Assembly (NCBI RefSeq): GCF_002214585.1
Contig: NZ_CP014862.1
Location: forward strand, 1,860,001-1,924,000
Source: Thermococcus profundus
GTDB lineage: Archaea; Methanobacteriota_B; Thermococci; Thermococcales; Thermococcaceae
DNA: 64,000 nt
Direction of reading: 5' to 3'
Positions 1 to 64,000 of this stretch are shown here, in pieces. Every line of letters begins with the position of its first letter. Within the stretch, counting starts at the first letter, position 1. Made by a program: the position numbers and the translations under genes. The notes beneath the pieces were generated by a model. It made no database searches, was not told the origin of the DNA, and saw only the letters and a program-made list of their open reading frames with translations.

Positions 1-268
1 ACTCCCCATACTTCCCAATGTCCCTGAGATAAACCGTCACCTTGACAACGTTCTCGGCACTCCCTCCAGCACCTTCAACGACCGAGAGGAGATTTTCAAG
101 GGTTCTCCTGACTTTCTCCTCAAAGGTCCCCTCGATGAGCTCCCCCGTTTCAGGGTCAACGGGTATCTGGCCAGAGACGAAGAGGAACCTGCCGGAGGCC
201 AGTATGCCGGGACTGTACGGTCCAATCGGGGCGGGGGCCCCTTTAGGGGTTACGGTTTTCTTCTCCAT
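1..268 (-). CDS. RidA family (YjgF/YER057c) deaminase, C-terminal end cut by window edge
   Basis: The reading frame starts at ATG 268 (GGTGAT site just upstream) and runs off the left edge after 89 codons. The N-terminal sequence shows the RidA family signature: a proline-rich start (GAPAPIGPYSPG), FVSGQIPVDPETG and the helix ending in VEGAGGSAENVVKVTVYL. RidA proteins are small trimeric enzymes that hydrolyse reactive enamine/imine intermediates released by PLP-dependent dehydratases; that role is family knowledge. The family is about 125 residues, so roughly the last 35 residues, including the usual active-site arginine region, lie outside the window. A second ATG two codons upstream (274) touches the ribosome site and is less likely. 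Confidence 0.9.
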   Translation of the reverse strand, partial: MEKKTVTPKGAPAPIGPYSPGILASGRFLFVSGQIPVDPETGELIEGTFEEKVRRTLENLLSVVEGAGGSAENVVKVTVYLRDIGKYGE

Positions 269-329
269 TTTCATCACCTCAGCGAAGCGAAGACTCCTCA
301 TCGGTTGCCCTCAGGTGTCCTCGGCCTCA

Positions 330-1136
330 TCATTTCTTTTCCAGGTATTTCTCAAGGCTCTTCGCAGGGACATCAAGGGGCAAGCCTAGCACTTCAAGGG
401 CCTTTCTGAGGGCGTAGATTCTGGCGTGCCCCTCGAACTCACCGGGGGCAAACGAAGACGGCTGGAAATGGAGGTACTTTTCAACAACCGCTGGAATCTC
501 GGACTTCTTCACTTTCTTAAAACCAGCGAACCATTCGTTTATTCCATCGATGTCTATGCCAGCGTAGGCGGGTATCTTGAGCGTCGTGGTTTCGTTGATG
601 CTAGCTAGCAGTCTGGCCACATCGACCATGGGCGTTGCGTCGTCTATTATGAGTCTCTTTACAACTATCCACTTCGCGTGCTTGGCCGTGAAGTTCACGT
701 GATCGTCCGCGAAGGGAAAGACGATCTTAACCTCCCCCAGCGAACCCTCGGGATAGGAGACAGTTTCGAATTTAGACACCGTCATCCTAACCAGAAGGGC
801 CTTGGCAGCATCTACCAGGAGCTTCTTGAGCTTCTTATCCTCCTCAAACACAAGCCCACCAAGCTTTCTAGCTGTCCCAGGGGACTTGAGCGCAACTACT
901 GCCTTCGCAAGGTCGTCCCCCGCGAGCTCCTCGGCGAGGCTCATTATCCCCGCCACGTTCATGACGCCCGTAAGGTATTCCGGGATCTTCGAGTTAACCG
1001 TGTTCGAGATCTGGGCAAGGAAGTGAGCCACCTTTAGGGGATCGTCCATATCAAGGAGCTTGTCAGCGACCTTCCAGTTCCCGTGCTTTGCCGTGAACAT
1101 TATGTGATCTTCCACACCCCTCGGCATGATCTCCAC
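330..1136 (-). CDS. DUF2666-type protein with two tandem repeats
   Basis: 268 residues from a GTG start. Two halves are clearly duplicated: DHIMFTAKHGNWKV near the N terminus and DHVNFTAKHAKWIV near residue 145, each followed by a helical stretch ending in a KIPEY/KIPAY motif. This resembles the Thermococcales/Methanococcales family I know as DUF2666, whose function is unknown. No signal peptide or membrane segment is visible, so it is probably cytosolic. The start is uncertain: GTG 1136, ATG 1127 and an internal GTG (VEDH) are all possible. The frame stays open about 29 codons upstream ([10 protein letters not shown] and so on) but that part has no ATG, GTG or TTG. It is divergent from lonB. 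Confidence 0.75.
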   Translation of the reverse strand: MEIMPRGVEDHIMFTAKHGNWKVADKLLDMDDPLKVAHFLAQISNTVNSKIPEYLTGVMNVAGIMSLAEELAGDDLAKAVVALKSPGTARKLGGLVFEEDKKLKKLLVDAAKALLVRMTVSKFETVSYPEGSLGEVKIVFPFADDHVNFTAKHAKWIVVKRLIIDDATPMVDVARLLASINETTTLKIPAYAGIDIDGINEWFAGFKKVKKSEIPAVVEKYLHFQPSSFAPGEFEGHARIYALRKALEVLGLPLDVPAKSLEKYLEKK

Positions 1137-1210
1137 CGAATTAACATAGATTCCGAGGTATTTTAGCTTTTCCTCGGAAGTCTCAACGGTCCAGCGGAAC
1201 GTTAGAAGAG

Positions 1211-1227
1211 GAAGATAAAGTTATAAG
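1211..1227. promoter_or_regulatory. divergent TATA region between DUF2666 gene and lonB
   Basis: The sequence GATAAAGTTATAAGCC carries a TATA-like element on each strand (TTATAA on plus, CTTTATC on minus) in the gap between two divergent genes. On the plus strand it lies about 55 bases before the LonB start, on the minus strand about 80 bases before the DUF2666 start. Assigned by pattern only. Confidence 0.45.
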
Positions 1228-1279
1228 CCGGCCGGGATATCCACCATCAGAGGGAGAAACAGGAACAAGAGGGATGAGC

Positions 1280-3175
1280 ATGGAGGATGAGAAACCCTTC
1301 ACCTCCAGCCAAAACGGCGAGACGATCGATCTGGGGATCGATTTTTCGACGACGGAGGAGATAAAGGTACCTGAGAAGCTCATAGACCAAGTCATCGGTC
1401 AGGAGCACGCGGTCGAGGTCATAAAAACCGCGGCCGGCCAGAGAAGGCACGTCCTCTTAATAGGCGAGCCCGGAACCGGAAAGTCAATGCTCGGACAGGC
1501 GATGGCTGAGCTCCTGCCGACGGAAAACCTTGAGGACATCCTGGTGTTTCCCAATCCGGAAGACGAGAACATGCCGAAAATAAAGACCGTCCCCGCGTGT
1601 CAGGGCAAGAGGATCGTCGAGAAGTACAGGGAGAAGGCCAAGAGCCAGGAGAGCATCAAATCGTACCTTCTCCTCGCAGTGGTCTTCATGGTAATGATGG
1701 CCGTCATGATAGACTACAACACCACCAACTTTCTCATGGGACTTTTCGTGATAATCCTCACCATGATGGTCCTCTCCAACATGAGGATGAGGACGAGCGT
1801 TCTAGTACCCAAACTCCTCATCGACAACTGCGGAAGGAGAAAGGCACCCTTCGTCGATGCAACGGGCGCACACGCGGGTGCCTTACTGGGCGACGTGAGG
1901 CACGACCCGTTCCAGAGCGGCGGCCTCGGAACACCGGCCCACGAGCGCGTTGAGCCCGGCATGATCCACCGCGCAAACAAGGGAGTTCTCTTCATAGATG
2001 AGATAGCAACTCTGAGTCTCAAGATGCAGCAGAGCCTCCTCACAGCTATGCAGGAGAAGAAGTTCCCGATAACCGGCCAGAGTGAGCTCTCCAGTGGAGC
2101 TATGGTGAGAACGGAACCCGTTCCCTGTGACTTCATCCTCGTCGCGGCCGGAAACCTCGACACAGTTGACAAGATGCACCCGGCTTTGCGCTCCCGTATA
2201 AGGGGCTACGGTTACGAGGTCTACATGAGGACGACGATGCCCGACACGCTGGAGAACAGAAGGAAGCTCGTCCAGTTCGTTGCCCAGGAGGTTAAGAGGG
2301 ACGGCAAGATACCGCACTTCACGAGGGAAGCTGTGGAGGAGATAGTCAGAGAAGCCCAGAGGAGGGGCGGGAGGAAGGGGCACCTCACACTCCGCCTCCG
2401 TGACCTCGGAGGTATCGTCAGGGCCGCAGGAGACATAGCCGTCAAGAAGGGCAAGAAGTACGTCGAGAGGGAAGATGTACTTGAGGCCATGAGGATGGCG
2501 AAGCCGCTCGAAAAACAGCTCGCAGACTGGTACATAGAGAACAAGAAGGAGTACCAAGTCATAAAGACAGAAGGCGGGGAGATAGGCAGGGTCAACGGAC
2601 TAGCTGTTATAGGGGAGCAGAGCGGCATAGTCCTCCCCATAGAGGCCGTTGTCGCTCCGGCGGCGAGCAAGGAGGAGGGCAAGATCATAGTCACCGGAAA
2701 GCTCGGGGAGATAGCGAAAGAAGCAGTCCAGAACGTCTCGGCCATAATCAAGCGCTACAAGGGTGAGGACATCAGCCGCTACGACATCCACGTCCAGTTC
2801 CTCCAGACCTATGAGGGAGTCGAGGGTGATTCGGCCAGCATAAGCGTTGCCACAGCAGTCATATCGGCTCTCGAAGAGGTACCAATAAGACAGGACGTCG
2901 CTATGACCGGTTCCTTGAGCGTCCGCGGTGAGGTTCTGCCCATAGGAGGAGCAACGCCCAAGATAGAGGCGGCTATAGAAGCGGGCATCAAAACGGTCAT
3001 AATACCCAAATCAAACGAGAAGGACGTCTTCCTGGGTCCAGACAAAGCTGAGAAGATAAACATCATCCCAGTTGAGACCATTGATCAGGTACTTGAGATA
3101 GCACTGGAAGACTCAAAGAAGAAGGAGGAGCTACTCAGGAAGATAAGGGAGAGCCTGCCGCTAAGGAAGGCTTAA
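1280..3175 (+). CDS. lonB: archaeal ATP-dependent membrane protease LonB
   Basis: Membrane-anchored AAA+ serine protease of about 631 residues that degrades cytosolic and membrane proteins in archaea. From ATG 1280: Walker A GEPGTGKS at 62-69, two adjacent hydrophobic segments at about 128-147 and 149-168 inserted in the AAA module (the LonB hallmark), Walker B VLFIDEI at about 236-242, and the Lon protease domain with catalytic Ser518 in GDSAS and Lys561 in ATPK, the usual 43-residue spacing. No intein is present, unlike some Pyrococcus lon genes. ATG 1274 is possible, but GAGGG touches it; GAGGGATGAGC favours 1280. It stands alone and is convergent with the next gene. Confidence 0.95.
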
Positions 3176-3182
3176 CCCCCCT

Positions 3183-4220
3183 TCACTCTTCTATTATCAA
3201 ATAAGCCTTTTCCAGCTCAATCGGGAGACCAAGGGCCCTAAGTCTGCCCTGGGAGGACTTTAGAGCCTCCGAGACCATCGAGGTAATGGCTGAGGTCGAG
3301 TCTTTTCCTTCTTTCTTAACACGCACGACGACCTTGTGGCCGTTCAGCCCAGGCATGAGGCCCACATCGAGAAGAGCAAGGCCCTTCAATGACCTCAGTG
3401 AATCACGAATCACAGACGCGGCCTTTCTGAGGGAAATCCCCTCAGAACTCTTCGTGCTCTTAATGTTCTCTGCTATCTTGTCTATCCCCGCCTCCTTGAG
3501 CATTCTTTCGACTTCCATTTCCAGGGCACTGCGGTTCACTTTGAGCCTCTCAGACCCCTGAGAGCCCCCCCGAAGGGATATCTCCACGATCTCTCCTCCC
3601 CTGAACGTAAACCCGGAGACATCGACTTTAACAGAGGGCAACTTAGTTACCCGTTTGAACTCTCCCCTAACCAGAACCCGGGTCTCAAAGCCCGTCTCCC
3701 GTGAGAGGATCTCCGAGGCAATCCTGCGCAGTTCGTCCCCGGGGGATTCCAGGACTGTGTAAGCACTTACCTTCGCGGTGATCCTCAGGATGTCCCTTCC
3801 AGTAACCCCCTGCCTGAGGGAACCTGAGAGTTCAAGGGATTCAATGGCTATCCCTCTGGAGTAGGCCCTCTTAACTATCCTCTGAACTGTGCTTTCAATT
3901 TTAAGGGCCGCTGAAGGGGGAAGATCCGAGAACCCCGTGGAGTAGGAGAAGGTTACGGAGTTCGGGGATGAGGGAGGCACTGGTTCGGGCGAAGGGCTGT
4001 TCAGGAGATCCAGAAACTCAAACTTATCAAGCTCGTAGAGCTCGACTTTGGAAAGAACCCTTGGAAGAGTGTTCACCAGGGGAAACCTCTTCCCGACACC
4101 ATCTATAAGCATGATGCGCGTCCCATCTGCCTTCAGCAGGTACAGCTTTGATGGAAGACCCTTGATTCTAGAGTCCAACTCCTCAAGGGTGATTTCAGGG
4201 AGTTCCAAAACTTTACGCAT
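3183..4220 (-). CDS. uncharacterised 345-residue protein
   Basis: I do not recognise the family. The N-terminal 80 residues (MRKVLELPEITLEELDSRI) look like a small globular domain. A proline-rich linker follows (PSPEPVPPSSPNS near residue 85). The rest has long amphipathic helices and two stretches of similar style ending in VDVSGFTF and VVVRVKKEGK. There is no signal peptide or membrane segment. The start at 4220 follows GGTGATACC with ideal spacing and a TTTAAA box at 4272-4277; the frame remains open to 4322 but lacks a site there. It is divergent from the Lrp gene with 309 bases between them, and its 3' end lies 8 bases from lonB. Confidence 0.7.
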   Translation of the reverse strand: MRKVLELPEITLEELDSRIKGLPSKLYLLKADGTRIMLIDGVGKRFPLVNTLPRVLSKVELYELDKFEFLDLLNSPSPEPVPPSSPNSVTFSYSTGFSDLPPSAALKIESTVQRIVKRAYSRGIAIESLELSGSLRQGVTGRDILRITAKVSAYTVLESPGDELRRIASEILSRETGFETRVLVRGEFKRVTKLPSVKVDVSGFTFRGGEIVEISLRGGSQGSERLKVNRSALEMEVERMLKEAGIDKIAENIKSTKSSEGISLRKAASVIRDSLRSLKGLALLDVGLMPGLNGHKVVVRVKKEGKDSTSAITSMVSEALKSSQGRLRALGLPIELEKAYLIIEE

Positions 4221-4529
4221 GGTATCACCGCCAGGGATACTCCATTCCCCCGTATTGTAAAACTCTAAGAATTTAAAGATTTCGCAGATCGCTGGATTAC
4301 TAGGTATAGAAGTGATATGCAACTAAATAAAGTTTTTTTGACCTAATTACCTTGTAATTTTGATTCATAATGGTGTGAATATCTGCTAGAAAATTAGGAA
4401 TTTCTTCAATTTTTCATAACTTTATGGAACATAGCGAGTAAGATGAAACCAACATGTTGAAAATTTTCCGAAAATCTTATAACTGAGACCCGAGTAAGTA
4501 TCTCGATGGCAACTCACGGGGGTAGCGAC
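4221..4529. promoter_or_regulatory. AT-rich divergent control region before the Lrp-type regulator
   Basis: No gene is visible in these 309 bases. It holds a TTTAAA box for the minus-strand gene (4272-4277), a TTATAA box for the regulator (4477-4482), a perfect inverted repeat AATTAC-CTT-GTAATT at 4345-4359, a looser ATTCA-N8-TGAAT at 4363-4380, and two adjoining palindromes AACATGTT and GAAAATTTTC at 4451-4468, directly upstream of the TTATAA box. Short palindromes of about 15 bases next to an Lrp/AsnC gene are the usual arrangement for autoregulation. Binding is inferred, not shown. Confidence 0.5.
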
Positions 4530-4985
4530 ATGAGAGGAAAGGTTAAAATTGATCCGATAGACGTCAAGATAATCAAACTCCTGTCAAAAAATGCACGGAT
4601 GACCTACAAAGAGCTGGCCGAAAAGCTCGGAACCACAAGACAGAGGATATCCCGCAGGATGGAGAAGCTGGAACGCACGGGGGTCGTTCAGAAGTACACG
4701 GTGGTTCCCAACTTTGACCTCTTAGGATACTCACACCTTATCCTTGGAATAACCGTGAGGGCAGGAACTCCCATCGACGAGATCGTGGAAAAGCTGAAGA
4801 CCAACGAGCACGTAATGATAATCCAAAAAGCCCTGGGAACCCACAACCTAGTATTGCATGTGATAGCCCCCAAAGACATGAAGGAGATCCAGGATATAAT
4901 CGAGTCCATATCCAAGGATATCCCCGGCATAGAGCACATGGACGTGACGTTCATCACCGAAACCTGCAAGTACGAGCTCTTCTGA
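4530..4985 (+). CDS. Lrp/AsnC family transcriptional regulator
   Basis: 151 residues: an N-terminal winged helix-turn-helix (IDPIDVKIIKLLSKNARM, then the recognition helix in TTRQRISRRMEKLE) followed by a RAM-like ligand-binding domain (LGITVRAG through TFITETCKYELF). Such proteins form dimers or octamers on DNA and respond to amino acids; the effector here is unknown. ATG 4530 is preceded by GGGGGT at a good distance. An in-frame ATG at 4506 would be leaderless relative to the TTATAA box at 4477 and cannot be ruled out. Palindromes upstream suggest it controls its own gene and perhaps the divergent one. Confidence 0.88.
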   Translation: MRGKVKIDPIDVKIIKLLSKNARMTYKELAEKLGTTRQRISRRMEKLERTGVVQKYTVVPNFDLLGYSHLILGITVRAGTPIDEIVEKLKTNEHVMIIQKALGTHNLVLHVIAPKDMKEIQDIIESISKDIPGIEHMDVTFITETCKYELF

Positions 4986-5141
4986 CTTTTCATTTCACTT
5001 TCTACCCCGGAATTTATAGCCAGAATCATACAAAACGTTCGTTAATAGTCGAGGGAAAGAGTAATAAGGAATTACTCAGCATCAACCAAACAAAAGAGGT
5101 CTCAATCAGACTGCTTTATTCAGGCCCCAGAGGTGACAACA

Positions 5142-5864
5142 ATGCAAGGGACGATTCCCCCACTCATCGGTGGAACCATGATGGCACTGATGGGGTTCGG
5201 GGCGTATAAAACAAAGGCCCTCGACGGAAAGGGCAGCCTCTTCTCAGTCGTTTTTGGTCTTGCCGTGCTCTATTTGGGTGGACTCTACCCGTTTCTGGCG
5301 ATGTTAGCGTTCCTCATTATGGGTGTTCTCGCCACAAAGCACAGGTTCGAGGACAAAGTCCGCCTCGGCTTCTCATCGAAGAACGAAAAGGTCAGGGGCA
5401 TCGGAAACGTCCTCGGAAACGGATTCGCCGTCCTGATTTTCCTCGTAGTCGAGATGATAACCCGGCAGGATACCTTCTGGGCCGCCACCTTCTCCGCGAT
5501 AGCCACGGTAAACGGGGACACCCTCGCGAGCGAGCTTGGAAAGATCTACGGCAAAAGACCAAGGTTGATCACGAACCTCAGGCCCGTAAAACCCGGCACC
5601 AACGGGGGGATCTCCCTGGAGGGGGAGATCTTCGGCCTGCTCGGAGTCCTGGCTATAATCCCCTTCGCCCTTCCTCTCACCGCGTACAAGCTTCCAATGA
5701 CGCTGGCAATAATCATCGGAGGCCTCGCTGGGGTTAACCTCGACAGTTTGATAGGGGCCACCCTCGAAAACAGGGGAATAACCGACAACAACTCCACGAA
5801 CTTTCTCGCCTCCCTCCTGGGCGGCCTCGCTGGGGCCTTAATTTTCACCCTCATCGGCGGATGA
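5142..5864 (+). CDS. DUF92 (TMEM19-like) integral membrane protein
   Basis: 240 residues, nearly all hydrophobic, with roughly six or seven membrane segments. Family hallmarks are NGDTLASELGK (around 125-135), KPGTNGGIS (around 150) and DSLIGAT (around 205). DUF92 includes plant VTE6 phytyl-phosphate kinase and human TMEM19; it is related in topology to CTP-dependent polyprenol kinases, so a lipid-phosphate kinase role is possible but unproven in archaea. ATG 5142 follows GAGGTGA; an in-frame GTG lies within that site and was not chosen. Its stop codon overlaps the start of the candidate C/D-box RNA. Confidence 0.85.
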   Translation: MQGTIPPLIGGTMMALMGFGAYKTKALDGKGSLFSVVFGLAVLYLGGLYPFLAMLAFLIMGVLATKHRFEDKVRLGFSSKNEKVRGIGNVLGNGFAVLIFLVVEMITRQDTFWAATFSAIATVNGDTLASELGKIYGKRPRLITNLRPVKPGTNGGISLEGEIFGLLGVLAIIPFALPLTAYKLPMTLAIIIGGLAGVNLDSLIGATLENRGITDNNSTNFLASLLGGLAGALIFTLIGG

Positions 5865-5914
5865 TGACTACGGCGGATTCCCGAGGGGTGAGGAGGACCT
5901 TAGGGTCTGACGCC
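5856..5914 (+). ncRNA. candidate C/D-box guide sRNA
   Basis: The elements of an archaeal C/D-box sRNA occur in order: terminal stem GGCG (5856-5859), C box ATGATGA (5861-5867), a 13-nt guide, D' box CCGA (5881-5884, one mismatch to CTGA), a 3-nt spacer, C' box GTGAGGA (5888-5894, one mismatch to RTGATGA), a 12-nt guide, D box CTGA (5907-5910), and closing stem CGCC (5911-5914). The spacings are the canonical ones. It fills the gap between two convergent genes and overlaps the DUF92 stop codon. The D guide could pair, with two G-U pairs, to the conserved 23S rRNA segment GUCCUAAGGU (recalled, not searched), which would place the methylation on its fifth base, U. No RNA evidence is available. 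Confidence 0.6.
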
Positions 5915-6970
5915 TCAATCCTTATTCTTCAGGTATTCCTCATAAACCTCCCACAGCGAGACCAGAGCGGCCGGAATGCCGTGCTCCGTTGCGAAAGTCA
6001 TGTAGGGGGCGAGATCTACAACGTAGTCTGCAAAGCGGAAGAGACCCCTGGGAATTCCTTCTCTTGAACCCACGAAGACAACGACCTCTTTGGCCTTGTA
6101 CATGTCCCTCGCCAGTTCCTCCTTCACCTGAGCGAGGGTTGGCCCCTTGGGATCAGTGATTATGAGCAGTCTTTTACCCCTGCGCTTATCCCTAATCACC
6201 TGGTACAGGTCCCAGACGCTCACCGGGACCTTCTCGACCTTCCAGGGATACGCGTCCTTCTGTATTCTGTACCTGCTCTCCTGCCCAACCCTAACGCCCT
6301 TTATGAATTCGGCGAGCTCAAAGGCGTCCATCTTCTCCTTGGGGGCTATGATGAGTTCTTTGACCTCAAAGGCCTGGGCGGCCCGGCCGATCTTTTCACC
6401 GAACGTGCGGCAGGCCTTGTAGTCACCCCAATAGGGCATCTGAACAATGGTGAGCCTGTGGAAGAGCTTTCTAGCATCTACCTTGTCGGGCGTGAACTTC
6501 CTGAACTCCTCACCGGGGATTACCGAAATGTAGGCCTTGTCCCCGATGATCTCGACCTGAACAACCTTGTCGGGCCAGCTCAGATTCACGTCAGCATTCG
6601 TTAGCTCCTGAATCCGCGCACCGAGAGCCCTGTTGACGTCAAGGCTCGAAAAGCCGTGTTTGCCGCGCCTCTTGGTCTTAACCGCGAAAGTCTCGTCTTC
6701 ACCGATCAGGGGAGCTATCTTCTCGGCGGTGGTTACTATAGCTTCAAGATCCGCGGGAACCTCCGCGAGAACTGGCAGAACGCGCTCCACCTCTGGAATA
6801 TCAAGGATCTTCTTTTCAGCGTCTTCATCTCCACTCTCAACTATCACAAGGCCGTAGTATCCAAAGGGAGACGCCAACACCTCGGCATCGGAGAGGGATT
6901 CCCTTATGTAGTTGGCAGCGACGCCCTCCATGCCCCTCTGTGTCTTCACAAGAAACTTCCTCGACCCCAT
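5915..6970 (-). CDS. THUMP-domain RNA-binding protein with SPOUT-like C-terminal domain (COG1818 type)
   Basis: 351 residues. The N-terminal half (MGSRKFLVKTQRGMEG through EIIGDKAYISVI) has the THUMP pattern, including FAVKTKRRGKHGFSSLDVNRALG, typical of tRNA-modifying proteins. The C-terminal part (LLIITDPKGPTLAQVKEEL, VVFVGSREGIPRGLFRFADYVVDLAPYMTFATEHG) looks like a SPOUT-type methyltransferase fold. The substrate is unknown; a tRNA or rRNA base modification role is inferred. ATG 6970 follows GGTGGTG. The gene is divergent from nop5, with a shared promoter region, which keeps the RNA-modification theme. Confidence 0.8.
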   Translation of the reverse strand: MGSRKFLVKTQRGMEGVAANYIRESLSDAEVLASPFGYYGLVIVESGDEDAEKKILDIPEVERVLPVLAEVPADLEAIVTTAEKIAPLIGEDETFAVKTKRRGKHGFSSLDVNRALGARIQELTNADVNLSWPDKVVQVEIIGDKAYISVIPGEEFRKFTPDKVDARKLFHRLTIVQMPYWGDYKACRTFGEKIGRAAQAFEVKELIIAPKEKMDAFELAEFIKGVRVGQESRYRIQKDAYPWKVEKVPVSVWDLYQVIRDKRRGKRLLIITDPKGPTLAQVKEELARDMYKAKEVVVFVGSREGIPRGLFRFADYVVDLAPYMTFATEHGIPAALVSLWEVYEEYLKNKD

Positions 6971-7030
6971 TTCACACCACCGGCTCCACTTATGCGGAGG
7001 GTTTATAGACCTTTGGAGGCTCAGAAGAGA

Positions 7031-7047
7031 TATAAGCTTTTTATACA
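7031..7047. promoter_or_regulatory. divergent TATA region between THUMP gene and nop5
   Basis: The segment TATAAGCTTTTTATACA contains TATA-like elements readable on both strands. The second element is about 30 bases before the Nop5 start (7079), and the first about 60 bases before the THUMP gene start (6970). Called from pattern and position. Confidence 0.5.
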
Positions 7048-7078
7048 AGCAGGACAAAAGATCGCAGGGGTGATGATG

Positions 7079-8368
7079 ATGAAAGCTTACATAGCGGAGA
7101 ACGTCAGGGGCGTCTACGCCTTTGACGGGGACGGCAACCTCATCGCGAGCAGGCCCTTCACCGGGAAGCCGGAGGTTAGCCTTGACAGACTTCTGAAGGG
7201 CGAGCCGACCGATGAGCTTCTCGAGCTGATTGAGGAGCTGAACGAGAAGGGCTACACCGAGTTCGTGGTTGAGGACACGGAACTCGCGAGGGGCCTCAAG
7301 GAGCTCGGATATAGCACGACTGCCGAGTTCCCGAGCGTGGCCGGGGAGAGGCTCCGCTCGAACCCGGAGGAGTTTTTGGGAGAGAAGTGGTTCGACGAGT
7401 ACTTCAGCGTTGGTGTTTCTCTTACGAGGCTCCGCATACAGGAGCAGAGCGGCGCTCGCGATAAGATGATAATCCAGGCCATAGAGGCGCTGGATGATAT
7501 AGACAAGGTTACCAACCTCCTAGTTTCAAGGTTGAGGGAGTGGTACGGCCTCCACTTCCCGGAGCTTGACGAGATACTCCCGAAGCACGAGCAGTACGTT
7601 GTCTTCGTTGCCAGCATCGGCGCGAAGGAGAACGCCACCGAGGAGAAGCTCAAGTCCCTCGGTCTGCCGGATGCCAAGGTCGAGAAGATACTCAACGCGG
7701 CCGAAAAGTCGATGGGTGCCCCCCTAGGAAAATTCGACGAGGACATCATCAGGAAGCTTGCGAGAGAGATAAACGACCTCTACAAGCTCAGGAAGCAGAT
7801 AGAGGACTACCTCGAGACGGCGATGGACGAAGTGGCGCCGAACCTCAAGGCCCTCGTTGGTGCTAAGCTGGCCGCGAGACTCATGAGCCTTGCAGGTGGG
7901 TTAAGGGAGCTGGCCATAATGCCCGCCTCGACCATACAGGTCCTCGGAGCGGAGAAGGCCCTCTTCAGGCACCTCAGGAGCGGGGCAAAGCCGCCCAAGC
8001 ACGGCGTCATCTTCCAGTATCCGGCAATAAACCGCTCGCCCTGGTGGCAGAGGGGTAAGATAGCGAGGGCTTTAGCTGGAAAGCTGGCCATCGCCGCGAG
8101 AGTGGACTACTTCTCCGGAGAATACATAGCTGAAGAGCTGAAGCAGGAACTCGAGGCCAGGATTCAGGAGATAAAGCAGAAGTATCCGAACCCGCCCAAG
8201 AGAAAGGCCAAACCTGAGAAGAAAAAGAAGGAAAAGAAGAGGTTCAAGGAGAAGAAGGGCAAGGGCAAATCAGAGAAGGGCAGGAAGTTCGAGAAGAAGG
8301 AGAAGTCCAGGGGCAAGAAGGACAAGGGCGGCAAGAAAAAGAAGAAGGGGAAGAAGTCCAAGAGGTGA
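7079..8368 (+). CDS. nop5: C/D box sRNP core protein Nop5 (aNop56/58)
   Basis: 429 residues. Scaffold protein of the archaeal box C/D RNP: it binds the L7Ae-RNA complex and recruits fibrillarin for 2'-O-methylation of rRNA and tRNA. The order is an N-terminal fibrillarin-binding domain, a central coiled-coil (EKILNAAEKSMG onward), and the Nop domain with GAEKALFRHLRSGAKPPKHG and AARVDYFSGEY. A long lysine-rich tail (last about 55 residues) is typical. The open frame extends back to 6656, but GGGGTGAT sits 4 bases before ATG 7079, so the upstream part is rejected. Fibrillarin follows 5 bases downstream. Confidence 0.95.
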   Translation: MKAYIAENVRGVYAFDGDGNLIASRPFTGKPEVSLDRLLKGEPTDELLELIEELNEKGYTEFVVEDTELARGLKELGYSTTAEFPSVAGERLRSNPEEFLGEKWFDEYFSVGVSLTRLRIQEQSGARDKMIIQAIEALDDIDKVTNLLVSRLREWYGLHFPELDEILPKHEQYVVFVASIGAKENATEEKLKSLGLPDAKVEKILNAAEKSMGAPLGKFDEDIIRKLAREINDLYKLRKQIEDYLETAMDEVAPNLKALVGAKLAARLMSLAGGLRELAIMPASTIQVLGAEKALFRHLRSGAKPPKHGVIFQYPAINRSPWWQRGKIARALAGKLAIAARVDYFSGEYIAEELKQELEARIQEIKQKYPNPPKRKAKPEKKKKEKKRFKEKKGKGKSEKGRKFEKKEKSRGKKDKGGKKKKKGKKSKR

Positions 8369-8373
8369 TGTAG

Positions 8374-9054
8374 ATGAGGGTTAAAGCTCACAAGTTCCCG
8401 GGTGTTTACGTCTTCATCGATGAGGACGGGAGCGAGAAGATCGCAACTAAAAACCTCGTTCCGGGCCAGAAGGTCTACGGCGAGAGGCTGATAAAGGCCG
8501 AGGGCGAGGAGTACAGGATTTGGAACCCGAGCAGGTCGAAGCTCGGCGCCGCCATCCTCAACGGCCTCAAGAACTTTCCGATAAAGCCCGGATCAACAGT
8601 TCTCTACCTTGGTATTGCAAGCGGAACGACCGCTTCCCACGTCAGTGACATAGTCGACTGGGAAGGCAAGGTCTTCGGCGTCGAGTTCTCGCCGAGGGTC
8701 CTGAGGGAGCTCGTTCCCCTCGTCGAGGAGAGGAGGAACATCGTGCCGATACTGGGCGATGCCACGAAGCCCGAAGGCTACCGCGCGCTCGTTCCGAAGG
8801 TGGACGTCATCTTCGAGGACGTCGCCCAGCCAACGCAGGCGAAGATACTCATAGACAACGCGAAGGTCTACCTCAAGAGCGGCGGCTATGGTATGATCTC
8901 CGTCAAGAGCAGGAGCATAGACGTCACCAAGGAGCCGGAGCAGGTCTTCAAGGAGGTCGAGAAGGAGCTTTCTACCTACTTCGAGGTCGTGGAGAGGCTT
9001 TCGCTTGAGCCCTACGAGAAGGACCACGCGCTCTTCGTCGTCAGGAAGCCTTGA
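8374..9054 (+). CDS. flpA: fibrillarin-like rRNA/tRNA 2'-O-methyltransferase
   Basis: 226 residues. The catalytic subunit of box C/D RNPs transfers a methyl group from S-adenosylmethionine to the 2'-hydroxyl selected by the guide RNA. The SAM-binding loop [15 protein letters not shown] lies at about 78-92; [13 protein letters not shown] and FEDVAQPTQ follow, and the C terminus is [16 protein letters not shown], as in Thermococcus and Pyrococcus fibrillarin. It is in an operon with nop5; its ribosome site GAGGTGATG overlaps the nop5 stop codon, so translation is probably coupled. Confidence 0.96.
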
Positions 9055-9136
9055 TTCTCCCCTTCCACCATTTTGTTTCTCAAGCTGGATGATGGCTATC
9101 GTCAATTGCCTAAAATCTCTTTTACTTTTACCGAAA

Positions 9137-9147
9137 GACTTTTATAA
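9137..9147 (+). promoter_or_regulatory. TATA box for the HMG-CoA synthase operon
   Basis: CTTTTATAACT lies about 55 bases before the HMG-CoA synthase start at 9200, inside the 145-base gap after fibrillarin. The match is to the usual Thermococcales TTTATA element. Confidence 0.5.
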
Positions 9148-9199
9148 CTGCCCCATGAACCTTAGGCGAAGTTATATTCAACTTTTGTAGGTGATGCCC

Positions 9200-10252
9200 A
9201 TGGGAAAACTCCTGAAGCCCAAGAGGGATGTCGGCATTATCGGCTACGGTGCCTACGTGCCGATGTATAGAATCAAGGCCGAGGAAATAGGAAGGATCTG
9301 GGGGGTTAGCAGCTTCCCAATCCAGGAGAAGTCCGTCCCAGGTCTCGACGAGGACACGATAACCATTGGTATTGAAGCGGCAAGAAACGCCCTCAAGAGG
9401 GCCGGAATCGACCCCAAGCTGATCAGGGCCATCTGGCTCGGAACCGAGAGCAAGCCCTACGCGGTTAAGCCGAGCGGAACCGTTATAGCCGAAGCCATCG
9501 GAGCAACTCCCGACTTAGACGCGGCCGACTTTGAGTTCGCCTGCAAGGCCGGAACCGAGGCCATACAAGCTGCCATCGGCTTCGTCGGTTCTGGAATGGC
9601 CGACTATGCCATGGCCATAGGTGCCGACACCTCACAGGGGAGACCCGGCGACCACCTCGAGTTCACCACGGGAGCCGGCGGCGCCGCCTACATCCTTGCC
9701 CCGAAGAGCTCTGAAACGCTGGCCTACTTCGAGGCGAGCTATTCCTACGTCACCGACACCCCTGACTTCTGGAGGAGGCAGCACGAGCACTACCCGAGGC
9801 ACGGTAACAGGTTCACCGGCGAGCCCGCCTACTTCCACCAGATAATAAGCGCCGCCAAGACCCTTATGGAGGAGATGGGCTACACCCCGAACGACTTTGA
9901 CTACGCCGTCTTCCACCAGCCGAACGTTAAGTTCCCGCTCACAGCCGCTAAAATCCTCGGAATCCCCAAGGAGAAGGTCCTTCCGGGCCTGCTGAGCAAC
10001 ATCATAGGCAACACCTACAGCGGTTCGACGCTAGTGGGAACGTCGGCGGTTCTCGACGTGGCCAAGCCCGGTGACAGGATTCTCTGGGTGAGCTTCGGAA
10101 GCGGTGCGGGAAGCGACGCCTTCAGCCTCGTCGTCCAGGACGCGATAGAGGAGAAGAGGGACCTGGCTCCAAAGACGATGGACTATGTGAACAGGAAGAA
10201 GTACATCGACTACGCCTTCTACGCGAAGCACAGGGGTAAGTACATAATATGA
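9200..10252 (+). CDS. hydroxymethylglutaryl-CoA synthase
   Basis: 350 residues. Condenses acetyl-CoA with acetoacetyl-CoA to HMG-CoA, the second step of the mevalonate route to archaeal isoprenoid lipids. The thiolase-superfamily triad is visible: Glu83 in GTES, nucleophile Cys115 in [10 protein letters not shown] and His239 in [16 protein letters not shown] near the C terminus is characteristic. Start 9200 follows AGGTGAT; the in-frame GTG 9191 and ATG 9194 lie inside the ribosome site. Thiolase and a DUF35 protein follow directly. In a methanogen these three proteins form a substrate-channelling complex, and the gene order suggests the same here. Confidence 0.95.
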
Positions 10253-10262
10253 GGTGGTTGAA

Positions 10263-11429
10263 ATGGAGAAGCCCGTCATAATTGGAGTTGGTATGGTTCC
10301 CGTTGGCGAGCACTGGAGGATTTCACTCAGGGACATGGCCACTGAGGCCCTTCTCAACGCTATGGATGACGCTGGAATTGACAAGGTCGATTCCCTCTAC
10401 GTTGGAAACATGGCCTCTGGCTCGTTCATCGAGCAGGAGAACCTCGGCGCGCTCATAGCCGACTGGGCTGGCCTCGGAAACATCCCCGCCGTCAAGATCG
10501 AGGCCGCGTGCGGAAGCGGCGGTGCGGCAGTCCAGGAGGGAGCCAAGGCCGTGATGTCGGGCCTTGAGGACGTGGTTGCGGTTGTCGGCGTTGAGAAAAT
10601 GACCGACGCCTGGCCGACCGACGCCACCCGCTACCTCGGCTACGCAGCAGATGCGGAGTACGAGCTCTTCCACGGGGCGAGCTTCGTCGCCCTGAACGCC
10701 CTCGTCATGAGGCTCTACATGAAGACCTATGGCTACACCGAGGAGGATTTGGCCCACTTCTCGGTCAACGCCCACAGAAACGGCGCCAGGAATCCCTACG
10801 CAATGTTCAAGAGGGAGATAACGGTTGACACCGTCCTTAAGAGCCCGTACGTTGCAGACCCGATAAAGCTCTTCGATGCCGCGCCCATGTGCGACGGAGC
10901 GGCAGCAGTAATAATCACCTCGAAGGAGAAGGCGAAGGAACTCGGCGTTCCAAAGGACAAGATGGTCGAGCTTGCCGGCTTCTGGAGGGCGATTGACACT
11001 GTTAACCTCGCCAACAGGGAGGACTTCCTGACGCTCAAAGCCGCCAAGGTCGCGGCAGAGAAGGCCTACAAGATGGCGGGAGTAACTCCAAAGGACATAG
11101 ACTTCTTTGAGGTTCACGACGCTTTCACGGTTATGGCCGCGCTCAGCCTTGAAGCTCTTGGCGTTGCGGAGAAGGGTAAGGGTGCCATTCTAGCAAAGGA
11201 AGGCCAGATAGCGATAGATGGCGACTATCCGATACAAACGATGGGCGGCCTGAAGAGCCGCGGACACCCGGTCGGAGCTACCGGTGTCTACCAGACGGTT
11301 GAGGCAGCTCTTCAGCTCCGCGGAGAGGCTCCCGAGGGGATACAGGTTCCCGATGCCGAGGTTGGCCTGACCCAGAACATAGGTGGAACCGGTTCAAACA
11401 TCACCGTCAACATCCTGAGGAGGGTCTGA
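10263..11429 (+). CDS. acetoacetyl-CoA thiolase (acetyl-CoA C-acetyltransferase)
   Basis: 388 residues. Makes acetoacetyl-CoA from two acetyl-CoA and hands it to HMG-CoA synthase. Visible residues: acyl-accepting Cys83 in AACGSGG, the VHDAF motif and GGLKSRGHPVGATG with the conserved histidine. The C terminus NIGGTGSNITVNIL lacks the CxGGG cysteine of classical thiolases, which places it in the archaeal/SCP2-like group. ATG 10263 follows GAGGTGG; 10 bases separate it from the synthase stop. The DUF35 start follows one base after its stop. Confidence 0.94.
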   Translation: MEKPVIIGVGMVPVGEHWRISLRDMATEALLNAMDDAGIDKVDSLYVGNMASGSFIEQENLGALIADWAGLGNIPAVKIEAACGSGGAAVQEGAKAVMSGLEDVVAVVGVEKMTDAWPTDATRYLGYAADAEYELFHGASFVALNALVMRLYMKTYGYTEEDLAHFSVNAHRNGARNPYAMFKREITVDTVLKSPYVADPIKLFDAAPMCDGAAAVIITSKEKAKELGVPKDKMVELAGFWRAIDTVNLANREDFLTLKAAKVAAEKAYKMAGVTPKDIDFFEVHDAFTVMAALSLEALGVAEKGKGAILAKEGQIAIDGDYPIQTMGGLKSRGHPVGATGVYQTVEAALQLRGEAPEGIQVPDAEVGLTQNIGGTGSNITVNILRRV

Positions 11430-11430
11430 A

Positions 11431-11835
11431 ATGGGGAGGCCGATGCAGGTTGCTAGGCACTGGAGACACTTCCGTGAGAAGTACGCCCTCATAGGGGGCA
11501 AGTGCGAGAACGGTCATGTCTTCTTCCCGAAGAGGCCCGTCTGCCCTGTTTGTGGCTCAAGGAACGTTGAGGAGTACCAGTTCAGCGGGAAGGGAAAGGT
11601 CGTCAGCTGGACCATCGTTAGGAACCCGCCCAGTGGCTTCGAGTACTACAAGCCCTATCCCCTAGCCCTCGTCGAGCTTGAGGAAGGACCAGTTGTTCTG
11701 GCCCAGCTGACAGACGTTGACCCGGAGGAGATCCACGAAGGCATGGAAGTGGAGATGGTCACCAGGAAGGTCAGGGAGTTCGGCGAGGACGGAATAATCC
11801 TCTACTCCTACAAGTTCCGGCCGGTGCTTAAGTGA
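11431..11835 (+). CDS. DUF35 Zn-ribbon/OB-fold protein of the thiolase-HMG-CoA synthase complex
   Basis: 134 residues. An N-terminal rubredoxin-like knuckle (Cys25, then Cys38 and Cys41 in CPVCGS) is followed by an OB fold (GKVVSWTIVRNPP through VEMVTRKVREFGEDG). The second half of the first knuckle reads CENGH, so His29 may replace the more usual cysteine. DUF35 proteins hold the shared CoA channel between thiolase and HMG-CoA synthase in the methanogen complex. It is third in the operon, one base after the thiolase stop. It ends 93 bases before a convergent gene. Confidence 0.9.
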   Translation: MGRPMQVARHWRHFREKYALIGGKCENGHVFFPKRPVCPVCGSRNVEEYQFSGKGKVVSWTIVRNPPSGFEYYKPYPLALVELEEGPVVLAQLTDVDPEEIHEGMEVEMVTRKVREFGEDGIILYSYKFRPVLK

Positions 11836-11927
11836 ACGCACCCCTTCCCCCTTTCTTTTGATACCTCGAATTCCAAAAGAACAGCCCACAAGGGGAGAAA
11901 GATCCAAAACAGAATGGCCAGAGGCCC

Positions 11928-12245
11928 TCAGACCTTCTCTATCCTCATCCTGTCCCCGTTCTCGAACTCCATCTCGAGCTTTCCGCGCTGCATAATGACC
12001 TTCACACCATCGACGGTGGCCTCTATCTTCCCCTCGTTAGCTTCGACGCCAAGCATCTCCGCTACCTCTTCCACGCTCTTCAGCGAGCCACTCATCGTCG
12101 TCTCAAGCGTCTCCCCCTCGCTTTCTATAGTGATCTTCAGCTTTCCCTTTCCTTCCCTTATGAAGCTCTCCTCTTTCATGTCCTTCACACTCTCCGGCTG
12201 GGGCGGCTTTATGCACGGCATTTTTACCACAACCGTTGTTCTCAT
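11928..12245 (-). CDS. small uncharacterised protein, 105 residues
   Basis: I do not recognise this protein. The first third (MRTTVVVKMPCIKPPQPESVKD) is proline-rich with one cysteine; the rest alternates charged beta strands, KLKITIESEGETLETTM and IEATVDGVKVIMQRG, with a helix in SVEEVAEMLGVEA between them. It has the general look of a small alpha/beta fold and no membrane segment. The start overlaps the last codon of the GNAT gene upstream (ATGA type), so the two are co-transcribed and probably translationally coupled. Confidence 0.7.
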   Translation of the reverse strand: MRTTVVVKMPCIKPPQPESVKDMKEESFIREGKGKLKITIESEGETLETTMSGSLKSVEEVAEMLGVEANEGKIEATVDGVKVIMQRGKLEMEFENGDRMRIEKV

Positions 12246-12742
12246 GGGCCTTTATCACTCTTTCCAACGTCCTTTATCATGCGAACCCATATCCCGCTCT
12301 GACCAACGCGCCTGAAGCCGTAGCTTTCATAGAACCTGATTGCCCCCTCATTCTTCTCGCCGACCCAGAGCTCTATCCTGTCATTGAAGCGGCTCAGGTA
12401 CTCCAGGCACGTTTCCATCAGTTTGTGGCCTATTCCATGCCCTTGAAACTTCTTGTCAATCACGAACTCGTGAACAGCCCCAACTGTCCTGCCCTCGTAC
12501 TTGCTGTACCAGTCCTTGTCGCAGACTATAAAACCCGCTATCTCACCGCCAACCTTGGCAACGAAGAAGCCGTCCTTTGCCTTCCCCCAGCACCAGCGGA
12601 GGTACCTCTTAGCGTAGCTCTCCCCCTCGCCGCCGTACTCGCGCATTCCCTCGTAGCCGCGCATGTAGATTCCAACGAGCTGTTCTAGGATCTCCTGGTT
12701 GAACTCCTTGAGCCGCTCCACCTTTACCTCCGTCATCAACAT
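12242..12742 (-). CDS. GNAT family N-acetyltransferase
   Basis: About 166 residues. The acetyl-CoA binding motif is clear: VHEFVIDKKFQGHGIGHKLM (motif A, Q/RxxGxG/A as QGHGIG), followed by ELWVGEKNEGAIRFYESYGF (motif B). Substrate unknown; RimI-like protein N-terminal acetylation or a small molecule are both possible. Start choices are ATG 12742 and ATG 12736; a TTTTTAAA box about 25 bases upstream implies a very short leader. It heads a two-gene minus-strand unit and is divergent from the aMBF1 gene. Confidence 0.88.
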   Translation of the reverse strand: MLMTEVKVERLKEFNQEILEQLVGIYMRGYEGMREYGGEGESYAKRYLRWCWGKAKDGFFVAKVGGEIAGFIVCDKDWYSKYEGRTVGAVHEFVIDKKFQGHGIGHKLMETCLEYLSRFNDRIELWVGEKNEGAIRFYESYGFRRVGQSGIWVRMIKDVGKSDKGP

Positions 12743-12806
12743 AAACTCATCGTGGGGTTTAAAAAGGCTCTCTCGAACCTATCCACGAGGAAAGAAGGTG
12801 ATCCCA

Positions 12807-13349
12807 ATGGGTAAGGCCAAGCCCAAGTACTGCGAGATATGCGGGGCACCCATAAGGGGGCCAGGTCACAGGATAAAGATCGAGGGGGCCGAAGTTCTAG
12901 TCTGCGATAGGTGTTACGAGAAGTACGGGGGCAAAAAGCCCGGTACCTTCAGCATCATGCCAACCGGAAGGCAACCCGCGAGAAGGACTTACTCACGGCC
13001 ACCCAGGCCCAAACCTGTTCAGAAGCCCAGGACTGAGAGGCCCCTCTACACGGAGGAGATAGTCGAGGATTACGCCGAGCGCGTTTACCATGCAATACAG
13101 CGCTCAAAGAAGAGCTACCAGGAGCTCTCGCATGAAATAGGGCTCTCCATGAACGACCTCCGCGCGATAGCCCACGGTCACCGCGAGCCCACCATTAAGG
13201 AAGCGAGGAAGCTGGAGAAGTACTTCGGGATAAAGCTCATCGAGAGCTCCGAGGAGGAGCCCCTTGAAAGGAAGAGGACCATTCCCAGAGAATACGAGCC
13301 CACCCTGGGGGATATAGCCAACATAAGGATCAAGAAACGGAAGAAGTGA
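12807..13349 (+). CDS. multiprotein bridging factor aMBF1
   Basis: 180 residues. The N-terminal zinc ribbon has Cys9, Cys12, Cys33 and Cys36 (YCEICGAPI, VCDRCYEKYG). A basic, proline-rich linker follows, then a Cro/C1-type helix-turn-helix (YQELSHEIGLSMNDLRAIAHGHREP) with a C-terminal basic tail. aMBF1 proteins bind the ribosome or TBP and are general factors; the exact role in archaea is debated. ATG 12807 follows GAAGGTGAT; the open frame reaches back to 12699 without a better start. It lies just upstream of a VapBC pair with its own promoter. Confidence 0.92.
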   Translation: MGKAKPKYCEICGAPIRGPGHRIKIEGAEVLVCDRCYEKYGGKKPGTFSIMPTGRQPARRTYSRPPRPKPVQKPRTERPLYTEEIVEDYAERVYHAIQRSKKSYQELSHEIGLSMNDLRAIAHGHREPTIKEARKLEKYFGIKLIESSEEEPLERKRTIPREYEPTLGDIANIRIKKRKK

Positions 13350-13390
13350 AAGTTTAAATTTTCTTTTAACCAAAATTTTCCGGTGGTGGT

Positions 13391-13561
13391 ATGGGAGAGA
13401 TCATTGTAACCGTCCCTAACGGTCTCGAAAAGATTCTGCGAAGGAAGATCTCGGCGATTCTTGAGAAAGAGGAAAAGAAGAGCATCAAAAAGTCAGTCCT
13501 GCAAAAATACCTCGGAAAATTCTCAGGGAAGATCATTGAGGAGGAGTGGTATCTCCAATGA
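13391..13561 (+). CDS. VapB-like antitoxin, 56 residues
   Basis: A short gene beginning ATG GGA GAG after GGTGGTGGT. The protein starts MGEIIVTVPNGLEKILRRKI, continues as a charged helix and ends KIIEEEWYLQ. Antitoxins of this type have an N-terminal DNA-binding part and a C-terminal toxin-wrapping tail; that split is inferred from position. Its stop overlaps the toxin start (ATGA), the standard VapBC arrangement. A TTTAAATT box at about 13354-13361 gives the pair its own promoter. Confidence 0.8.
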   Translation: MGEIIVTVPNGLEKILRRKISAILEKEEKKSIKKSVLQKYLGKFSGKIIEEEWYLQ

Positions 13562-13989
13562 TGGAAGTTTTCGTAGACTCTTCAGTTTTGATAGAAGGGC
13601 TAAAAGGAAATCCCGACGCTGTTAGGGTTCTTTACATACTAGCAGACGAAAAAGCAGTTGCTATAATAAATGACATAGTGGTGAGTGAATTTCTGTTTCA
13701 TTACATTCGTCTAAAATCCGGTGCTTCTCCTTTTACAATTAAACAATCTGGCAGGATATCAGAATACATTTTAGATGACGAGCCGTTGGACTTTCTGAAT
13801 CAGTTTCACATCATACCTACTGACGAGGACACTATTATGAAGGCTTACAGTTTAATGAGATCTCACAATCTTCTTCCGAACGATGCTATAATCTTAACTA
13901 CGTGTAAAATCAATGGGATCACAAACTTGGCCACATTAGACAGCGATCTGAGAAAAGCGGCCGAAAAAGAGGGTTTAAAACTCCTTTAA
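13558..13989 (+). CDS. VapC-like PIN-domain toxin
   Basis: 143 residues. PIN domain: VDSSVLIEGL with Asp7, an acidic residue in DIVVSEFLF, and PNDAIILTTCKINGITNLATLDSDL with the later aspartates. PIN toxins are Mg-dependent RNases, usually cutting tRNA or rRNA. ATG 13558 overlaps the antitoxin stop; ATG 13561 is the next codon. Codons are A/T-rich compared with the neighbours, which suggests acquisition by transfer. Its last 15 bases overlap the 3' end of the convergent DUF356 gene. Confidence 0.87.
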   Translation: MMEVFVDSSVLIEGLKGNPDAVRVLYILADEKAVAIINDIVVSEFLFHYIRLKSGASPFTIKQSGRISEYILDDEPLDFLNQFHIIPTDEDTIMKAYSLMRSHNLLPNDAIILTTCKINGITNLATLDSDLRKAAEKEGLKLL

Positions 13990-14394
13990 GCCAAAATCTC
14001 CCCTCTTTCTCTTCTTCCCCCTGGATTCCTCTGCCTTTGTCTTCTTAGGAGGGTGAAATCCCCTGAGCTTTTCAAAACTCCCCCAGAGACGCATCAGCTC
14101 GCCCCATGCCTCAGTGTCCGGAGGAACAACAAGAACGTGGGCTGGGGGATGGATGTCCATCAGCCTGCCAATGGCCTTGGCCGGGGGAAGGTCTATCTGG
14201 GCAACGACGTGGGCTCTAAAATGTTTCCGCGGTTTCTCACCGCTGATCTTTTCAAAAACCCACTCAGAAAGAGCGGGGGGAATTATCCTCGGGTCTCCCC
14301 TGATCTTCATCCCGCCGTAGCGGACGAGGTCGGCCAGCGCTATGCTCGCCTTCTCAAAACTGTCGGTTCTCACCAGAACGATCGTGTTTCTCAT
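13975..14394 (-). CDS. DUF356-type archaeal protein
   Basis: 139 residues. MRNTIVLVRTDSFEKASIALADLVRYGGMKIRG and RAHVVAQIDLPPAKAIGRLMDIHPPAHVLVV resemble the archaeal family I know as DUF356; function unknown. The C-terminal 25 residues are a basic tail (KKTKAEESRGKKRKRG), suggesting contact with nucleic acid. The start at 14394 follows GGTGAGAGC; the frame continues to 14484 without a site. Its final 15 bases lie antisense to the end of vapC. Confidence 0.72.
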   Translation of the reverse strand: MRNTIVLVRTDSFEKASIALADLVRYGGMKIRGDPRIIPPALSEWVFEKISGEKPRKHFRAHVVAQIDLPPAKAIGRLMDIHPPAHVLVVPPDTEAWGELMRLWGSFEKLRGFHPPKKTKAEESRGKKRKRGDFGLKEF

Positions 14395-14515
14395 GCTCTC
14401 ACCGGCGTAAGTTGTGAGGGTGGCTTTATAAAGAATTGGGACAAAACGGTACCGGGGGTTTGTTCTAATCCGGCTTGACAGCACGAAAGATCAAGAGCAA
14501 CAGATTTTTCTTACC

Positions 14516-14527
14516 AAAACTTTTAAA
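14516..14527 (+). promoter_or_regulatory. TATA box for the DUF505-SDH operon
   Basis: AACTTTTAAAAA lies about 50 bases before the DUF505 start at 14574; a second AT-rich element (TTAATAAAAATTTGG) follows. GGAGG precedes ATG 14574. Confidence 0.45.
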
Positions 14528-14573
14528 AACTAAGTGTTAATAAAAATTTGGATAAAAACTGGAGGGATGTGAG

Positions 14574-16280
14574 ATGTACCTGAAGAGGAGACACCTCGAG
14601 ATACTCAGGGAGATGAAGAAAACTGAGAGCCAGGCGGAGATAGAGGCAAAGCTCCCGGAGGAGTTCCAGATAAGGGCGATAGAGCTCTACATACTAAGAT
14701 TTGTCGAGCTTGAGGGCGGGAAGATAAAGCTGACCGATGCCGGCAGGAAGCTTCTCCAGATAACCGACGAACTCAACATTGAGGAGCTCCCGGATGTTAT
14801 AGCGGATAGCGAGACCATCAAGATGATGGAGCTCCTGGATGAGACGGGTAAAATCCCCGAAAGCTGGATGGAGAAGCTCAGGGAGAGGAAGCTCGCAGAC
14901 GAGAACGGCCTTACCGCCTTTGGAAAAGCCCTGCTTGAGATTTACCGTGAGATCCATCCGGTAGTTTACCTTACGCCCGAGATAGCTTCATTCCTGAGGG
15001 GAATGCCCAAGATAGGTACGCTCGACGAGCTTGTAACCTACAAGAACTCAAAGCTCTATGGAGATAACATAGTTAACGCACTCCAGGCCATGAGGCTCCT
15101 CCTTATCTCGCCGCCGACCGACAAGGGAAGGGCATTCGCAACAACTCCGGCGGCAAAGCTTGCTCTCAAGGCCCTCAGCATGATCCCCGTGTTCGCGAGG
15201 GCTATCGTCCTCAGGAAAGAGGACTTTGAGATGCTGAAAGCTGGCAAGAGGAACGCAGAGCTTGAGAGCATGGGTCTAGCCAACGAGAAGGGCACCACAG
15301 AGTTCGGAAAGGCCGTAATGGAGACCTACGAGGCAATGGGCAAAGTTGAGGAGAAAGTCCTGCCGATGTACCTGCTTGACGATGAGCTTTCAGTGCTAAA
15401 GGCTATTCAGGAGATTGAGAAGAAGTACGAGACCAACCCTGACATACTCCCAACCGAGAAGGAGATAGGAAAGCGCGTTGAGGTCGAAGACCTCGGGGCA
15501 ATCCTACACCTCCTCGAGAGCAAGGGGCTGATCGAGAGGAAGCTCGTGAAGGATAAGGACACCTACTGGCTTACCGAGTGGGGCAAGGAGGCCATCAACT
15601 TTGGAACCGTCAGCCCGGACGCCATGAAGGCGGTAACCTACGCTGAGAGCGGTGACGTTCCGATAGCCGAGTGGGTGCTCAAGGCCCAGGAGGAGGGCGT
15701 TGTAAAGGCCGGCGTCACCGACAAGGGCAGGTTCTACCTCAGGCTCAGCAAGGAGGTAAGGAGGAGGCCCTTCATAACCCGCTACGACGCGGCAATACTG
15801 GCGAAGACCCCAAGGAAGAAGTACATCCAGGGGGACGAGCTGGTGTCTCTAGTTCAAGACTACATCGGAGGCAATGAAACGGAGATTATTAGGGCGATCG
15901 GTGAGGCAGAAGCAAAGGGCTTCATTATCGAACTCCAGAACGGCATGGTCAAGCTCACAGAACTCGGAGAGAAAGTTAAGAGCGCCCTAGAGAGCGCCAA
16001 GCTCCAGGAAATAGTCAAGGTCAAGTTCAGCGTAACGCCAACCCTCTACAACGTCCTTAAGGTTATCTACGACAACATCGAGACCTTCAACAGGATATGG
16101 AAGGAGAAGGGCGAAGCGAAGGGTTATAAGATGGAAGAGGTAGACGTTATCAGGAAGCACCTCAGCCTCAGTGACGACGAGATAAAGAAGGCTCTGGTAA
16201 TGCTCAGGGAGCTCGGGTTCCTTGGAACGAAGAACCTAACGGAGGGAGGCAGGACGCTGGTTGAAGCGTATACGAGGTGA
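14574..16280 (+). CDS. DUF505 protein, repeated winged-helix domains
   Basis: 568 residues with no membrane segments. It consists of repeated units of roughly 70-90 residues, each ending in a wing such as GGKIKLTDAGRKLL, KGTTEFGKAVMETY, KDTYWLTEWGKEAI, KGRFYLRLSKEVR and NGMVKLTELGEKV, the mark of tandem winged helices. This fits the archaeal family DUF505. DNA or RNA binding is inferred from the fold. The start follows GGAGG. The stop is 4 bases from the SDH protease start, so the two are one operon. Confidence 0.82.
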   Translation: MYLKRRHLEILREMKKTESQAEIEAKLPEEFQIRAIELYILRFVELEGGKIKLTDAGRKLLQITDELNIEELPDVIADSETIKMMELLDETGKIPESWMEKLRERKLADENGLTAFGKALLEIYREIHPVVYLTPEIASFLRGMPKIGTLDELVTYKNSKLYGDNIVNALQAMRLLLISPPTDKGRAFATTPAAKLALKALSMIPVFARAIVLRKEDFEMLKAGKRNAELESMGLANEKGTTEFGKAVMETYEAMGKVEEKVLPMYLLDDELSVLKAIQEIEKKYETNPDILPTEKEIGKRVEVEDLGAILHLLESKGLIERKLVKDKDTYWLTEWGKEAINFGTVSPDAMKAVTYAESGDVPIAEWVLKAQEEGVVKAGVTDKGRFYLRLSKEVRRRPFITRYDAAILAKTPRKKYIQGDELVSLVQDYIGGNETEIIRAIGEAEAKGFIIELQNGMVKLTELGEKVKSALESAKLQEIVKVKFSVTPTLYNVLKVIYDNIETFNRIWKEKGEAKGYKMEEVDVIRKHLSLSDDEIKKALVMLRELGFLGTKNLTEGGRTLVEAYTR

Positions 16281-16284
16281 TAGT

Positions 16285-17127
16285 ATGGATCCTCTCAGCG
16301 GATTTTTAGGCTCCCTGCTGTGGATGTTCTTTTTCCTTTACTTACTTATGTGGCCCCAGCTCCAGTACAGGCAGCTCCAGATAGTCAGGGGAAGGCTTCT
16401 GGAGAGGATAGCTAGGAAGAGGAACTCCACCGTCATAACCATGATCCACAGGCAGGAGAGCATCGGGTTCTTCGGAATCCCGGTTTACAGGTTCATAAGC
16501 GTCGAGGACAGCGAGGAAGTCCTGAGGGCAATAAGGGCGGCACCGAAGGACAAGCCGATAGACCTGATAATACACACACCGGGCGGCCTGGTTTTAGCTG
16601 CCACCCAGATTGCTAGGGCGCTCAAGGAGCACCCCGCCGAAACTCGCGTTATAGTTCCCCACTACGCGATGAGCGGTGGGACCCTGATAGCTTTGGCGGC
16701 CGATAAGATAATCATGGATCCAAACGCGGTTCTCGGGCCGGTTGACCCACAGCTCGGGCAGTATCCAGCCCCGAGCATACTCAGGGCGGTTGAGAAGAAA
16801 GGCCCTGAGAAGGTCGACGACCAGACCCTCATCCTGGCAGATGTGGCTGAGAAGGCCATAAAGCAGGTTCAGGACTTCGTCTTCTACCTCCTGAAAGACA
16901 GATACGGTGAGGAGAAGGCTAGGGAGCTCGCCCAGATACTCACCGAGGGCAGGTGGACCCACGACTACCCGATAACGGTCGACCACGCCAGGGAGCTGGG
17001 CCTGCCTGTGGAGACCGACGTTCCAGAGGAAGTCTACGCCCTCATGGAGCTCTACAAGCAGCCGGTCAGACAGAGGGGAACCGTTGAGTTCATGCCCTAC
17101 CCCGTGAAGCAGGAAAACCGGAAGTGA
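16285..17127 (+). CDS. SDH-type (ClpP/crotonase fold) membrane serine protease
   Basis: 280 residues. One N-terminal membrane anchor (about 8-23), then a ClpP-fold domain of the serine dehydrogenase proteinase family: LIIHTPGGLVLAATQIARAL supplies the oxyanion region, and Ser130 in AMSGGTLIALAADKI is the predicted nucleophile. Substrate unknown; members of this superfamily cut membrane or membrane-associated proteins. ATG 16285 follows GAGGTGATA, which overlaps the DUF505 stop. The association with DUF505 suggests a shared job, but which one is not visible. Confidence 0.88.
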   Translation: MDPLSGFLGSLLWMFFFLYLLMWPQLQYRQLQIVRGRLLERIARKRNSTVITMIHRQESIGFFGIPVYRFISVEDSEEVLRAIRAAPKDKPIDLIIHTPGGLVLAATQIARALKEHPAETRVIVPHYAMSGGTLIALAADKIIMDPNAVLGPVDPQLGQYPAPSILRAVEKKGPEKVDDQTLILADVAEKAIKQVQDFVFYLLKDRYGEEKARELAQILTEGRWTHDYPITVDHARELGLPVETDVPEEVYALMELYKQPVRQRGTVEFMPYPVKQENRK

Positions 17128-17190
17128 TCCTATTTTCATTTTTAGATGATCAAAAGGACACATTGGTATGTTTTTCTATGCACCGCTGAC

Positions 17191-17240
17191 CTAAACCTTT
17201 AAAAACCAAGGTGCCTCATTTATAAAGGGTTTTTAAACCC
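17191..17240 (+). promoter_or_regulatory. TBP gene promoter with two AT boxes and an inverted repeat
   Basis: Two candidate boxes precede the TBP gene: CCTTTAAAAACC at about 17195 and ATTTATAAAG at 17218-17227. The second is followed at once by GGGTTT-TT-AAACCC (17227-17240), a perfect inverted repeat with a 2-base centre. The start codon is 17261, so the second box fits a leader of about 10 bases. Confidence 0.5.
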
Positions 17241-17260
17241 ACCACCCGGAGGTGTAAGCC

Positions 17261-17836
17261 TTGGTAGACATGAGCAATGTTAAGCTCAGGATTGAAAATA
17301 TAGTCGCTTCTGTTGACCTCTTTGCACAGCTCAACCTGGAGAAGGTTATAGAAATCTGCCCGAACTCCAAGTACAATCCAGAGGAGTTCCCGGGGATCAT
17401 CTGCCGCTTTGAGGTACCGAAGGTTGCCCTCCTTATATTCAGCTCAGGAAAGCTCGTAGTTACCGGCGCAAAGAGCGTCGACGACATAAAGAATGCGGTT
17501 AACAAACTCACAGAGATGCTCAGAACAAAGGTCGGCACCCAGTTCACCAAGCCGCCCCAGATAGACATTCAGAATATGGTCTTCAGCGGGGACATTGGGG
17601 TGGAGTTCAACCTCGATGCAGTTGCATTAAGCCTTCCAAACTGTGAGTACGAGCCCGAGCAGTTCCCGGGCGTCATCTACCGTGTTAAGGATCCAAAGGC
17701 AGTGATACTGCTGTTCTCCTCGGGTAAGATAGTCTGCTCGGGAGCTAAGAGCGAGAACGATGCATGGGAGGCCGTGAAGAAGCTCCTCCGCGAGCTGGAG
17801 AAGTACGGCCTCGTGGAAGAAGAGGAAGAGTGGTGA
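17261..17836 (+). CDS. tbp: TATA-box-binding protein (general transcription factor)
   Basis: 191 residues from a TTG start. Two direct repeats of the saddle fold: [19 protein letters not shown] with [32 protein letters not shown], then [19 protein letters not shown] with [32 protein letters not shown]. The acidic tail VEEEEEW is typical of Thermococcales TBP. It recruits TFB and RNA polymerase at TATA promoters. TTG 17261 has GGAGGTG eight bases upstream and gives the conserved MVDMS start; ATG 17270 is the alternative. It is monocistronic and convergent with the next gene. Confidence 0.95.
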
Positions 17837-17856
17837 TTCCCTCATTCTTTTTCAAA

Positions 17857-18519
17857 TTAACCCGAACAGCTCACACCGAGCATTCCCTCCAGCAGGAGGG
17901 CTTCCTGGTAGAGGGTTTCATCGCTTAGGGCCTCGAGTACCAGCACCCCTTCCCTCGGGGTATAAATTCTGTTCCGCTCGGCCCCGTCGAGGGGGCCCCT
18001 GAGGATCACGAGCAGGTGCTTCCGATTCCCAACGCTCCTCCTGCCGATTTCGATCTTCTCCCTGAACGAAAGCCAGCCGCCGGAACTCACCCTTTTGGAA
18101 ACCTGCTCGAAGGCGTACCTCCTGGCCCCAGTATCGTTGTAGCCTATTTCCCTCGCGGCCTCATAGTACTCGGCACCGAAGATCTTGCCCACCAGGCAGG
18201 ATACCTCGACGGCCGCCATAGTTCTCAGCTGACATCCCCCGCTCCTATCGCAGTAGTCCCGGGTCTCCCCAGTTCCCACGATTATCGTGGCGCGGTCGTA
18301 GTGGTGGTAGAGAGTGACATTGATGTCCAGAATGGGATCCCCCGTCAGGTGGCTTTCTACTAGCACGTGCTCTCCGTTCCCAATTGCCACCTCCATCGAA
18401 CGGATGGGCTTTCCGCCGAAAAGACCGTAATAGGAGGAATACCACGAGTTCAAAACCCAGGCGAAGGCGAGTGCAAGAACCAAAAAGAGGGCTAAAGAAC
18501 CGATTAGCTTCCTCTTCAT
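17857..18519 (-). CDS. uncharacterised membrane-anchored protein next to the S-layer gene
   Basis: 220 residues. An N-terminal signal anchor (KRKLIGSLALFLVLALAFAWVLNSW) is followed by an outward-facing domain with four cysteines in YCDRSGGCQL, EVSCLVG and the end GVSCSG, which may form disulphides. No family recognised. ATG 18519 follows GGTGGTGGTC. It is 28 bases downstream of the S-layer protein on the same strand, so likely co-transcribed; a role at the cell surface is inferred from anchor and context. Confidence 0.72.
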   Translation of the reverse strand: MKRKLIGSLALFLVLALAFAWVLNSWYSSYYGLFGGKPIRSMEVAIGNGEHVLVESHLTGDPILDINVTLYHHYDRATIIVGTGETRDYCDRSGGCQLRTMAAVEVSCLVGKIFGAEYYEAAREIGYNDTGARRYAFEQVSKRVSSGGWLSFREKIEIGRRSVGNRKHLLVILRGPLDGAERNRIYTPREGVLVLEALSDETLYQEALLLEGMLGVSCSG

Positions 18520-18547
18520 GACCACCACCAAAGGAAAAGAAAAGAGG

Positions 18548-20419
18548 TTATGAGAGACCAGCTATGTACTGCATTAGTATGGTGGCGGCCTTCCTAGTCG
18601 CCTCCGGAGTTGCTCCCGCGACTATTATGACTCCCTTACCACCCAGGAGATCGCACTTCGGGATGTACCCGAGAACAGGGTATTCTCCAAACCAGACCCT
18701 GAAGTCGGTCGGAAGGTGGTAGCGGCCGAAGATCATGGAGGTCAACAGGTTGGCTCTGTTTGAACCAACGAGGATGTAGTTGGAGCCGGAGCTGGCAAAG
18801 TTGACCTCGGTGTCTAGGAGGGTAAGAGGCTGGGTGGGGGTGCGGATCACCAGGTTCTTAACACCATCGAATCCGGCCACAACGTAGTCGGTTCCCGGCA
18901 CTTTATCGCCCACCGAAAGCACGAGCTCGTTCACCTTCGGGTTGTTCTCCAGTATCGTGATGGTGGCCTTTGCAACCACGTAGCTGGTGTCCGTTATGGA
19001 GCCGTCCCTGTTTATGTCGAACTCAACGTCCTTCTCGTTGAGGGACTTCATCTCGAAGGAGTACTCGATTGTGTAGATGTTGAGAATATTCAGCGGGTTC
19101 CCAACCAGCTCGTCCTCGTTTGTGAGGGCTATTCCCTTTATGTACTGGCCATCAGAGTCAACGCTCATAAGCCATCTCTGTCCGCCGTAGTCAACCTCCG
19201 TCCCGCTGGAGTACGTCTTTATGTCCCCATAACCGCTTATCTGGGCGATCTTTCCAAGGATTAGGTTCTCTGAGAGGGCTTCAAGCTTCAGCTGAAGCTC
19301 GATGGTGTCGCCGCTGACAACGACGTTTGTGGGCTCTCCGAGCTTGAGAACCGCCGGGCCGTAGATCTCCCCCGTCTTGGTGTCGACAACGGTTACGATG
19401 GCAGATTCCTCAAGCGGATTGGCTCCTATGAGGGTTATCTTCCACCTGCTGTTGCCCAGCATCTTGCTCTCGTTCTGGGCGAACCAGCCGGTCCCTAGAA
19501 CTTCACCCGCGGTGAAGCTGTTGGCACCAACGGAAAAGACGTGGTACTTGATTCCGAGGAGGGTGAACTCGTCTCCTGCCGCAACTCCGGGACTTATAAC
19601 GCCGACGATGGTTCCGTTGTCCTTTTCAACGGCGGCGGAGTTCCCTATTCTGCTCTCAGTTGTTACGTTCCTCTCCTCGGGCACACCCCACTCAGGGTAG
19701 GCCTCCCTCACGATCTCGTCCTTAACGACTGTGTAGTTGTACAGGGTGTAGTCAACGGAAACCGATATCCCCCTCGAGGGTATCTTTATGTCTGCCTGCT
19801 TTGGGGGGGCCGTACCATCCCAGTCCGCCGGATCAATGGGGCTGAGGGAGAGGCCTTTTATATCTATGTCCCAGCCGTAGAGGTAGTTCCCGTTGACAGA
19901 ATCCCCCACCTTAACCTTGAACTGGGCCGAGAACGAGCTCGCCCAAGTGGTGTAATTGGTTGTGTAGCCGGCACCGTTGTACCAGTAATCCGCGGGAAGC
20001 TCATCGTAGGACTTGGACCAGTTAATCAGGCCGCTGTTGTATGGGAGGTTGTGGTCGATGGTCATGGTGTCGTAGTCGTAGCGGTATACAACCTGCTGGA
20101 GCACGACGTCGGTTTCACTGGCCTTCCTGAGCTTGACGGCTATGTCTTTGGCCTCTTCCTCCTTGTAGAGGATACTGCCGAGGGCGGCCGCTATGTCCGC
20201 GGCGCTGGCGACGTCCTCAGCCCTAGCATAGCTCCCGACGACTATCTTCACGTTTGGGGTCCCATCTGGATTAACGAAAAAGCTCCGGGGAACCGTGCTT
20301 ATGTCCTTGAGCCCGGTTGGAACCATGTAGTTTGAACCTGCGGAAGCTCCGGCAGTTGAGAGCAAAAAGACAACGCCCATGAGGAGGGCGAGCGCTTTCA
20401 TGAAGCCCTTCATCATCAT
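18548..20419 (-). CDS. S-layer protein
   Basis: 623 residues. An N-terminal signal peptide (ALALLMGVVFLLSTAGASA) leads into NPDGTPNVKIVVGSYARAEDVASAADIAAALGSI, typical of Thermococcales and Methanococcales S-layer proteins. The body has many Thr/Asn/Asp-rich beta segments, and the end repeats the start theme (NYILVGSNRANLLTSM, GGKGVIIVAGATPEATRKAATILMQYI). It assembles into the surface lattice and is probably N-glycosylated; several NxS/T sites are visible (NYTT, NVTT, NGT). GGGGGT precedes ATGATGATG. A box reading GTATATGA lies at about 20463-20470 on the minus strand. Confidence 0.88.
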   Translation of the reverse strand: MMMKGFMKALALLMGVVFLLSTAGASAGSNYMVPTGLKDISTVPRSFFVNPDGTPNVKIVVGSYARAEDVASAADIAAALGSILYKEEEAKDIAVKLRKASETDVVLQQVVYRYDYDTMTIDHNLPYNSGLINWSKSYDELPADYWYNGAGYTTNYTTWASSFSAQFKVKVGDSVNGNYLYGWDIDIKGLSLSPIDPADWDGTAPPKQADIKIPSRGISVSVDYTLYNYTVVKDEIVREAYPEWGVPEERNVTTESRIGNSAAVEKDNGTIVGVISPGVAAGDEFTLLGIKYHVFSVGANSFTAGEVLGTGWFAQNESKMLGNSRWKITLIGANPLEESAIVTVVDTKTGEIYGPAVLKLGEPTNVVVSGDTIELQLKLEALSENLILGKIAQISGYGDIKTYSSGTEVDYGGQRWLMSVDSDGQYIKGIALTNEDELVGNPLNILNIYTIEYSFEMKSLNEKDVEFDINRDGSITDTSYVVAKATITILENNPKVNELVLSVGDKVPGTDYVVAGFDGVKNLVIRTPTQPLTLLDTEVNFASSGSNYILVGSNRANLLTSMIFGRYHLPTDFRVWFGEYPVLGYIPKCDLLGGKGVIIVAGATPEATRKAATILMQYIAGLS

Positions 20420-20462
20420 ACCCCCTTATTATCCTGAGTCATGTTTTTCTTTTCTTCCATCC

Positions 20463-20470
20463 TCATATAC
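20463..20470 (-). promoter_or_regulatory. TATA box of the S-layer gene
   Basis: The minus strand reads AAGTATATGAGG about 45 bases before the S-layer start. It lies between the S-layer gene and the end of the gene upstream (20485), so the S-layer unit has its own promoter. Pattern and position only. Confidence 0.45.
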
Positions 20471-20484
20471 TTTTCGACTTTCAT

Positions 20485-21288
20485 TCAGGCCAGTTTAAAG
20501 GAAAAGGTGTCCCTCTCGTAGGCCTTTTCAAAATCTTCTCCCATGAGGAGGGAGTTGAGGAAAGCACCCAGGTCGCTCAGGGAGTTCTGGAGCTCGGCGG
20601 CGGTTACGTCGATCACCTCCGGCTCCATGATCTCCAGCCGTCTAGGAAGGTACCTCGCAACCAGGGAGACCATGGATTCGAAGGAGGACACCGCCTCGAT
20701 ATCGACGTTGAAGAGACCATTCCCGGCCTCCATCACGTTAAGGGAGTTTATGCCGCAACCCTCAACAAGGAGCAACCTTGAAACAAGATCCCCCGCCGTC
20801 TTCTTGTCAGGGGCCTTCATTGATATGGAAACACCGTAGAGAATGCCCCTTCCCTGGTAGATGATCTCCCAGAGCTCCTCCTCGTCAAATCCTATTGGAG
20901 GGGAGGGGACTTCGCGGACATCGGGAACCACTGGGGAAGCGCCCAGCTCCTTCATCCTCAGCAACACCTCGTCCCGGATCCCGAGGAGGAGGCTTTCAAG
21001 GGCACTCCTATCGATCTCCAGCCGGCCGGGACTCAGGATCTCAACGAGGGTTGGGGCATAGGCCACAACGGCAGTGAATACCTCCTCCAGTGTCCCCTCA
21101 ACCCCCGCCTCAAGAAGGGCCGAGAACCTGAGGGGATCCATGGCCTCGTCCTCTATGACCTCCCCAACGTCAACGTACTTTACCCGGAGTCCAGATCCTT
21201 CAAGGCCCTCCTTAGTCTTCTTCACCCTCTCCTCAACGGCCAGCCGGGTCCTTCCAAGGGCCTCAACGTATAAAACCGCCCCAACCAT
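20485..21288 (-). CDS. unknown protein translationally coupled to the radical SAM enzyme
   Basis: 267 residues. No family recognised. MVGAVLYVEALGRTRLAVEERVKK opens a largely helical, acidic protein with no membrane segment. Two similar parts are faintly visible (EIIYQGRGILYGVSISMKAPD and NSLNVMEAGNGLFNVDIEAVSS), suggesting paired alpha/beta units. The start ATG 21288 overlaps the stop of the radical SAM gene (TGATG), so it is made from the same message. In-frame GTG codons just upstream are alternatives. A function with or under the radical SAM enzyme is inferred from coupling only. Confidence 0.7.
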   Translation of the reverse strand: MVGAVLYVEALGRTRLAVEERVKKTKEGLEGSGLRVKYVDVGEVIEDEAMDPLRFSALLEAGVEGTLEEVFTAVVAYAPTLVEILSPGRLEIDRSALESLLLGIRDEVLLRMKELGASPVVPDVREVPSPPIGFDEEELWEIIYQGRGILYGVSISMKAPDKKTAGDLVSRLLLVEGCGINSLNVMEAGNGLFNVDIEAVSSFESMVSLVARYLPRRLEIMEPEVIDVTAAELQNSLSDLGAFLNSLLMGEDFEKAYERDTFSFKLA

Positions 21289-22337
21289 CACCACCACATC
21301 CCTGGGTAGGACTTTCTCCGGTACGTTCCCACCACTGGAAGTTTTTCGCCGCAGTACTCGCACTTCCCCTCAGGCGTGATATGGTAATCGGTTATCTCGA
21401 AGGCCCACCTCTTTATCACTGGCTTTCCACAGCTGGGACAGTACGTGTTTTCACCCTCGTGACCGGGCACGTTGCCAACGTAGACGAACTTCAGGCCCTC
21501 CTCCCTGGCTACCCTGTATGCCATCTCAACGGTCTCAATCGGCGTCGGCGGCAGGTTGCCAAGCTTGTAGTGGGGGAAGAAGCGCGAGAAGTGAACGGGG
21601 GTGTCGTCGCCGAGGTTCTCAACGACCCATCTGGCGAAGGCGCGGATCTCATCCTCCTTATCGTTGAGGGTTGGGATTATCAAATAAGTGAGCTCGACGT
21701 GGATTCCAAATTCTTTCTTAGCTATCACCGCGGTTCTCCTGCTCGGCTCTCCACTCGGGACGCTCGCTATCGTCATGTAGAACCTGTCATCGAAGGCCTT
21801 GATGTCGATGTTCATTGCATCGATGTAAGGTGCGAGCTCCCTGAAAGGCTCCTCGTTTATGTAGCCGTTGGTTATCATGAGGTTGTAGAGGCCCTCCTTC
21901 CTGGCGAGCTTCGCTGTGTCGAGGACGAACTCGTACCATATAACCGGCTCGTTGTAGGTGTAGGCTATGCTCTCGCAGCCGTAGCGCTTGGCCATCGCGA
22001 CCACCATTTCTGGCGTCATGTCGTGGAGGTAGGGAAAGTCCTCGTCGCTCTGGCTTATCTCCCAGTTCTGGCAGTGCTTGCAGTGCATGTTGCAACCGAC
22101 CGTCGCTATCGAGAAGGCACAGGAGCCGGGCCAGAAGTGAAAGAGCGGCTTCTTCTCCACGGGATCCGCACCTATGGCGGAGACCTTACCGTAGTTGAGG
22201 GTGTAGAGTTTTCCACCGATGTTCTTCCGTATCCTGCAGGAGCCGCGATGGCCCTCTTCGATTATGCAGTTGAGGGGGCAGAGCCTACAGCGAACCCTCC
22301 CTCCATCCAGCGGCTCCCACCAGGCTGCCTCACGCAT
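21288..22337 (-). CDS. amrS: AmmeMemoRadiSam system radical SAM enzyme
   Basis: 349 residues. The 4Fe-4S radical SAM motif CNMHCKHC is at 82-89 (Cys82, 86, 89). An N-terminal cysteine set (CRLCPLNC, GSCRIR) and a C-terminal zinc-type pair (YCPSCGKPV, CEYCGEKL) match the AmmeMemoRadiSam subgroup related to pyruvate-formate-lyase activators. The substrate is not established. The two other members, AMMECR1 and Memo, are not encoded in this window. ATG 22337 follows GGTGATACC. It is 23 bases downstream of the deacetylase start region's operon and overlaps the unknown gene that follows. Confidence 0.9.
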   Translation of the reverse strand: MREAAWWEPLDGGRVRCRLCPLNCIIEEGHRGSCRIRKNIGGKLYTLNYGKVSAIGADPVEKKPLFHFWPGSCAFSIATVGCNMHCKHCQNWEISQSDEDFPYLHDMTPEMVVAMAKRYGCESIAYTYNEPVIWYEFVLDTAKLARKEGLYNLMITNGYINEEPFRELAPYIDAMNIDIKAFDDRFYMTIASVPSGEPSRRTAVIAKKEFGIHVELTYLIIPTLNDKEDEIRAFARWVVENLGDDTPVHFSRFFPHYKLGNLPPTPIETVEMAYRVAREEGLKFVYVGNVPGHEGENTYCPSCGKPVIKRWAFEITDYHITPEGKCEYCGEKLPVVGTYRRKSYPGMWW

Positions 22338-22360
22338 GGTATCACCATAAAAAAGTCGGC

Positions 22361-23083
22361 TCACTCACGTTTAAGGTTTCCGTAGAGATCGTAGTACTCC
22401 CTCATCGTCAGGAACCTAGCGCCCATGGACTTGTAGTGGTCTATCAGCATCCCGAGGAGTTCCACGGCCCTGTCGCCGGTGTTGAATTTGCAGTCCCATC
22501 TGATCTTCTCCTTCTGCATCGGCACGAACTCCCAGGGGTGTGCGAAGTAGATCCTCGGCTCCTTGAGACGGGAGTGGATGAGGCTCTGAAGCCTCCAAGG
22601 GAGCCTTATTACAGAGCTCGTTGTCGAGGCAGGAACCTCGAGGACCTCCCCAAAGAACCTCACGCCCTTCTTGTACCCCTTGTAGGTGGCCTTTGATGAA
22701 TCAACGAGAACGCCGTTCCTCTCGAGAACGCCGTAGTAGTAATCCGGGAACTGGAGGTTGGGAGCGCGGAAAGATACAACGTCGCCGAACTCCCTGAGAA
22801 CCCGGAGGGACTTCCCGATGACCTTACTCCCCTCGTCCTTAGTCAGCTTGTCCAGCCTCTCGTGGTTGTAGTTGTGGCTCCCGAGCTCGTGCCCCTCGTC
22901 CACAACGCGCTTCACCAGCTCCGGAAAGCGCCTCGCCATCTCCGCGGTAAAGAAGAAAGTGGCCTTAACCTTCTTCTCAGCCATCAGGTCAAGAAGCCTC
23001 GGAAGGCCCTCTTCCATACCCCTCGTTGTTGTGAGGTAGGGAGGGCAGTCGTGCTCAACGTCGAAGGTTATTGAAACGATCAT
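22361..23083 (-). CDS. polysaccharide deacetylase family protein
   Basis: 240 residues. NodB-homology domain: SITFDVEHDCPP with the catalytic-base/metal Asp pair, HELGSHNYNHERLDKL supplying the metal histidines, and VSFRAPNLQFPDYYY with the catalytic Arg motif. It would remove N-acetyl groups from a sugar polymer or glycolipid; the substrate is unknown. No signal peptide is visible, so a cytosolic lipid-linked sugar is the more likely target. The start overlaps the stop of the glycosyltransferase upstream (ATGA). It sits in the flippase-like - GT4 - deacetylase unit. Confidence 0.87.
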   Translation of the reverse strand: MIVSITFDVEHDCPPYLTTTRGMEEGLPRLLDLMAEKKVKATFFFTAEMARRFPELVKRVVDEGHELGSHNYNHERLDKLTKDEGSKVIGKSLRVLREFGDVVSFRAPNLQFPDYYYGVLERNGVLVDSSKATYKGYKKGVRFFGEVLEVPASTTSSVIRLPWRLQSLIHSRLKEPRIYFAHPWEFVPMQKEKIRWDCKFNTGDRAVELLGMLIDHYKSMGARFLTMREYYDLYGNLKRE

Positions 23084-24306
23084 CCCGAAACCCTCCTCCA
23101 GAGCTTGTAGAGGAGATACCTCTTGTCCACCCCATCGCTCGCTTCAATGGTGGCCCTGTAAACTTCGAGGATCCTCTTCAGCACCACGTCCCACGAAAAC
23201 TCCTCCACAACGCGCTTCCTGGCCTCTCTGCCCATCTTCTCGATGATCTCGGGGTTTGTAAGGACTTCCCCGAGCTTCTGGGCAACCTCCCCCTCGCTGT
23301 CCCCGAGGAAGCCCGTTGTCCCGTCCAGGATAAGATCTGAGAGGCCGCTCTCGTTCCTCCCGACTATCATCCTTCCTGTTGCGGAAGCCTCAAGGCCGAC
23401 CATTGGGAACGCTTCCAGAATACCGGGCATCAGAACGATGTCGGCGGCCCAATAGAACTCTATGAGTCTGTCCCTGGGAACGAAGTCGAAGAGGAGGGTT
23501 CTCCCCATCAGATTGGTTCTCCTCAGGTTCTCCTCGAATTTGGCCCTCATCTCCCCGTTGCCAACGGCGACGAGTCTGATCTTTTCTCTGGGAACACCCG
23601 AGACCTCTAGAGCCTTGGACACTATGAACGGGAGCCTGTGGGCCTGCTTCCTCTCAGTCATCCTGCCGGTGTAGAAGAGAACTATCTCATCTGCGAGGCC
23701 GAGGGCTCTTCTGGCGTTTTCCCTCTCCTCCGGCTCTGGGGGACGCCACTTCTCCGTATCTATACCGTTGGGAACCACGATGACCGGCCTTCCGTTAAGC
23801 CTTTTCCCGAGGAGCCGCTTGGTGTCTCTGGCCACGGGGGTGCTGACGGCGACGAACGAATCAACTCTCCTGAGGTAGTACCTTAGCATCGGGCCTATTA
23901 TGGGATCAGCCTTTGGATCGCCGTAGAAAGAGTGGTTGGTCGCAACCACTGGAACGTCGCGGATACCCCTGGAGAGGTTCGCCACGGCTATCGAAAAAGG
24001 GGAGTATATGCTGTGGACGTGGGTTATATCGAAGCGGATCTCCTTGTAGAACTGGTTTATCTTCCAGAGCTGGGAGGGACTCAGGCTTATGTGGTAGCTC
24101 TTCAGGTATATCGATGAGTGGAACCTCTTAACGGGGTAGGGGAACCCGTCTTCGTAGGGCCCCATGTGTCTGTAATCATGGGTTATGACGTAGGGCTCGT
24201 GCCCGGCCGCGAGAAGGTTGCGGGCGAGCTCGTCCATGTGAGTCTCAATCCCTCCGATTTTAGGAAAAAACCAGTCGCTCGCTATGGCGATTTTAAGGCT
24301 CTCCAT
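23080..24306 (-). CDS. GT4 family glycosyltransferase
   Basis: 408 residues. GT-B fold: N-terminal ASDWFFPKIGGIETHMDELARNL, linker VVVPNGIDTEKWRPP, and the C-terminal donor site ILEAFPMVGLEASATGRMIVG with the EX7E-type acidic residues. It transfers an activated sugar, probably to a membrane lipid, given the company of a flippase-like protein and a deacetylase. Phosphatidylinositol-mannosyltransferase-like enzymes have this shape, but the acceptor is not determined here. ATG 24306 lies inside the end of the upstream gene (25-base overlap). Confidence 0.88.
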   Translation of the reverse strand: MESLKIAIASDWFFPKIGGIETHMDELARNLLAAGHEPYVITHDYRHMGPYEDGFPYPVKRFHSSIYLKSYHISLSPSQLWKINQFYKEIRFDITHVHSIYSPFSIAVANLSRGIRDVPVVATNHSFYGDPKADPIIGPMLRYYLRRVDSFVAVSTPVARDTKRLLGKRLNGRPVIVVPNGIDTEKWRPPEPEERENARRALGLADEIVLFYTGRMTERKQAHRLPFIVSKALEVSGVPREKIRLVAVGNGEMRAKFEENLRRTNLMGRTLLFDFVPRDRLIEFYWAADIVLMPGILEAFPMVGLEASATGRMIVGRNESGLSDLILDGTTGFLGDSEGEVAQKLGEVLTNPEIIEKMGREARKRVVEEFSWDVVLKRILEVYRATIEASDGVDKRYLLYKLWRRVSG

Positions 24307-25160
24307 ACCTCTCTTCCCCCCGAGGTCAGCAGTACTACGAACCCCACGATGGTGCTGAGTACATAGGATATAAAGCGCTCCACGAGGGTTACGGAGACTG
24401 CGAGGGTTATTGGAAGACCGAAGTGGGTGAGCGTTCCCACAAGACCGCCCTCCACTATTCCAACCCCACCCGGAGTGAGGGCCACCAAGCCGAGCAGGAG
24501 GTTGGCTATGGATACGACGACTATCAGCGGAAGGCTCAAGTGGAGACCAAAGGCGAGGGTTATGAGTTTAAGGCGGACGACGTCGAGGAGCCATATCGAA
24601 GAGCTTAGGAGGATTCCCCCCAGGGTTATGTTGTGGGAGCGCCTGAGAGAGAGGATCTTCTCCATCTCCTCCTCGTCCACGGAGGCCTTAAAGACGCGCA
24701 GGGATATCCTGACGAAGTCCTCCCACCTGATCCATATGAGCGCTACGGCAACGACCCCCAGGACGAACAGCACCCCGGGCATCGAAGAGAAGTACAGCAT
24801 CCCCACTAAAAACAGGACGAAGACTGGAACGGTCTCCAGGATGCGCTCGTAGACGACGCTCATCGTGGAGAGCCCAAATGGAACACCGCCCCTCCTACTT
24901 ATCCAGGCTATCCTCAGTATCTCGCCGCCGCTGCGGCTCATGGGGGTTATGTTGTTCATGAAGATCGACGCCAGGATCGATTTAACGAGCTCGAAGAATG
25001 GGACGTCCTTTCCCATTCCCCTCAGAACGAGCTTCCACCTAATAGCGTATATGAGAACGCTGAAGTAGTACACAAAGATAGCCAGAAGGAAGTACGGCAG
25101 GGAAACGCGCCCGAGAACAAGGAGGTAATTACGGCCTTCCTCTAAAATACCGCCAATCAT
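24282..25160 (-). CDS. UPF0104/LPG-synthase-TM family (flippase-like) membrane protein
   Basis: 292 residues with about seven membrane segments. FMNNITPMSRSGGEILRIAWISRRGGVP and NLLLGLVALTPGGVGIVEGGLVG are the family's two conserved stretches. Related proteins include the membrane domain of MprF and archaeal AglD-like proteins; a lipid or lipid-sugar translocation role is usual but not proven. Start is ATG 25160, or TTG 25163. It heads the minus-strand envelope operon and has a hairpin in its leader. Confidence 0.83.
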   Translation of the reverse strand: MIGGILEEGRNYLLVLGRVSLPYFLLAIFVYYFSVLIYAIRWKLVLRGMGKDVPFFELVKSILASIFMNNITPMSRSGGEILRIAWISRRGGVPFGLSTMSVVYERILETVPVFVLFLVGMLYFSSMPGVLFVLGVVAVALIWIRWEDFVRISLRVFKASVDEEEMEKILSLRRSHNITLGGILLSSSIWLLDVVRLKLITLAFGLHLSLPLIVVVSIANLLLGLVALTPGGVGIVEGGLVGTLTHFGLPITLAVSVTLVERFISYVLSTIVGFVVLLTSGGREVWRALKSP

Positions 25161-25172
25161 CAATTTTTAACC

Positions 25173-25208
25173 CCCACAGGCGTTCTCAACCTTTCCTCAC
25201 CTTGTGGG
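25173..25208 (-). other. hairpin at the 5' end of the flippase-like operon transcript
   Basis: On the minus strand CCCACAAGG (25208-25200) pairs with CCTGTGGG (25180-25173), giving 8 base pairs with one bulged A around a 19-base loop. It lies between the TATA-like TTTATAAT (about 25227-25234) and the start at 25160, so the mRNA would begin almost exactly with the stem. It may be a leader structure; a terminator for the upstream MazG-like gene is possible but lacks a T run. Confidence 0.4.
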
Positions 25209-25225
25209 TAATAGACGGCGGGATT

Positions 25226-25235
25226 ATAAACTTTT
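25226..25235 (-). promoter_or_regulatory. TATA box for the flippase-like/GT4/deacetylase operon
   Basis: The minus strand reads AAGTTTATAATCCC in the 104-base gap after the MazG-like gene. Distance to the likely transcript start at the hairpin is about 25 bases, the archaeal norm. Confidence 0.5.
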
Positions 25236-25264
25236 CTTCCATGCCCATCGAAATGAAAAGAGAA

Positions 25265-25546
25265 TCAACCGCCCAGATCCCTCTCCCTGTACTTCTCCAG
25301 GGTTTTTCCAAGGGCTTCGTCAAGATCGATCCCGTAGTAGTTGGCTATGCAGGAGAGGGCGAAGAGGACATCGCCGAGCTCTTCCTCAAGCCGTTCTTTT
25401 CCGGCACGGCCCTTAACGCCCTCCAGGGCAAGCATGACATCCGCCAGTTCACCCACTTCCTCGGTGAGGGCCGCCAGCATCTCAAAAGGCTTCCAGTAGC
25501 CACCCATGGATCTTATCAGGGCGTCCACTTCCCTCTGACCCTTCAC
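25265..25546 (-). CDS. MazG-like nucleotide pyrophosphohydrolase
   Basis: 93 residues from a GTG start. A single MazG-type helical domain with the metal-binding acidic motifs EEVGELADVM (ExxE) and EEELGDVLFAL (ExxD). Such enzymes cleave non-canonical or damaged nucleoside triphosphates to monophosphate and pyrophosphate. Small single-domain forms act as dimers or tetramers. The GTG overlaps the stop of the ArsR-like gene upstream (GTGA), with GGTGAT as site, so the two are coupled. Confidence 0.88.
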   Translation of the reverse strand: MKGQREVDALIRSMGGYWKPFEMLAALTEEVGELADVMLALEGVKGRAGKERLEEELGDVLFALSCIANYYGIDLDEALGKTLEKYRERDLGG

Positions 25547-25932
25547 ACGCCATCACCGAGGAGCTCAGACGAAAGGGCCTTCATGTAGCGCTCCAGTACT
25601 TCCCGGTTAACCCTGTAGAAGCGGAGCTTCCCCTCCCTTTTCTCTTCCAGGAGGTCCAGGAGCTTCAGCGTGCGGAGGTGGTGGCTGATGAGGGTCTGAT
25701 CCTGGTTCAGGGCTTTCGCGATGAGGCAGACGCAGAGCCAGCGGTCCCTGAGCATCTTGAGGATACCCATCCTTATCGGGTTGGCTATAACCTTGGAGAA
25801 CTCAACAACGTCCCTCGGGATCTCAACTGGTATTTCCTCATCGAGATCGATCAAATTGCACTTTTCAAGACAGCCCTCCACACTCTTCCTCTGCCTGTCG
25901 GGAAGCTTATCCATGAGCTCTTTGACTTTCAT
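25543..25932 (-). CDS. ArsR family winged-helix regulator
   Basis: 129 residues. The C-terminal two thirds form an ArsR winged helix: VIANPIRMGILKMLRDRWLCVCLIAKALNQDQTLISHHLRTLKLLDLLEEKREGK with the wing following. WLCVCLIAKALN has the ELCVCDL-like cysteine placement of metal-sensing ArsR proteins, and MKVKELMDKLPDRQRKSVEGCLEKCNLIDLDEE adds two more cysteines, so metal or redox sensing is possible. It leads the MazG-like gene, which overlaps its stop. A MazG-like partner is unusual for a metal sensor. Confidence 0.85.
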   Translation of the reverse strand: MKVKELMDKLPDRQRKSVEGCLEKCNLIDLDEEIPVEIPRDVVEFSKVIANPIRMGILKMLRDRWLCVCLIAKALNQDQTLISHHLRTLKLLDLLEEKREGKLRFYRVNREVLERYMKALSSELLGDGV

Positions 25933-25989
25933 AACGACTCACCCAGAATAAAAGCGCATCCCCGCTATTTAAAAATTTTCATTTGAAAC

Positions 25990-26910
25990 TCATATTAAGT
26001 GCTCCCACCCCTTTGGCTCCATGGGCCTGCCGTCAAGGTAGAGGCCACTTCCCTCGGTCACCCTCCCGATCACGGTGAAATCAAAGCTCAGTCCTTTGAT
26101 CTCCCCTGGGGGAATTGTAAAGACCAGCTCGAACTCTTCACCGCTGGCGAGGGCGATATCAACGGGATCCATCCCCACGAGCCGGGCCACCTCAAAAACC
26201 TCTTTCCTGATCGGCAGGCTCGCAGACCTCACCTCAATCCCAACGCCGCTCATCTTAGCTATCAAACCCAGCTCCTTGGAAAGGCCGTCGCTTACGTCTA
26301 TGGCCGCGTTGGCCACACCGCTGAGGAGAACTCCCTCCATGACCCTCGCCTTTGGGGAGAGGAACTTCTCGTAAAGCGACTCCCTTACATCCCCCGGAAC
26401 TTCAAGACCGTGCCTCCACACGAGGTATCCAGCGAGAGCCCGTCCGAGGTCGCCGGTAACGCAGACGAGGTCTCCGGGCTTCGCGCCGGAGCGCGTGAGG
26501 AGTTTTTTCGTCATCCCAAGGGCGATGCCGTCTATTATCAAATCGTCGGCTTCGTTGGTGTCGGCGCTCAGAACTGGAAGGCTATAGAATTCGAGCGCTT
26601 CCCTTATCCCCTTTGCAATTCCCTCCAGATACTCCTCACCCACATCGCGGGGAACGCCGAGGGAGAAGAGAAAGCCAAGGGGCCTGGCTCCCATAGCTGC
26701 CACATCGCTCACGTTCATGGTGACAGATTTAAAGCCGACCTGCTCCGGCGTCATTATATCCGGAACGTCCGTCTTCCTAACGAGCATGTCGTTCGTCGCT
26801 ACGAGCCACTCATCGCCGATCCTCAGCGCTCCGGCATCGTCTCCAAGGGGAAGGTCGCCCTGATTTTTCAGGTGCTTGAGGAAGAGCTCGATTATCTCGG
26901 ATTCCCTCAT
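25990..26910 (-). CDS. thiL: thiamine-monophosphate kinase
   Basis: 306 residues. Phosphorylates thiamine monophosphate to thiamine pyrophosphate. Family marks of the PurM/ThiL superfamily: LPLGDDAGALRIG, VTMNVSDVAAMGARP, VLSADTNEADDL, ISVSDGL-like AAIDVSDGLSKELG and SGEEFELVFTIP. ATG 26910 follows GGGTGAGTGAA; ATG lies one base after the EndoQ stop, so the pair is an operon. The product feeds TPP-dependent enzymes such as the indolepyruvate oxidoreductase encoded elsewhere in this window. Confidence 0.93.
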   Translation of the reverse strand: MRESEIIELFLKHLKNQGDLPLGDDAGALRIGDEWLVATNDMLVRKTDVPDIMTPEQVGFKSVTMNVSDVAAMGARPLGFLFSLGVPRDVGEEYLEGIAKGIREALEFYSLPVLSADTNEADDLIIDGIALGMTKKLLTRSGAKPGDLVCVTGDLGRALAGYLVWRHGLEVPGDVRESLYEKFLSPKARVMEGVLLSGVANAAIDVSDGLSKELGLIAKMSGVGIEVRSASLPIRKEVFEVARLVGMDPVDIALASGEEFELVFTIPPGEIKGLSFDFTVIGRVTEGSGLYLDGRPMEPKGWEHLI

Positions 26911-26911
26911 T

Positions 26912-28177
26912 TCACTCACCCGCCTTAAGGAACCTCATCAAACTCGTCTGCTTCGGCTTGTAGTCCTCGTTCTCCACCTTGACTTCGATGCTCTCAAGCT
27001 CTTCAATCTTAGCCGTTCTTATCTCCTCCGGGAGCCTAATCTCGCCGTACTTACCTCCTCCGCCGGGGATGACGATGAGCTTGCCCTCTCTGTATGCCCA
27101 CACCGCCTTCGCCACATCCTCGTGAATCTCGGCAAGAGCCTCCAGGGGCGCATCAACCAGAACCCTTATTTCGCTCCCGAACTCCCTCAAAAAGCGCTCC
27201 CAGATTATTCTAACGGACTTGGTTTCCACTCCCTTCCCAATGACCATCCCTATTATCTCCGCGAGCGGGGCGAGGTGGAGGTAGGGCGGCCTCTCCTTCG
27301 GCCTCTCCTCGGTATCGGCGAGCTCAAGGATCCTGTCCTTCACGCCCTTCTTTATCCTCCCGCCGCACTTCGGGCACTTCCATTTGAAGGCCCTTGCCTC
27401 CCCCAGCGTGTACTTCGTGTAGCAGCGGGAGCAAGCTGTCAGGTGGTACTTCCCGAGCCTCGGATCTAAACCGGCGTTGAGGACTATTCTCCTCCCGCCG
27501 CGCTTCAGAATGGCCTTCCGCACCTCCTCGAAGGTGGCATCCTCGACCTCAAAGCGGTTGAACTCCCTACCAAGGCGGTGGGGCATTGGAGAGTGTGCGT
27601 CGCTGTTGCTCAGGTAGGTTAGTTTGTGGTGGGCCTTGATTTTATCCGCCATCCCGCTGTCAGCCGAGAGGCCCAGCTCGAGGAACTGGATTTTCGCCCC
27701 ATCGTAGGCCTCTTTCAAAGAGTCGTACTCCTTGTAGAGGCTAGTCCAGGGGGTAAAAGCGTGGGCGGGACCGATTAAAACGTCGAGCTCGTTGGCCAAA
27801 TCTGCAATCTCTGCCGCCGAAAGGCTGAGGTGGGGTCTTCCCTCGGTTTCAATATCCGCAGAATACGGCCTCAATCTCTCCCTCATCCCGCGGACCGCTT
27901 CTATACCCGGAAAGATGAGAACGTGGTGAACCCTTCTGCTGTCCTCGACCTCCGTCGTGAGCAGAAACCTAACGCCGCTCCTCTCGTAGGTGCCTTCATC
28001 AACCTTTCCAGCGTGTTTGAGAAGTTCCTCTTCCCATTTGGGGTTGAGTATGTCGCCCGTTCCGACTATGCCCAGCCCCTTGAAGCGCGCGTTCTCCGCA
28101 AGATTCGGTATCGTCATTGCCTTCGAGACGGCCTTTGAGTAGCGCGAGTGTATGTGGAGATCGGCATCAACCTGCAT
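26912..28177 (-). CDS. endoQ: endonuclease Q (deaminated-base endonuclease)
   Basis: 421 residues. PHP-type metal centre: DLHIH (Asp6, His8, His10), GPAHAFTPW and SNSDAHS (Asp193, His195). A zinc knuckle has Cys249, Cys252, Cys268 and Cys271. The end of the protein carries a PCNA-interacting motif, QTSLMRFL at about 410-417. EndoQ of Pyrococcus and Thermococcus nicks DNA 5' to deaminated bases (hypoxanthine, uracil, xanthine) and is stimulated by PCNA; these features match. It starts at ATG 28177, 9 bases after the ClC gene, and precedes thiL by one base. Confidence 0.92.
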   Translation of the reverse strand: MQVDADLHIHSRYSKAVSKAMTIPNLAENARFKGLGIVGTGDILNPKWEEELLKHAGKVDEGTYERSGVRFLLTTEVEDSRRVHHVLIFPGIEAVRGMRERLRPYSADIETEGRPHLSLSAAEIADLANELDVLIGPAHAFTPWTSLYKEYDSLKEAYDGAKIQFLELGLSADSGMADKIKAHHKLTYLSNSDAHSPMPHRLGREFNRFEVEDATFEEVRKAILKRGGRRIVLNAGLDPRLGKYHLTACSRCYTKYTLGEARAFKWKCPKCGGRIKKGVKDRILELADTEERPKERPPYLHLAPLAEIIGMVIGKGVETKSVRIIWERFLREFGSEIRVLVDAPLEALAEIHEDVAKAVWAYREGKLIVIPGGGGKYGEIRLPEEIRTAKIEELESIEVKVENEDYKPKQTSLMRFLKAGE

Positions 28178-28186
28178 GGAACCACC

Positions 28187-29908
28187 TCATTCTATGTACA
28201 TTCCCTCAAGGCCCCGGTAGTAGGCGCGGTATATGTCCCTTTTGGTCACCACACCGATGAGCCTCCGGTTTGCGGGGCTCTCCACCACCGGGAGAAGGTT
28301 CTGGTCGTAGGCCATGAGCTTTTCAAACGCGAGTTCGGCTGTCTCAGTTGGATAAGTGATGCCGTATGCCCTTCTCAAGAAACGGCGCACGTTCATTCGC
28401 TTCAGCGAGCCGGGCTTCTTGAGTATGTCCTTGATCCCGATTATTCCTATGACCTCCATGTCATCGTTGACCACGGGGAAGCAGTCATGACCAGTTTCTC
28501 CTATGAGGTGCTCAACCTCGAAGAGCGTCATGCTCTCCCGTACATAAACGACTTCTCGGGTCATTATCTCTGCAACGGAGATCGTCTCCAGTATAACGGG
28601 CTTTCCGGTTTTAACACGGTACCCCTTCCTGATGAGCTTAAGGGTGTAGATGGACTCACCACGAAGGAAGAACCTAGCTGTGAGAAAGCCCATTGTAGCA
28701 GAGGTCATAACCGCAGGGAGAACGGCATAGCTCCTGGTCAGTTCAGTAACCATGAGGATCTGCGTTATCGGGGCTTGGGTCATGCCGCTGAAGAACGCCG
28801 CCATGCCCGCGAGGGCGTAGACTGTGGGATTTGCCTGGAGAAAGGGGAAGGCAAGCTTAACTATCTCTCCAAATGCGGCACCGAACATGGTTCCTATGTA
28901 AAGGCTCGGAGCGAAAACTCCACCGCTCTGACCCGAACCCACGGTAAGGGCCGTGGTCAGCATCTTCACCGCGGCCAAGGTCAGGAGGATGCCAACTGCA
29001 AGTTCTCCGTAAAAGGCCATTTTCATACCCTCGTAGCCGATTCCGAATATTCCGTAAGCTGGAAAGAACATTCCGAGCACTCCAACGCCAAAGCCACCCA
29101 GGACAGGTTTTAAAGCCTCCGGCAGTTTGGATTCCGAGAACCTGTCCACCACCCAATAGAGAAACCGGGCGTAGAAAGCTGCAAGAACACCCAAAAAAAG
29201 CCCCAAGAGGAAGAAAAACGGCAGCTCTGGAAGGGTATGCCCGATTCCACCGGGTATATCTATCTCCACGGCCCTTTTTAGAACGGCGAGAGTGACCGCG
29301 TTGCCCGTCACAGAGGCGATGAATATCGGAACCAGGTTTATTGAAAAGGCCCCCATATAAACGACCTCAAGGGCGAACATTGCGCCTGCCAAGGGGGTGT
29401 TGAACGTTCCCGCTATTCCCGCCGCCAGGCCGCAGGTGACCAGGAGCTTCTTCATGTCCCTCGAGAGGTTGAACCACCGGGCAAGCATCGAGGTGAGTGA
29501 AGCACCTATGAATCCTATCGGCCCTTCACGCCCCACACTGCCCCCGGAGCCTATGGTTATCGCCGTTGCGATTATTTTTATGGCAGCGAAGCTCCCCGGG
29601 ATGTTGCCTCCCTTAAAGATAACGGCTTCAATAACCTCCGGGATCCCGTTCCCCTTTATATCCGGGTATTTAGCTACAAAGATGGAGACGATAAGCGCAC
29701 CAAGAGTCGGGAGAAAAACGTACCCAAAGTTGAGGCCTCCTGCCCTGTAGGCAAATACCCGAAGAATCCTCCCGAAGAAAAGATCGTGAACGAACGATAT
29801 CATGACCCTGAAAACCACGGCCCCCAATCCACCCACTAGGCCCGCGAAGATGGAGAACCCTATTACCACACCCCACCTCTTGATGTAGTTTCCGTTTTCC
29901 AGTTCCAT
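28187..29908 (-). CDS. ClC family chloride channel/transporter with CBS domains
   Basis: 573 residues. About ten to twelve membrane helices with the ClC selectivity motifs GNGIPE (86-91), GREGP (126-130, gating Glu128) and GSGQSGGVFAPSL. Two CBS domains occupy the last 130 residues (SVAEIMTREVVYVRESMT and RRAYGITYPTETAELAF); these bind adenine nucleotides in relatives. Whether it is a channel or an H+/Cl- exchanger cannot be settled from this. GAGGTC precedes ATG 29908. The EndoQ gene follows 9 bases after its stop. Confidence 0.92.
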   Translation of the reverse strand: MELENGNYIKRWGVVIGFSIFAGLVGGLGAVVFRVMISFVHDLFFGRILRVFAYRAGGLNFGYVFLPTLGALIVSIFVAKYPDIKGNGIPEVIEAVIFKGGNIPGSFAAIKIIATAITIGSGGSVGREGPIGFIGASLTSMLARWFNLSRDMKKLLVTCGLAAGIAGTFNTPLAGAMFALEVVYMGAFSINLVPIFIASVTGNAVTLAVLKRAVEIDIPGGIGHTLPELPFFFLLGLFLGVLAAFYARFLYWVVDRFSESKLPEALKPVLGGFGVGVLGMFFPAYGIFGIGYEGMKMAFYGELAVGILLTLAAVKMLTTALTVGSGQSGGVFAPSLYIGTMFGAAFGEIVKLAFPFLQANPTVYALAGMAAFFSGMTQAPITQILMVTELTRSYAVLPAVMTSATMGFLTARFFLRGESIYTLKLIRKGYRVKTGKPVILETISVAEIMTREVVYVRESMTLFEVEHLIGETGHDCFPVVNDDMEVIGIIGIKDILKKPGSLKRMNVRRFLRRAYGITYPTETAELAFEKLMAYDQNLLPVVESPANRRLIGVVTKRDIYRAYYRGLEGMYIE

Positions 29909-29937
29909 CGAATAGAGTTTGACCTCGGGGATAATAA

Positions 29938-29953
29938 AGCTTAAGCTTTTATA
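29938..29953. promoter_or_regulatory. divergent TATA region between the ClC gene and the gene at 29984
   Basis: AGCTTAAGCTTTTATAGG contains a TATA element for each direction (TTTATAG on plus; TATAAAAGC on minus). The region AAGCTTAAGCTT is itself palindromic. Distances to the starts are about 32 bases (plus) and 35 (minus). Confidence 0.5.
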
Positions 29954-29983
29954 GGCCCTCCCCGAATTCCCTCCGGTGAAAAC

Positions 29984-30454
29984 ATGAAGGTTGAAGGATT
30001 CGTTGCAAAACTCAGGGAAGCCGAGACTATAGGCGAGCTCTTCAGGATACTGGCCGAGAACGGGGCCCCTCTAGCCGAGCTGGACGGGAGCAGGTTCCTT
30101 ATCGTCGTCGAGGGCGACTTCGAGGGGAGGAAGTTCTGGACCGAGATAAACGGCGAGAGGGCCAACCAGGCACTTGGGGATGCGATGCTGAACTCATCGA
30201 GCTTCCCCTTCAAGTGCAAGAGGCCCTACACCGGGGGAAACGTCATATTTGTGAGCTTCGACGACATAGAGGTGGAGAAGTTTCTAGTTGCGTACCGCGA
30301 CCCCGACTACGGGATGTTCTACATCGTCGAGAAAGGGGAGGCAAAGGAGATAACCGGTGAAGAGTACGAGAAGCTGAAAGGGGAGATGCCAGAGTTCCAG
30401 ATAAAGGGAATGAGTGAGGAGCAGATGGACATGATGGGGGCGTTCTTCGGCTGA
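29984..30454 (+). CDS. uncharacterised protein, 156 residues
   Basis: No family recognised with confidence. It begins MKVEGFVAKLREAETIGELFRIL; the centre, FLIVVEGDFEGRKFWTEINGER, and a phenylalanine-rich strand near NVIFVSFDDIE suggest an alpha/beta domain. The C-terminal tail is acidic and methionine-rich (MSEEQMDMMGAFFG). No membrane segment. Start ATG 29984 follows CCGGTGAAAAC. It is a single gene convergent with the agmatinase-family gene, 5 bases apart. Confidence 0.7.
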   Translation: MKVEGFVAKLREAETIGELFRILAENGAPLAELDGSRFLIVVEGDFEGRKFWTEINGERANQALGDAMLNSSSFPFKCKRPYTGGNVIFVSFDDIEVEKFLVAYRDPDYGMFYIVEKGEAKEITGEEYEKLKGEMPEFQIKGMSEEQMDMMGAFFG

Positions 30455-30459
30455 CGCCC

Positions 30460-31323
30460 TCACGTCCTTCTCCCCACTGCCCCCATGAAGTAGAAGAGCA
30501 GCTTCGCAGCAGTCAGCGCCGTTGGATCGCCCAGGTTCTCACCGGCAACCTCCATTATGTCGAAGCCGGCTATCCTCTTGTTCTCAACGAGCCACTCTAT
30601 CGCCTCAATGACGTCCCAGAACCTCAAGCCACCCGCTTCCGGTGTTCCAGTCGAAGGCACGAGCGGGAGATCGAAGGCATCTATGTCGACCGAGAGGTAA
30701 ACCGGCTCTGGAAGGGGCTTCACCAGGTCAACGAACGCGTCGAAGTCGTAGTCCCTCGCGTGAACCCACATGATTCCATTTTCCTCCGCGTACTCCACTT
30801 CATCCTTCGTGCCGCTCCTTATTCCGAACATGGCCTCCTTAACCCCAAGCTCGCTTATCCTCCTCGCAACGCAGGCGTGGTTGTAGGAGTTGTCCTCGTA
30901 GGAATCGCGGAGGTCGAGGTGGGCGTCGAAGACGACGTAGCTTGCCGGCTTCAGCGCTTCAACGGCTCCGAGGGTCTGCGAGTGCTCGCCGCCGAGGAGA
31001 ACTGGAATGGCATCCGGATTTGCCCTCTTAAGCTCCTCAATGGTCTCTCTAACCCTGTCCGCCGTCTTCCTCGGATCCCCAGCGACGACCGCGACATCGC
31101 CTATATCAGCTATCGGGAGCTCCGCTATGTCAATGCCGTAGTCGAGGATATAGCTCTCAAGGTTCAGCGTCGCGTGCCTTATGAGAGTTGGACCGAAGCG
31201 CGCGCCGGGCTTGAAGCTGGTCGTTCCGTCGAAGGGAACGCCCGTGATGACGAACCTAGCATTCTCCGGCTCAGTAAGCGGGAACTCAAGTTTGAGAGTA
31301 TCGTACGTGTAGAGGAACTCCAT
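30460..31323 (-). CDS. speB: agmatinase/aminopropylagmatine ureohydrolase family enzyme
   Basis: 287 residues. Ureohydrolase fold with the manganese motifs GGEHSQTLG, VVFDAHLDLRDSY and SVDIDAFDLPLVPSTGTPE. It releases urea in polyamine synthesis; the Thermococcus relative uses N1-aminopropylagmatine to make spermidine as well as agmatine. ATG 31323 follows GGGTGAGAAC; the frame extends to 31461 without support. Divergent from the gene at 31403 with 79 bases between. Confidence 0.92.
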   Translation of the reverse strand: MEFLYTYDTLKLEFPLTEPENARFVITGVPFDGTTSFKPGARFGPTLIRHATLNLESYILDYGIDIAELPIADIGDVAVVAGDPRKTADRVRETIEELKRANPDAIPVLLGGEHSQTLGAVEALKPASYVVFDAHLDLRDSYEDNSYNHACVARRISELGVKEAMFGIRSGTKDEVEYAEENGIMWVHARDYDFDAFVDLVKPLPEPVYLSVDIDAFDLPLVPSTGTPEAGGLRFWDVIEAIEWLVENKRIAGFDIMEVAGENLGDPTALTAAKLLFYFMGAVGRRT

Positions 31324-31402
31324 GTTCTCACCCGGCCCCAGAAGAGACAACGGGTAAAAAAGGTTTTTGTAGTTGAAGAGCGTAGGTTTTACGGTGACCA
31401 AC

Positions 31403-32005
31403 GTGACGAAGGAACAGGTTCTCGAGTGGCTGAGGAACGGGAGTGAGGGGGCGGAGGACATAGTTGACCTCCCTTGGAACGTTAAGGAGGAAGGAGAAAA
31501 CCACTACGTAGCCGAGCACCCAAAGATACCGTTTCTCCTGAACGTTCTCTTCCTGGACGGCTTCGTTAGACTAGCGGTTCCCTCCGGCGTGGAGACGATA
31601 GCCATGAGACTCGAGGACAAGGTGAAAGTTTATCACACACTCCTGGTTCTGAACGAGCGCATGAACCTCCTGAAGTTCACCCTCAGCGGGATGAACGACG
31701 AGATAACCCTCCGCGTTGATCTCGATGAGAAAACCCTTGGAAAGGAGGAGTTCAACGATGCATTAACCGCTCTCCTCGTCGGAATGAACGTCCTCATGGA
31801 GTCCCTAGGTTTGACCCAGGAGTTCCAAGAGATGATATTCGAGAGGCTGGCCCTGATGGTCATTGAGAGGATGCAGAACGGCGCCAGCGAGAGGGAGATA
31901 GTCGAGTTCCTCACGAAGAAGGTGGGGATGGAGAAGAAAGAGGCCGAGGCCCTTCTATCGGAGCTCAAAAAGGCCGTCAAGGAGGACGAGAGGGGGTACA
32001 TCTGA
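31403..32005 (+). CDS. uncharacterised 200-residue protein
   Basis: No family recognised with confidence. It starts at GTG 31403 after GGTGACC (GTG 31394 and TTG 31373 are alternatives). The first half is a mixed alpha/beta unit (YVAEHPKIPFLLNVLFLDGF, AVPSGVETIAMRL, VKVYHTLLVLNERMNLLKFTLSGMNDEITLRV), like type III secretion chaperone/YbjN-style folds. The second half is helical, ending in a charged coil (EREIVEFLTKKVGMEKKEAEALLSEL). No membrane segment. Convergent with the McrB-like gene, 39 bases apart. Confidence 0.7.
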   Translation: MTKEQVLEWLRNGSEGAEDIVDLPWNVKEEGENHYVAEHPKIPFLLNVLFLDGFVRLAVPSGVETIAMRLEDKVKVYHTLLVLNERMNLLKFTLSGMNDEITLRVDLDEKTLGKEEFNDALTALLVGMNVLMESLGLTQEFQEMIFERLALMVIERMQNGASEREIVEFLTKKVGMEKKEAEALLSELKKAVKEDERGYI

Positions 32006-32011
32006 GGCAAC

Positions 32012-32025
32012 TTACCGGGGGGTAA
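32012..32025. terminator. short inverted repeat between convergent genes
   Basis: TTACC-GGGG-GGTAA, followed by TTTGTAAG, lies midway between the stop at 32005 (plus) and the stop at 32045 (minus). A weak stem of five base pairs; called a possible bidirectional end signal from position only. Confidence 0.25.
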
Positions 32026-32044
32026 TTTGTAAGAAAATGAAATG

Positions 32045-33865
32045 TCAACTGAAGCTTGCAAAGCCTATCTCGTAGAGTTGGCGGAGCATGTGAAGGACTT
32101 TCTTGGCTGTGTGCTTAAAGCGGAAGTTGTTCTTTTGGACTTGCCAGTTCTTTAATATTTCAACAATCTCAGCCCTACCAAGGTTGTCAATGCTGATCTC
32201 CAAGCTTTCCCCACTGCAGAACTTCAAGACTTCTTTTAACGGCTTCTCAAGCTTCTTTCTGTTGCCGTGGAACTTGGGAAGGACTTTCATAAGCAGTGCC
32301 AAGTCAAAGATTTCATCATGGCTCTCGAACTTCACAATGCCCTTTCCTTCACTTTCCTTTGCGTTTTTGAAGAACAGGGCGATTTCATCAACAACCCTGT
32401 AGCCAAAGTGCAGGTCGTAGGGTTCAAGGGCCCTGTTAAGGTCTTGGAGGATTTGCCAGTACTCTTTTGTTTTGAGCTCATTAACCACCTCGTTTATCTC
32501 TTTCTTCCTGTTAGCAAGAAACTTTCCGTTGGAGCCCCTCAGATCACACAGCAATGAATCCCTCAAGCCTTCAAAGTTTTCTGATGAGTTTCCACCGGCA
32601 GGTGGATAGTTCCCAAGGTCAACATCGTGGAACTCCACCACAAAGGCCCTGTCAAGGACTTTTGGGCTGAAGGCGTAAGTTGTCTCGTCCATATTGACGG
32701 TTCCGATTATGTAAAGGTTCGGTGGGAGTTTAAACTCCTTTGGAATCCCCTGCTTTTTAGCAATCTCATCATTATCATGGAGCCTGAGCGGTTCCTTACT
32801 AAAGCCATTTTCATCTCTCCCACTCTCAAGGACGCTGAGGAAGTCTGCGAAGTAGTACTCAACGTGGGCCAGGTTCATCTCGTCAAGGAGGAGGAAGTAG
32901 AGCTTTGCATTGGCGCGGTTATTCTGGTAGTCCTCCACAGCCCTTAGAAGAAAGCCGAGGAGTTTGGTTCTATGATACTCATCCGTTAGTGGGTTATAAT
33001 ACCCTAAGAGTGCTTTAGAATCACGCCAGTCCGGGCGAATGGGGAGGAAAAGGAAGTTTTCTTTTGAAGGATCAAGTAACTCGGCCAGCTCTTGGGTTAT
33101 CTTAGTCTTGCCTGTTCCAGTTAAGCCAGAGAGTATTACGAAGCCCTTAGTTTTCAAAGCAACATAAAACTGGGAGACAAGGTGCTTCGGGTAGAGGAAA
33201 CCTTTAGAGAGAAGATATTTCCAAAGCAGGTTCACTTTCTCATCCCCTAGAGTACTTATAGATAACTTATCCATAATTATGTGAACTTCAGACAACAGCT
33301 GATCTCTAATAGTGAGGAGTTTTTGCTGGTTTTCTTCACTAAATTTGGAGATCGGTATTTTCGAAAGACTCCCTCGCGGGGGTATCAACTGCCCTGCATC
33401 GAATAGTTCCCCAACTTCTTTGGCCAACCTTTCGTCCATATATTCCCTGAGTTTTACAAAGAACACATTGGGAAACTTGTCAGGCTCATTCCAAGTAACA
33501 TCAGTGTGGTTTCTTAAATACCCCCTCAATCTTTCATCATTATAAGTGCGGCTTGTTATTCCAATAAACATTGCGGGTTCATATCTTCCTCTCTGGTATC
33601 CAATCAGTATTATCATGTCGCCAAAATCCGGAAGGCCATATCTTTCATATGACTGTCCCTTGCCCCAGAATCGCACTTTCTTTCTGCCATTGTCTCTAGT
33701 TACAAAGTCTGAGTATTCCTCTTCCCCAAGAACTTCCTTCAAAATAACCTCTAATTTCTCGTTAATCTCGACCCCATTTTTTATCGTTCTCTCAAAATTT
33801 TCCTTCATATCCTCGTTGCCTAAGTTTATTCGTTCAACCCACACATATTCAATGTCGCTTATCAT
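32045..33865 (-). CDS. McrB-like AAA+ GTPase subunit of a type IV restriction system
   Basis: 606 residues. The C-terminal AAA+ module has Walker A GLTGTGKT (247-254), Walker B LLLDEMN (326-332) and the McrB signature GTVNMDETT (388-396). The N-terminal 185 residues are a separate domain with aromatic strands (YVWVERIN, FGDMIILIGYQRGRYEPAMFIGITSRTYND) of PUA/EVE/YTH look, unlike the E. coli McrB DNA-binding domain. In T. gammatolerans McrB the corresponding domain is YTH-like and binds 6-methyladenine; homology is inferred. It forms hexamers and pairs with the nuclease encoded just upstream (ATGA overlap at 33862). A/T-richer than its surroundings. Confidence 0.88.
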   Translation of the reverse strand: MISDIEYVWVERINLGNEDMKENFERTIKNGVEINEKLEVILKEVLGEEEYSDFVTRDNGRKKVRFWGKGQSYERYGLPDFGDMIILIGYQRGRYEPAMFIGITSRTYNDERLRGYLRNHTDVTWNEPDKFPNVFFVKLREYMDERLAKEVGELFDAGQLIPPRGSLSKIPISKFSEENQQKLLTIRDQLLSEVHIIMDKLSISTLGDEKVNLLWKYLLSKGFLYPKHLVSQFYVALKTKGFVILSGLTGTGKTKITQELAELLDPSKENFLFLPIRPDWRDSKALLGYYNPLTDEYHRTKLLGFLLRAVEDYQNNRANAKLYFLLLDEMNLAHVEYYFADFLSVLESGRDENGFSKEPLRLHDNDEIAKKQGIPKEFKLPPNLYIIGTVNMDETTYAFSPKVLDRAFVVEFHDVDLGNYPPAGGNSSENFEGLRDSLLCDLRGSNGKFLANRKKEINEVVNELKTKEYWQILQDLNRALEPYDLHFGYRVVDEIALFFKNAKESEGKGIVKFESHDEIFDLALLMKVLPKFHGNRKKLEKPLKEVLKFCSGESLEISIDNLGRAEIVEILKNWQVQKNNFRFKHTAKKVLHMLRQLYEIGFASFS

Positions 33866-35496
33866 TCTTTCACCTCCGGAGTAAAACTTAGGTACCCAAC
33901 TCCCTGAATATTTCCGGTTAGCATTTTTTCAAGGAGGATTTCAGTGACCCTTTTATTATGCTTGTCAAAAAACACATTCCTATTTCCAGGGTACAGCACC
34001 ACGGCAAACTTAGCCCCTAAAGCATCTCTGTATGTGTGCATCTTGTAGATGTCTTCAAGCTTTGCCCACGTCTCGTAGCTTCCTGTCTTTTCAGCAGTCT
34101 CAGTTTCTTTATCAAACTCCCTTCTCCCCTTTTCGTCTACCACGTCAAGCTTGAACTTTGCATCGAATACTCCTATTAACTGGGTTTTTCTCCTAGTAGG
34201 ATTTCCAGTGAACAGCGAGAAGTCAGGCCTCAGCGTCACTGAATAGCTCCACTTCCTGGGAACTAGCCGTTTGTTGTAATACAGCCGCCAACCGTTGTCA
34301 AACTCAGCGTAGACGTCTCCCCTCTCAGAGAGCTCTCCCAGCGGTGTTACGTGGAGTTTAAGCCCCCTACTCCCGAGGATATTCCCAAGTTTCCCTACCA
34401 GCTTAAAGAAGCACCAGTACTCATAGAGCTTCGCAATGTCTTTGTTGTCAATCGCTTTTCCAAGCTCTTCGAAGAAGGGGACGTAAGCAGTGAACTCACG
34501 GTAAAGCTCAAGCAGGTCACGGTAACCATTACCCTTCAGCAGGGTCTGGGAGGTGTGAGGGAAGACAATCATGTCACCAACATCATCCCATACTCCATCC
34601 ATAGCTATAAACTCAAGTTTCCCGAGAAGCTCTCTGATCTCATCGATCCCTGCTATGTTTTCATTTTCAAAGGCTCCAATAACCCGCTCACCCCACTCAA
34701 TGAGCAGGTTTAGGAGGTACTTGACAAAGCGGTTTTCTGGAGTATCGGGGCTTTCATACTTTCTTGTACCTAGAACCCTAGTGGGGGCATAACCGTCGAG
34801 ATACTCGGCTATCAGAACCCCCTCCCCCGCAGGTGATAGATAATCCGGGTGTTGAACAATGGATAAAAGGGTTTCCAGGGTTACGTCGTTGACTTCATCT
34901 GCTCTCAGCCATTCATTCTCGACGATCAGCTTTTTCTCAATACGGTGAAGCACAGTCTCAAAGGCACTGATTATTCTCCCGCTGTTCGAGCGGAGATAGT
35001 GGTAAGCGAAGAGCTCGTTGATGGGCTCCTCACTTTCTACCGTTGAGAATTCAGTAGGAGACTCCAGATGGAACGGAATTGTGCTTGAATACTGAAGGAC
35101 GTCCCCAGTTAGCACGTTCACAAAGATGTTTTGAAGGTGGGAAAGTCTCTCTACCCAGTGCCCTCTAAGGGAGGAAAACTTTCCAGGGTATATCTTTGAG
35201 ACTTTTAGAGAAAGCACTTCCACGGGAAGTTCTATCACCTTCCTCCTGAACTTGAGAGTTAAGTTAGAGAACCCAACGAAATTCCCAAAAGAGACTAAAA
35301 AGAAGCCATTTTTAAGCCTCTTAGCCGGCTTGCCGTTGATCAGCACTGCCTCAAGGTCTTTCCCTTCAATGAGATAGCCGGTCCATTCCAGCAGATAAAC
35401 TCTGTCTGCCCCTTTAAATGCCCTACAACCGCCTCTAGCAGGAAATATTACCCAATCCTCGCTCCACTTATCATCATTAGGGTCAATGCACTCCAT
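33862..35496 (-). CDS. McrC-like nuclease (DUF2357 with PD-(D/E)XK domain)
   Basis: 544 residues. The N terminus is a DUF2357-like beta-rich module; the C terminus carries a PD-(D/E)XK nuclease core: LRPDFSLF with Asp425 and IGVFDAKFKLD with Asp445 and Lys447, followed by the helix DIYKMHTYRDAL. Long McrC relatives cut DNA when activated by the McrB GTPase. The McrB gene begins inside the stop codon of this one, so translation is coupled. Here the nuclease gene comes first, the reverse of E. coli mcrBC. ATG 35496 is preceded by a weak GATG site. Confidence 0.85.
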   Translation of the reverse strand: MECIDPNDDKWSEDWVIFPARGGCRAFKGADRVYLLEWTGYLIEGKDLEAVLINGKPAKRLKNGFFLVSFGNFVGFSNLTLKFRRKVIELPVEVLSLKVSKIYPGKFSSLRGHWVERLSHLQNIFVNVLTGDVLQYSSTIPFHLESPTEFSTVESEEPINELFAYHYLRSNSGRIISAFETVLHRIEKKLIVENEWLRADEVNDVTLETLLSIVQHPDYLSPAGEGVLIAEYLDGYAPTRVLGTRKYESPDTPENRFVKYLLNLLIEWGERVIGAFENENIAGIDEIRELLGKLEFIAMDGVWDDVGDMIVFPHTSQTLLKGNGYRDLLELYREFTAYVPFFEELGKAIDNKDIAKLYEYWCFFKLVGKLGNILGSRGLKLHVTPLGELSERGDVYAEFDNGWRLYYNKRLVPRKWSYSVTLRPDFSLFTGNPTRRKTQLIGVFDAKFKLDVVDEKGRREFDKETETAEKTGSYETWAKLEDIYKMHTYRDALGAKFAVVLYPGNRNVFFDKHNKRVTEILLEKMLTGNIQGVGYLSFTPEVKE

Positions 35497-35566
35497 ACTT
35501 GCATCAAAAAGTTACTCACTACAAAAGCTAATAAGCCTTTTGGAAGGGAAAGAAAAACAGAGGGCA

Positions 35567-36175
35567 TCAAAGCCCCAGCATTTCCTTGGCGGCCTTAACG
35601 CCGAGCTCAAAGGCCTTCATGTTGACGTCAATGGTTTTCGGCGGAACGCTGATCCTGATGACTTCCTTTATCCCCTCCTCTGAAAGCGGGAAGCCCGGCG
35701 TCTGGCTGAGGGCGCCGATGAGGACGACGTTCGTTGTCACGATGTTTCCAGCTTCGAGGGCCAGCTTCTCGGCGTCGAAGGCCATGAACTTACCGCCGAA
35801 GTCCTCTTCCACGATCTTCTTCATCTCGTCGAGGGTTGGGTAAGTCGCGAGTCCCATCGAGACCTGGACCGGCGGAATCGGTCTCGCGTTGGTGAAGACT
35901 AAACCGCCCTTCTTGAGGTAGTTGATGTAGCGGAGCGCTTCAACCGGCTCGAAGGAGAGTATGACGTCGGCCTTTCCCTCGGGAACCATCGCGCCGTAGA
36001 CGTCCTCCCCAAACCTTACGTAAGCGATGACGCTTCCAAAGCGCTGGCTCATTCCGTGGACTTCGCCAACACGAACTTTGTGGCCGGCGTGAAGGGCGGC
36101 CCAGCCGAGCAAGTTAGCGGCGGTGAGTATTCCCTGGCCGCCAACTCCGGTGATAACGATGTTGTACTCCCTCAT
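35567..36175 (-). CDS. iorB: indolepyruvate ferredoxin oxidoreductase beta subunit
   Basis: 202 residues. The gamma-like domain of 2-ketoacid oxidoreductases: [18 protein letters not shown] at the N terminus, [14 protein letters not shown] and [14 protein letters not shown]. It partners IorA to oxidise aryl-pyruvates (from Trp, Phe, Tyr) to aryl-acetyl-CoA, reducing ferredoxin. ATG 36175 follows GGGTGAGTGAA; the IorA stop ends at 36177, so the genes abut. It is the last gene of the acyl-CoA synthetase - VapBC - iorA - iorB unit. Confidence 0.94.
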
Positions 36176-36176
36176 T

Positions 36177-38120
36177 TCACTCACCCTCCTTCATGGGCTC
36201 GAAGGCATCGAACGGACATACCTGGGCACATCCGCCGCAGCCCCAGCACATGCTCGGGTCGATCTTCGCCTTCTTGGTCTCTGGATCCCAGTAGATCGCC
36301 GGACAGCCGTAGGCGTTGATACAGATCTTACAGCCGGTACACTTGTCCTCGATGACGTGGTAGATGGGCCACTTCTCGCCCCTCCTGCGCATCTGGCCGA
36401 TCCTGTAGAGGGCGCACGGCTGTCTTGAGACGACTACACTAACTCCCTCGACCTTGAGGGCCTTCTTTATGGTCTCGTAGGTGGCCTTTATGTCGTAGGG
36501 GTCAACAACTTCCACAAAGTCGGCGCCCATTGCCCTAGCGACTTCCTCAATTAGAATCCTCTTTCCTGGTCCGTGCGGTGTCTGGCCGGTTCCGGGGTTG
36601 GGCTGGTCTCCGGTCATGGCAGTGACCTCGTTATCGAGGACGACGATGAGAACGTTGGAGCGGTTGTAGATGGCGTTCGCCAAAGCCGGGAGCCCGGTGT
36701 GGAAGAACGTCGAATCACCTATGGTGGCCACGATGATCTGCTTCTCCTTGCCGCCCTTGTACTCCTTCTCGGCCAGGGAGCCGTTGGTCGCTATGCTGAG
36801 GCCGTGGGCAACTCCAATTGAGGCACCCATCGCAACGGTGGTGTCAACGGTCTTGAGCGGCGGAAGGACACCGAGGGTGTAACATCCTATGTCGCTCGGG
36901 AATATGGCCTTTGGCCCGGCCGCCTTTCTTATCGCGAAGAAAGTGTTCCTGTGCGGACAGGCCGGACAGAGGCTCGGCGGTCTCGGGGGGACTATCTGGG
37001 AGACCTTCTCGTACTTCTCGTCGATCTCGGCGAAGTTTATCGGAGTTTCGATTCCAAGGAACTTTGCTATCGCTTCAACCGCCCTCCTCGTGGTCATCTC
37101 GTATACCCTTGGAACGAGATCCTTTCCGTGTATCGGGACCCTCAAACCTTTGTCGTAGGCCCAGGTCTTGACCTGCTCCTCGACGACGGGCTCAAGCTCC
37201 TCAACGATGAGGACCTTCTCAAGGCCATCCATGAACTTCTCAAGCAGGCCGTATGGGACTGGGAAAGGTGTTCCGAGCTTAAGGATCTTGACGTCCTCGA
37301 CTCCAAGCCAGGCAAGAGCTTCCTTGACGTAGGAGTAGCTGAGACCCGGGGCGATGATACCAACCTTTGCATCCTCTTTGCCCTCTATCCAGTTGAAGGG
37401 GCAGTTGTTCAGCTCCTCACGTATCTTCTCGATCTTCTCAAGGATCAGCGGGTGGAACTTCCTCGAATGGGCGGGGATGTCAACGAACCTTGTCGGGTCC
37501 TTCTTGAACTTCCCGAACTTCCTCTTGCCTGTCTTGATCTCCTCCGGGAGCTCGCCGAGGACAACGTCGCCCCTCGCGTGGGAGCTCCTCGTAGTCGTCC
37601 TCAGGATGACGAAGTGCTTGAACTTCTCGCTCAGCTCAAAGGCATACTTCGTCATCTCCTTTGCCTCGTGCGGCGAGCTGGGCTCAAGGACGGGGACGTT
37701 GGCGAACTTGGCGTACATCCTAGTGTCCTGCTCGTTCTGAGAAGACCACATGCTCGGGTCGTCGGCGACCATTATCACGAATCCGCCCTCGACGCCCATG
37801 CCAACGGCACTCATGAAGGTATCGGCCGCGACGTTCAGTCCAACGTGCTTCATGGCAGTCATTGCCCTGAGACCGCTCCATGCTGCGGAGAGGGCGGTTT
37901 CAAAGGCCACCTTCTCATTGGTTGAGTACTCCATGTAAACGCCGGCCTTCTCTGCAACGGCCGCCATAGTATCAGTCAGCTCGGAACTCGGAGTCCCAGG
38001 ATAGGCCGCGTAAACCGCTATGTTCGCCTCGAGCGCTCCCCTGGCTATCGCGTGGTTGCCCAGGAGGAGAACCTTCTCCCCCGGCTTGTCCCACAACACT
38101 ATGTCGGTAACTTTCGCCAT
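36177..38120 (-). CDS. iorA: indolepyruvate ferredoxin oxidoreductase alpha subunit
   Basis: 647 residues. N-terminal pyrimidine-binding half ([29 protein letters not shown]), TPP-binding half with DIGCYTLG and a [19 protein letters not shown] motif, and a C-terminal ferredoxin domain with two clusters ([14 protein letters not shown] and [12 protein letters not shown]). It decarboxylates aryl-pyruvates with TPP and CoA. GGAGGTG precedes ATG 38120. A vapC stop codon lies directly upstream. The neighbouring ADP-forming synthetase would turn the aryl-acyl-CoA products into acid plus ATP. Confidence 0.96.
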
Positions 38121-38582
38121 CTAAACGGCACCTCCAGATACCTCTTTCAGGAAATCCTCAAGTTCAGCCTCATCCAAAATGTAAAACGCCTTAACACCCA
38201 TCTTTCGAGCTCTACTAACCATATCCCTGTCTGATGAAATCAACATTGCATCAAATTTCTTGGCAGTGGGGATGAAGTATGCATCAGCAGCCCGAGGGTG
38301 AATTTTTCTGGCAACATCCTTTGCATCCTCGAATATCCAGTCCTCCGAAACCTGGAGAACTCTACTTGAGAGATACTCCTCAATGAGGCTAACTACATCG
38401 TCCCTTCCAGTTAGCCTTTTGATGAGACTTATGGTCTCAACTACCCCAAGCCTTGGCATTGCTAAGGGGATTCCAGCACTCTCGGCACTGGACATTGCCC
38501 GTCTTGCCATCATGTTCCGGTGTTCCTTGCCCTTCACAGGTATTGCTGCATCCACCAATGCTGAGGTGTCAACCACGAGCAT
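38121..38582 (-). CDS. VapC-like PIN-domain toxin inside the catabolic operon
   Basis: 153 residues. PIN domain: VVDTSALVDAAIP with Asp5, the acidic VVETISLIKRL stretch, and AADAYFIPTAKKFDAMLISSDRDMVSRARKMGV. Likely a ribonuclease neutralised by the 52-residue protein encoded upstream. It starts at ATG 38582, 14 bases inside the antitoxin gene, and its stop is followed immediately by iorA. Its codon use is mildly A/T-rich. The pair sits between acyl-CoA synthetase alpha and iorA, which in P. furiosus are, as I recall, neighbours; insertion is inferred. Confidence 0.88.
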   Translation of the reverse strand: MLVVDTSALVDAAIPVKGKEHRNMMARRAMSSAESAGIPLAMPRLGVVETISLIKRLTGRDDVVSLIEEYLSSRVLQVSEDWIFEDAKDVARKIHPRAADAYFIPTAKKFDAMLISSDRDMVSRARKMGVKAFYILDEAELEDFLKEVSGGAV

Positions 38583-38727
38583 CCCGCATCTCCTTCAGGA
38601 GTTCGTGAGGATCCTTTTCAATCTCACCAATAAGACCCTTGATCTTTTCGTAGACATCATTGATGGTCAGGGGAGCCACAGGGGGAAGCTTTGCTTCTTT
38701 CTCACCTGGCTTCGCGTGGGCCTCCAT
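38569..38727 (-). CDS. VapB-like antitoxin, 52 residues
   Basis: A short gene starting MEAHAKPGEKEAKLPPVAPL and ending KEMRDARG, with a helical acidic part (NDVYEKIKGLIGEIEKDPHELL). It has no obvious DNA-binding motif beyond its small size, so regulation by the pair is not evident. GGAGGAGTGAGC precedes ATG 38727. Its stop lies 14 bases inside the toxin gene, the usual overlap. The start is two bases from the stop of the acyl-CoA synthetase gene (38730), so it is in the same transcript. Confidence 0.78.
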   Translation of the reverse strand: MEAHAKPGEKEAKLPPVAPLTINDVYEKIKGLIGEIEKDPHELLKEMRDARG

Positions 38728-38729
38728 GC

Positions 38730-40106
38730 TCACTCCTCCTTCAAAACTCCCCTGGCTCTGGCAAACTCAACCAGGGCGTAGGCACCTGCAGCAACATCCT
38801 CCGGCCTCTCGTAGCTTGGAATTCCGTTCGCTTCGAGGACTTCCTTGGCCTTCTCACTCACGTAGCCTGCCATGAAGAGGCCGAGGACGGGCTTGCCGTT
38901 GTCAACCTCCTTAACTGCCTTAACAACCCCCTCCGCGTGTTCCGTCGGCGTCATTCCAGCGAAAGTGGGCACGACGCAGATGCTTATGAGCATGTCAACG
39001 TTCGGGTCCTGGAGAAGGAGCTTTGCAGTCCTGTAGTAGTCCTCCCCCCTCGCTGATGCTATCATGTCCACCGGGTTCTTGACTGCGGCCATTGGAGGCA
39101 GGAACGAGCGGAGCTCCTCAATCGTCTTCTCCTCGAGGTTGGCCAGCTTAAGGCCGAGTTTGTCTATTGCGTCAGCCGTTAGAACTCCGGGGCCGCCGGC
39201 GTTGGTCATTATGGCAACGCGCTTACCCTTCGGAAGCGGCTGGGTGAAGGCCCTCGCCATACTCAGCATGTCATCTATGGTGTCGGCGATTATAACGCCG
39301 CTCTGCTTGAAGGCCGCCTCGTATATCTTCCAGCTTCCGGCGAGAGAGCCGGTGTGGCTCGATGCGGCCCTGGCACCGCTCTCGCTCTTCCCAGCTTTAA
39401 GGACTATCACAGGCTTCCTCTTGGTGACGCGCTTAGCAACCTCCATGAACTTCCTGCCGTCCTTGAGGCCCTCTATGTAGAGGGCAATGGCCTTGTCCTC
39501 CTCAGTGTTAGCGAGGTACTCCATGAACTCGGAGAAGTCAACGTCCGCCATGTTGCCTATACTTACGAACTTGGAGAAGCCTATTCCCTCCTTGACGGTC
39601 TTGTAGATGATTCCGGCACCGAGAGCACCGCTCTGGCTGATGAAGGCTATATCGCCCTTCTTCGCGTCCATGACGAAGGTGGCGTTCATATCGTCCTGTG
39701 TGTTCATAACTCCAACGCAGTTAGGACCGACTATCCTCATTCCGTACTTGTGGGCTATCTCGACGAGCTCGCGCTCTTCCTTCTTGCCCTCCTCGCCGAC
39801 CTCGCCGAAGCCCGCTGTAATGAGGACTATCCCCTTAACGCCCTTTTCGCCGCAGTCGATTATCGTTTGCTTGACGAACCTCTTCGGCACCACTATCACC
39901 GCGAGGTCAACCTCGTCAGGAATGTCCCTCACGTTCTTGTAGGCTTTTACTCCCTGAACTTCCTCGTCCTTGACGTTTACAGGGTAAACCTTCCCGGCTT
40001 TGTACTTCTTGAGGTTCTTGAAGACCTCGTAGCCCAGCTTGAGGGGGTCGTTCGATGCCCCGATAACGGCTATAGCCTTTGGCTTGAAGAAGTAGTCCAG
40101 CGTCAT
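38730..40106 (-). CDS. ADP-forming acyl-CoA synthetase alpha subunit
   Basis: 458 residues. NDP-forming synthetase alpha subunit: CoA-binding Rossmann domain (FFKPKAIAVIGASNDP), succinyl-CoA-ligase-like part with GPNCVGVMNT, and the phosphorylatable His251 in SSHTGSLAG. It converts acyl-CoA, ADP and phosphate to acid, CoA and ATP. The beta subunit is not in this window. Its place ahead of iorAB resembles the P. furiosus ACD II arrangement, so aryl-acyl-CoA is the likely substrate. ATG 40106 follows GGTGAGTAATGG; TATA at 40139-40146. Confidence 0.93.
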   Translation of the reverse strand: MTLDYFFKPKAIAVIGASNDPLKLGYEVFKNLKKYKAGKVYPVNVKDEEVQGVKAYKNVRDIPDEVDLAVIVVPKRFVKQTIIDCGEKGVKGIVLITAGFGEVGEEGKKEERELVEIAHKYGMRIVGPNCVGVMNTQDDMNATFVMDAKKGDIAFISQSGALGAGIIYKTVKEGIGFSKFVSIGNMADVDFSEFMEYLANTEEDKAIALYIEGLKDGRKFMEVAKRVTKRKPVIVLKAGKSESGARAASSHTGSLAGSWKIYEAAFKQSGVIIADTIDDMLSMARAFTQPLPKGKRVAIMTNAGGPGVLTADAIDKLGLKLANLEEKTIEELRSFLPPMAAVKNPVDMIASARGEDYYRTAKLLLQDPNVDMLISICVVPTFAGMTPTEHAEGVVKAVKEVDNGKPVLGLFMAGYVSEKAKEVLEANGIPSYERPEDVAAGAYALVEFARARGVLKEE

Positions 40107-40138
40107 CCATTACTCACCGTTAAAACCTCGGTGGAATC

Positions 40139-40146
40139 GTATATAA
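40139..40146 (-). promoter_or_regulatory. TATA box for the acyl-CoA synthetase - VapBC - iorAB operon
   Basis: The minus strand reads AAGCTTATATACG about 35 bases before the synthetase start at 40106. No other good box is visible down to 35567, so the toxin pair and iorAB probably depend on it. Confidence 0.5.
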
Positions 40147-40293
40147 GCTTTCCCAAAACGGGCATCGGGGAATTTTCAGGCACTATTGAGCGTAAAGATT
40201 CCTCTATGGGCAAAAAAGGACACTAAAAAGCCCAGCATGAACACCCGAAACCTTTAAGTAAGCTCCGGTTATTTTATTCTGGAGGTGGTGGCA

Positions 40294-40971
40294 ATGGTGA
40301 AGGTGAAGTTCCTGGGCCACGCGGCTTTTCTGATCGAGGGGAGCAAGAAGATCCTGATAGACCCGTTCCTCAGCGGCAACCCGAAGGCGGCCGTTAAGCC
40401 AGAGGAAGTTGAGGCAGACCTCATCCTAGTAACCCACGCCCATGGCGACCACGTTGGAGATTCAATTGAGATAGCAAAGAGGACTGGAGCGAAGATAGTT
40501 GCCATGTATGACGTGGCGAACTACATAAGCGAGCAGTCCGATGGAAAAGTTGAGACGATAGGAATGAACTACGGGCCCACTGAAATCGACGGGGTCTTCA
40601 TCGTCCAGGTCCCGGCCTGGCACTCCAGCAGCGACGGGATACACAGCATAGGCAACGCCTCCGGCTTCATAGTGAAGCTCGACGGGAAGACCATCTACCA
40701 CGCGGGAGATACGTTCGTGTTCTCCGATATGGCGCTCTTCAACGAGCTCTACGGTCCGATTGACGTGGCCCTCCTCCCGATAGGAGGGCACTTCACTATG
40801 GGTCCAAAAGAAGCGGCCAAAGCAGTTGAACTTCTCAAGTCGAAGAAGGTTGTGCCGATGCACTACAGCACTTGGCCTCCAATAGCTCAAGATCCCGAGG
40901 AGTTCAAGAGGCTCGTTGGAGAGAAGGCTGAGGTCGTTATACTCCAGCCCGGAGAAGAGTTAAAGGTTTGA
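40294..40971 (+). CDS. UPF0173 metal-dependent hydrolase (metallo-beta-lactamase fold)
   Basis: 225 residues. HxHxDH motif THAHGDHVGD (His48, His50, Asp52, His53), an AGDTFVFSDM loop and a late MHYSTWP histidine. This is the conserved UPF0173 family; its substrate is unknown. ATG 40294 follows GGAGGTGGTG, within which two in-frame GTG codons lie. A CCTTTAAGTA box sits upstream at about 40252. It is a single gene between the synthetase operon and the glycan locus. Confidence 0.9.
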   Translation: MVKVKFLGHAAFLIEGSKKILIDPFLSGNPKAAVKPEEVEADLILVTHAHGDHVGDSIEIAKRTGAKIVAMYDVANYISEQSDGKVETIGMNYGPTEIDGVFIVQVPAWHSSSDGIHSIGNASGFIVKLDGKTIYHAGDTFVFSDMALFNELYGPIDVALLPIGGHFTMGPKEAAKAVELLKSKKVVPMHYSTWPPIAQDPEEFKRLVGEKAEVVILQPGEELKV

Positions 40972-41002
40972 AGCTATAAGGAATTTTTTTCTATTCTTAC
41001 CA

Positions 41003-41019
41003 TTGATGCACCGCATCAA
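41003..41019. repeat. perfect inverted repeat, 7 + 3 + 7 bases
   Basis: TTGATGC, spacer ACC, GCATCAA. It lies 32 bases after the hydrolase stop and just downstream of a T run. It could be a terminator-associated hairpin or a protein-binding site. It is 238 bases before the rmlA start, so regulation of rmlA is less likely. Confidence 0.45.
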
Positions 41020-41074
41020 CTAAGGTACTAGTTGCTAATGTTTTGTGTATCCAGATATTGAGAAATCGATTTGA

Positions 41075-41203
41075 CAGGTTTTCTTCCTAGAAGAACGAGT
41101 TTATTTGGGCACGCACGTTAACTCCACGGTTGATCGCGAACGGCTTAAGCGGGTGATAAACATTGTAGTTTTGGTTATAGGCGTGATAACCCTGCTCATT
41201 TGA
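41075..41203 (+). pseudogene. C-terminal remnant resembling a TauE/SafE-type permease
   Basis: A 42-codon open stretch lacking a proper start (a TTG at 41105 is the only candidate) reads ERVYLGTHVNSTVDRERLK followed by a hydrophobic helix RVINIVVLVIGVITLLI and a stop. The pattern LG..lns.vd.erLkr.i...vl.iG...LL is that of the last membrane helix of TauE/SafE (sulfite exporter) permeases. Upstream is a TGA and no related sequence, so I read it as a decayed gene end. Similarity is from memory and short, so it may be coincidence. Confidence 0.35.
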
Positions 41204-41216
41204 CCCCTCGAAAAGG

Positions 41217-41230
41217 TTTAAAGCTTTAAA
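41217..41230 (+). promoter_or_regulatory. TATA region of the rhamnose operon
   Basis: TTTAAAGCTTTAAA gives two overlapping TTTAAA boxes about 30-40 bases before the rmlA start at 41257, after an A-rich BRE-like stretch. Confidence 0.5.
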
Positions 41231-41256
41231 GGGATTAATTTTTACGGTGTGGTGTA

Positions 41257-42315
41257 ATGAAAGCGCTCATACTCTCTGGAGGTCACGGCACCAGGCTTAG
41301 ACCGCTCACATATTCCCAGCAGAAGCAGCTAATTCCAGTGGCAAACAAGCCCGTGCTGTTCTACGCCATTGAAGATGTAATCGAGGCAGGTGTTCATGAA
41401 ATAGGAATAATAGTTGGCCCTAACGCAGATCAGGTTAAGAAGACGGTCTTAAGCAGGGAATGGGATGCCAACATTGAGTTCATCTACCAGGGGGAGCCAA
41501 AGGGGCTGGCCCATGCCATTCTAGTCGCGAGGGATTTTTTGGGTGATGAGGACTTCGTAATGTACCTTGGAGACAACATACTGAGAGAGGGAATCGTGAA
41601 ACACAAAAAGTACTTCGAGAAGAACGACTTCGATGCCAGCATACTCCTTCAGGAGGTTCCTAATCCCCAGCAGTTCGGAGTTGCCGAGCTGAGCGAAGAC
41701 GGTAAGACCATAAAGAGACTCATTGAAAAGCCCAAAGCTCCACCGAGCAACCTTGCACTGGTCGGCATATACTTCTTCAAGCCGGTTATCCATGAAGCGG
41801 TGAGGAACATAAAGCCGTCCTGGAGGAACGAGCTTGAGATTACGGATGCAATCCAGTGGCTTATTGACAATGGCTACAAAGTCGGGTGGACAAAGGTCAC
41901 CGGCTGGTGGAAGGACACGGGGAAGCCCGAGGACCTCTTAGACGCCAACAGGCTGATTCTGGACGACATAAAGAGGGACGTTAGAGTTAACACAAAGGCC
42001 AGAATCCACGGAAGGGTTGTCATTGAGGAAGGAACAGAAATTGACGAGAATACTGTTATCAAGGGACCGGTCGTTATAGGGAAGAACTGCAGGATTAAAA
42101 ACGCCTACATCGGGCCATACACGAGCATTGGCGACAATGTCCTCATTGAGAACACCGAGATCGAGGATTCGATAGTTCTGGAAGGCAGCGAGATAAGGAA
42201 CGCGGGGAGGATAGTTGAGAGCCTGATAGGGCGGGGCGTGAGGATAATCAACGGCACTTCCCACCCACTTGGCAGGAAACTCGTCGTCGGCGACAATTCC
42301 AGGCTTATACTGTGA
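41257..42315 (+). CDS. rmlA: glucose-1-phosphate thymidylyltransferase (long form)
   Basis: 352 residues. Makes dTDP-glucose from dTTP and glucose-1-phosphate. N-terminal nucleotidyltransferase signature LSGGHGTRLRPLTYSQQKQL, YLGDNILREGI, and a C-terminal left-handed beta-helix (VIEEGTEIDENTVIKGPVVIGKNCRIKNAY and following) that short bacterial RmlA lacks. Such long forms are common in archaea and actinomycetes. GGTGTGGTGTA precedes ATG 41257. First gene of the plus-strand rhamnose operon; RmlB follows after 9 bases. Confidence 0.95.
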   Translation: MKALILSGGHGTRLRPLTYSQQKQLIPVANKPVLFYAIEDVIEAGVHEIGIIVGPNADQVKKTVLSREWDANIEFIYQGEPKGLAHAILVARDFLGDEDFVMYLGDNILREGIVKHKKYFEKNDFDASILLQEVPNPQQFGVAELSEDGKTIKRLIEKPKAPPSNLALVGIYFFKPVIHEAVRNIKPSWRNELEITDAIQWLIDNGYKVGWTKVTGWWKDTGKPEDLLDANRLILDDIKRDVRVNTKARIHGRVVIEEGTEIDENTVIKGPVVIGKNCRIKNAYIGPYTSIGDNVLIENTEIEDSIVLEGSEIRNAGRIVESLIGRGVRIINGTSHPLGRKLVVGDNSRLIL

Positions 42316-42324
42316 GGTGAAACC

Positions 42325-43326
42325 ATGAGGCTTCTTGTAACGGGAGGGATGGGCTTCATAGGAAGCAACTTTATCCGCTACGTTCTGGAGAAACACGATG
42401 ACTGGGAAGTGATAAACCTGGACAAGCTCGGCTACGGCTCCAACCCTGCAAATCTGAAAGAGTTTGAAGAGGATGAAAGATATACCTTCATCAAAGGAGA
42501 CATAGCGGACTTTGAACTCGTGAGCAAGTTGGTTAAGAAAGCTGACGGAGTGGTACATTTCGCCGCAGAAAGCCACGTGGACAGGAGCATTTCAAGCCCG
42601 GAGCACTTTTTGAATAGCAATGTTGTTGGAACATACACTCTTTTGGAAGCCGTCAGGAAAGAAAATCCTCAAGTTAGGTTCGTCCACATAAGCACGGATG
42701 AGGTCTACGGTGACATTTTAAGGGGTTCCTTTACCGAAAACGACCGCCTGATGCCGTCCTCACCCTATTCCGCCACCAAAGCGGCCAGCGACATGCTCGT
42801 CCTCGGATGGGCTAGAACTTACAGCTTGAACGCTTCCATAACAAGGTGCACCAACAACTATGGCCCGTACCAGTTCCCAGAGAAGCTCATCCCAAAGACG
42901 ATAATACGGGCAAGCATGGATCTCAAGATTCCAATATATGGCACGGGCCAAAACGTCAGGGATTGGCTCTATGTGGAGGATCACGTGAGGGCAATTGAGG
43001 CCGTTTTACTCAATGGAGAATCAAGGGAGGTATACAACATCTCCGCCGGCGAGGAGAAGAGGAATATAGAGGTTGTCAAGACTATCCTGAAACTTATGGG
43101 TAAAGATAATAGTCTAATCGAGTTCGTCGAGGACAGGCCCGGCCATGACCTCCGCTATTCCCTCGACTCCTGGAAGATAACCCGCGACCTCAAGTGGCGC
43201 CCCAAATACAGCTTCGAGGAGGGCATTGGGAGAACCGTTAGATGGTACCTCGAAAACGAGTGGTGGTGGAGGCCGTTAGTTAACGAGAAAGTTCTCCATC
43301 CTACGCCCTGGAAACTGGGATGGTAA
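42325..43326 (+). CDS. rmlB: dTDP-glucose 4,6-dehydratase
   Basis: 333 residues. Short-chain dehydrogenase with NAD-binding TGGMGFIGSNFIRY, HFAAESHVDRSI, and the YSATKAASD catalytic Tyr-x3-Lys; STDEVYGDI carries the Asp-Glu pair used for dehydration. The C terminus has RPGHDLRYSLD, typical of RmlB. Converts dTDP-glucose to the 4-keto-6-deoxy sugar. GAGGTGAAACC precedes ATG 42325. Confidence 0.96.
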   Translation: MRLLVTGGMGFIGSNFIRYVLEKHDDWEVINLDKLGYGSNPANLKEFEEDERYTFIKGDIADFELVSKLVKKADGVVHFAAESHVDRSISSPEHFLNSNVVGTYTLLEAVRKENPQVRFVHISTDEVYGDILRGSFTENDRLMPSSPYSATKAASDMLVLGWARTYSLNASITRCTNNYGPYQFPEKLIPKTIIRASMDLKIPIYGTGQNVRDWLYVEDHVRAIEAVLLNGESREVYNISAGEEKRNIEVVKTILKLMGKDNSLIEFVEDRPGHDLRYSLDSWKITRDLKWRPKYSFEEGIGRTVRWYLENEWWWRPLVNEKVLHPTPWKLGW

Positions 43327-43363
43327 ACTGGTTATTGACCCGCTTTGAAGAAAGGTGATAAAA

Positions 43364-43921
43364 ATGCCCTTCGAGTTCAAGAGGCTGGAGATTCCTGACG
43401 TCATCCTGATAAAGCCCACGGTCTTCGAGGACGCGAGGGGCTTCTTCATGGAGACCTACAAGAAGTCCGACTTTGAGAAGGCCGGCATTAAGGGGGAGTT
43501 CGTGCAGGACAACCACTCTCGCTCAAAATACGGCGTTCTTAGGGGTCTGCACTTCCAGAGAGGGCCCTACGCGCAGGCGAAGATAGTGAGGGCCGTTAGG
43601 GGGGTCATCTACGATGTTGCCGTGGACTTGAGAAAAGACTCTCCGACCTTCGGGAAGTACGTTGGGGTTATTTTATCAGAGTTCAACAAGTACCAGCTCT
43701 ACATTCCAAGGGGCTTTGCCCACGGGTTCGTGGTTCTGAGCGATGTCGCAGAGGTTGTTTACAAGGTGGACAACGTCTACGCCCCCGACTATGAAGGCGG
43801 CCTGATATGGAACGATCCCGATGTGGGAATTAAGTGGCCGGTTGAAGACCCTATAATCTCGCCAAAGGACCAGAAGTGGCCAACTTTGAGGGAGCTTGTT
43901 GAGAAAGGCGAGCTGTTTTAG
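43364..43921 (+). CDS. rmlC: dTDP-4-dehydrorhamnose 3,5-epimerase
   Basis: 185 residues. Cupin epimerase with GFFMETYKKSDF, DNHSRSKYGVLRGLHFQ (catalytic His in RGLHFQ), KIVRAVRGVIYDVAVDLRKDSPTF and PRGFAHGFVVLSDVAEVVYKV. Start ATG 43364 follows GGTGATAAAA; an in-frame GTG at 43355 lies in that site. It follows rmlB by 37 bases and precedes rmlD by 10. Confidence 0.96.
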   Translation: MPFEFKRLEIPDVILIKPTVFEDARGFFMETYKKSDFEKAGIKGEFVQDNHSRSKYGVLRGLHFQRGPYAQAKIVRAVRGVIYDVAVDLRKDSPTFGKYVGVILSEFNKYQLYIPRGFAHGFVVLSDVAEVVYKVDNVYAPDYEGGLIWNDPDVGIKWPVEDPIISPKDQKWPTLRELVEKGELF

Positions 43922-43931
43922 GTGATAACAA

Positions 43932-44795
43932 ATGAGGGTAGCTATAATTGGAGCAAACGGTCAGCTTGGGACAGACCTCGTAAAGATCTTCAGTGAAGAC
44001 TCGAATTTTGAGGTTATCCCTTTAACACATAAAGACCTCGATGTGACTATTCCGAAAACTCTTGAAATTCTCAAACGAATGAAGCCAGACGTTATTATCA
44101 ACACTGCCGCGTACGTTAGGGTGGACGATGCCGAGCGTTATCCTGAGAAAGCCTTTGCTGTGAATGCGATAGGGGCTTTGAATGTTGCAAGGGTTGCAAA
44201 TGAGATTGGAGCGATCAACGTTTATATCAGCACTGACTACGTTTTTGATGGAGAAAAGGGAGAGCCGTATACTGAAGATGATGTTCCAAACCCGATAAAC
44301 GTCTATGGGGCTAGCAAGTACACTGGGGAGATTTTCACTCAGAACTACTCTTCTAAGCATTATATAATCAGGGTAGCAAGCCTTTACGGAAAAGCTGGAG
44401 CAAGCGGCAAGGGCGGGAACTTCGTCGAGTGGGTCATTGAGAAGGCAAAAAGAGGAGAAGAACTTAGAATCGTGGAAGACCAGTTCATGAGCCCAACGTA
44501 CACAAAGGATGTCGCCAGAACTTTGAGGAAGTTTCTGAAATTAAAGGCGGAGTTCGGAATCTATCACATAGTCAATGAAGGCTTTTGCTCGTGGTATGAG
44601 TTCACCAAGATAATATTTGAGATTTTGAACTGGGACGTCCAAATAAAGCCCATAAAGTCAAATGAGCTCAATAGGTTGGCAAGGAGGCCGAGGTTCTCCG
44701 CGCTGAAGAATAAGAAACTGAGAAAACTCCATTTGAGAATGGAGTCTTGGGAAGATGCATTACGGAAGTATTTAACAGAGAAGGCAGAAGTGTAA
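43932..44795 (+). CDS. rmlD: dTDP-4-dehydrorhamnose reductase
   Basis: 287 residues. NADPH-binding GANGQLGTDL, INTAAYVRVDDAE, STDYVFDGEKG, YGASKYTGE (Tyr-x3-Lys). It makes dTDP-L-rhamnose, the donor for rhamnosyltransferases in the following island. Composition drops gradually toward A/T in the last third, where the AT-rich block begins. GGTGATAACAA precedes the start. The flippase gene follows after 41 bases. Confidence 0.95.
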   Translation: MRVAIIGANGQLGTDLVKIFSEDSNFEVIPLTHKDLDVTIPKTLEILKRMKPDVIINTAAYVRVDDAERYPEKAFAVNAIGALNVARVANEIGAINVYISTDYVFDGEKGEPYTEDDVPNPINVYGASKYTGEIFTQNYSSKHYIIRVASLYGKAGASGKGGNFVEWVIEKAKRGEELRIVEDQFMSPTYTKDVARTLRKFLKLKAEFGIYHIVNEGFCSWYEFTKIIFEILNWDVQIKPIKSNELNRLARRPRFSALKNKKLRKLHLRMESWEDALRKYLTEKAEV

Positions 44796-44836
44796 AACAA
44801 CAATAAAACTAAAAAGATTAACAGGAAGGCTTCTAT

Positions 44837-46324
44837 ATGAACGAGACAAGCCAAGAATTACACAAGATTGCGAGGGGAACAGGAATAGTCTTCGTTGGAA
44901 CTGTTGTTTCAATGTTCTTTGGATTCTTAAATAGGGCTGTAATAGCAAGATACTTTTCTGTCAGTGAGTACGGAGTGTTTAATTTGGCTTTAACTGTTTT
45001 GAACGTCATATTTATTATAGTTACACTTGGTATTCCTAATGCCCTACCAAGAGAAGTTGCAGTTTACAAGAAAACCGAACCTTCGAAAGTTAAGGTACTG
45101 GTTTCTACGGCTCTGATTGTGGTTGCATTGAGCAGTTTAGCTGGGACAATATTTCTAGTTCTCGGAGCGGAAAATATTTCCCAAGTCTTCAGTGAAGGAA
45201 GATTAGCTTATGGTCTAAAAATAATGTCCTTTGCATTACCATTTGCCGCAGTAACTGTGAATATAGTGTCAAGTACTCAAGGCTTTGGGAGAGTCAGAGA
45301 GAGGGTATTTTTTAATATATTTTATCCATTATTGTTGCTAATATTTGTTCTATCTATAGCGCTACTTAACTTCCCATTTATTTCAATATTTTTGGCGTAT
45401 ACCCTAGCCCAATCTGCAATATGGTTCATACTATTTGTTGAAGTCAAAACTCGTGGTATCTTTGAGATAGGATTCTACTTTGATTGGAGAATTGGAATGG
45501 AACTTATCAAATTTTCAATTCCCCTCATGCTTACAGGTATCATAGGTTTTGTGATTACCTGGGCAGATACATTAATGTTAGGTTATTACAAAAGTTCCAA
45601 TATTGTTGGTCTTTACAACGCCGCAACTCCTTTAGCCCAGTTACTTCCAGTTTTCTTGAACTCTGCCGCATTTCTTTATCTCTCTTCTTTATCTCAACTC
45701 TATGTCCAGAGAAAGATACCGGAAATGAAGAGAATTTACCAAGTGTTAACCAAATGGATTTTTCTGTTAACTTTTCCTCTCTTCAGCGTAATTTTTATAT
45801 TTCCCGAGGCAACCATAAACTTTCTATTTGGGGAAAACTATATCCCTGCTAGCTTGACACTTCAGATTCTAGCACTAGGGTTTATGACCCATGCATTTTT
45901 AGGCTTAAATGAGTGGACTTTAATTGCAATTGGGGAACCAAAATTAAATTTGATTGGAAACTCTTTCGCAGCCATTTTCAATATTATACTGAATGCCCTT
46001 CTAATTCCCAGATACGGAATAGTCGGAGCCGCTAGTGCTACTGCAACTTCATATACTGCCGCTAATGTGATTAAGTCTTTCTGGCTTTATCGGAGGATCA
46101 AAATTCATCCCTTTAGCAGAAATTGCACAAAGTCTTTAGTTATTGGCTTCGTTTTGCTTGGATTTGTTAAGAGCATACATATAACAGTACTAACCCTTCG
46201 GTATGCAGTTCTTATTCTCTTGGTATTTTTGGGGGTTTATTATATTTTAGTTTATCTTAGCGGAAGTATTGATAAAGAAGATACTGAGCTGTTTTTAATG
46301 ATAAAGAAAAGATTTAGGGAGTAA
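44837..46324 (+). CDS. Wzx-like polysaccharide flippase (MOP superfamily)
   Basis: 495 residues with about fourteen membrane helices. The start (GIVFVGTVVSMFFGFLNRAVIARYFSVSEYGVFNLALT) and the central NAATPLAQLLPVFLNSAAFLYLSS fit the polysaccharide transporter family. It would turn the lipid-linked oligosaccharide across the membrane to the outside, where a glycosyl transfer to S-layer or other proteins follows. GGAAGG precedes ATG 44837. Very A/T-rich in comparison with rmlABCD. Confidence 0.9.
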   Translation: MNETSQELHKIARGTGIVFVGTVVSMFFGFLNRAVIARYFSVSEYGVFNLALTVLNVIFIIVTLGIPNALPREVAVYKKTEPSKVKVLVSTALIVVALSSLAGTIFLVLGAENISQVFSEGRLAYGLKIMSFALPFAAVTVNIVSSTQGFGRVRERVFFNIFYPLLLLIFVLSIALLNFPFISIFLAYTLAQSAIWFILFVEVKTRGIFEIGFYFDWRIGMELIKFSIPLMLTGIIGFVITWADTLMLGYYKSSNIVGLYNAATPLAQLLPVFLNSAAFLYLSSLSQLYVQRKIPEMKRIYQVLTKWIFLLTFPLFSVIFIFPEATINFLFGENYIPASLTLQILALGFMTHAFLGLNEWTLIAIGEPKLNLIGNSFAAIFNIILNALLIPRYGIVGAASATATSYTAANVIKSFWLYRRIKIHPFSRNCTKSLVIGFVLLGFVKSIHITVLTLRYAVLILLVFLGVYYILVYLSGSIDKEDTELFLMIKKRFRE

Positions 46325-46339
46325 ATCCAGCTAGTCATA

Positions 46340-46359
46340 AGCTCATTTAGCTCATTTAG
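46340..46359 (+). repeat. direct repeat upstream of the methyltransferase gene
   Basis: AGCTCATTTAGCTCATTTAG is two tandem copies of a 9-base unit, in the 116-base gap between the flippase and methyltransferase genes. A TTTTTAAG box lies downstream at about 46399. Role unknown. Confidence 0.4.
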
Positions 46360-46440
46360 TATTTCGGCACACTACAGTTGCCAAGAGGAGACAAAATTTT
46401 TAAGCTATGGATTGCACATAGCATTTGAGGGAGAAGAAAC

Positions 46441-47139
46441 ATGTGGTTAGAAGTTAAAATTCCAAAAACAGAAGTCGTCATAAAACCTGAAAAAATTATT
46501 GAATTGATTAAAGGGAAAAAAGTTTGTCACATCGGTGCTATTGGAGATGCAAAAAATTTTGAAGAGTCGTTACATGTAAAGATGAGAGAACATGCGAAGT
46601 TCCTACTTGGTATCGATGTAGATAAAGAGGCCATAGAGTTAATAAAACAACCGGATATAATCTATGGTAATGTAGAGGAATTTGATAAAATCGAAGAAAT
46701 AAAGAATATAAAATGGGATGTAATAGTTGCTGCAGATGTTATCGAACACACTAAAAATCCAGGGGAGGCTCTTGAGAGGATCAGCAAGGTCATGTCTAAG
46801 GAAACAAAATTAATTGTTACATTACCAAATGCCTTCAGTTTGCGCTTCATTTATTATATGCTCAGACATGGAATTTTTGGTAGGGAGATGTATCTTGCAG
46901 GTCACACTTTCTGGCCAACTTATGCGACCTTTATGCGATTGATTAAAGGAACTGACCTAGAAGTTGAATCTTTTTATTTTTCAGTAGGAACAGCACCAAG
47001 AGGTTTTTGGAAAATAGCATATAAAATATTAAAAAAGTTTCCCATATATTCGCCAGGATTGTTTTTTATTTTGAGAAAAAAGGAGGATAGTAATAATGGA
47101 AGACAAGAATATACCCATAGTAGTAGTGTTCCCATTTGA
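46441..47139 (+). CDS. class I SAM-dependent methyltransferase
   Basis: 232 residues. Rossmann-like core: motif I KVCHIGAIGDAKNFEE, LGIDVDKEAIEL, WDVIVAADVIEHTKNPGEALERI and LIVTLPNAF. This is the type often found in glycan loci, where sugars are O-methylated, but the substrate is unknown. The final 15 residues (EDSNNGRQEYTHSSS) overlap the next gene by 44 bases and look unlike the rest. GAGGGAGAAG precedes the start. AT-rich. Confidence 0.85.
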   Translation: MWLEVKIPKTEVVIKPEKIIELIKGKKVCHIGAIGDAKNFEESLHVKMREHAKFLLGIDVDKEAIELIKQPDIIYGNVEEFDKIEEIKNIKWDVIVAADVIEHTKNPGEALERISKVMSKETKLIVTLPNAFSLRFIYYMLRHGIFGREMYLAGHTFWPTYATFMRLIKGTDLEVESFYFSVGTAPRGFWKIAYKILKKFPIYSPGLFFILRKKEDSNNGRQEYTHSSSVPI

Positions 47140-48307
47140 TCCAGCATATGTGGAAAGTAAAGCTTCAGGAAATCCTGCCACATATTTAAGATTCATAAAA
47201 TATCTCCTAAAAAAAAGAGAATATAAAGTTACACTTATTGGAATGAAAGAAGGAGAAAAAAAATTCGAAGATGAAAACTTCACTTTCATCCCTATATTTG
47301 AAAAGCCTAAAAATTGGATATTGTTTACCTTAAAACTTATGTTCCAAGTCCCTTTTTTAAAAATACCAGATTCTGCAGTTATAATATCCTCTCATCCAGC
47401 ATATCTTCTACCATTTATAATGTTTAAACCTAAAAATCCAAAAGTTTTCGAGAGTGTTTTTACACATTTTCGAGCAGTTAGAGAAGAAAATCGCGTTTTA
47501 TCTTATCTCATGGAAATAGTTTACAATATAGTAGAACCGATATTTTTAAGATATGTAGATATAATCATTGCTTCACCTCGATACAGTGGTTATTATAAAA
47601 ATAGATACCTGTGGGTTGCAAAGAAAATATATAGAATGACGCACGAGTCTGTAGATACTAAGTTATTTAAACCTCTAGATAAAGGAAGAGTTCGGCGCAA
47701 GTATGGAATTCCCATGTCAAGCAAGGTCATATTACAAGTTGCAGTAGTCAACAGGATAAAAAGAGGAGATTTACTAATCAGATCGTTTGCTATTGTTAGG
47801 TCAATGATCCCAAATACAAAGCTTGTATTCGTAGGACCCGTGAAGAACTATAAATATAAAGAGTATCTAGATACTTTAATAAAAGAGCTTGATTTGAATA
47901 AAGATGTTATTTTTATGGGAGAGTTCCCACTTAAATCAATCCCAGAATTGATCAACTGTGCAGACGTGTTAGCTATAACATCCACGGTAGAAACAGGACC
48001 TCTTCCTGCGCTTGAAGCATTTGCATGTGGTATCCCTGTAGTCTCTACAGACGTTGGCCTCGTACCATTGCTAATCAGAAATAGTAAACTCGGACGTCTT
48101 CTCCCAGCAAACGTAGATGAAAAAACTTTCGCCAAAGCCCTCATTGAGGTTTTAAATGAAAATGATGAAAAAGATAATCGAAAACTCAAAATACAAAGAC
48201 GAAATATTGCAAAAGAGTTTGATATTGAGATCAACCAACAAAAACGGCTAAGAGCATGCGAGATCGCGAAAAGTATAAAATCACAATGTCAGCAGTTTAT
48301 ATGGTGA
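47096..48307 (+). CDS. GT4 family glycosyltransferase
   Basis: 403 residues. C-terminal GT-B donor domain: SSKVILQVAVVNRIKRGDLLIRSFA, LDLNKDVIFMGEFPLKSIPELINCADVLAITSTVETGPLPALEAFACGIPVVSTDVG with the EX7E motif. The N-terminal half has a degenerate acceptor domain. GGAGG lies about 10 bases before ATG 47096. Overlaps the methyltransferase end by 44 bases and ends with a 19-base convergent overlap with the membrane protein gene. Confidence 0.88.
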   Translation: MEDKNIPIVVVFPFDPAYVESKASGNPATYLRFIKYLLKKREYKVTLIGMKEGEKKFEDENFTFIPIFEKPKNWILFTLKLMFQVPFLKIPDSAVIISSHPAYLLPFIMFKPKNPKVFESVFTHFRAVREENRVLSYLMEIVYNIVEPIFLRYVDIIIASPRYSGYYKNRYLWVAKKIYRMTHESVDTKLFKPLDKGRVRRKYGIPMSSKVILQVAVVNRIKRGDLLIRSFAIVRSMIPNTKLVFVGPVKNYKYKEYLDTLIKELDLNKDVIFMGEFPLKSIPELINCADVLAITSTVETGPLPALEAFACGIPVVSTDVGLVPLLIRNSKLGRLLPANVDEKTFAKALIEVLNENDEKDNRKLKIQRRNIAKEFDIEINQQKRLRACEIAKSIKSQCQQFIW

Positions 48308-49890
48308 TACATAACAATCAGCCTATTATCATATATCTTGTTTAAATTATGGTTAAAGTTAAGTTTGCCCATTATAGTCGCGATAGGCTTCAAGGGGATC
48401 CATCCTTGGTCAACTTCCACTGGTTTTTTAATATATTTAATATCAACTAGAACATATCTAAACTCCTTCAAACTTCCACTGTCACTGAATTTTTTGATTT
48501 TATGGTAATCTCCAGAAAGTACCTGATAATATTCTGGAGTAAAGCATATGTAATTAAATTGTATATTGCGTTTTGCAAGCAAAGTCGAGACTTTAGTAGC
48601 CGTTTTAAAATCAGTCAACACCCCTTTAGAGGCTATTTCTTTGGCACTTAGTTTCTCACTGAACCAGTACGCACTTGTCGCGAGGTCTATGTATTTAAGA
48701 CCTGGATGTTCAACCTTGTCTACTACCGGATAAACAACACCTAAAGTGTTCAAGATAAGGAGTACCGCTAAGTATAAAGTCAATAAATTTTTAAACATCT
48801 CCCATTTCAGATAATGCTTTATCTCCAGGATACTAATAACGGAAGCGATTGGAAACAGCGTTGTAGTTATTCCCGGGCCTGCCCCACCAGTGAGGCCATA
48901 AAAAATTGTTAAAAGAACTTGAGTCGATATCAATGACCATTTAAGGACCAATAATCTTGTAAAAGAATAGTCCTTACTTATTAATATTTTAATGTCCACA
49001 ATATAACTAACTATAACTGGAAATATAATAAATAGTATAAGTATGGAATCGGCCACTGTACTCACGGTGGCTAGTTTACTAGAGGGAGTGTAGTAAAAAG
49101 AATTACTTAGTTTCGTGTTGACATTAATGAGTCTTAACCTAACAGCCACTAGATGTATCCAATCAGTATAGGATCTAACAAAGGTACTCAAACTTATTTG
49201 AGATATGTATCCGCCTTTCGTAAACAGCAACTCCTTAAACGACAAAGTTGTAACTAACATTGATATATAAACAAAAATATATTTCCCATTAATCTCCTTT
49301 TTATGATCCATTTTTGTCATTAAACTTACAATTATCAATACAACGACCAAAGATGTGAAAAAGAATAATGCTATAGCTTCTGGTGTATGCCAGTACATAA
49401 ATAACCCAACATATAGAAAGTAAACAATAACTACAAATTTATGATTTTCACTATCTAATGTATATTTATATAAAAAAAGTATAAACAGGGCAAGTAGTAT
49501 AAAGACCCACGCCCCAGCATAAGCTCCAATTTGATCTCCACTTGCGAGACCACCAATTAGTGCATATACCAAAAAGAAAAATCCAATTTTGGTTGAATTA
49601 AATATTTCCTTAAATAACACATAGTAGCCCAAGGATGTAAAGAAAATTCCAAATGGAAACAACAATATATGCTCCGGGGACTCAGATAAAAGTTCTGATA
49701 AGACTGTAAGTATAACCACACTTCCCTTATCTACCAATGAAAAAGAATAATGATAATTTTGAAAGTTAGTATAAATAAAAGTGACAACCTTTCCTGGAAA
49801 CCCACCACTGGTAATTTCATAGGTCAGATTCAGATAAGCTGATAAGGTTATAAATAAACACATGACCCCCACTATTAAGAGTTTCTTCAT
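48289..49890 (-). CDS. multi-spanning membrane protein of the glycan island
   Basis: 533 residues, about twelve membrane helices, ending in a soluble tail of about 130 residues (ATSAYWFSEKLSAKEIASKG and following). No family recognised. Its size, large first loop (SGGFPGKVVTFIYTNFQNYHYSF), and position make a Wzy-type polymerase or GT-C enzyme possible, but no DxD or EXD motif in the first loop convinces me. It follows a GT4 gene by 6 bases (GAGAGGTGAGTACAC before ATG 49890), so it belongs to the minus-strand glycan operon. Confidence 0.75.
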   Translation of the reverse strand: MKKLLIVGVMCLFITLSAYLNLTYEITSGGFPGKVVTFIYTNFQNYHYSFSLVDKGSVVILTVLSELLSESPEHILLFPFGIFFTSLGYYVLFKEIFNSTKIGFFFLVYALIGGLASGDQIGAYAGAWVFILLALFILFLYKYTLDSENHKFVVIVYFLYVGLFMYWHTPEAIALFFFTSLVVVLIIVSLMTKMDHKKEINGKYIFVYISMLVTTLSFKELLFTKGGYISQISLSTFVRSYTDWIHLVAVRLRLINVNTKLSNSFYYTPSSKLATVSTVADSILILFIIFPVIVSYIVDIKILISKDYSFTRLLVLKWSLISTQVLLTIFYGLTGGAGPGITTTLFPIASVISILEIKHYLKWEMFKNLLTLYLAVLLILNTLGVVYPVVDKVEHPGLKYIDLATSAYWFSEKLSAKEIASKGVLTDFKTATKVSTLLAKRNIQFNYICFTPEYYQVLSGDYHKIKKFSDSGSLKEFRYVLVDIKYIKKPVEVDQGWIPLKPIATIMGKLNFNHNLNKIYDNRLIVMYHHINC

Positions 49891-49896
49891 GTGTAC

Positions 49897-51060
49897 TCAC
49901 CTCTCCCGAATTAGCGATTTGTAGACTTCAAGGTAGCTTTTTGCAACGGTTTCAAAACTAAACCGCTTCAAAGCTACTTCTCTGCATTTTTCTTTTACTT
50001 CCTCTGGATGATCTCTGACTAATTTAAGAGTCTCAAATAGAGCGTCTGCGAAAAGTTTCTCATTATATTCATTAACAATAATACCTAACTTTGGGTTAGT
50101 GATTATCTTATTTACATCTCCTACATTCATGGACACAACAGGAATACCACATGCCAACGCTTCTCTTACTACTGTAGGGCTAGCTTCGGAGAGAGAAGGC
50201 AAAGCAAGTACATCTGCACAGTTATAGACTTCAGGGATTTTTTCTGGATTAACCTCTCCCATAAAGGTAATTCTATCCTCTATACCAAGATCTTTAGCTA
50301 GATTGGCCAAATTCTTCTGTTGAGTCCCACGTCCAACAATAACCAATCTCGAATTTGGGGCATTTCTTAATAATATGGCAAATGAACGTATTAAGAAATC
50401 CACATTTTTTATTTTCTCAAGTCTTCCCACAAAGAGAACTACACTTTCATTGACCTCAAATCCATATTTCTCACGCATTTTTTCTTTATCCATAGGCCTA
50501 AACTTGTCTACATCAATTCCAGATCCCGATATTACTTTTATTTTGCCTTTAATTTTTGGATATCTTTTCTCATATGCAGATTTTATGTCTTCATTAATAG
50601 CTATAATTGCATCAATATTATCTAAACAAAAGAACTCAATAAGTTTATGTGGAATATCAACTAATTTAAAATAACGAGGATATTCTACTCGAACAAACTC
50701 CAGAGGTTTCATGTGTAATGTAACTACCTTGGGCACTCGAGGATGGAATAGGATAAATGGAAGAAGGAAATATGACCGATGAGCATGTATAATTGAATTT
50801 TCTTTGAATTTTAGGAATGGAACCTTTAGAAATAAGTTAATGAAAAATTTTAAAGCACTATCAGAATTTCTTGCTACATAAATCGTGCTGGGACCGGACT
50901 TATAAAATGCTGTTTTGTTAATATTTGGCAGGTGTACTCCAATCAATGTGACGTCTAAATCTCGTTTAAGTAAATATCTTATTAAATTATGAGTATACCT
51001 TATCCCGCCTCCGTTTCTTGGATTGTAATAATCATAGTTATAAACTATGTAAATATGCAT
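49897..51060 (-). CDS. GT4 family glycosyltransferase
   Basis: 387 residues. GT-B fold with NPRNGGGIRYTHNLIRYL at the N terminus, GSGIDVDKFRPMDKEKMREKYG as linker and LFVGRLEKIKNVDFLIRSFAIL plus PEVYNCADVLALPSLSEASPTVVREALACGIPVVS in the donor half. It shares more style with the gene at 47096 than with the other GT4 genes here. Start ATG 51060 follows GGGTGAGTTTG, with the in-frame GTG 51069 in the site. Overlaps the nucleotidyltransferase gene by 23 bases. Confidence 0.9.
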   Translation of the reverse strand: MHIYIVYNYDYYNPRNGGGIRYTHNLIRYLLKRDLDVTLIGVHLPNINKTAFYKSGPSTIYVARNSDSALKFFINLFLKVPFLKFKENSIIHAHRSYFLLPFILFHPRVPKVVTLHMKPLEFVRVEYPRYFKLVDIPHKLIEFFCLDNIDAIIAINEDIKSAYEKRYPKIKGKIKVISGSGIDVDKFRPMDKEKMREKYGFEVNESVVLFVGRLEKIKNVDFLIRSFAILLRNAPNSRLVIVGRGTQQKNLANLAKDLGIEDRITFMGEVNPEKIPEVYNCADVLALPSLSEASPTVVREALACGIPVVSMNVGDVNKIITNPKLGIIVNEYNEKLFADALFETLKLVRDHPEEVKEKCREVALKRFSFETVAKSYLEVYKSLIRER

Positions 51061-51649
51061 CAAACTCACCCTTAAGAGTTATTGGCAGTTCTTTTTTATT
51101 CATGTTCTCTAAGAACCTAACACTATCCCCAACATAGATATCCAGCGGGAACTTATGAAATGTCGCCCAGCTTCTTTCCCTCATCACAAATATACATGCC
51201 CTCACGCCATTAATAACTCCTAGCTTCCTTATAAGCCTAATGTCTAAATCTGAAGTTTCTTTGAATTCTCCCCTTACCAAGCTCCCATAAACTCCTGCCC
51301 AAACAATACTTGGTTCATTTTCAACCCTTTTCTTTAGCCTCTCTAAATATACATCAAACTTTTCTCTCGGGGTCGTTATAATTTTAAGATTTTTAAAAAC
51401 CACAAAAACATGCCCATTCAATATCCAATTGAAAGTATGACCAATCAATATAGAGACCCCCAGGTTTACTCCCAAAAAAACCAACACCAGAGTGAACAAC
51501 ATATCTAAAGCTAATTTAAAAACTCTCTCCGTTTTGTCCATATATAAAATTCCTTGAAACAACCAGTTGGACAAAAGCAATATCGGAGCCTTAATGTACA
51601 TTGGACAGTCGCCTTTGGCCAAGTTATGATAGATTCTTGAAATTCCCAT
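51038..51649 (-). CDS. membrane-anchored MNT-type nucleotidyltransferase
   Basis: 203 residues. A hydrophobic helix pair at about 46-70, then a polymerase-beta-type core GVYGSLVRGEFKETSDLDIR: the GS motif at 122-123 and Asp134/Asp136 (DxD). It may transfer a nucleotide to a sugar, lipid or protein. In this island it directly follows a thymidylate-kinase-like protein and overlaps it, so joint action in activating a building block is possible. ATG 51649 follows GGTGAGAGTA; the frame reaches 51712 without a site. Confidence 0.82.
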   Translation of the reverse strand: MGISRIYHNLAKGDCPMYIKAPILLLSNWLFQGILYMDKTERVFKLALDMLFTLVLVFLGVNLGVSILIGHTFNWILNGHVFVVFKNLKIITTPREKFDVYLERLKKRVENEPSIVWAGVYGSLVRGEFKETSDLDIRLIRKLGVINGVRACIFVMRERSWATFHKFPLDIYVGDSVRFLENMNKKELPITLKGEFDAYLHSL

Positions 51650-52304
51650 TACTCTCACCGCATACTGCCCACAATATTTGTTCCTGAATACGTTCAATGT
51701 CCGAGGAGGCATCTACTATTTTTATTGATGGAAATTCTTTACTAGACTCTTTGTATATCATAACTCTCTTTTCAAGGCTCTTATCAAATTTTAAATCCTC
51801 TCTGCGTTTTTTAATTCTTTCGTACGGAGCAATTAATAGTATCGTCTGGCAATCTTTTGGAATTAACTTCAAGTATTTCTTGGCTATCTTAGAATTGATG
51901 AAGTCTGGGTCGTTCAAATCTATTGCTAGATCCACTAAGGTATCATGAACAAATCTGTCACAAACAATTCTTTTTCTTTGAATCTTTAGCGGAATGTAAA
52001 TTTTGAATATCATAGCAAGAAGAGTGTCAATATAGAGAATGAAAGGGTAGATCGTAGAAACCAGTTTGGATTTATAAAAGTGGTGATATCCCAATTTTTT
52101 TCCATCTGACAAAGTTTCGACTTCGGTTAATTTCATAAGCCTCGCAAGCGCAAGAAGAGGCAGAGAAAACAAATGGTGAAACCTCATCCACCTGTATTCA
52201 TACTTATACCCCCTCTCACGTAGTTTTTCAATTAACAACTTGGCTTGGGTCGTTTTTCCAGCCCCATCTGGCCCGATGATACATATGAGCCTCGGAGGAT
52301 CCAT
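51624..52304 (-). CDS. thymidylate-kinase-like P-loop kinase of the glycan island
   Basis: 226 residues. Walker A GPDGAGKTTQ (11-20), RIVCDRFVHDTLVDLAIDL with the DR motif, and KKRREDLKFDKSLEKRV as the lid. A hydrophobic patch in the middle (FILYIDTLLAMIFKIYIPL) is unusual for a plain TMP kinase and suggests membrane contact. Its place among glycosyltransferases and overlap with a nucleotidyltransferase gene argue against housekeeping dTMP kinase. It may phosphorylate a lipid or sugar; not proven. GGGTGAAGAGGTT precedes the start. Confidence 0.82.
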   Translation of the reverse strand: MDPPRLICIIGPDGAGKTTQAKLLIEKLRERGYKYEYRWMRFHHLFSLPLLALARLMKLTEVETLSDGKKLGYHHFYKSKLVSTIYPFILYIDTLLAMIFKIYIPLKIQRKRIVCDRFVHDTLVDLAIDLNDPDFINSKIAKKYLKLIPKDCQTILLIAPYERIKKRREDLKFDKSLEKRVMIYKESSKEFPSIKIVDASSDIERIQEQILWAVCGESNGNFKNLS

Positions 52305-52311
52305 AACCTCT

Positions 52312-53487
52312 TCACCCTATTAACTCTGAAACCTCATCTGCAATGTCATCCCATCTCCTCCACTGCATCATGTATTCATGGGCTTTTTTTTCCAAATCTC
52401 TTCTCAACTCCTCATCGTCCAACACCAGTAAAATTGAGTTAGCCAAGTCTTTAGGATCATTTGGCCTAACGACAAGTCCCCTGCCTCTTAATATCTCTGG
52501 GATTCCATCAACATTAGTGCTGATAACAGCTTTTCCCAAAGCCATTGATTCTAAGATGCTCAGAGGAACGTCCGAGAAGACAAGCTTAAACGGGAGTACA
52601 ATAACATCCGAGGAACTTACATATGCTTTAACTTTGTTTGGTGGAAAATATTTTGAAATTATTACAAGATTTTCTTTAACGCCCAGATTTTCTGCAAGTT
52701 TTCTGAGCTTCATCTCTTCTTTTAAGACTCTTTTATAGTCCGGCCTAGAGAGGATTAGTAGTTTAACTTCTTTTTCCTTCAAAATATAGGGTAAAGCCCT
52801 AACTAACGTATCAGTCCCCCTTAGAGTCAATGGAGAGGTATAGTACATTACTATCGGTATCCCGCCTGGATCAATTTCCGATCTAATACGATTGATAGCT
52901 TCCTGCTCCGGAAGCTCTAAGAACTCTTCATCTATCCCAGGAGGTACTACAACAACTTTATCCTCTGAAACTCCTTTTTTGATAAGTCTCTCCTGGTTAT
53001 GTCGACTCAGTACGAGTATATATTCAAATTTCTGCGACCATTTTCTTACTAGAAAGCTGGGTACGAGTGAGTTTATGAGGTGCATGACTGTGTATCTGTA
53101 ATAAGATATCAAGTCTCTGATTCCAATGTTTTTTACCAGCTCCCCCAATGAGTATATTGGGCTTGTGAGGATACCAATAACAGGCTGTTTGATCTCAAAG
53201 TGAGTCCGAAGGAAGCTTGTCAGCCCTAGGAGCATGATTACCCGGTCAGGATTTTCCCGGTCTAAGACCTCTATGACTTCTTTCGATTCCCCTTTTAGGG
53301 GAATGAACAATCTACCAACGCCAAAAACCCGTATTCCGGTGATATCCGTCTTATTGTTCGAGTTGGTTATGATGAAAACCTCATGTCCGTGGGATTTAAG
53401 TCCCTTTGCAATTTCGTACACGTATCTCCATGGCTGCTTTCGAAGGTTTGATTCCTTGAAATCGAAGCAGATTATCGCCACTTTCAT
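52312..53487 (-). CDS. GT4 family glycosyltransferase
   Basis: 391 residues. GT-B: FDFKESNLRKQPWRYVYEIAKGLKSHGHEV at the start, VVVPPGIDEEFLELP linker, LILSRPDYKRVLKEEM and FPPNKVKAYVSSSDVIVLPFKLVFSDVPLSILESMALGKAVISTNVDGIPEILRG with EX7E. Start ATG 53487 follows AAGGTGGTAGAACT; the frame to 53532 is not needed. Follows the GT4 at 53501 by 13 bases. Confidence 0.9.
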   Translation of the reverse strand: MKVAIICFDFKESNLRKQPWRYVYEIAKGLKSHGHEVFIITNSNNKTDITGIRVFGVGRLFIPLKGESKEVIEVLDRENPDRVIMLLGLTSFLRTHFEIKQPVIGILTSPIYSLGELVKNIGIRDLISYYRYTVMHLINSLVPSFLVRKWSQKFEYILVLSRHNQERLIKKGVSEDKVVVVPPGIDEEFLELPEQEAINRIRSEIDPGGIPIVMYYTSPLTLRGTDTLVRALPYILKEKEVKLLILSRPDYKRVLKEEMKLRKLAENLGVKENLVIISKYFPPNKVKAYVSSSDVIVLPFKLVFSDVPLSILESMALGKAVISTNVDGIPEILRGRGLVVRPNDPKDLANSILLVLDDEELRRDLEKKAHEYMMQWRRWDDIADEVSELIG

Positions 53488-53500
53488 AGTTCTACCACCT

Positions 53501-54622
53501 TTAGCTAGTGGCTGACTCGTAAATTCTCTCAAATTTCCTGCTTATTTTATTCCATGTGAACTTTCTCTCGATAGTCTTTCTTGCGTTTTTTTCAAGTTTC
53601 TTCTTAAGCTTTTCATCTTCTAGAACTGTTAAAATGTTCTCAGCTATACTTTCTGGAGAACCTTTCTTTGAAAGAAGACCATTGTATCCTGTGACTATGA
53701 CATCCCTATGAGCAGGAATGTCACTGGCAACAACGGGAAGACCTGATGACATGGCCTCAAGAACTACCGTGGGCAATCCTTCATAGTGGGAGGGAAATAC
53801 AAACACTTCCGCATTGCGGTATAGCCACAAGAGTCTTTCCCACGGAATATGCCCAAGAAGTTTAACATTATCTAAGTTGTTTCTTGTGATCGCCACTTTA
53901 ATATTATTATACAACGGGCCTTTCCCCACAATGAGGATCTTAACATAGCCCAAATCATTCCTTAAAACCTGGGCGGCTTTTAGAAGATCAATCACGCCTT
54001 TTCTGTAGTCGAGTCTGCCTACGTAAAGCAGGTACCCTCCTTCTTTATTCTCTACAGGGTAGAACTTCCTTTCATCAACTCCATTCCCCAAAATTAGAGG
54101 AGTTCTACCATAGTATTCTTGAACCTCTCTTGCCACCGCGGACGATACTGTGGTGATAATACTAGAATTTTCTATCAACTTCATCGTTAGAGGGTATCCG
54201 GATAAATATGTTGTCAATTTTTGTCCGATAGTTTCCACGTTCTGCACTTGATAATGCTTTATATCCTCCATTAATGAGGTGTGAATGGTAGAGATTAGTG
54301 GTATATTGACTACTTCAGGTTCAATCGGAGGGGATAAAGGAGAGTGCACATGAATAACATCAAATTCTCTGCCCAGCCGGTTAAAGAACCTCTTCAGGAA
54401 CAGTTTATGAACATGAACGTGAAACGGATACACTGGAAAGAATGGAAGTTTATATACTTCGATTCCGTCAAAATAAAAGTGTTCAATGCCCTCGATATTT
54501 CCTCTAGTTATCACTGTAACTTCATGCCCTCGCCCAATTAACTTCTTGGAAAGATTATAAGCATAATACCCAATACCCTCCTCTGGTGGAAACGGAGTTG
54601 AGATTATCATTGCAATTTTCAT
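53501..54622 (-). CDS. GT4 family glycosyltransferase
   Basis: 373 residues. GT-B with PFPPEEGIGYYAYNLSKKLIGRGHEV, VHVHSPLSPPIEPEV, LGNGVDERKFYPVENKE, LLYVGRLDYRKGVIDLLKAAQVL, VFVFPSHYEGLPTVVLEAMSSGLPVVASDIPAHRDVI. It is the most canonical GT4 of the island; mannosyl- or similar hexosyl-transfer is plausible. Its start overlaps the Alg13-like gene stop (ATGA). Confidence 0.92.
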   Translation of the reverse strand: MKIAMIISTPFPPEEGIGYYAYNLSKKLIGRGHEVTVITRGNIEGIEHFYFDGIEVYKLPFFPVYPFHVHVHKLFLKRFFNRLGREFDVIHVHSPLSPPIEPEVVNIPLISTIHTSLMEDIKHYQVQNVETIGQKLTTYLSGYPLTMKLIENSSIITTVSSAVAREVQEYYGRTPLILGNGVDERKFYPVENKEGGYLLYVGRLDYRKGVIDLLKAAQVLRNDLGYVKILIVGKGPLYNNIKVAITRNNLDNVKLLGHIPWERLLWLYRNAEVFVFPSHYEGLPTVVLEAMSSGLPVVASDIPAHRDVIVTGYNGLLSKKGSPESIAENILTVLEDEKLKKKLEKNARKTIERKFTWNKISRKFERIYESATS

Positions 54623-55095
54623 GCATCTATCCCTCGCAGGTATTCTTTCAAGAAGTTAACGAGCCTTCTGTTTCGTTTAATTGGCTTAGATGCCATTAGC
54701 ATAAAATTTTTTATCGTGTCTTCCAATTTTTCAACATCATAGACAACAATTGCTCTTCCTGCGCTTTCTAGCGCTTCTGCAAGCTCCACTTCATGGTCAT
54801 CATAGACTTCTCCAAATTTTTTTAGTCGTGGAACAATTACAATTGGCCTATTAAATCGGAGAGCATCCAATAATGTCCCTGCTCCACCATGGCAAACAAT
54901 CACATCACTATTTTTAATAAATTCCAGCATTTTCTCATATTCAACAAACCTAAACCATTTGGCATTTTTTGGTTCGTAGGTTGTGTATCCTATCTGCATT
55001 ATTACTTCGTCGTTTATCCTACCAGCTATCTCGTCCATTTTTCTTATCAGTCTCTCAAATCCTTGATAATGAGTACCCACAGTTACGAATATCAT
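54619..55095 (-). CDS. Alg13-like/EpsF-type glycosyltransferase catalytic subunit
   Basis: 158 residues. GT28 C-terminal domain: FVTVGTHYQGFERLIRKMDE at the start, VCHGGAGTLLDALRFNRPIVIVPRLKKFGEVYDDHEVELAEALES with the GGxGT donor motif. As in eukaryotic Alg13 and bacterial EpsF/PssE, it lacks an acceptor domain and needs a membrane partner, here the gene directly upstream (Alg14-like, ATGA overlap). Likely adds a HexNAc or GlcA to a dolichyl-(pyro)phosphate-linked glycan; sugar unknown. Confidence 0.88.
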   Translation of the reverse strand: MIFVTVGTHYQGFERLIRKMDEIAGRINDEVIMQIGYTTYEPKNAKWFRFVEYEKMLEFIKNSDVIVCHGGAGTLLDALRFNRPIVIVPRLKKFGEVYDDHEVELAEALESAGRAIVVYDVEKLEDTIKNFMLMASKPIKRNRRLVNFLKEYLRGIDA

Positions 55096-55535
55096 ACAAC
55101 CGCACCCACGTACTTTGCTTTATTTCCATAGAGTTCCAGCAACTGAGGCCATTGGACTAAGAACAAATCCGATAAATAGTAAACTATCTTTCCAGTTCCG
55201 GATTTAGTCTTTATCCTGCACCAGCTTTCAATAAAGATAGTCTTAATGCCCATAAATCTGGCTATGACAAATGCTGGAATTGCTATTTCCGAACCAGTGC
55301 TTATTATGACCCCTGGCTTTTCTTTGGCCAATATAACTCCAATTTGGAAAAACGATTTCAACATTCTTACAGGATTTGTCCCAATATTTTCCAGGAGATA
55401 TTTTTTGTACGGCAGATCGCGAGTTCTAAAGTTATCATAAGTTATGAAGAATACATCATGATTCCTAACTGCATCCATCAAGTAAAGCATTTCCGTTAGA
55501 TGACCCCCATGGGAACAAACTAAAGCTACCTTCAC
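55092..55535 (-). CDS. Alg14-like/EpsE-type membrane-anchoring subunit
   Basis: 147 residues from GTG 55535. Acceptor half of a GT28-type enzyme: VKVALVCSHGGHLTEMLYLMDAV, then GVIISTGSEIAIPAFVIARFMGIKTIFIESWCRIK, the family's most conserved part. It recruits the Alg13-like subunit to the membrane. Alternative start GTG/ATG up to 55562 lies in the previous gene; GTG 55535 overlaps the GT2 stop (GTGA) with GGTGATTGC as ribosome site. The order GT2 - Alg14 - Alg13 - GT4 indicates a linear assembly set. Confidence 0.86.
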   Translation of the reverse strand: MKVALVCSHGGHLTEMLYLMDAVRNHDVFFITYDNFRTRDLPYKKYLLENIGTNPVRMLKSFFQIGVILAKEKPGVIISTGSEIAIPAFVIARFMGIKTIFIESWCRIKTKSGTGKIVYYLSDLFLVQWPQLLELYGNKAKYVGAVV

Positions 55536-56530
55536 CTTGCAATCACCTTGTAATTTAACCAATAGATAATATTTGCAATCTTCTTCATAGCCATATCAAC
55601 CACACTATAACTTAGTTGCTCCTCAGGAACCTTCCAATCAAGTTTTTTCAATAGTTTTTTCTTATTACATCCTATTTTTTCGACTTTCATGGTTATGCCA
55701 TCTTTTAGTCCTTTTATTTTAAATTTAACCCCACTAATTCCATTTAAAATTGAGTAGCCCCAAGTCAAAATTTCCGTCATAATTAAAGAAGGAAGTATCA
55801 GCAAAAGTTCCCTCCACCCTAAGTACTTCCTCAAAATTATATACCTCCCTTTTTCTAGGTGATAAATCTTCTCCGGGGGGACTTTGAGCTCATAATCATG
55901 ATAAACTACCGCAGTCGGCACATACAAAATTCTAAACCCCCAAGCATGAGCTCTCCAAGAAAATTCTCCATCCTCATTATATGCAAAGAAATTCTCATCA
56001 AAACCCCCCAGTTTTAGATAATCCTCCCTTAGCATAGCAAAACAAGCACCAGAGATACCGCTTAGATATTCAGGCTTGCTGTATTTCTCTGGAGATTCTA
56101 AATAACCCCTTGTGAATGTTAATCCAGTAAAATGCACAATATTGCCAACCGTGTTTATTGCCGAACCATCATAGAGAAGTATCTTAGGAGTCGTTATCAG
56201 ATGCTCACTTTTTGTTAGAGGATTTAAAAGCTCTTCAAGCCAATTTTTCTCGACCTTTGTATCGGGGTTCAAGATAACCACATACTCCCCTCTCGCATGT
56301 CTAACTCCAAGGTTGTTCCCCCCACCATATCCAAGGTTCCGTGAACTTTTAATTAATTTAATCTGAGGGAATTCTTTTTCAATTAATTCAACGGTCCCAT
56401 CAGTAGAACCGTTGTCAACGACAATAACCTCCAAAGGATCGTTCATAAGAACAGAGCCCAAACACTCTTTCAGGTATTCTTTATGATTGTAGGTAACTAT
56501 AATTACACTAGCTTTCTTTGAAAGCTCCAT
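55532..56530 (-). CDS. GT2 family glycosyltransferase, rhamnosyltransferase-like
   Basis: 332 residues. GT-A fold: SVIIVTYNHKEYLKECL, VVDNGSTDGTVE, RNLGYGGGNNLGVRHARGEYVVILNPDTKVEKNW (DxD-type NPDTK) and NEDGEFSWRAHAWGFRI. Proteins of this type (WcaA/WbbL-like) often transfer rhamnose, which fits the rmlABCD genes upstream of the island. A hydrophobic stretch near residue 240 (ILPSLIMTEILTWGYSIL) may dock to the membrane. Start follows GAGGGAGTGAAGT. Confidence 0.88.
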   Translation of the reverse strand: MELSKKASVIIVTYNHKEYLKECLGSVLMNDPLEVIVVDNGSTDGTVELIEKEFPQIKLIKSSRNLGYGGGNNLGVRHARGEYVVILNPDTKVEKNWLEELLNPLTKSEHLITTPKILLYDGSAINTVGNIVHFTGLTFTRGYLESPEKYSKPEYLSGISGACFAMLREDYLKLGGFDENFFAYNEDGEFSWRAHAWGFRILYVPTAVVYHDYELKVPPEKIYHLEKGRYIILRKYLGWRELLLILPSLIMTEILTWGYSILNGISGVKFKIKGLKDGITMKVEKIGCNKKKLLKKLDWKVPEEQLSYSVVDMAMKKIANIIYWLNYKVIAR

Positions 56531-56533
56531 ACT

Positions 56534-57406
56534 TCACTCCCTCACCATCTTCGCTAACACATTCAACATCAGACCTGAAACAAAGAATTGTATTCCAATA
56601 ATCACAAATATTCCAGCACCTATAGTTTGAGTCAGGACCACGTGTCCAGTCTGCTGATACGGTCGAAAGCCCCAGTACCCCAGAACTGCAGCAACCCCAA
56701 ATGACAGCAGGCTTAAAATACCAAAGAACAACATCGGTCTTCTGTATCCGATCAACCCCAATATCGCAGCAAGAAGGCTAAGACCATGAGATAAGGGGTT
56801 CCTCTTATGCTTGTTTGGGACATCATACCTCACGCTTATCGGGACTTCCTTTATAACCAACCCAGCTTCGCGAGCTTTTACTATCATATCCGTCTCAGCG
56901 GAATAATCATCACTGTTTAAGTTCAACTTTCCTAGGGCTGTGACACGTATAGCTCGAAAACCGCTCTGGGAATCCACCTCTGTATCCGCAGCAAGCTTAG
57001 TTCCTTTATTGAGGACCCATAGGCCAAGGCGCCGGTAGAGAGGCACCTTTTTGCTGGCCCCTCCAAGGTATCGAGAGCCAATCACGAGATCAGCTTTCCC
57101 AGTGACTATTGGATTAACAAGGCGAGGTATTTCATCTGGGTTGTGCTGGCCGTCGGCGTCTATCGTCACGACAACATCATAATCCCCGGCAAGAGCGTAC
57201 TTAAAGCCCGTTCTGAGGGCGGCACCCTTACCCCTGTTAACCTCGTGCCGTATGACAACGGCCCCTGCTTCTTTGGCTATCTCTGACGTCCTGTCCGTGG
57301 ACCCATCATCCACTACAAGAACATCCCCATACTTCTTGGCAAGAGCAACGACTGACCCAATCGTCAGTTCCTCGTTGTACGCTGGGATTATTATCAGTGT
57401 TCTCAA
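56534..57406 (-). CDS. GT2 dolichyl-phosphate glycosyltransferase (AglJ/DPM1-like)
   Basis: 290 residues from a TTG start. PAYNEELTIGSVVALAKKYGDVLVVDDGSTDRTSEIAKEAGAVVI, NRGKGAALRTGFKYAL, VVTIDADGQHNPDEIP and YLGGASKKVPLYRRLG typify dolichyl-phosphate sugar transferases and AglJ, which begins N-glycan assembly in haloarchaea. Two membrane helices at the end (FGILSLLSFGVAAVLGYW, GIFVIIGIQFFVSGLML). GGGTGA lies 7 bases before TTG 57406. First gene of the minus-strand glycan unit; the next upstream gene is the unrelated DUF58 operon. Confidence 0.9.
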   Translation of the reverse strand: MRTLIIIPAYNEELTIGSVVALAKKYGDVLVVDDGSTDRTSEIAKEAGAVVIRHEVNRGKGAALRTGFKYALAGDYDVVVTIDADGQHNPDEIPRLVNPIVTGKADLVIGSRYLGGASKKVPLYRRLGLWVLNKGTKLAADTEVDSQSGFRAIRVTALGKLNLNSDDYSAETDMIVKAREAGLVIKEVPISVRYDVPNKHKRNPLSHGLSLLAAILGLIGYRRPMLFFGILSLLSFGVAAVLGYWGFRPYQQTGHVVLTQTIGAGIFVIIGIQFFVSGLMLNVLAKMVRE

Positions 57407-57412
57407 GATGGT

Positions 57413-57979
57413 TCACCCTATCCTCTGTTTCGAATCTAAATTAAACATTTTTACCTTTTTAATATTTATCCTTGTAAGGCTGTAGAGCAGAAGGAATACC
57501 CCAAAGGCAGACACCACCCCCACCTGCAGAGATGCTCCACCGTTGATGTCAAGGCTCTCCTGGAACAGGAGGAGAAAAACTAGAAGTGCGGTGGAAACAA
57601 TGACCGAGACGTAGTCCAGCCTGAGTTTGAGGGCGAGGTACAGCACAGCTCCCGCCACTAGAAGCTCGGGGGATACAGCACCGCCGAGGACAAGGACGGA
57701 GAGGACGAACTCGACTCTGTCTCTGCGGGTTCCCCCCCTCAGAACATCTTCGAGGAGCAGGAGAGCGGACGATGCCACAGCAAGGGCTTCAACAAGGGGA
57801 ATGTATAGATAGATAGTGTCTACCCGGAGGAAGTTTGCAATATAGAGAGCGTAGACAGAATAAGCGAGCAGGCCCAAATCCCGGTTCCTGCGCGAGAGCA
57901 GCCAGACAGCTACCCCGATAAGGGGAACATAGCTCCGCAGGTAAACCGCGAGAGCCAGTGAAGCAGCTATCCCTATCAC
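57413..57979 (-). CDS. uncharacterised membrane protein, 188 residues
   Basis: No family recognised. From GTG 57979, about six membrane helices (LALAVYLRSYVPLIGVAVWLL, LLAYSVYALYIANFL, VEALAVASSALLLL, FVLSVLVLGGAVSPELLVAG and two more). The C-terminal 10 residues are basic. The GTG start abuts the DUF58 stop with GGTGGTGTGA upstream, so it is the last gene of the MoxR-DUF58 operon. Composition is like that of the operon, not the AT-rich island next door. Confidence 0.72.
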   Translation of the reverse strand: MIGIAASLALAVYLRSYVPLIGVAVWLLSRRNRDLGLLAYSVYALYIANFLRVDTIYLYIPLVEALAVASSALLLLEDVLRGGTRRDRVEFVLSVLVLGGAVSPELLVAGAVLYLALKLRLDYVSVIVSTALLVFLLLFQESLDINGGASLQVGVVSAFGVFLLLYSLTRINIKKVKMFNLDSKQRIG

Positions 57980-59272
57980 TCACACCACCTTCACGATCTC
58001 CCTTATGTAATCGCTCGGACCGAGGTCTATGGTTGGAACAAGTACGTTAAAACGCCTTATGAGCTCTTCCCTATCCTTGTAAGCCTGATAGAGACGCCTT
58101 AGAGCATCCTTGTCCAGCTTGCCAGAGTAGAAGAGTACGGGATTCGGAGATAAGATGAGAACGCGGTGCTTTTTGAGGGCGAGCGAAACGGCCCTGTAGA
58201 CGTCGCCGGGGTTGCTGAGATCAGTTACAAGGATTATGAATGATGGATTCTTGAGGAGGGATAACGCTTCAAAGAGGCCCTTAGGGCCTTTCCTGCCCTT
58301 CCTCATTGGGAGGATCTTTCCAAGGAACGCTTTTGCCTTTTTACTAAGGGAAGTCTCAAAGGAGAACCTGAAGCTGCTTTCCTTGGGCTCACTGCGGAGG
58401 TCGAGCCTCCTCCTTATGGTCTCAAGCTGGGTGCCCCCTTTGCCAGGATTAACTATGTCCGCGCTCAGCTCGTCGTAGATCACCAGCCCGACGCGGTACT
58501 TCCTGATGAGTGCCGCCGCCACTTGAACCACGAGGATCGCGGCGTAGTCTATCCTTGCCCTCTTTATCCCCTTCCTCATCTCACGGGTGTTGTCGAGGAA
58601 TATGTAGACGTCAGCGTTCTCCTCCTTCAGGAACTCGCGCACTATGAGCTCGCCAAGTCTGGCACTAGCTTTCCAGTCAATTCTTTTGAACTCATCGCCG
58701 TACTGGTACTCTCTGAGATCGCGTATCTCAAGGCTCTCTCCCCCGAAGAGCTTCCCAGTCCGGTAGAACTCAGCCAGACGGAGGTTTCTATCAACCTTCG
58801 CGGCCTCCTTTATAGTCTCAACCGAGGGATAGACGGAGACTTTGATCGGGAAAAGCGGAAAGAACTCTTCGTAAAGGCCCCTCTCATCCACCACCCTGAA
58901 ACCAACTGAATCAATGTGAAAGGACCCCTTCCGGAGGGGCTTAATCCTAAAACTGGCATCCCACGTTGATGCCGTGGGAAGGAACACCTCATAGGGGATA
59001 TCCAGCTCAAAGTCCCCCGTTTTAATAACAGGGGTCACGATAGCGTTGGAACCGTGGTTGGCAAGGGAAAGCTTCCCCTCGTGCCATTTCCCTTCTTCCA
59101 TGCTTTCGGGAACCTCAACCGATCCCTCAACGGAGAGGACAACACCCCTCCTGAGGGAGACTATGTAGAGGGATAGGAGGAAGGCCAAGACCGCGGGAAG
59201 GACGTTATCCGCTAAATAGCCCTCGAGCATCAGCAGGAGGGAAGTAAGCAGGAGGAGCTCTTCCCTGTCCAT
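57980..59272 (-). CDS. DUF58 domain (von Willebrand-like) protein
   Basis: 430 residues. Two short hydrophobic segments near the N terminus (LLLLTSLLLMLEGYLADNVLPAVLAFLLSLYI), then DUF58: LEIRDLREYQYGDEFKRIDWKASARLGELIVREFLKEENADVYIFLDNTREM and FIILVTDLSN. DUF58 proteins work with MoxR AAA+ ATPases, probably in metal insertion or assembly. Start ATG 59272 follows GGTGTGAGTG (GTG 59275 in the site). It directly follows the MoxR gene. Confidence 0.9.
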   Translation of the reverse strand: MDREELLLLTSLLLMLEGYLADNVLPAVLAFLLSLYIVSLRRGVVLSVEGSVEVPESMEEGKWHEGKLSLANHGSNAIVTPVIKTGDFELDIPYEVFLPTASTWDASFRIKPLRKGSFHIDSVGFRVVDERGLYEEFFPLFPIKVSVYPSVETIKEAAKVDRNLRLAEFYRTGKLFGGESLEIRDLREYQYGDEFKRIDWKASARLGELIVREFLKEENADVYIFLDNTREMRKGIKRARIDYAAILVVQVAAALIRKYRVGLVIYDELSADIVNPGKGGTQLETIRRRLDLRSEPKESSFRFSFETSLSKKAKAFLGKILPMRKGRKGPKGLFEALSLLKNPSFIILVTDLSNPGDVYRAVSLALKKHRVLILSPNPVLFYSGKLDKDALRRLYQAYKDREELIRRFNVLVPTIDLGPSDYIREIVKVV

Positions 59273-59275
59273 CAC

Positions 59276-60205
59276 TCACACCGGAACCTCAGTGTTTTTG
59301 ATTATGTCCTCGATGACGGCGCGGGACTTTAATCCCTCCACCTCGTACTCCGTCCTGAGGAGGATCCTGTGTAGAAGAACCGGGACCGCGACCTTTTTGA
59401 CGTCGTCCGGGATGACGTAGTCCCTGCCATCGAGGAAGGCGGCGGCCTTGGAGGCGTAGAGAAGGTGCTCGCCGGCCCTGGGGGAGGCGCCCAGCAGTAC
59501 CCTCTCGTCCCTGCGCGTTGCCGAGATTATGGAGTATATGTACTCGATTATCTCGTCGCTCGTGCTCACCATCATGGCCTCTTTCATCAGCCCCAAGAGC
59601 TCATCCCGCCCGATGATGGGATTAACCTCGGAGAACTCGCCCAGGCTCTTCCTCTTGAGAAGGCTGAGTTCCTCCTCCTTGCTTGGATATCCCATCTCTA
59701 TCTTCAGCATGAACCTGTCGAGCTGGGCCTCGGGGAGGGTGTAGACGCCCTCCTGCTCCAGCGGGTTCATCGTGGCTATCACGAGGAAGGGGCGGGGGAG
59801 CTTAAACGTGGTGCCCTCAATTGTGACCTGCCTCTCCTGCATCGCCTCAAGAAGGGCGGACTGCGTCTTGGGCTGGGCTCTGTTGAGCTCATCGGCGAGG
59901 ACGACGTTGGCGAAGACGGGACCCTTCTTCGTCTTCCACTCCCCACTCTTCTGGTCATAGTAAAGCACACCGATTATATCCGCGGGTAAGAGGTCAGGAG
60001 TTAGCTGTATCCTGGAGAAGCTCAGGCTGATCGCGCTGGAGAAGGCCTTCGCTATCGTGGTCTTTGCCACACCAGGTATGCCCTCCAGCATTACATGACC
60101 CTCCGAAAGAAGGGCTATGGTGAGGAGTTCGATTATGTCCTCTTTACCGACCACTGCTTTAGATATCTCCCGTTTGAGCGCCTCAATGAATGACTTACCG
60201 TTCAT
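59276..60205 (-). CDS. MoxR family AAA+ ATPase
   Basis: 309 residues. Walker A EGIPGVAKTT, Walker B NVVLADELNRAQPKTQSALLEAM, sensor 1 VIATMNPLEQEGVYTLPEAQLDRF, and arginine-finger region RDYVIPDDVKKVAVPVLLHRI. MoxR ATPases act as chaperones with DUF58/VWA partners. ATG 60205 follows GGGTGGTGCTT; it starts 11 bases inside the DUF4350 gene. Its partner DUF58 follows. Confidence 0.92.
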   Translation of the reverse strand: MNGKSFIEALKREISKAVVGKEDIIELLTIALLSEGHVMLEGIPGVAKTTIAKAFSSAISLSFSRIQLTPDLLPADIIGVLYYDQKSGEWKTKKGPVFANVVLADELNRAQPKTQSALLEAMQERQVTIEGTTFKLPRPFLVIATMNPLEQEGVYTLPEAQLDRFMLKIEMGYPSKEEELSLLKRKSLGEFSEVNPIIGRDELLGLMKEAMMVSTSDEIIEYIYSIISATRRDERVLLGASPRAGEHLLYASKAAAFLDGRDYVIPDDVKKVAVPVLLHRILLRTEYEVEGLKSRAVIEDIIKNTEVPV

Positions 60206-61217
60206 AAGCACCACCCAGCTTTGATCCGGTCTCAATTTCGCGGAGCATCCTTTTTAACTTATCCTCGTCAAAGCCTTCCTCGACCAGAGCGCGGACGGCA
60301 TCCTCAACGCTTTCCTCCTCTGCAGGGAAAAGCTTCTCAAGCAGTGAGAAAGACCACTGAAGAGCCATCGAAGCCAGACCTGACTCAACGGTGATTATCA
60401 ATACAGCTATGAAGAGGACGTAGTAGAAGGCCAAATTTCTGTTCACTCCCCGCCTTAGGACAACACTGCCGCTGGAGTACACGTTCAGGTCGCCGTGGTG
60501 GGCCTCGTCTATGTAGAAGTTCCTGCCAGGAAGGTGGAGAATAAGGTTCTGAAGGAAGGGGGCGTTCTTCTGGAAGAGGGCATTGGTGAATATGTCCGGG
60601 TCAGAGATGAGGACTATTCGTCCCTTCTTATAGGGAACCTCATCTATGATGGGAAACGCCCCGTATTTTCCATTTAAAAGGGAGGCGTTGCTCGTGTAGA
60701 GGAGTGGGTTTCTGGCGTTTAGTATGGCATGGGGGTTGTGGAGAACGACTTCGTTGGCTCCCGATGTGAGGGCCTGCCCAGTTATCTCTCTGGTCACAGG
60801 GTACTGAGAGTTCCCGGAATAAGTCACGCTGATTACCTCATCCTTCGAAAACCTCTCCGGGAGCTTTAGAGCGGACAAAAGCCTGTTCCCAACCTTAGAA
60901 TCGTCCGCCAGGACCAGAGTGCCCCCCTTCTCCAGGAACCTTTTAAGCTGACTCACCTCCGGACCTGAAAAATCTAGGCTGGGCCCTATAACCACCAGAG
61001 TCCCGTTGACACTCCCGAGGGAGAAGGAGTCGTAGGGAACGAGTATAGGCTGAACGCTGCCGGTCTTGTAGAGGAGATACCCGAAGCTGGAGGTCCCAGA
61101 GGGACCAGTGTTGAGGACGCTGTAGGATGCGTTGCTCTTAAAGATGGGAACTGTAATGGGCATTACGGCAAGGAAGATGCCAATGATGGCGAGGATGACG
61201 TAGATGTAGCGTCTCAC
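60195..61217 (-). CDS. DUF4350 membrane-anchored protein
   Basis: 340 residues from GTG 61217. N-terminal anchor (YIYVILAIIGIFLAVMPITV), an outer domain with TGPSGTSSFGYLLYKTG, LVVIGPSLDFSGPEVSQLKRFLEKGGTLVLADDSKVGN (DUF4350 core) and VLISDPDIFTNALF, and a second membrane helix (NLAFYYVLFIAVLIITVESGLASMAL). The C-terminal tail is cytosolic. It overlaps the DUF4129-like gene (GTGA), so it is co-translated. Confidence 0.85.
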   Translation of the reverse strand: MRRYIYVILAIIGIFLAVMPITVPIFKSNASYSVLNTGPSGTSSFGYLLYKTGSVQPILVPYDSFSLGSVNGTLVVIGPSLDFSGPEVSQLKRFLEKGGTLVLADDSKVGNRLLSALKLPERFSKDEVISVTYSGNSQYPVTREITGQALTSGANEVVLHNPHAILNARNPLLYTSNASLLNGKYGAFPIIDEVPYKKGRIVLISDPDIFTNALFQKNAPFLQNLILHLPGRNFYIDEAHHGDLNVYSSGSVVLRRGVNRNLAFYYVLFIAVLIITVESGLASMALQWSFSLLEKLFPAEEESVEDAVRALVEEGFDEDKLKRMLREIETGSKLGGAYER

Positions 61218-62968
61218 AGCTCATCCCCCACCAGAGCCGAGACGATGACCATTGAGGCCTTCTTTAACAGCCCCCTAACGTCAAGTGATCCAAGCCGCTC
61301 CTTTGCGTAGACCGCCCTCTCATGGAGCCTCGTCAGCTCGGCCAGATCCTCAAGGTAGCTTCCCCTCACCCATTTGAGAAGTTCTCTGGGGGTTGTTGAT
61401 GGGGGAAGGAAGAGGAGCCTTCTGAAAAAGCGGTAGAGGAAGCGGTAGATCTCCACAACGTCGGGCGGGATGCCGCCCTCTTCTTTCTTTTGAGGGACTG
61501 TTTCAGGGGCAGTGGTTTCCTCAACGCCAACTTCCCTTTTTCTCTTCGTAAGAGCCCAGTAGAGAGCCCCCGTCAAGAGCAGGCCCAGGAAGAGGAGCAG
61601 GGCGCGGAGGGTGTAGTTTATCGGGGTGGCCGTTATCACCAAGACGTTCGATCTCGCCGGGGCAAAGACTTCGTTTCCGGAAAAAACCGCGTATATTCTG
61701 TGAGTTCCCTTCCTAAGACTCACCTCAAAGGAGAACACACCATCTACCTTCATACGCTTGTAGGGGGATTCATCAACGTAGATCGTTATCGTGAGGGGAA
61801 CTTGGGGACTAACGCTGCCCTTTATCCTTATCCTCTCTCCCACCCCCACCTGAGAGCGCCCGTAGGAGAGGAGTATCACAGGAGCCGACTTTCCTGGGAA
61901 TATCGGAAAGGTGGTGTAGGACGGTGCGTAGAGTTCGCTTCCGTTGAAGAGTACGATGGCATTTATCGGCGACGTCAGGGGGAAAGAAATACTGAAAAAC
62001 CCCCTGTCATTTGTTCTTGTGGAATAGCTCTCCTTGGTAATCACCGAAATAATCTCGTTGGGCACAGGCCTTCCCCTCCAGTCGAGGAGGTAGCCGGAGA
62101 TCGTGACGTTCTTTCCACCGCGCTCCGACGCAATTATCTCCGTTGGAGCCCTTAGAACCCGAACCGTCAGCCTGTTTGAGATGAACGTGCCGCTGGAGTT
62201 CCTGCCCATCGCGTAGAGCACATGGTTCCCCGTACTGTTGAAGACGACCGCGAAGGAGAAGGTCCCGTTCTCGACCGGGACAGTAAAAGCACTTTTATTG
62301 TCAATAAAAAGCCTCACGCTGCTCATGTTCTGAGCCCACCCGAACACGGTAACGTTCTCAAGGGCATAAGCTGGGTTTTTTGATACATCGATCACGAAAC
62401 CTCCAGGAGCCCCCATGGAGGAGAGTCTCCTTTTGTATCCCTCGACGAGGGCCGAAACCCTTTCCAGGGCAGAAGAGACGTTGCCGGGGTCAAATCTCAG
62501 CTCTTTCCCACCCTCTCCACGGAGAGAAACCGCAGAGAGACTTGAAAGGGACGCCTCCACCATCGAAAGTCCATCTTCCATCTCTAGAACAGCAGATTTG
62601 CCAAGGAGATAGTTGTTGAGCCTGAGGGATCTCTGAAAGGCTTCATCACCAGAGTACAGGAGGTTGATTCCGTAGGCAAGATCCCTGAAGGTGGAAGAGA
62701 GCCCAATCAGCCTCTCATCGGTGGAATAGAGAAGGAGCGTGCGGTAGGTGGTGTTCGTGACGTTCCAGAAATCGATGGCAAGGGAGGCGTTGTAGTCGTG
62801 CTCAGCCAAGGAGTTCAGAAGATCCGCCGCCTGGGAAAGGAGGTTCCCAAAATAGACGTAGGCCCCGTAGTCATCGCCGCCTGAGCCCGAATAGGGCTGG
62901 GCGGCGGAGGGATAGAGGGGAAGACCAACGATTAGCAGGAGGGTAACGAGAACTCCAATCCGCTTCAT
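61214..62968 (-). CDS. secreted/membrane protein with Ig-like domains and DUF4129-type tail
   Basis: 584 residues. Signal peptide (IGVLVTLLLIVGLPLYPSAAQP), then a helical part with many N-glycosylation sites (NVTNTT, NVSS), then two or three bacterial-Ig/Big-like beta domains (ENVTVFGWAQNMSSVRLFIDN, VTISGYLLDWRGRPVPNEI, RIRIKGSVSPQVPLTITIYVDESP). A membrane helix (LRALLLFLGLLLTGALYWAL) and a cytosolic DUF4129-like tail (IYRFLYRFFRRLLFLPPSTTPRELLKWV) follow. First gene of the operon. ATG 62968 is almost leaderless from the TATA at 62995; GTG 62974 is the alternative. Confidence 0.83.
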   Translation of the reverse strand: MKRIGVLVTLLLIVGLPLYPSAAQPYSGSGGDDYGAYVYFGNLLSQAADLLNSLAEHDYNASLAIDFWNVTNTTYRTLLLYSTDERLIGLSSTFRDLAYGINLLYSGDEAFQRSLRLNNYLLGKSAVLEMEDGLSMVEASLSSLSAVSLRGEGGKELRFDPGNVSSALERVSALVEGYKRRLSSMGAPGGFVIDVSKNPAYALENVTVFGWAQNMSSVRLFIDNKSAFTVPVENGTFSFAVVFNSTGNHVLYAMGRNSSGTFISNRLTVRVLRAPTEIIASERGGKNVTISGYLLDWRGRPVPNEIISVITKESYSTRTNDRGFFSISFPLTSPINAIVLFNGSELYAPSYTTFPIFPGKSAPVILLSYGRSQVGVGERIRIKGSVSPQVPLTITIYVDESPYKRMKVDGVFSFEVSLRKGTHRIYAVFSGNEVFAPARSNVLVITATPINYTLRALLLFLGLLLTGALYWALTKRKREVGVEETTAPETVPQKKEEGGIPPDVVEIYRFLYRFFRRLLFLPPSTTPRELLKWVRGSYLEDLAELTRLHERAVYAKERLGSLDVRGLLKKASMVIVSALVGDEL

Positions 62969-62993
62969 TTCCACAGGAGTAAGAGGGGAAACC

Positions 62994-63005
62994 TTTTATA
63001 AGGTT
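62994..63005. promoter_or_regulatory. divergent TATA between the MoxR operon and the gene at 63031
   Basis: CCTTTTATAAGG (62992-63003) is a near-palindrome that gives a TATA element to both strands. It lies about 27 bases before ATG 62968 on the minus strand and about 28-35 bases before ATG 63031 on the plus strand, the archaeal norm for nearly leaderless mRNA. Confidence 0.6.
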
Positions 63006-63030
63006 AGTGGCGGGAATTAGACTGGTAAAA

Positions 63031-63786
63031 ATGAGGGATGTGGAGAATAAGGACATAGCGAGTGGAATACTGATCGTCCTTGGAGTTCTCCTGTCGGTAT
63101 ACGGATTTCTCCGGAGCAATCAGACGTGGACAAACCTTGGAATAGCAGGTATCTTCCTCGGAACGGTGGTCTTCACTTTCAAATCATCGAAATACGTGAA
63201 GCGGGATGCCCTCCAGGGTGTCTGGGGCTCATATCGGGATCTCCTCTCCACGTTCTCGGACAACCTATACCTGGAGGGAAAGGCCATCTACATCCCCCCC
63301 TACCGGAACCTCCCCAGGGGTGGCGTCTTCGTGCCCCTTCATGAGGACTTTGACCTAGACCTCGCCAGACTGGACGAGGGAACGGTTTTCCTGACCGATG
63401 TCCCCAGCGAGAAGCAGATGGGCCTCCTGCTAGGGCCCTTCGGCGGCAGACTGATAGAGAAGTACGAGGAGCACTTTGAGGGGTCCCTGAAGGGCACGGG
63501 GAGCCAGGCCGTCGAGAGCGTTGCCGGCTCGGTTCTCCGTTCGATGGGGCTGGCAAAGAGGGTGTACATAGAGGAGGAAGAGGACTCTTTCAGGATAGTG
63601 GTTGACCCTGGAATCAAGTGCACGCCAGAAAACTGCGAGAGAACCCCGTGTCCGGTGTGTTCATCCATACTCCTCTCCCTAGCAACTGCCACGGGAGAGC
63701 TCATCCAGGCGGAGAGCTTTGAACGGAAAGACTACGGTGTCGAGATAAAAGCCAGAAAGCTTGGGGGAGTCGAGAGATGGATGTAG
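63031..63786 (+). CDS. uncharacterised membrane protein, 251 residues
   Basis: Two membrane helices near the N terminus (GILIVLGVLLSVYGFL, LGIAGIFLGTVVFTF), then a cytosolic or outer domain: YLEGKAIYIPPYRNLPRGGVFVPL, MGLLLGPFGGRLIEKYEEHFEGSLKG, and four cysteines in IKCTPENCERTPCPVCSSILLSLA that could bind metal. No family recognised. ATG 63031 follows ACTGGTAAAA; GTG 63007 is an alternative. Divergent from the MoxR operon; its stop lies inside the next gene. Confidence 0.72.
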   Translation: MRDVENKDIASGILIVLGVLLSVYGFLRSNQTWTNLGIAGIFLGTVVFTFKSSKYVKRDALQGVWGSYRDLLSTFSDNLYLEGKAIYIPPYRNLPRGGVFVPLHEDFDLDLARLDEGTVFLTDVPSEKQMGLLLGPFGGRLIEKYEEHFEGSLKGTGSQAVESVAGSVLRSMGLAKRVYIEEEEDSFRIVVDPGIKCTPENCERTPCPVCSSILLSLATATGELIQAESFERKDYGVEIKARKLGGVERWM

Positions 63787-64000
63787 AGGACTACGTTCTC
63801 CTCTTCCTGACGCTGTGGATCATCGGCTCCGCCCTGGCCGTTAAGGCCCTCGACGTTTTCTTAACTCTCACCCTTATAGGCCTTTTAATAGCGGTGGAAG
63901 TGGGGAGCCTGTTCATGAGCAAAAGACAGAAAGAGGGACTGAGACCCCTCATAGAGATCCTCATCACGATATTCGTTATTATAGTTCTGAAAAAGGTCTA
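63777..64000 (+). CDS. membrane protein, cut by the right window edge
   Basis: At least 74 residues: three hydrophobic segments, DYVLLFLTLWIIGSALAV, VFLTLTLIGLLIAVEVGSLFM and a third near the edge (RPLIEILITIFVIIVLKK), with a charged KRQKEG between. It begins inside the stop region of the previous gene, 10 bases before it ends, with GGGGGAG as ribosome site, so the two are one operon. No family recognised. Confidence 0.65.
   Translation, partial: MDVEDYVLLFLTLWIIGSALAVKALDVFLTLTLIGLLIAVEVGSLFMSKRQKEGLRPLIEILITIFVIIVLKKV

Follow-up and report, generated by a model that had tools for sequence, protein, structure and literature searches.

A C/D-box double-guide sRNA gene at the DUF92/THUMP junction of Thermococcus profundus, conserved in the Thermococcaceae and with two predicted targets in 23S rRNA

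In this work, we present a computational analysis of a 59-nt element located at positions 5856-5914 (+ strand) of the window, i.e. the whole 64,000-nucleotide stretch of Thermococcus profundus DNA that was analysed. The element is almost certainly the gene of an archaeal C/D-box sRNA, one that serves as a double guide in the 2'-O-methylation of 23S rRNA. It is an ordinary member of the archaeal C/D guide sRNAs and is conserved throughout the family Thermococcaceae. The RNA family that it represents is not covered by Rfam at threshold, two specific nucleotides in domain V of 23S rRNA are predicted to be methylated under its guidance, and the target that had been guessed for one of the guides is corrected.

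Anatomy of the element and its surroundings

Read 5' to 3' on the + strand, the element opens with the 5' half of a terminal stem, GGCG (5856-5859), which pairs with 5911-5914, and a single G, followed by the C box ATGATGA (5861-5867), the 13-nt D' guide CTACGGCGGATTC (5868-5880), the D' box CCGA (5881-5884), a 3-nt D'-C' spacer GGG (5885-5887), the C' box GTGAGGA (5888-5894), the 12-nt D guide GGACCTTAGGGT (5895-5906), the D box CTGA (5907-5910) and the 3' half of the stem, CGCC (5911-5914). Terminal C and D boxes, an internal D'/C' pair with a short spacer and guides complementary to rRNA through the N+5 nucleotide, characters by which a C/D guide is recognized, are present. The D' and C' boxes each carry one mismatch, to CTGA and RTGATGA, respectively. 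A scan for this box order, in which D' and C' could each deviate at no more than one position and the terminal stem had to comprise 3 bp or more, returned 5856-5914 as the sole match in the 64 kb window, and no match was obtained in 100 first-order Markov sequences of equal composition. A preliminary description, made from the letters of the window, had proposed an archaeal C/D-box guide sRNA with these limits on this strand; its class assignment, limits and strand are supported, as is the overlap with both gene ends, and the box positions, the spacings, the GGCG/CGCC stem and the one mismatch in each of D' and C' were all reproduced. Another C/D-box sRNA lies at window positions 277-337 (- strand) and belongs to Rfam family sR45 (65.2 bits against a gathering threshold of 40).

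The element fills the gap between two convergent genes. Upstream lies a gene of a DUF92 membrane protein (5133-5864, + strand; PF01940, 1.7e-53), the transcript of which is probably the host of the sRNA, and on the opposite side there is a gene of a THUMP-SPOUT RNA methylase (PF02926 and PF14419; ORF limits 5915-7057, - strand). As had been noticed in the preliminary description, the DUF92 stop codon TGA (5862-5864) sits within the C box, being its first TGA, and the THUMP ORF end at 5915 directly follows the element. The same description had pointed to Nop5 and fibrillarin genes 1.2 kb away. Both are indeed encoded in the window on the + strand (PF01798 and PF01269, respectively), at least 1.2 kb from the sRNA, but their proximity is no general feature of the locus, since they accompanied it in no more than 6 among the first 30 loci, as far as the short flanks reach. 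For that reason a functional link between the sRNA and the adjacent nop5 and fibrillarin genes was rejected, and their closeness is probably incidental.

Predicted targets in 23S rRNA

Both guides were compared with the organism's own 16S and 23S rRNA genes, and 23S sites were found for each of them. The D' guide, for which the preliminary description had no target to offer, is a perfect 13-bp complement of 23S positions 2403-2415 (14 bp if the adjacent base is counted), and by the N+5 rule the predicted methylated nucleotide is C2407. The best 23S site of the D guide is 2376-2387, with 11 bp composed of 10 Watson-Crick pairs and one G-U pair, the latter closing the duplex next to box D; here the N+5 rule points to U2380. 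The two sites are 27 nt apart, as is typical of a double guide, and the predicted nucleotides C2407 and U2380 correspond in the alignment to C2313 and G2286 of E. coli, respectively, in the H82-H84 region of domain V. When random genomic 13-mers were examined, only one in 4000 equalled the match of the D' guide, while in a much looser joint test, which asked for 8 or more pairs from each guide inside 60 nt, 22 out of 1500 random pairs succeeded. Duplex energies amounted to -26.4 kcal/mol for the D' guide and -20.4 kcal/mol for the D guide. The target previously put forward for the D guide, GUCCUAAGGU, had been taken from other organisms and is absent from this 23S rRNA, where the equivalent segment reads CCCUCUUAAGGUAGC (given also as CCCUCUUAAGGU and CCCTCTTAAGGTAGC); the corresponding duplex reaches only -10.8 kcal/mol.

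In the genera examined both targets are invariant, the only departure being a change at the margin of the D' site in a single genome (G036). The guide cores, GGCGGATT and GACCTTAG, stay complementary to them across genera, and the changes fall on outer or adjacent letters. Because the rRNA targets do not vary, covariation between guide and target is uninformative. It is very probable, by analogy with characterized guides, that the sRNA directs methylation of these two neighbouring sites of 23S rRNA.

The way in which it may do so can be outlined from what is known of the C/D sRNA family. The 59-nt RNA would form a terminal C/D k-turn and an internal C'/D' motif, bind L7Ae, Nop5 and fibrillarin, and present its two guides. 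Genes for Nop5 and fibrillarin occur in the window, in line with such a particle, and L7Ae is expected to be encoded in the genome. Pairing of the D' guide with 2403-2415 would bring about methylation of C2407, and pairing of the D guide with 2376-2387, 27 nt upstream, that of U2380. Assembly of the RNP, processing and methylation are drawn here by analogy with relatives, whereas anatomy, conservation and complementarity are directly visible.

Conservation, gene arrangement and loss in the Thermococcaceae

A 371-base query detected the locus in 36 out of 61 genomes, and these 36 belong to a single genus; the element was present at the DUF92/THUMP junction in 29 of 30 fetched Thermococcus loci. 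In the alignment of these 29 sequences the boxes and both guides are nearly invariant, and the element is still conserved in gene gaps longer than 140 nt, where it is free of coding constraint. The terminal stem is paired in 100% of alignment cells, with a single change affecting both sides and a single G-U pair, a variation too small for covariation to prove the stem. A covariance model built from the Thermococcus sequences matched 82 of 94 Thermococcaceae genomes from all six genera, which is an upper figure for true orthologues, since a few matches are weak or represent other C/D RNAs. The second matches noted in some genomes are probably such RNAs as well; the copy that was checked, in locus L123, is sR32 and has different guides. 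The same model gave no matches in 21 genomes of the class outside the Thermococcaceae. Among the fetched loci of another genus, sR32 occupies positions 2006-2060 (- strand) of L123, and sR28 positions 3070-3124 (- strand) of L117.

In a wider fetch a DUF92 gene was found within about 150 nt upstream of the sRNA in 15 of 20 family loci. Other genera mostly have CTGA as D' and RTGATGA as C', and the two mismatches seen in T. profundus are therefore derived and arose later. In several loci of other genera (L119, L124, L115, L116 and L120) the sRNA extends at its 3' end into the THUMP stop codon, and in L119 and L124 both convergent genes terminate inside the sRNA.

Two arrangements of the sRNA and the upstream gene were noticed. 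In 20 distinct loci from three genera the DUF92 stop codon lies inside the C box, and a TATA-like string was present upstream, in the scanned region, in only 4 of them. Within the genus to which the window belongs, 29 loci have the C box 18-37 nt (about 30) downstream of the DUF92 stop, and 24 of these possess a TATA-like string, mostly TTTTAAAA, at a near-fixed distance. T. profundus represents the former arrangement: a search upstream of its sRNA revealed no TATA-like element where one would be expected, and this, together with the overlap of the C box and the DUF92 stop codon, indicates that the RNA is probably trimmed from the 3' end of the DUF92 mRNA. In the Thermococcus subset with the sRNA shifted by some 30 nt, the gene is accompanied by its own TATA-like element. 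Most archaeal C/D sRNA genes have no promoter of their own and the stop codon of the upstream gene often falls in the C box; both this and overlap with gene 3' ends are common among the double-guide sRNAs of archaea (PMC7994747). Given this commonness, the arrangement in T. profundus is ordinary, and the switch seen inside a single genus illustrates it fairly well.

The RNA is missing from three near-complete genomes (G018, G021 and G029), all of which keep the 23S target; the gene was lost there, and the sRNA is thus not needed everywhere. In G029 a relic composed of the C box and the D' guide is followed by unrelated sequence (L151), and in G021 (L152) and G018 (L153) no trace of the sRNA is left, the intergenic gap in G018 being only about 6 nt. 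The locus accordingly forms a natural evolutionary series, leading from a stop codon in the C box of an RNA probably excised from mRNA, through a downstream shift accompanied by a TATA-like element and a broken relic, to complete loss.

These data also bear on other explanations of the element. That its boxes are a chance arrangement preserved by coding constraint at the gene ends might be suggested by the DUF92 stop codon overlapping the C box in T. profundus; conservation in the long non-coding gaps and the lack of matches in random controls refute this reading, and we assign it a practically negligible probability. The stop codon recurs within the C box in 20 distinct loci, and some predicted snoRNAs may be cis elements (PMC4247193), which would agree with a k-turn at the 3' end of the DUF92 mRNA that binds L7Ae and influences mRNA stability, with no guide acting in trans. 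Such a cis role is very improbable, because both guide cores, which fit neighbouring sites in 23S rRNA, are kept in six genera, and because many species have the element apart from the ORF and equipped with its own TATA-like element.

Another possibility is that the RNA serves mainly as a chaperone of rRNA folding and guides methylation only as a secondary task. Its guides would then pair side by side with a 27-nt stretch of domain V and keep it unfolded until assembly. The guides run colinearly with their targets in antiparallel orientation, with a spacing of 26 nt in the RNA and 27 nt in 23S rRNA, one of the targets lies within a predicted hairpin stem, and a chaperone role has been proposed for RNAs of this type (PMC4644070). 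On the other hand, targets lying within 100 nt of each other are the norm for double guides (PMC7994747), and there are lineages that live without the gene, so we regard a predominantly chaperoning function as unlikely. A combined view, in which a Thermococcaceae sRNA family absent from Rfam and with unreported targets uses its colinear guides, paired with the two ends of a short part of 23S domain V, both for methylation and as a folding chaperone of that region, appears to us rather doubtful too.

Relation to known RNAs

For Thermococcus kodakarensis, dRNA-seq has verified 54 C/D RNAs (PMC4247193), and 61 are listed in a later study, Table 1 of which places Tko-sR33 at 1,053,772 and Tko-sR35 at 1,103,565 (PMC9014305). 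In one of the genomes (G010), the 23S coordinates of which fit T. kodakarensis KOD1, the sRNA copy lies at about 1,100,953-1,101,011 (- strand), with the covariance model matching 1,100,950-1,101,014, and thus between these two genes, which makes it probably Tko-sR34, an identification based on gene order only; this copy was not found among the circularised RNAs of Table 1 of PMC9014305. For the Pyrococcus counterpart neither name nor targets were found in the main texts of the literature. RiboMeth-seq has been performed for P. furiosus, its methylation results being announced for a separate report (PMC7758197). Absence from Rfam does not mean that an RNA is undescribed, and the sRNA has perhaps been catalogued already.

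No Rfam family was matched at gathering threshold by the element or by its orthologues in other genera. The best sub-threshold match was RF00095 (snoPyro_CD), with 27.4 bits against a gathering threshold of 45, and the same family gave 30.4 bits, again below 45, on an orthologue from another genus, probably Pyrococcus. Membership in the sR families (sR41, sR11, sR23, sR35, sR1 and others) was rejected, as the best score was 23.0 against 54 bits. A dozen archaeal C/D families match the element below threshold over its full length, and with RF00095, sR41, sR11, sR23, sR9 and sR14 the boxes align from end to end, while the guides are not shared. The archaeal double-guide sRNAs of Pyrococcus, Thermococcus, Pyrobaculum and others have the same box order, guide lengths and D'-C' spacing, as well as a pair of nearby rRNA targets. 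Compared with the Rfam families tested, the sRNA described here shows no structural difference and is distinct only in its pair of guides and in the 23S sites to which they are complementary.
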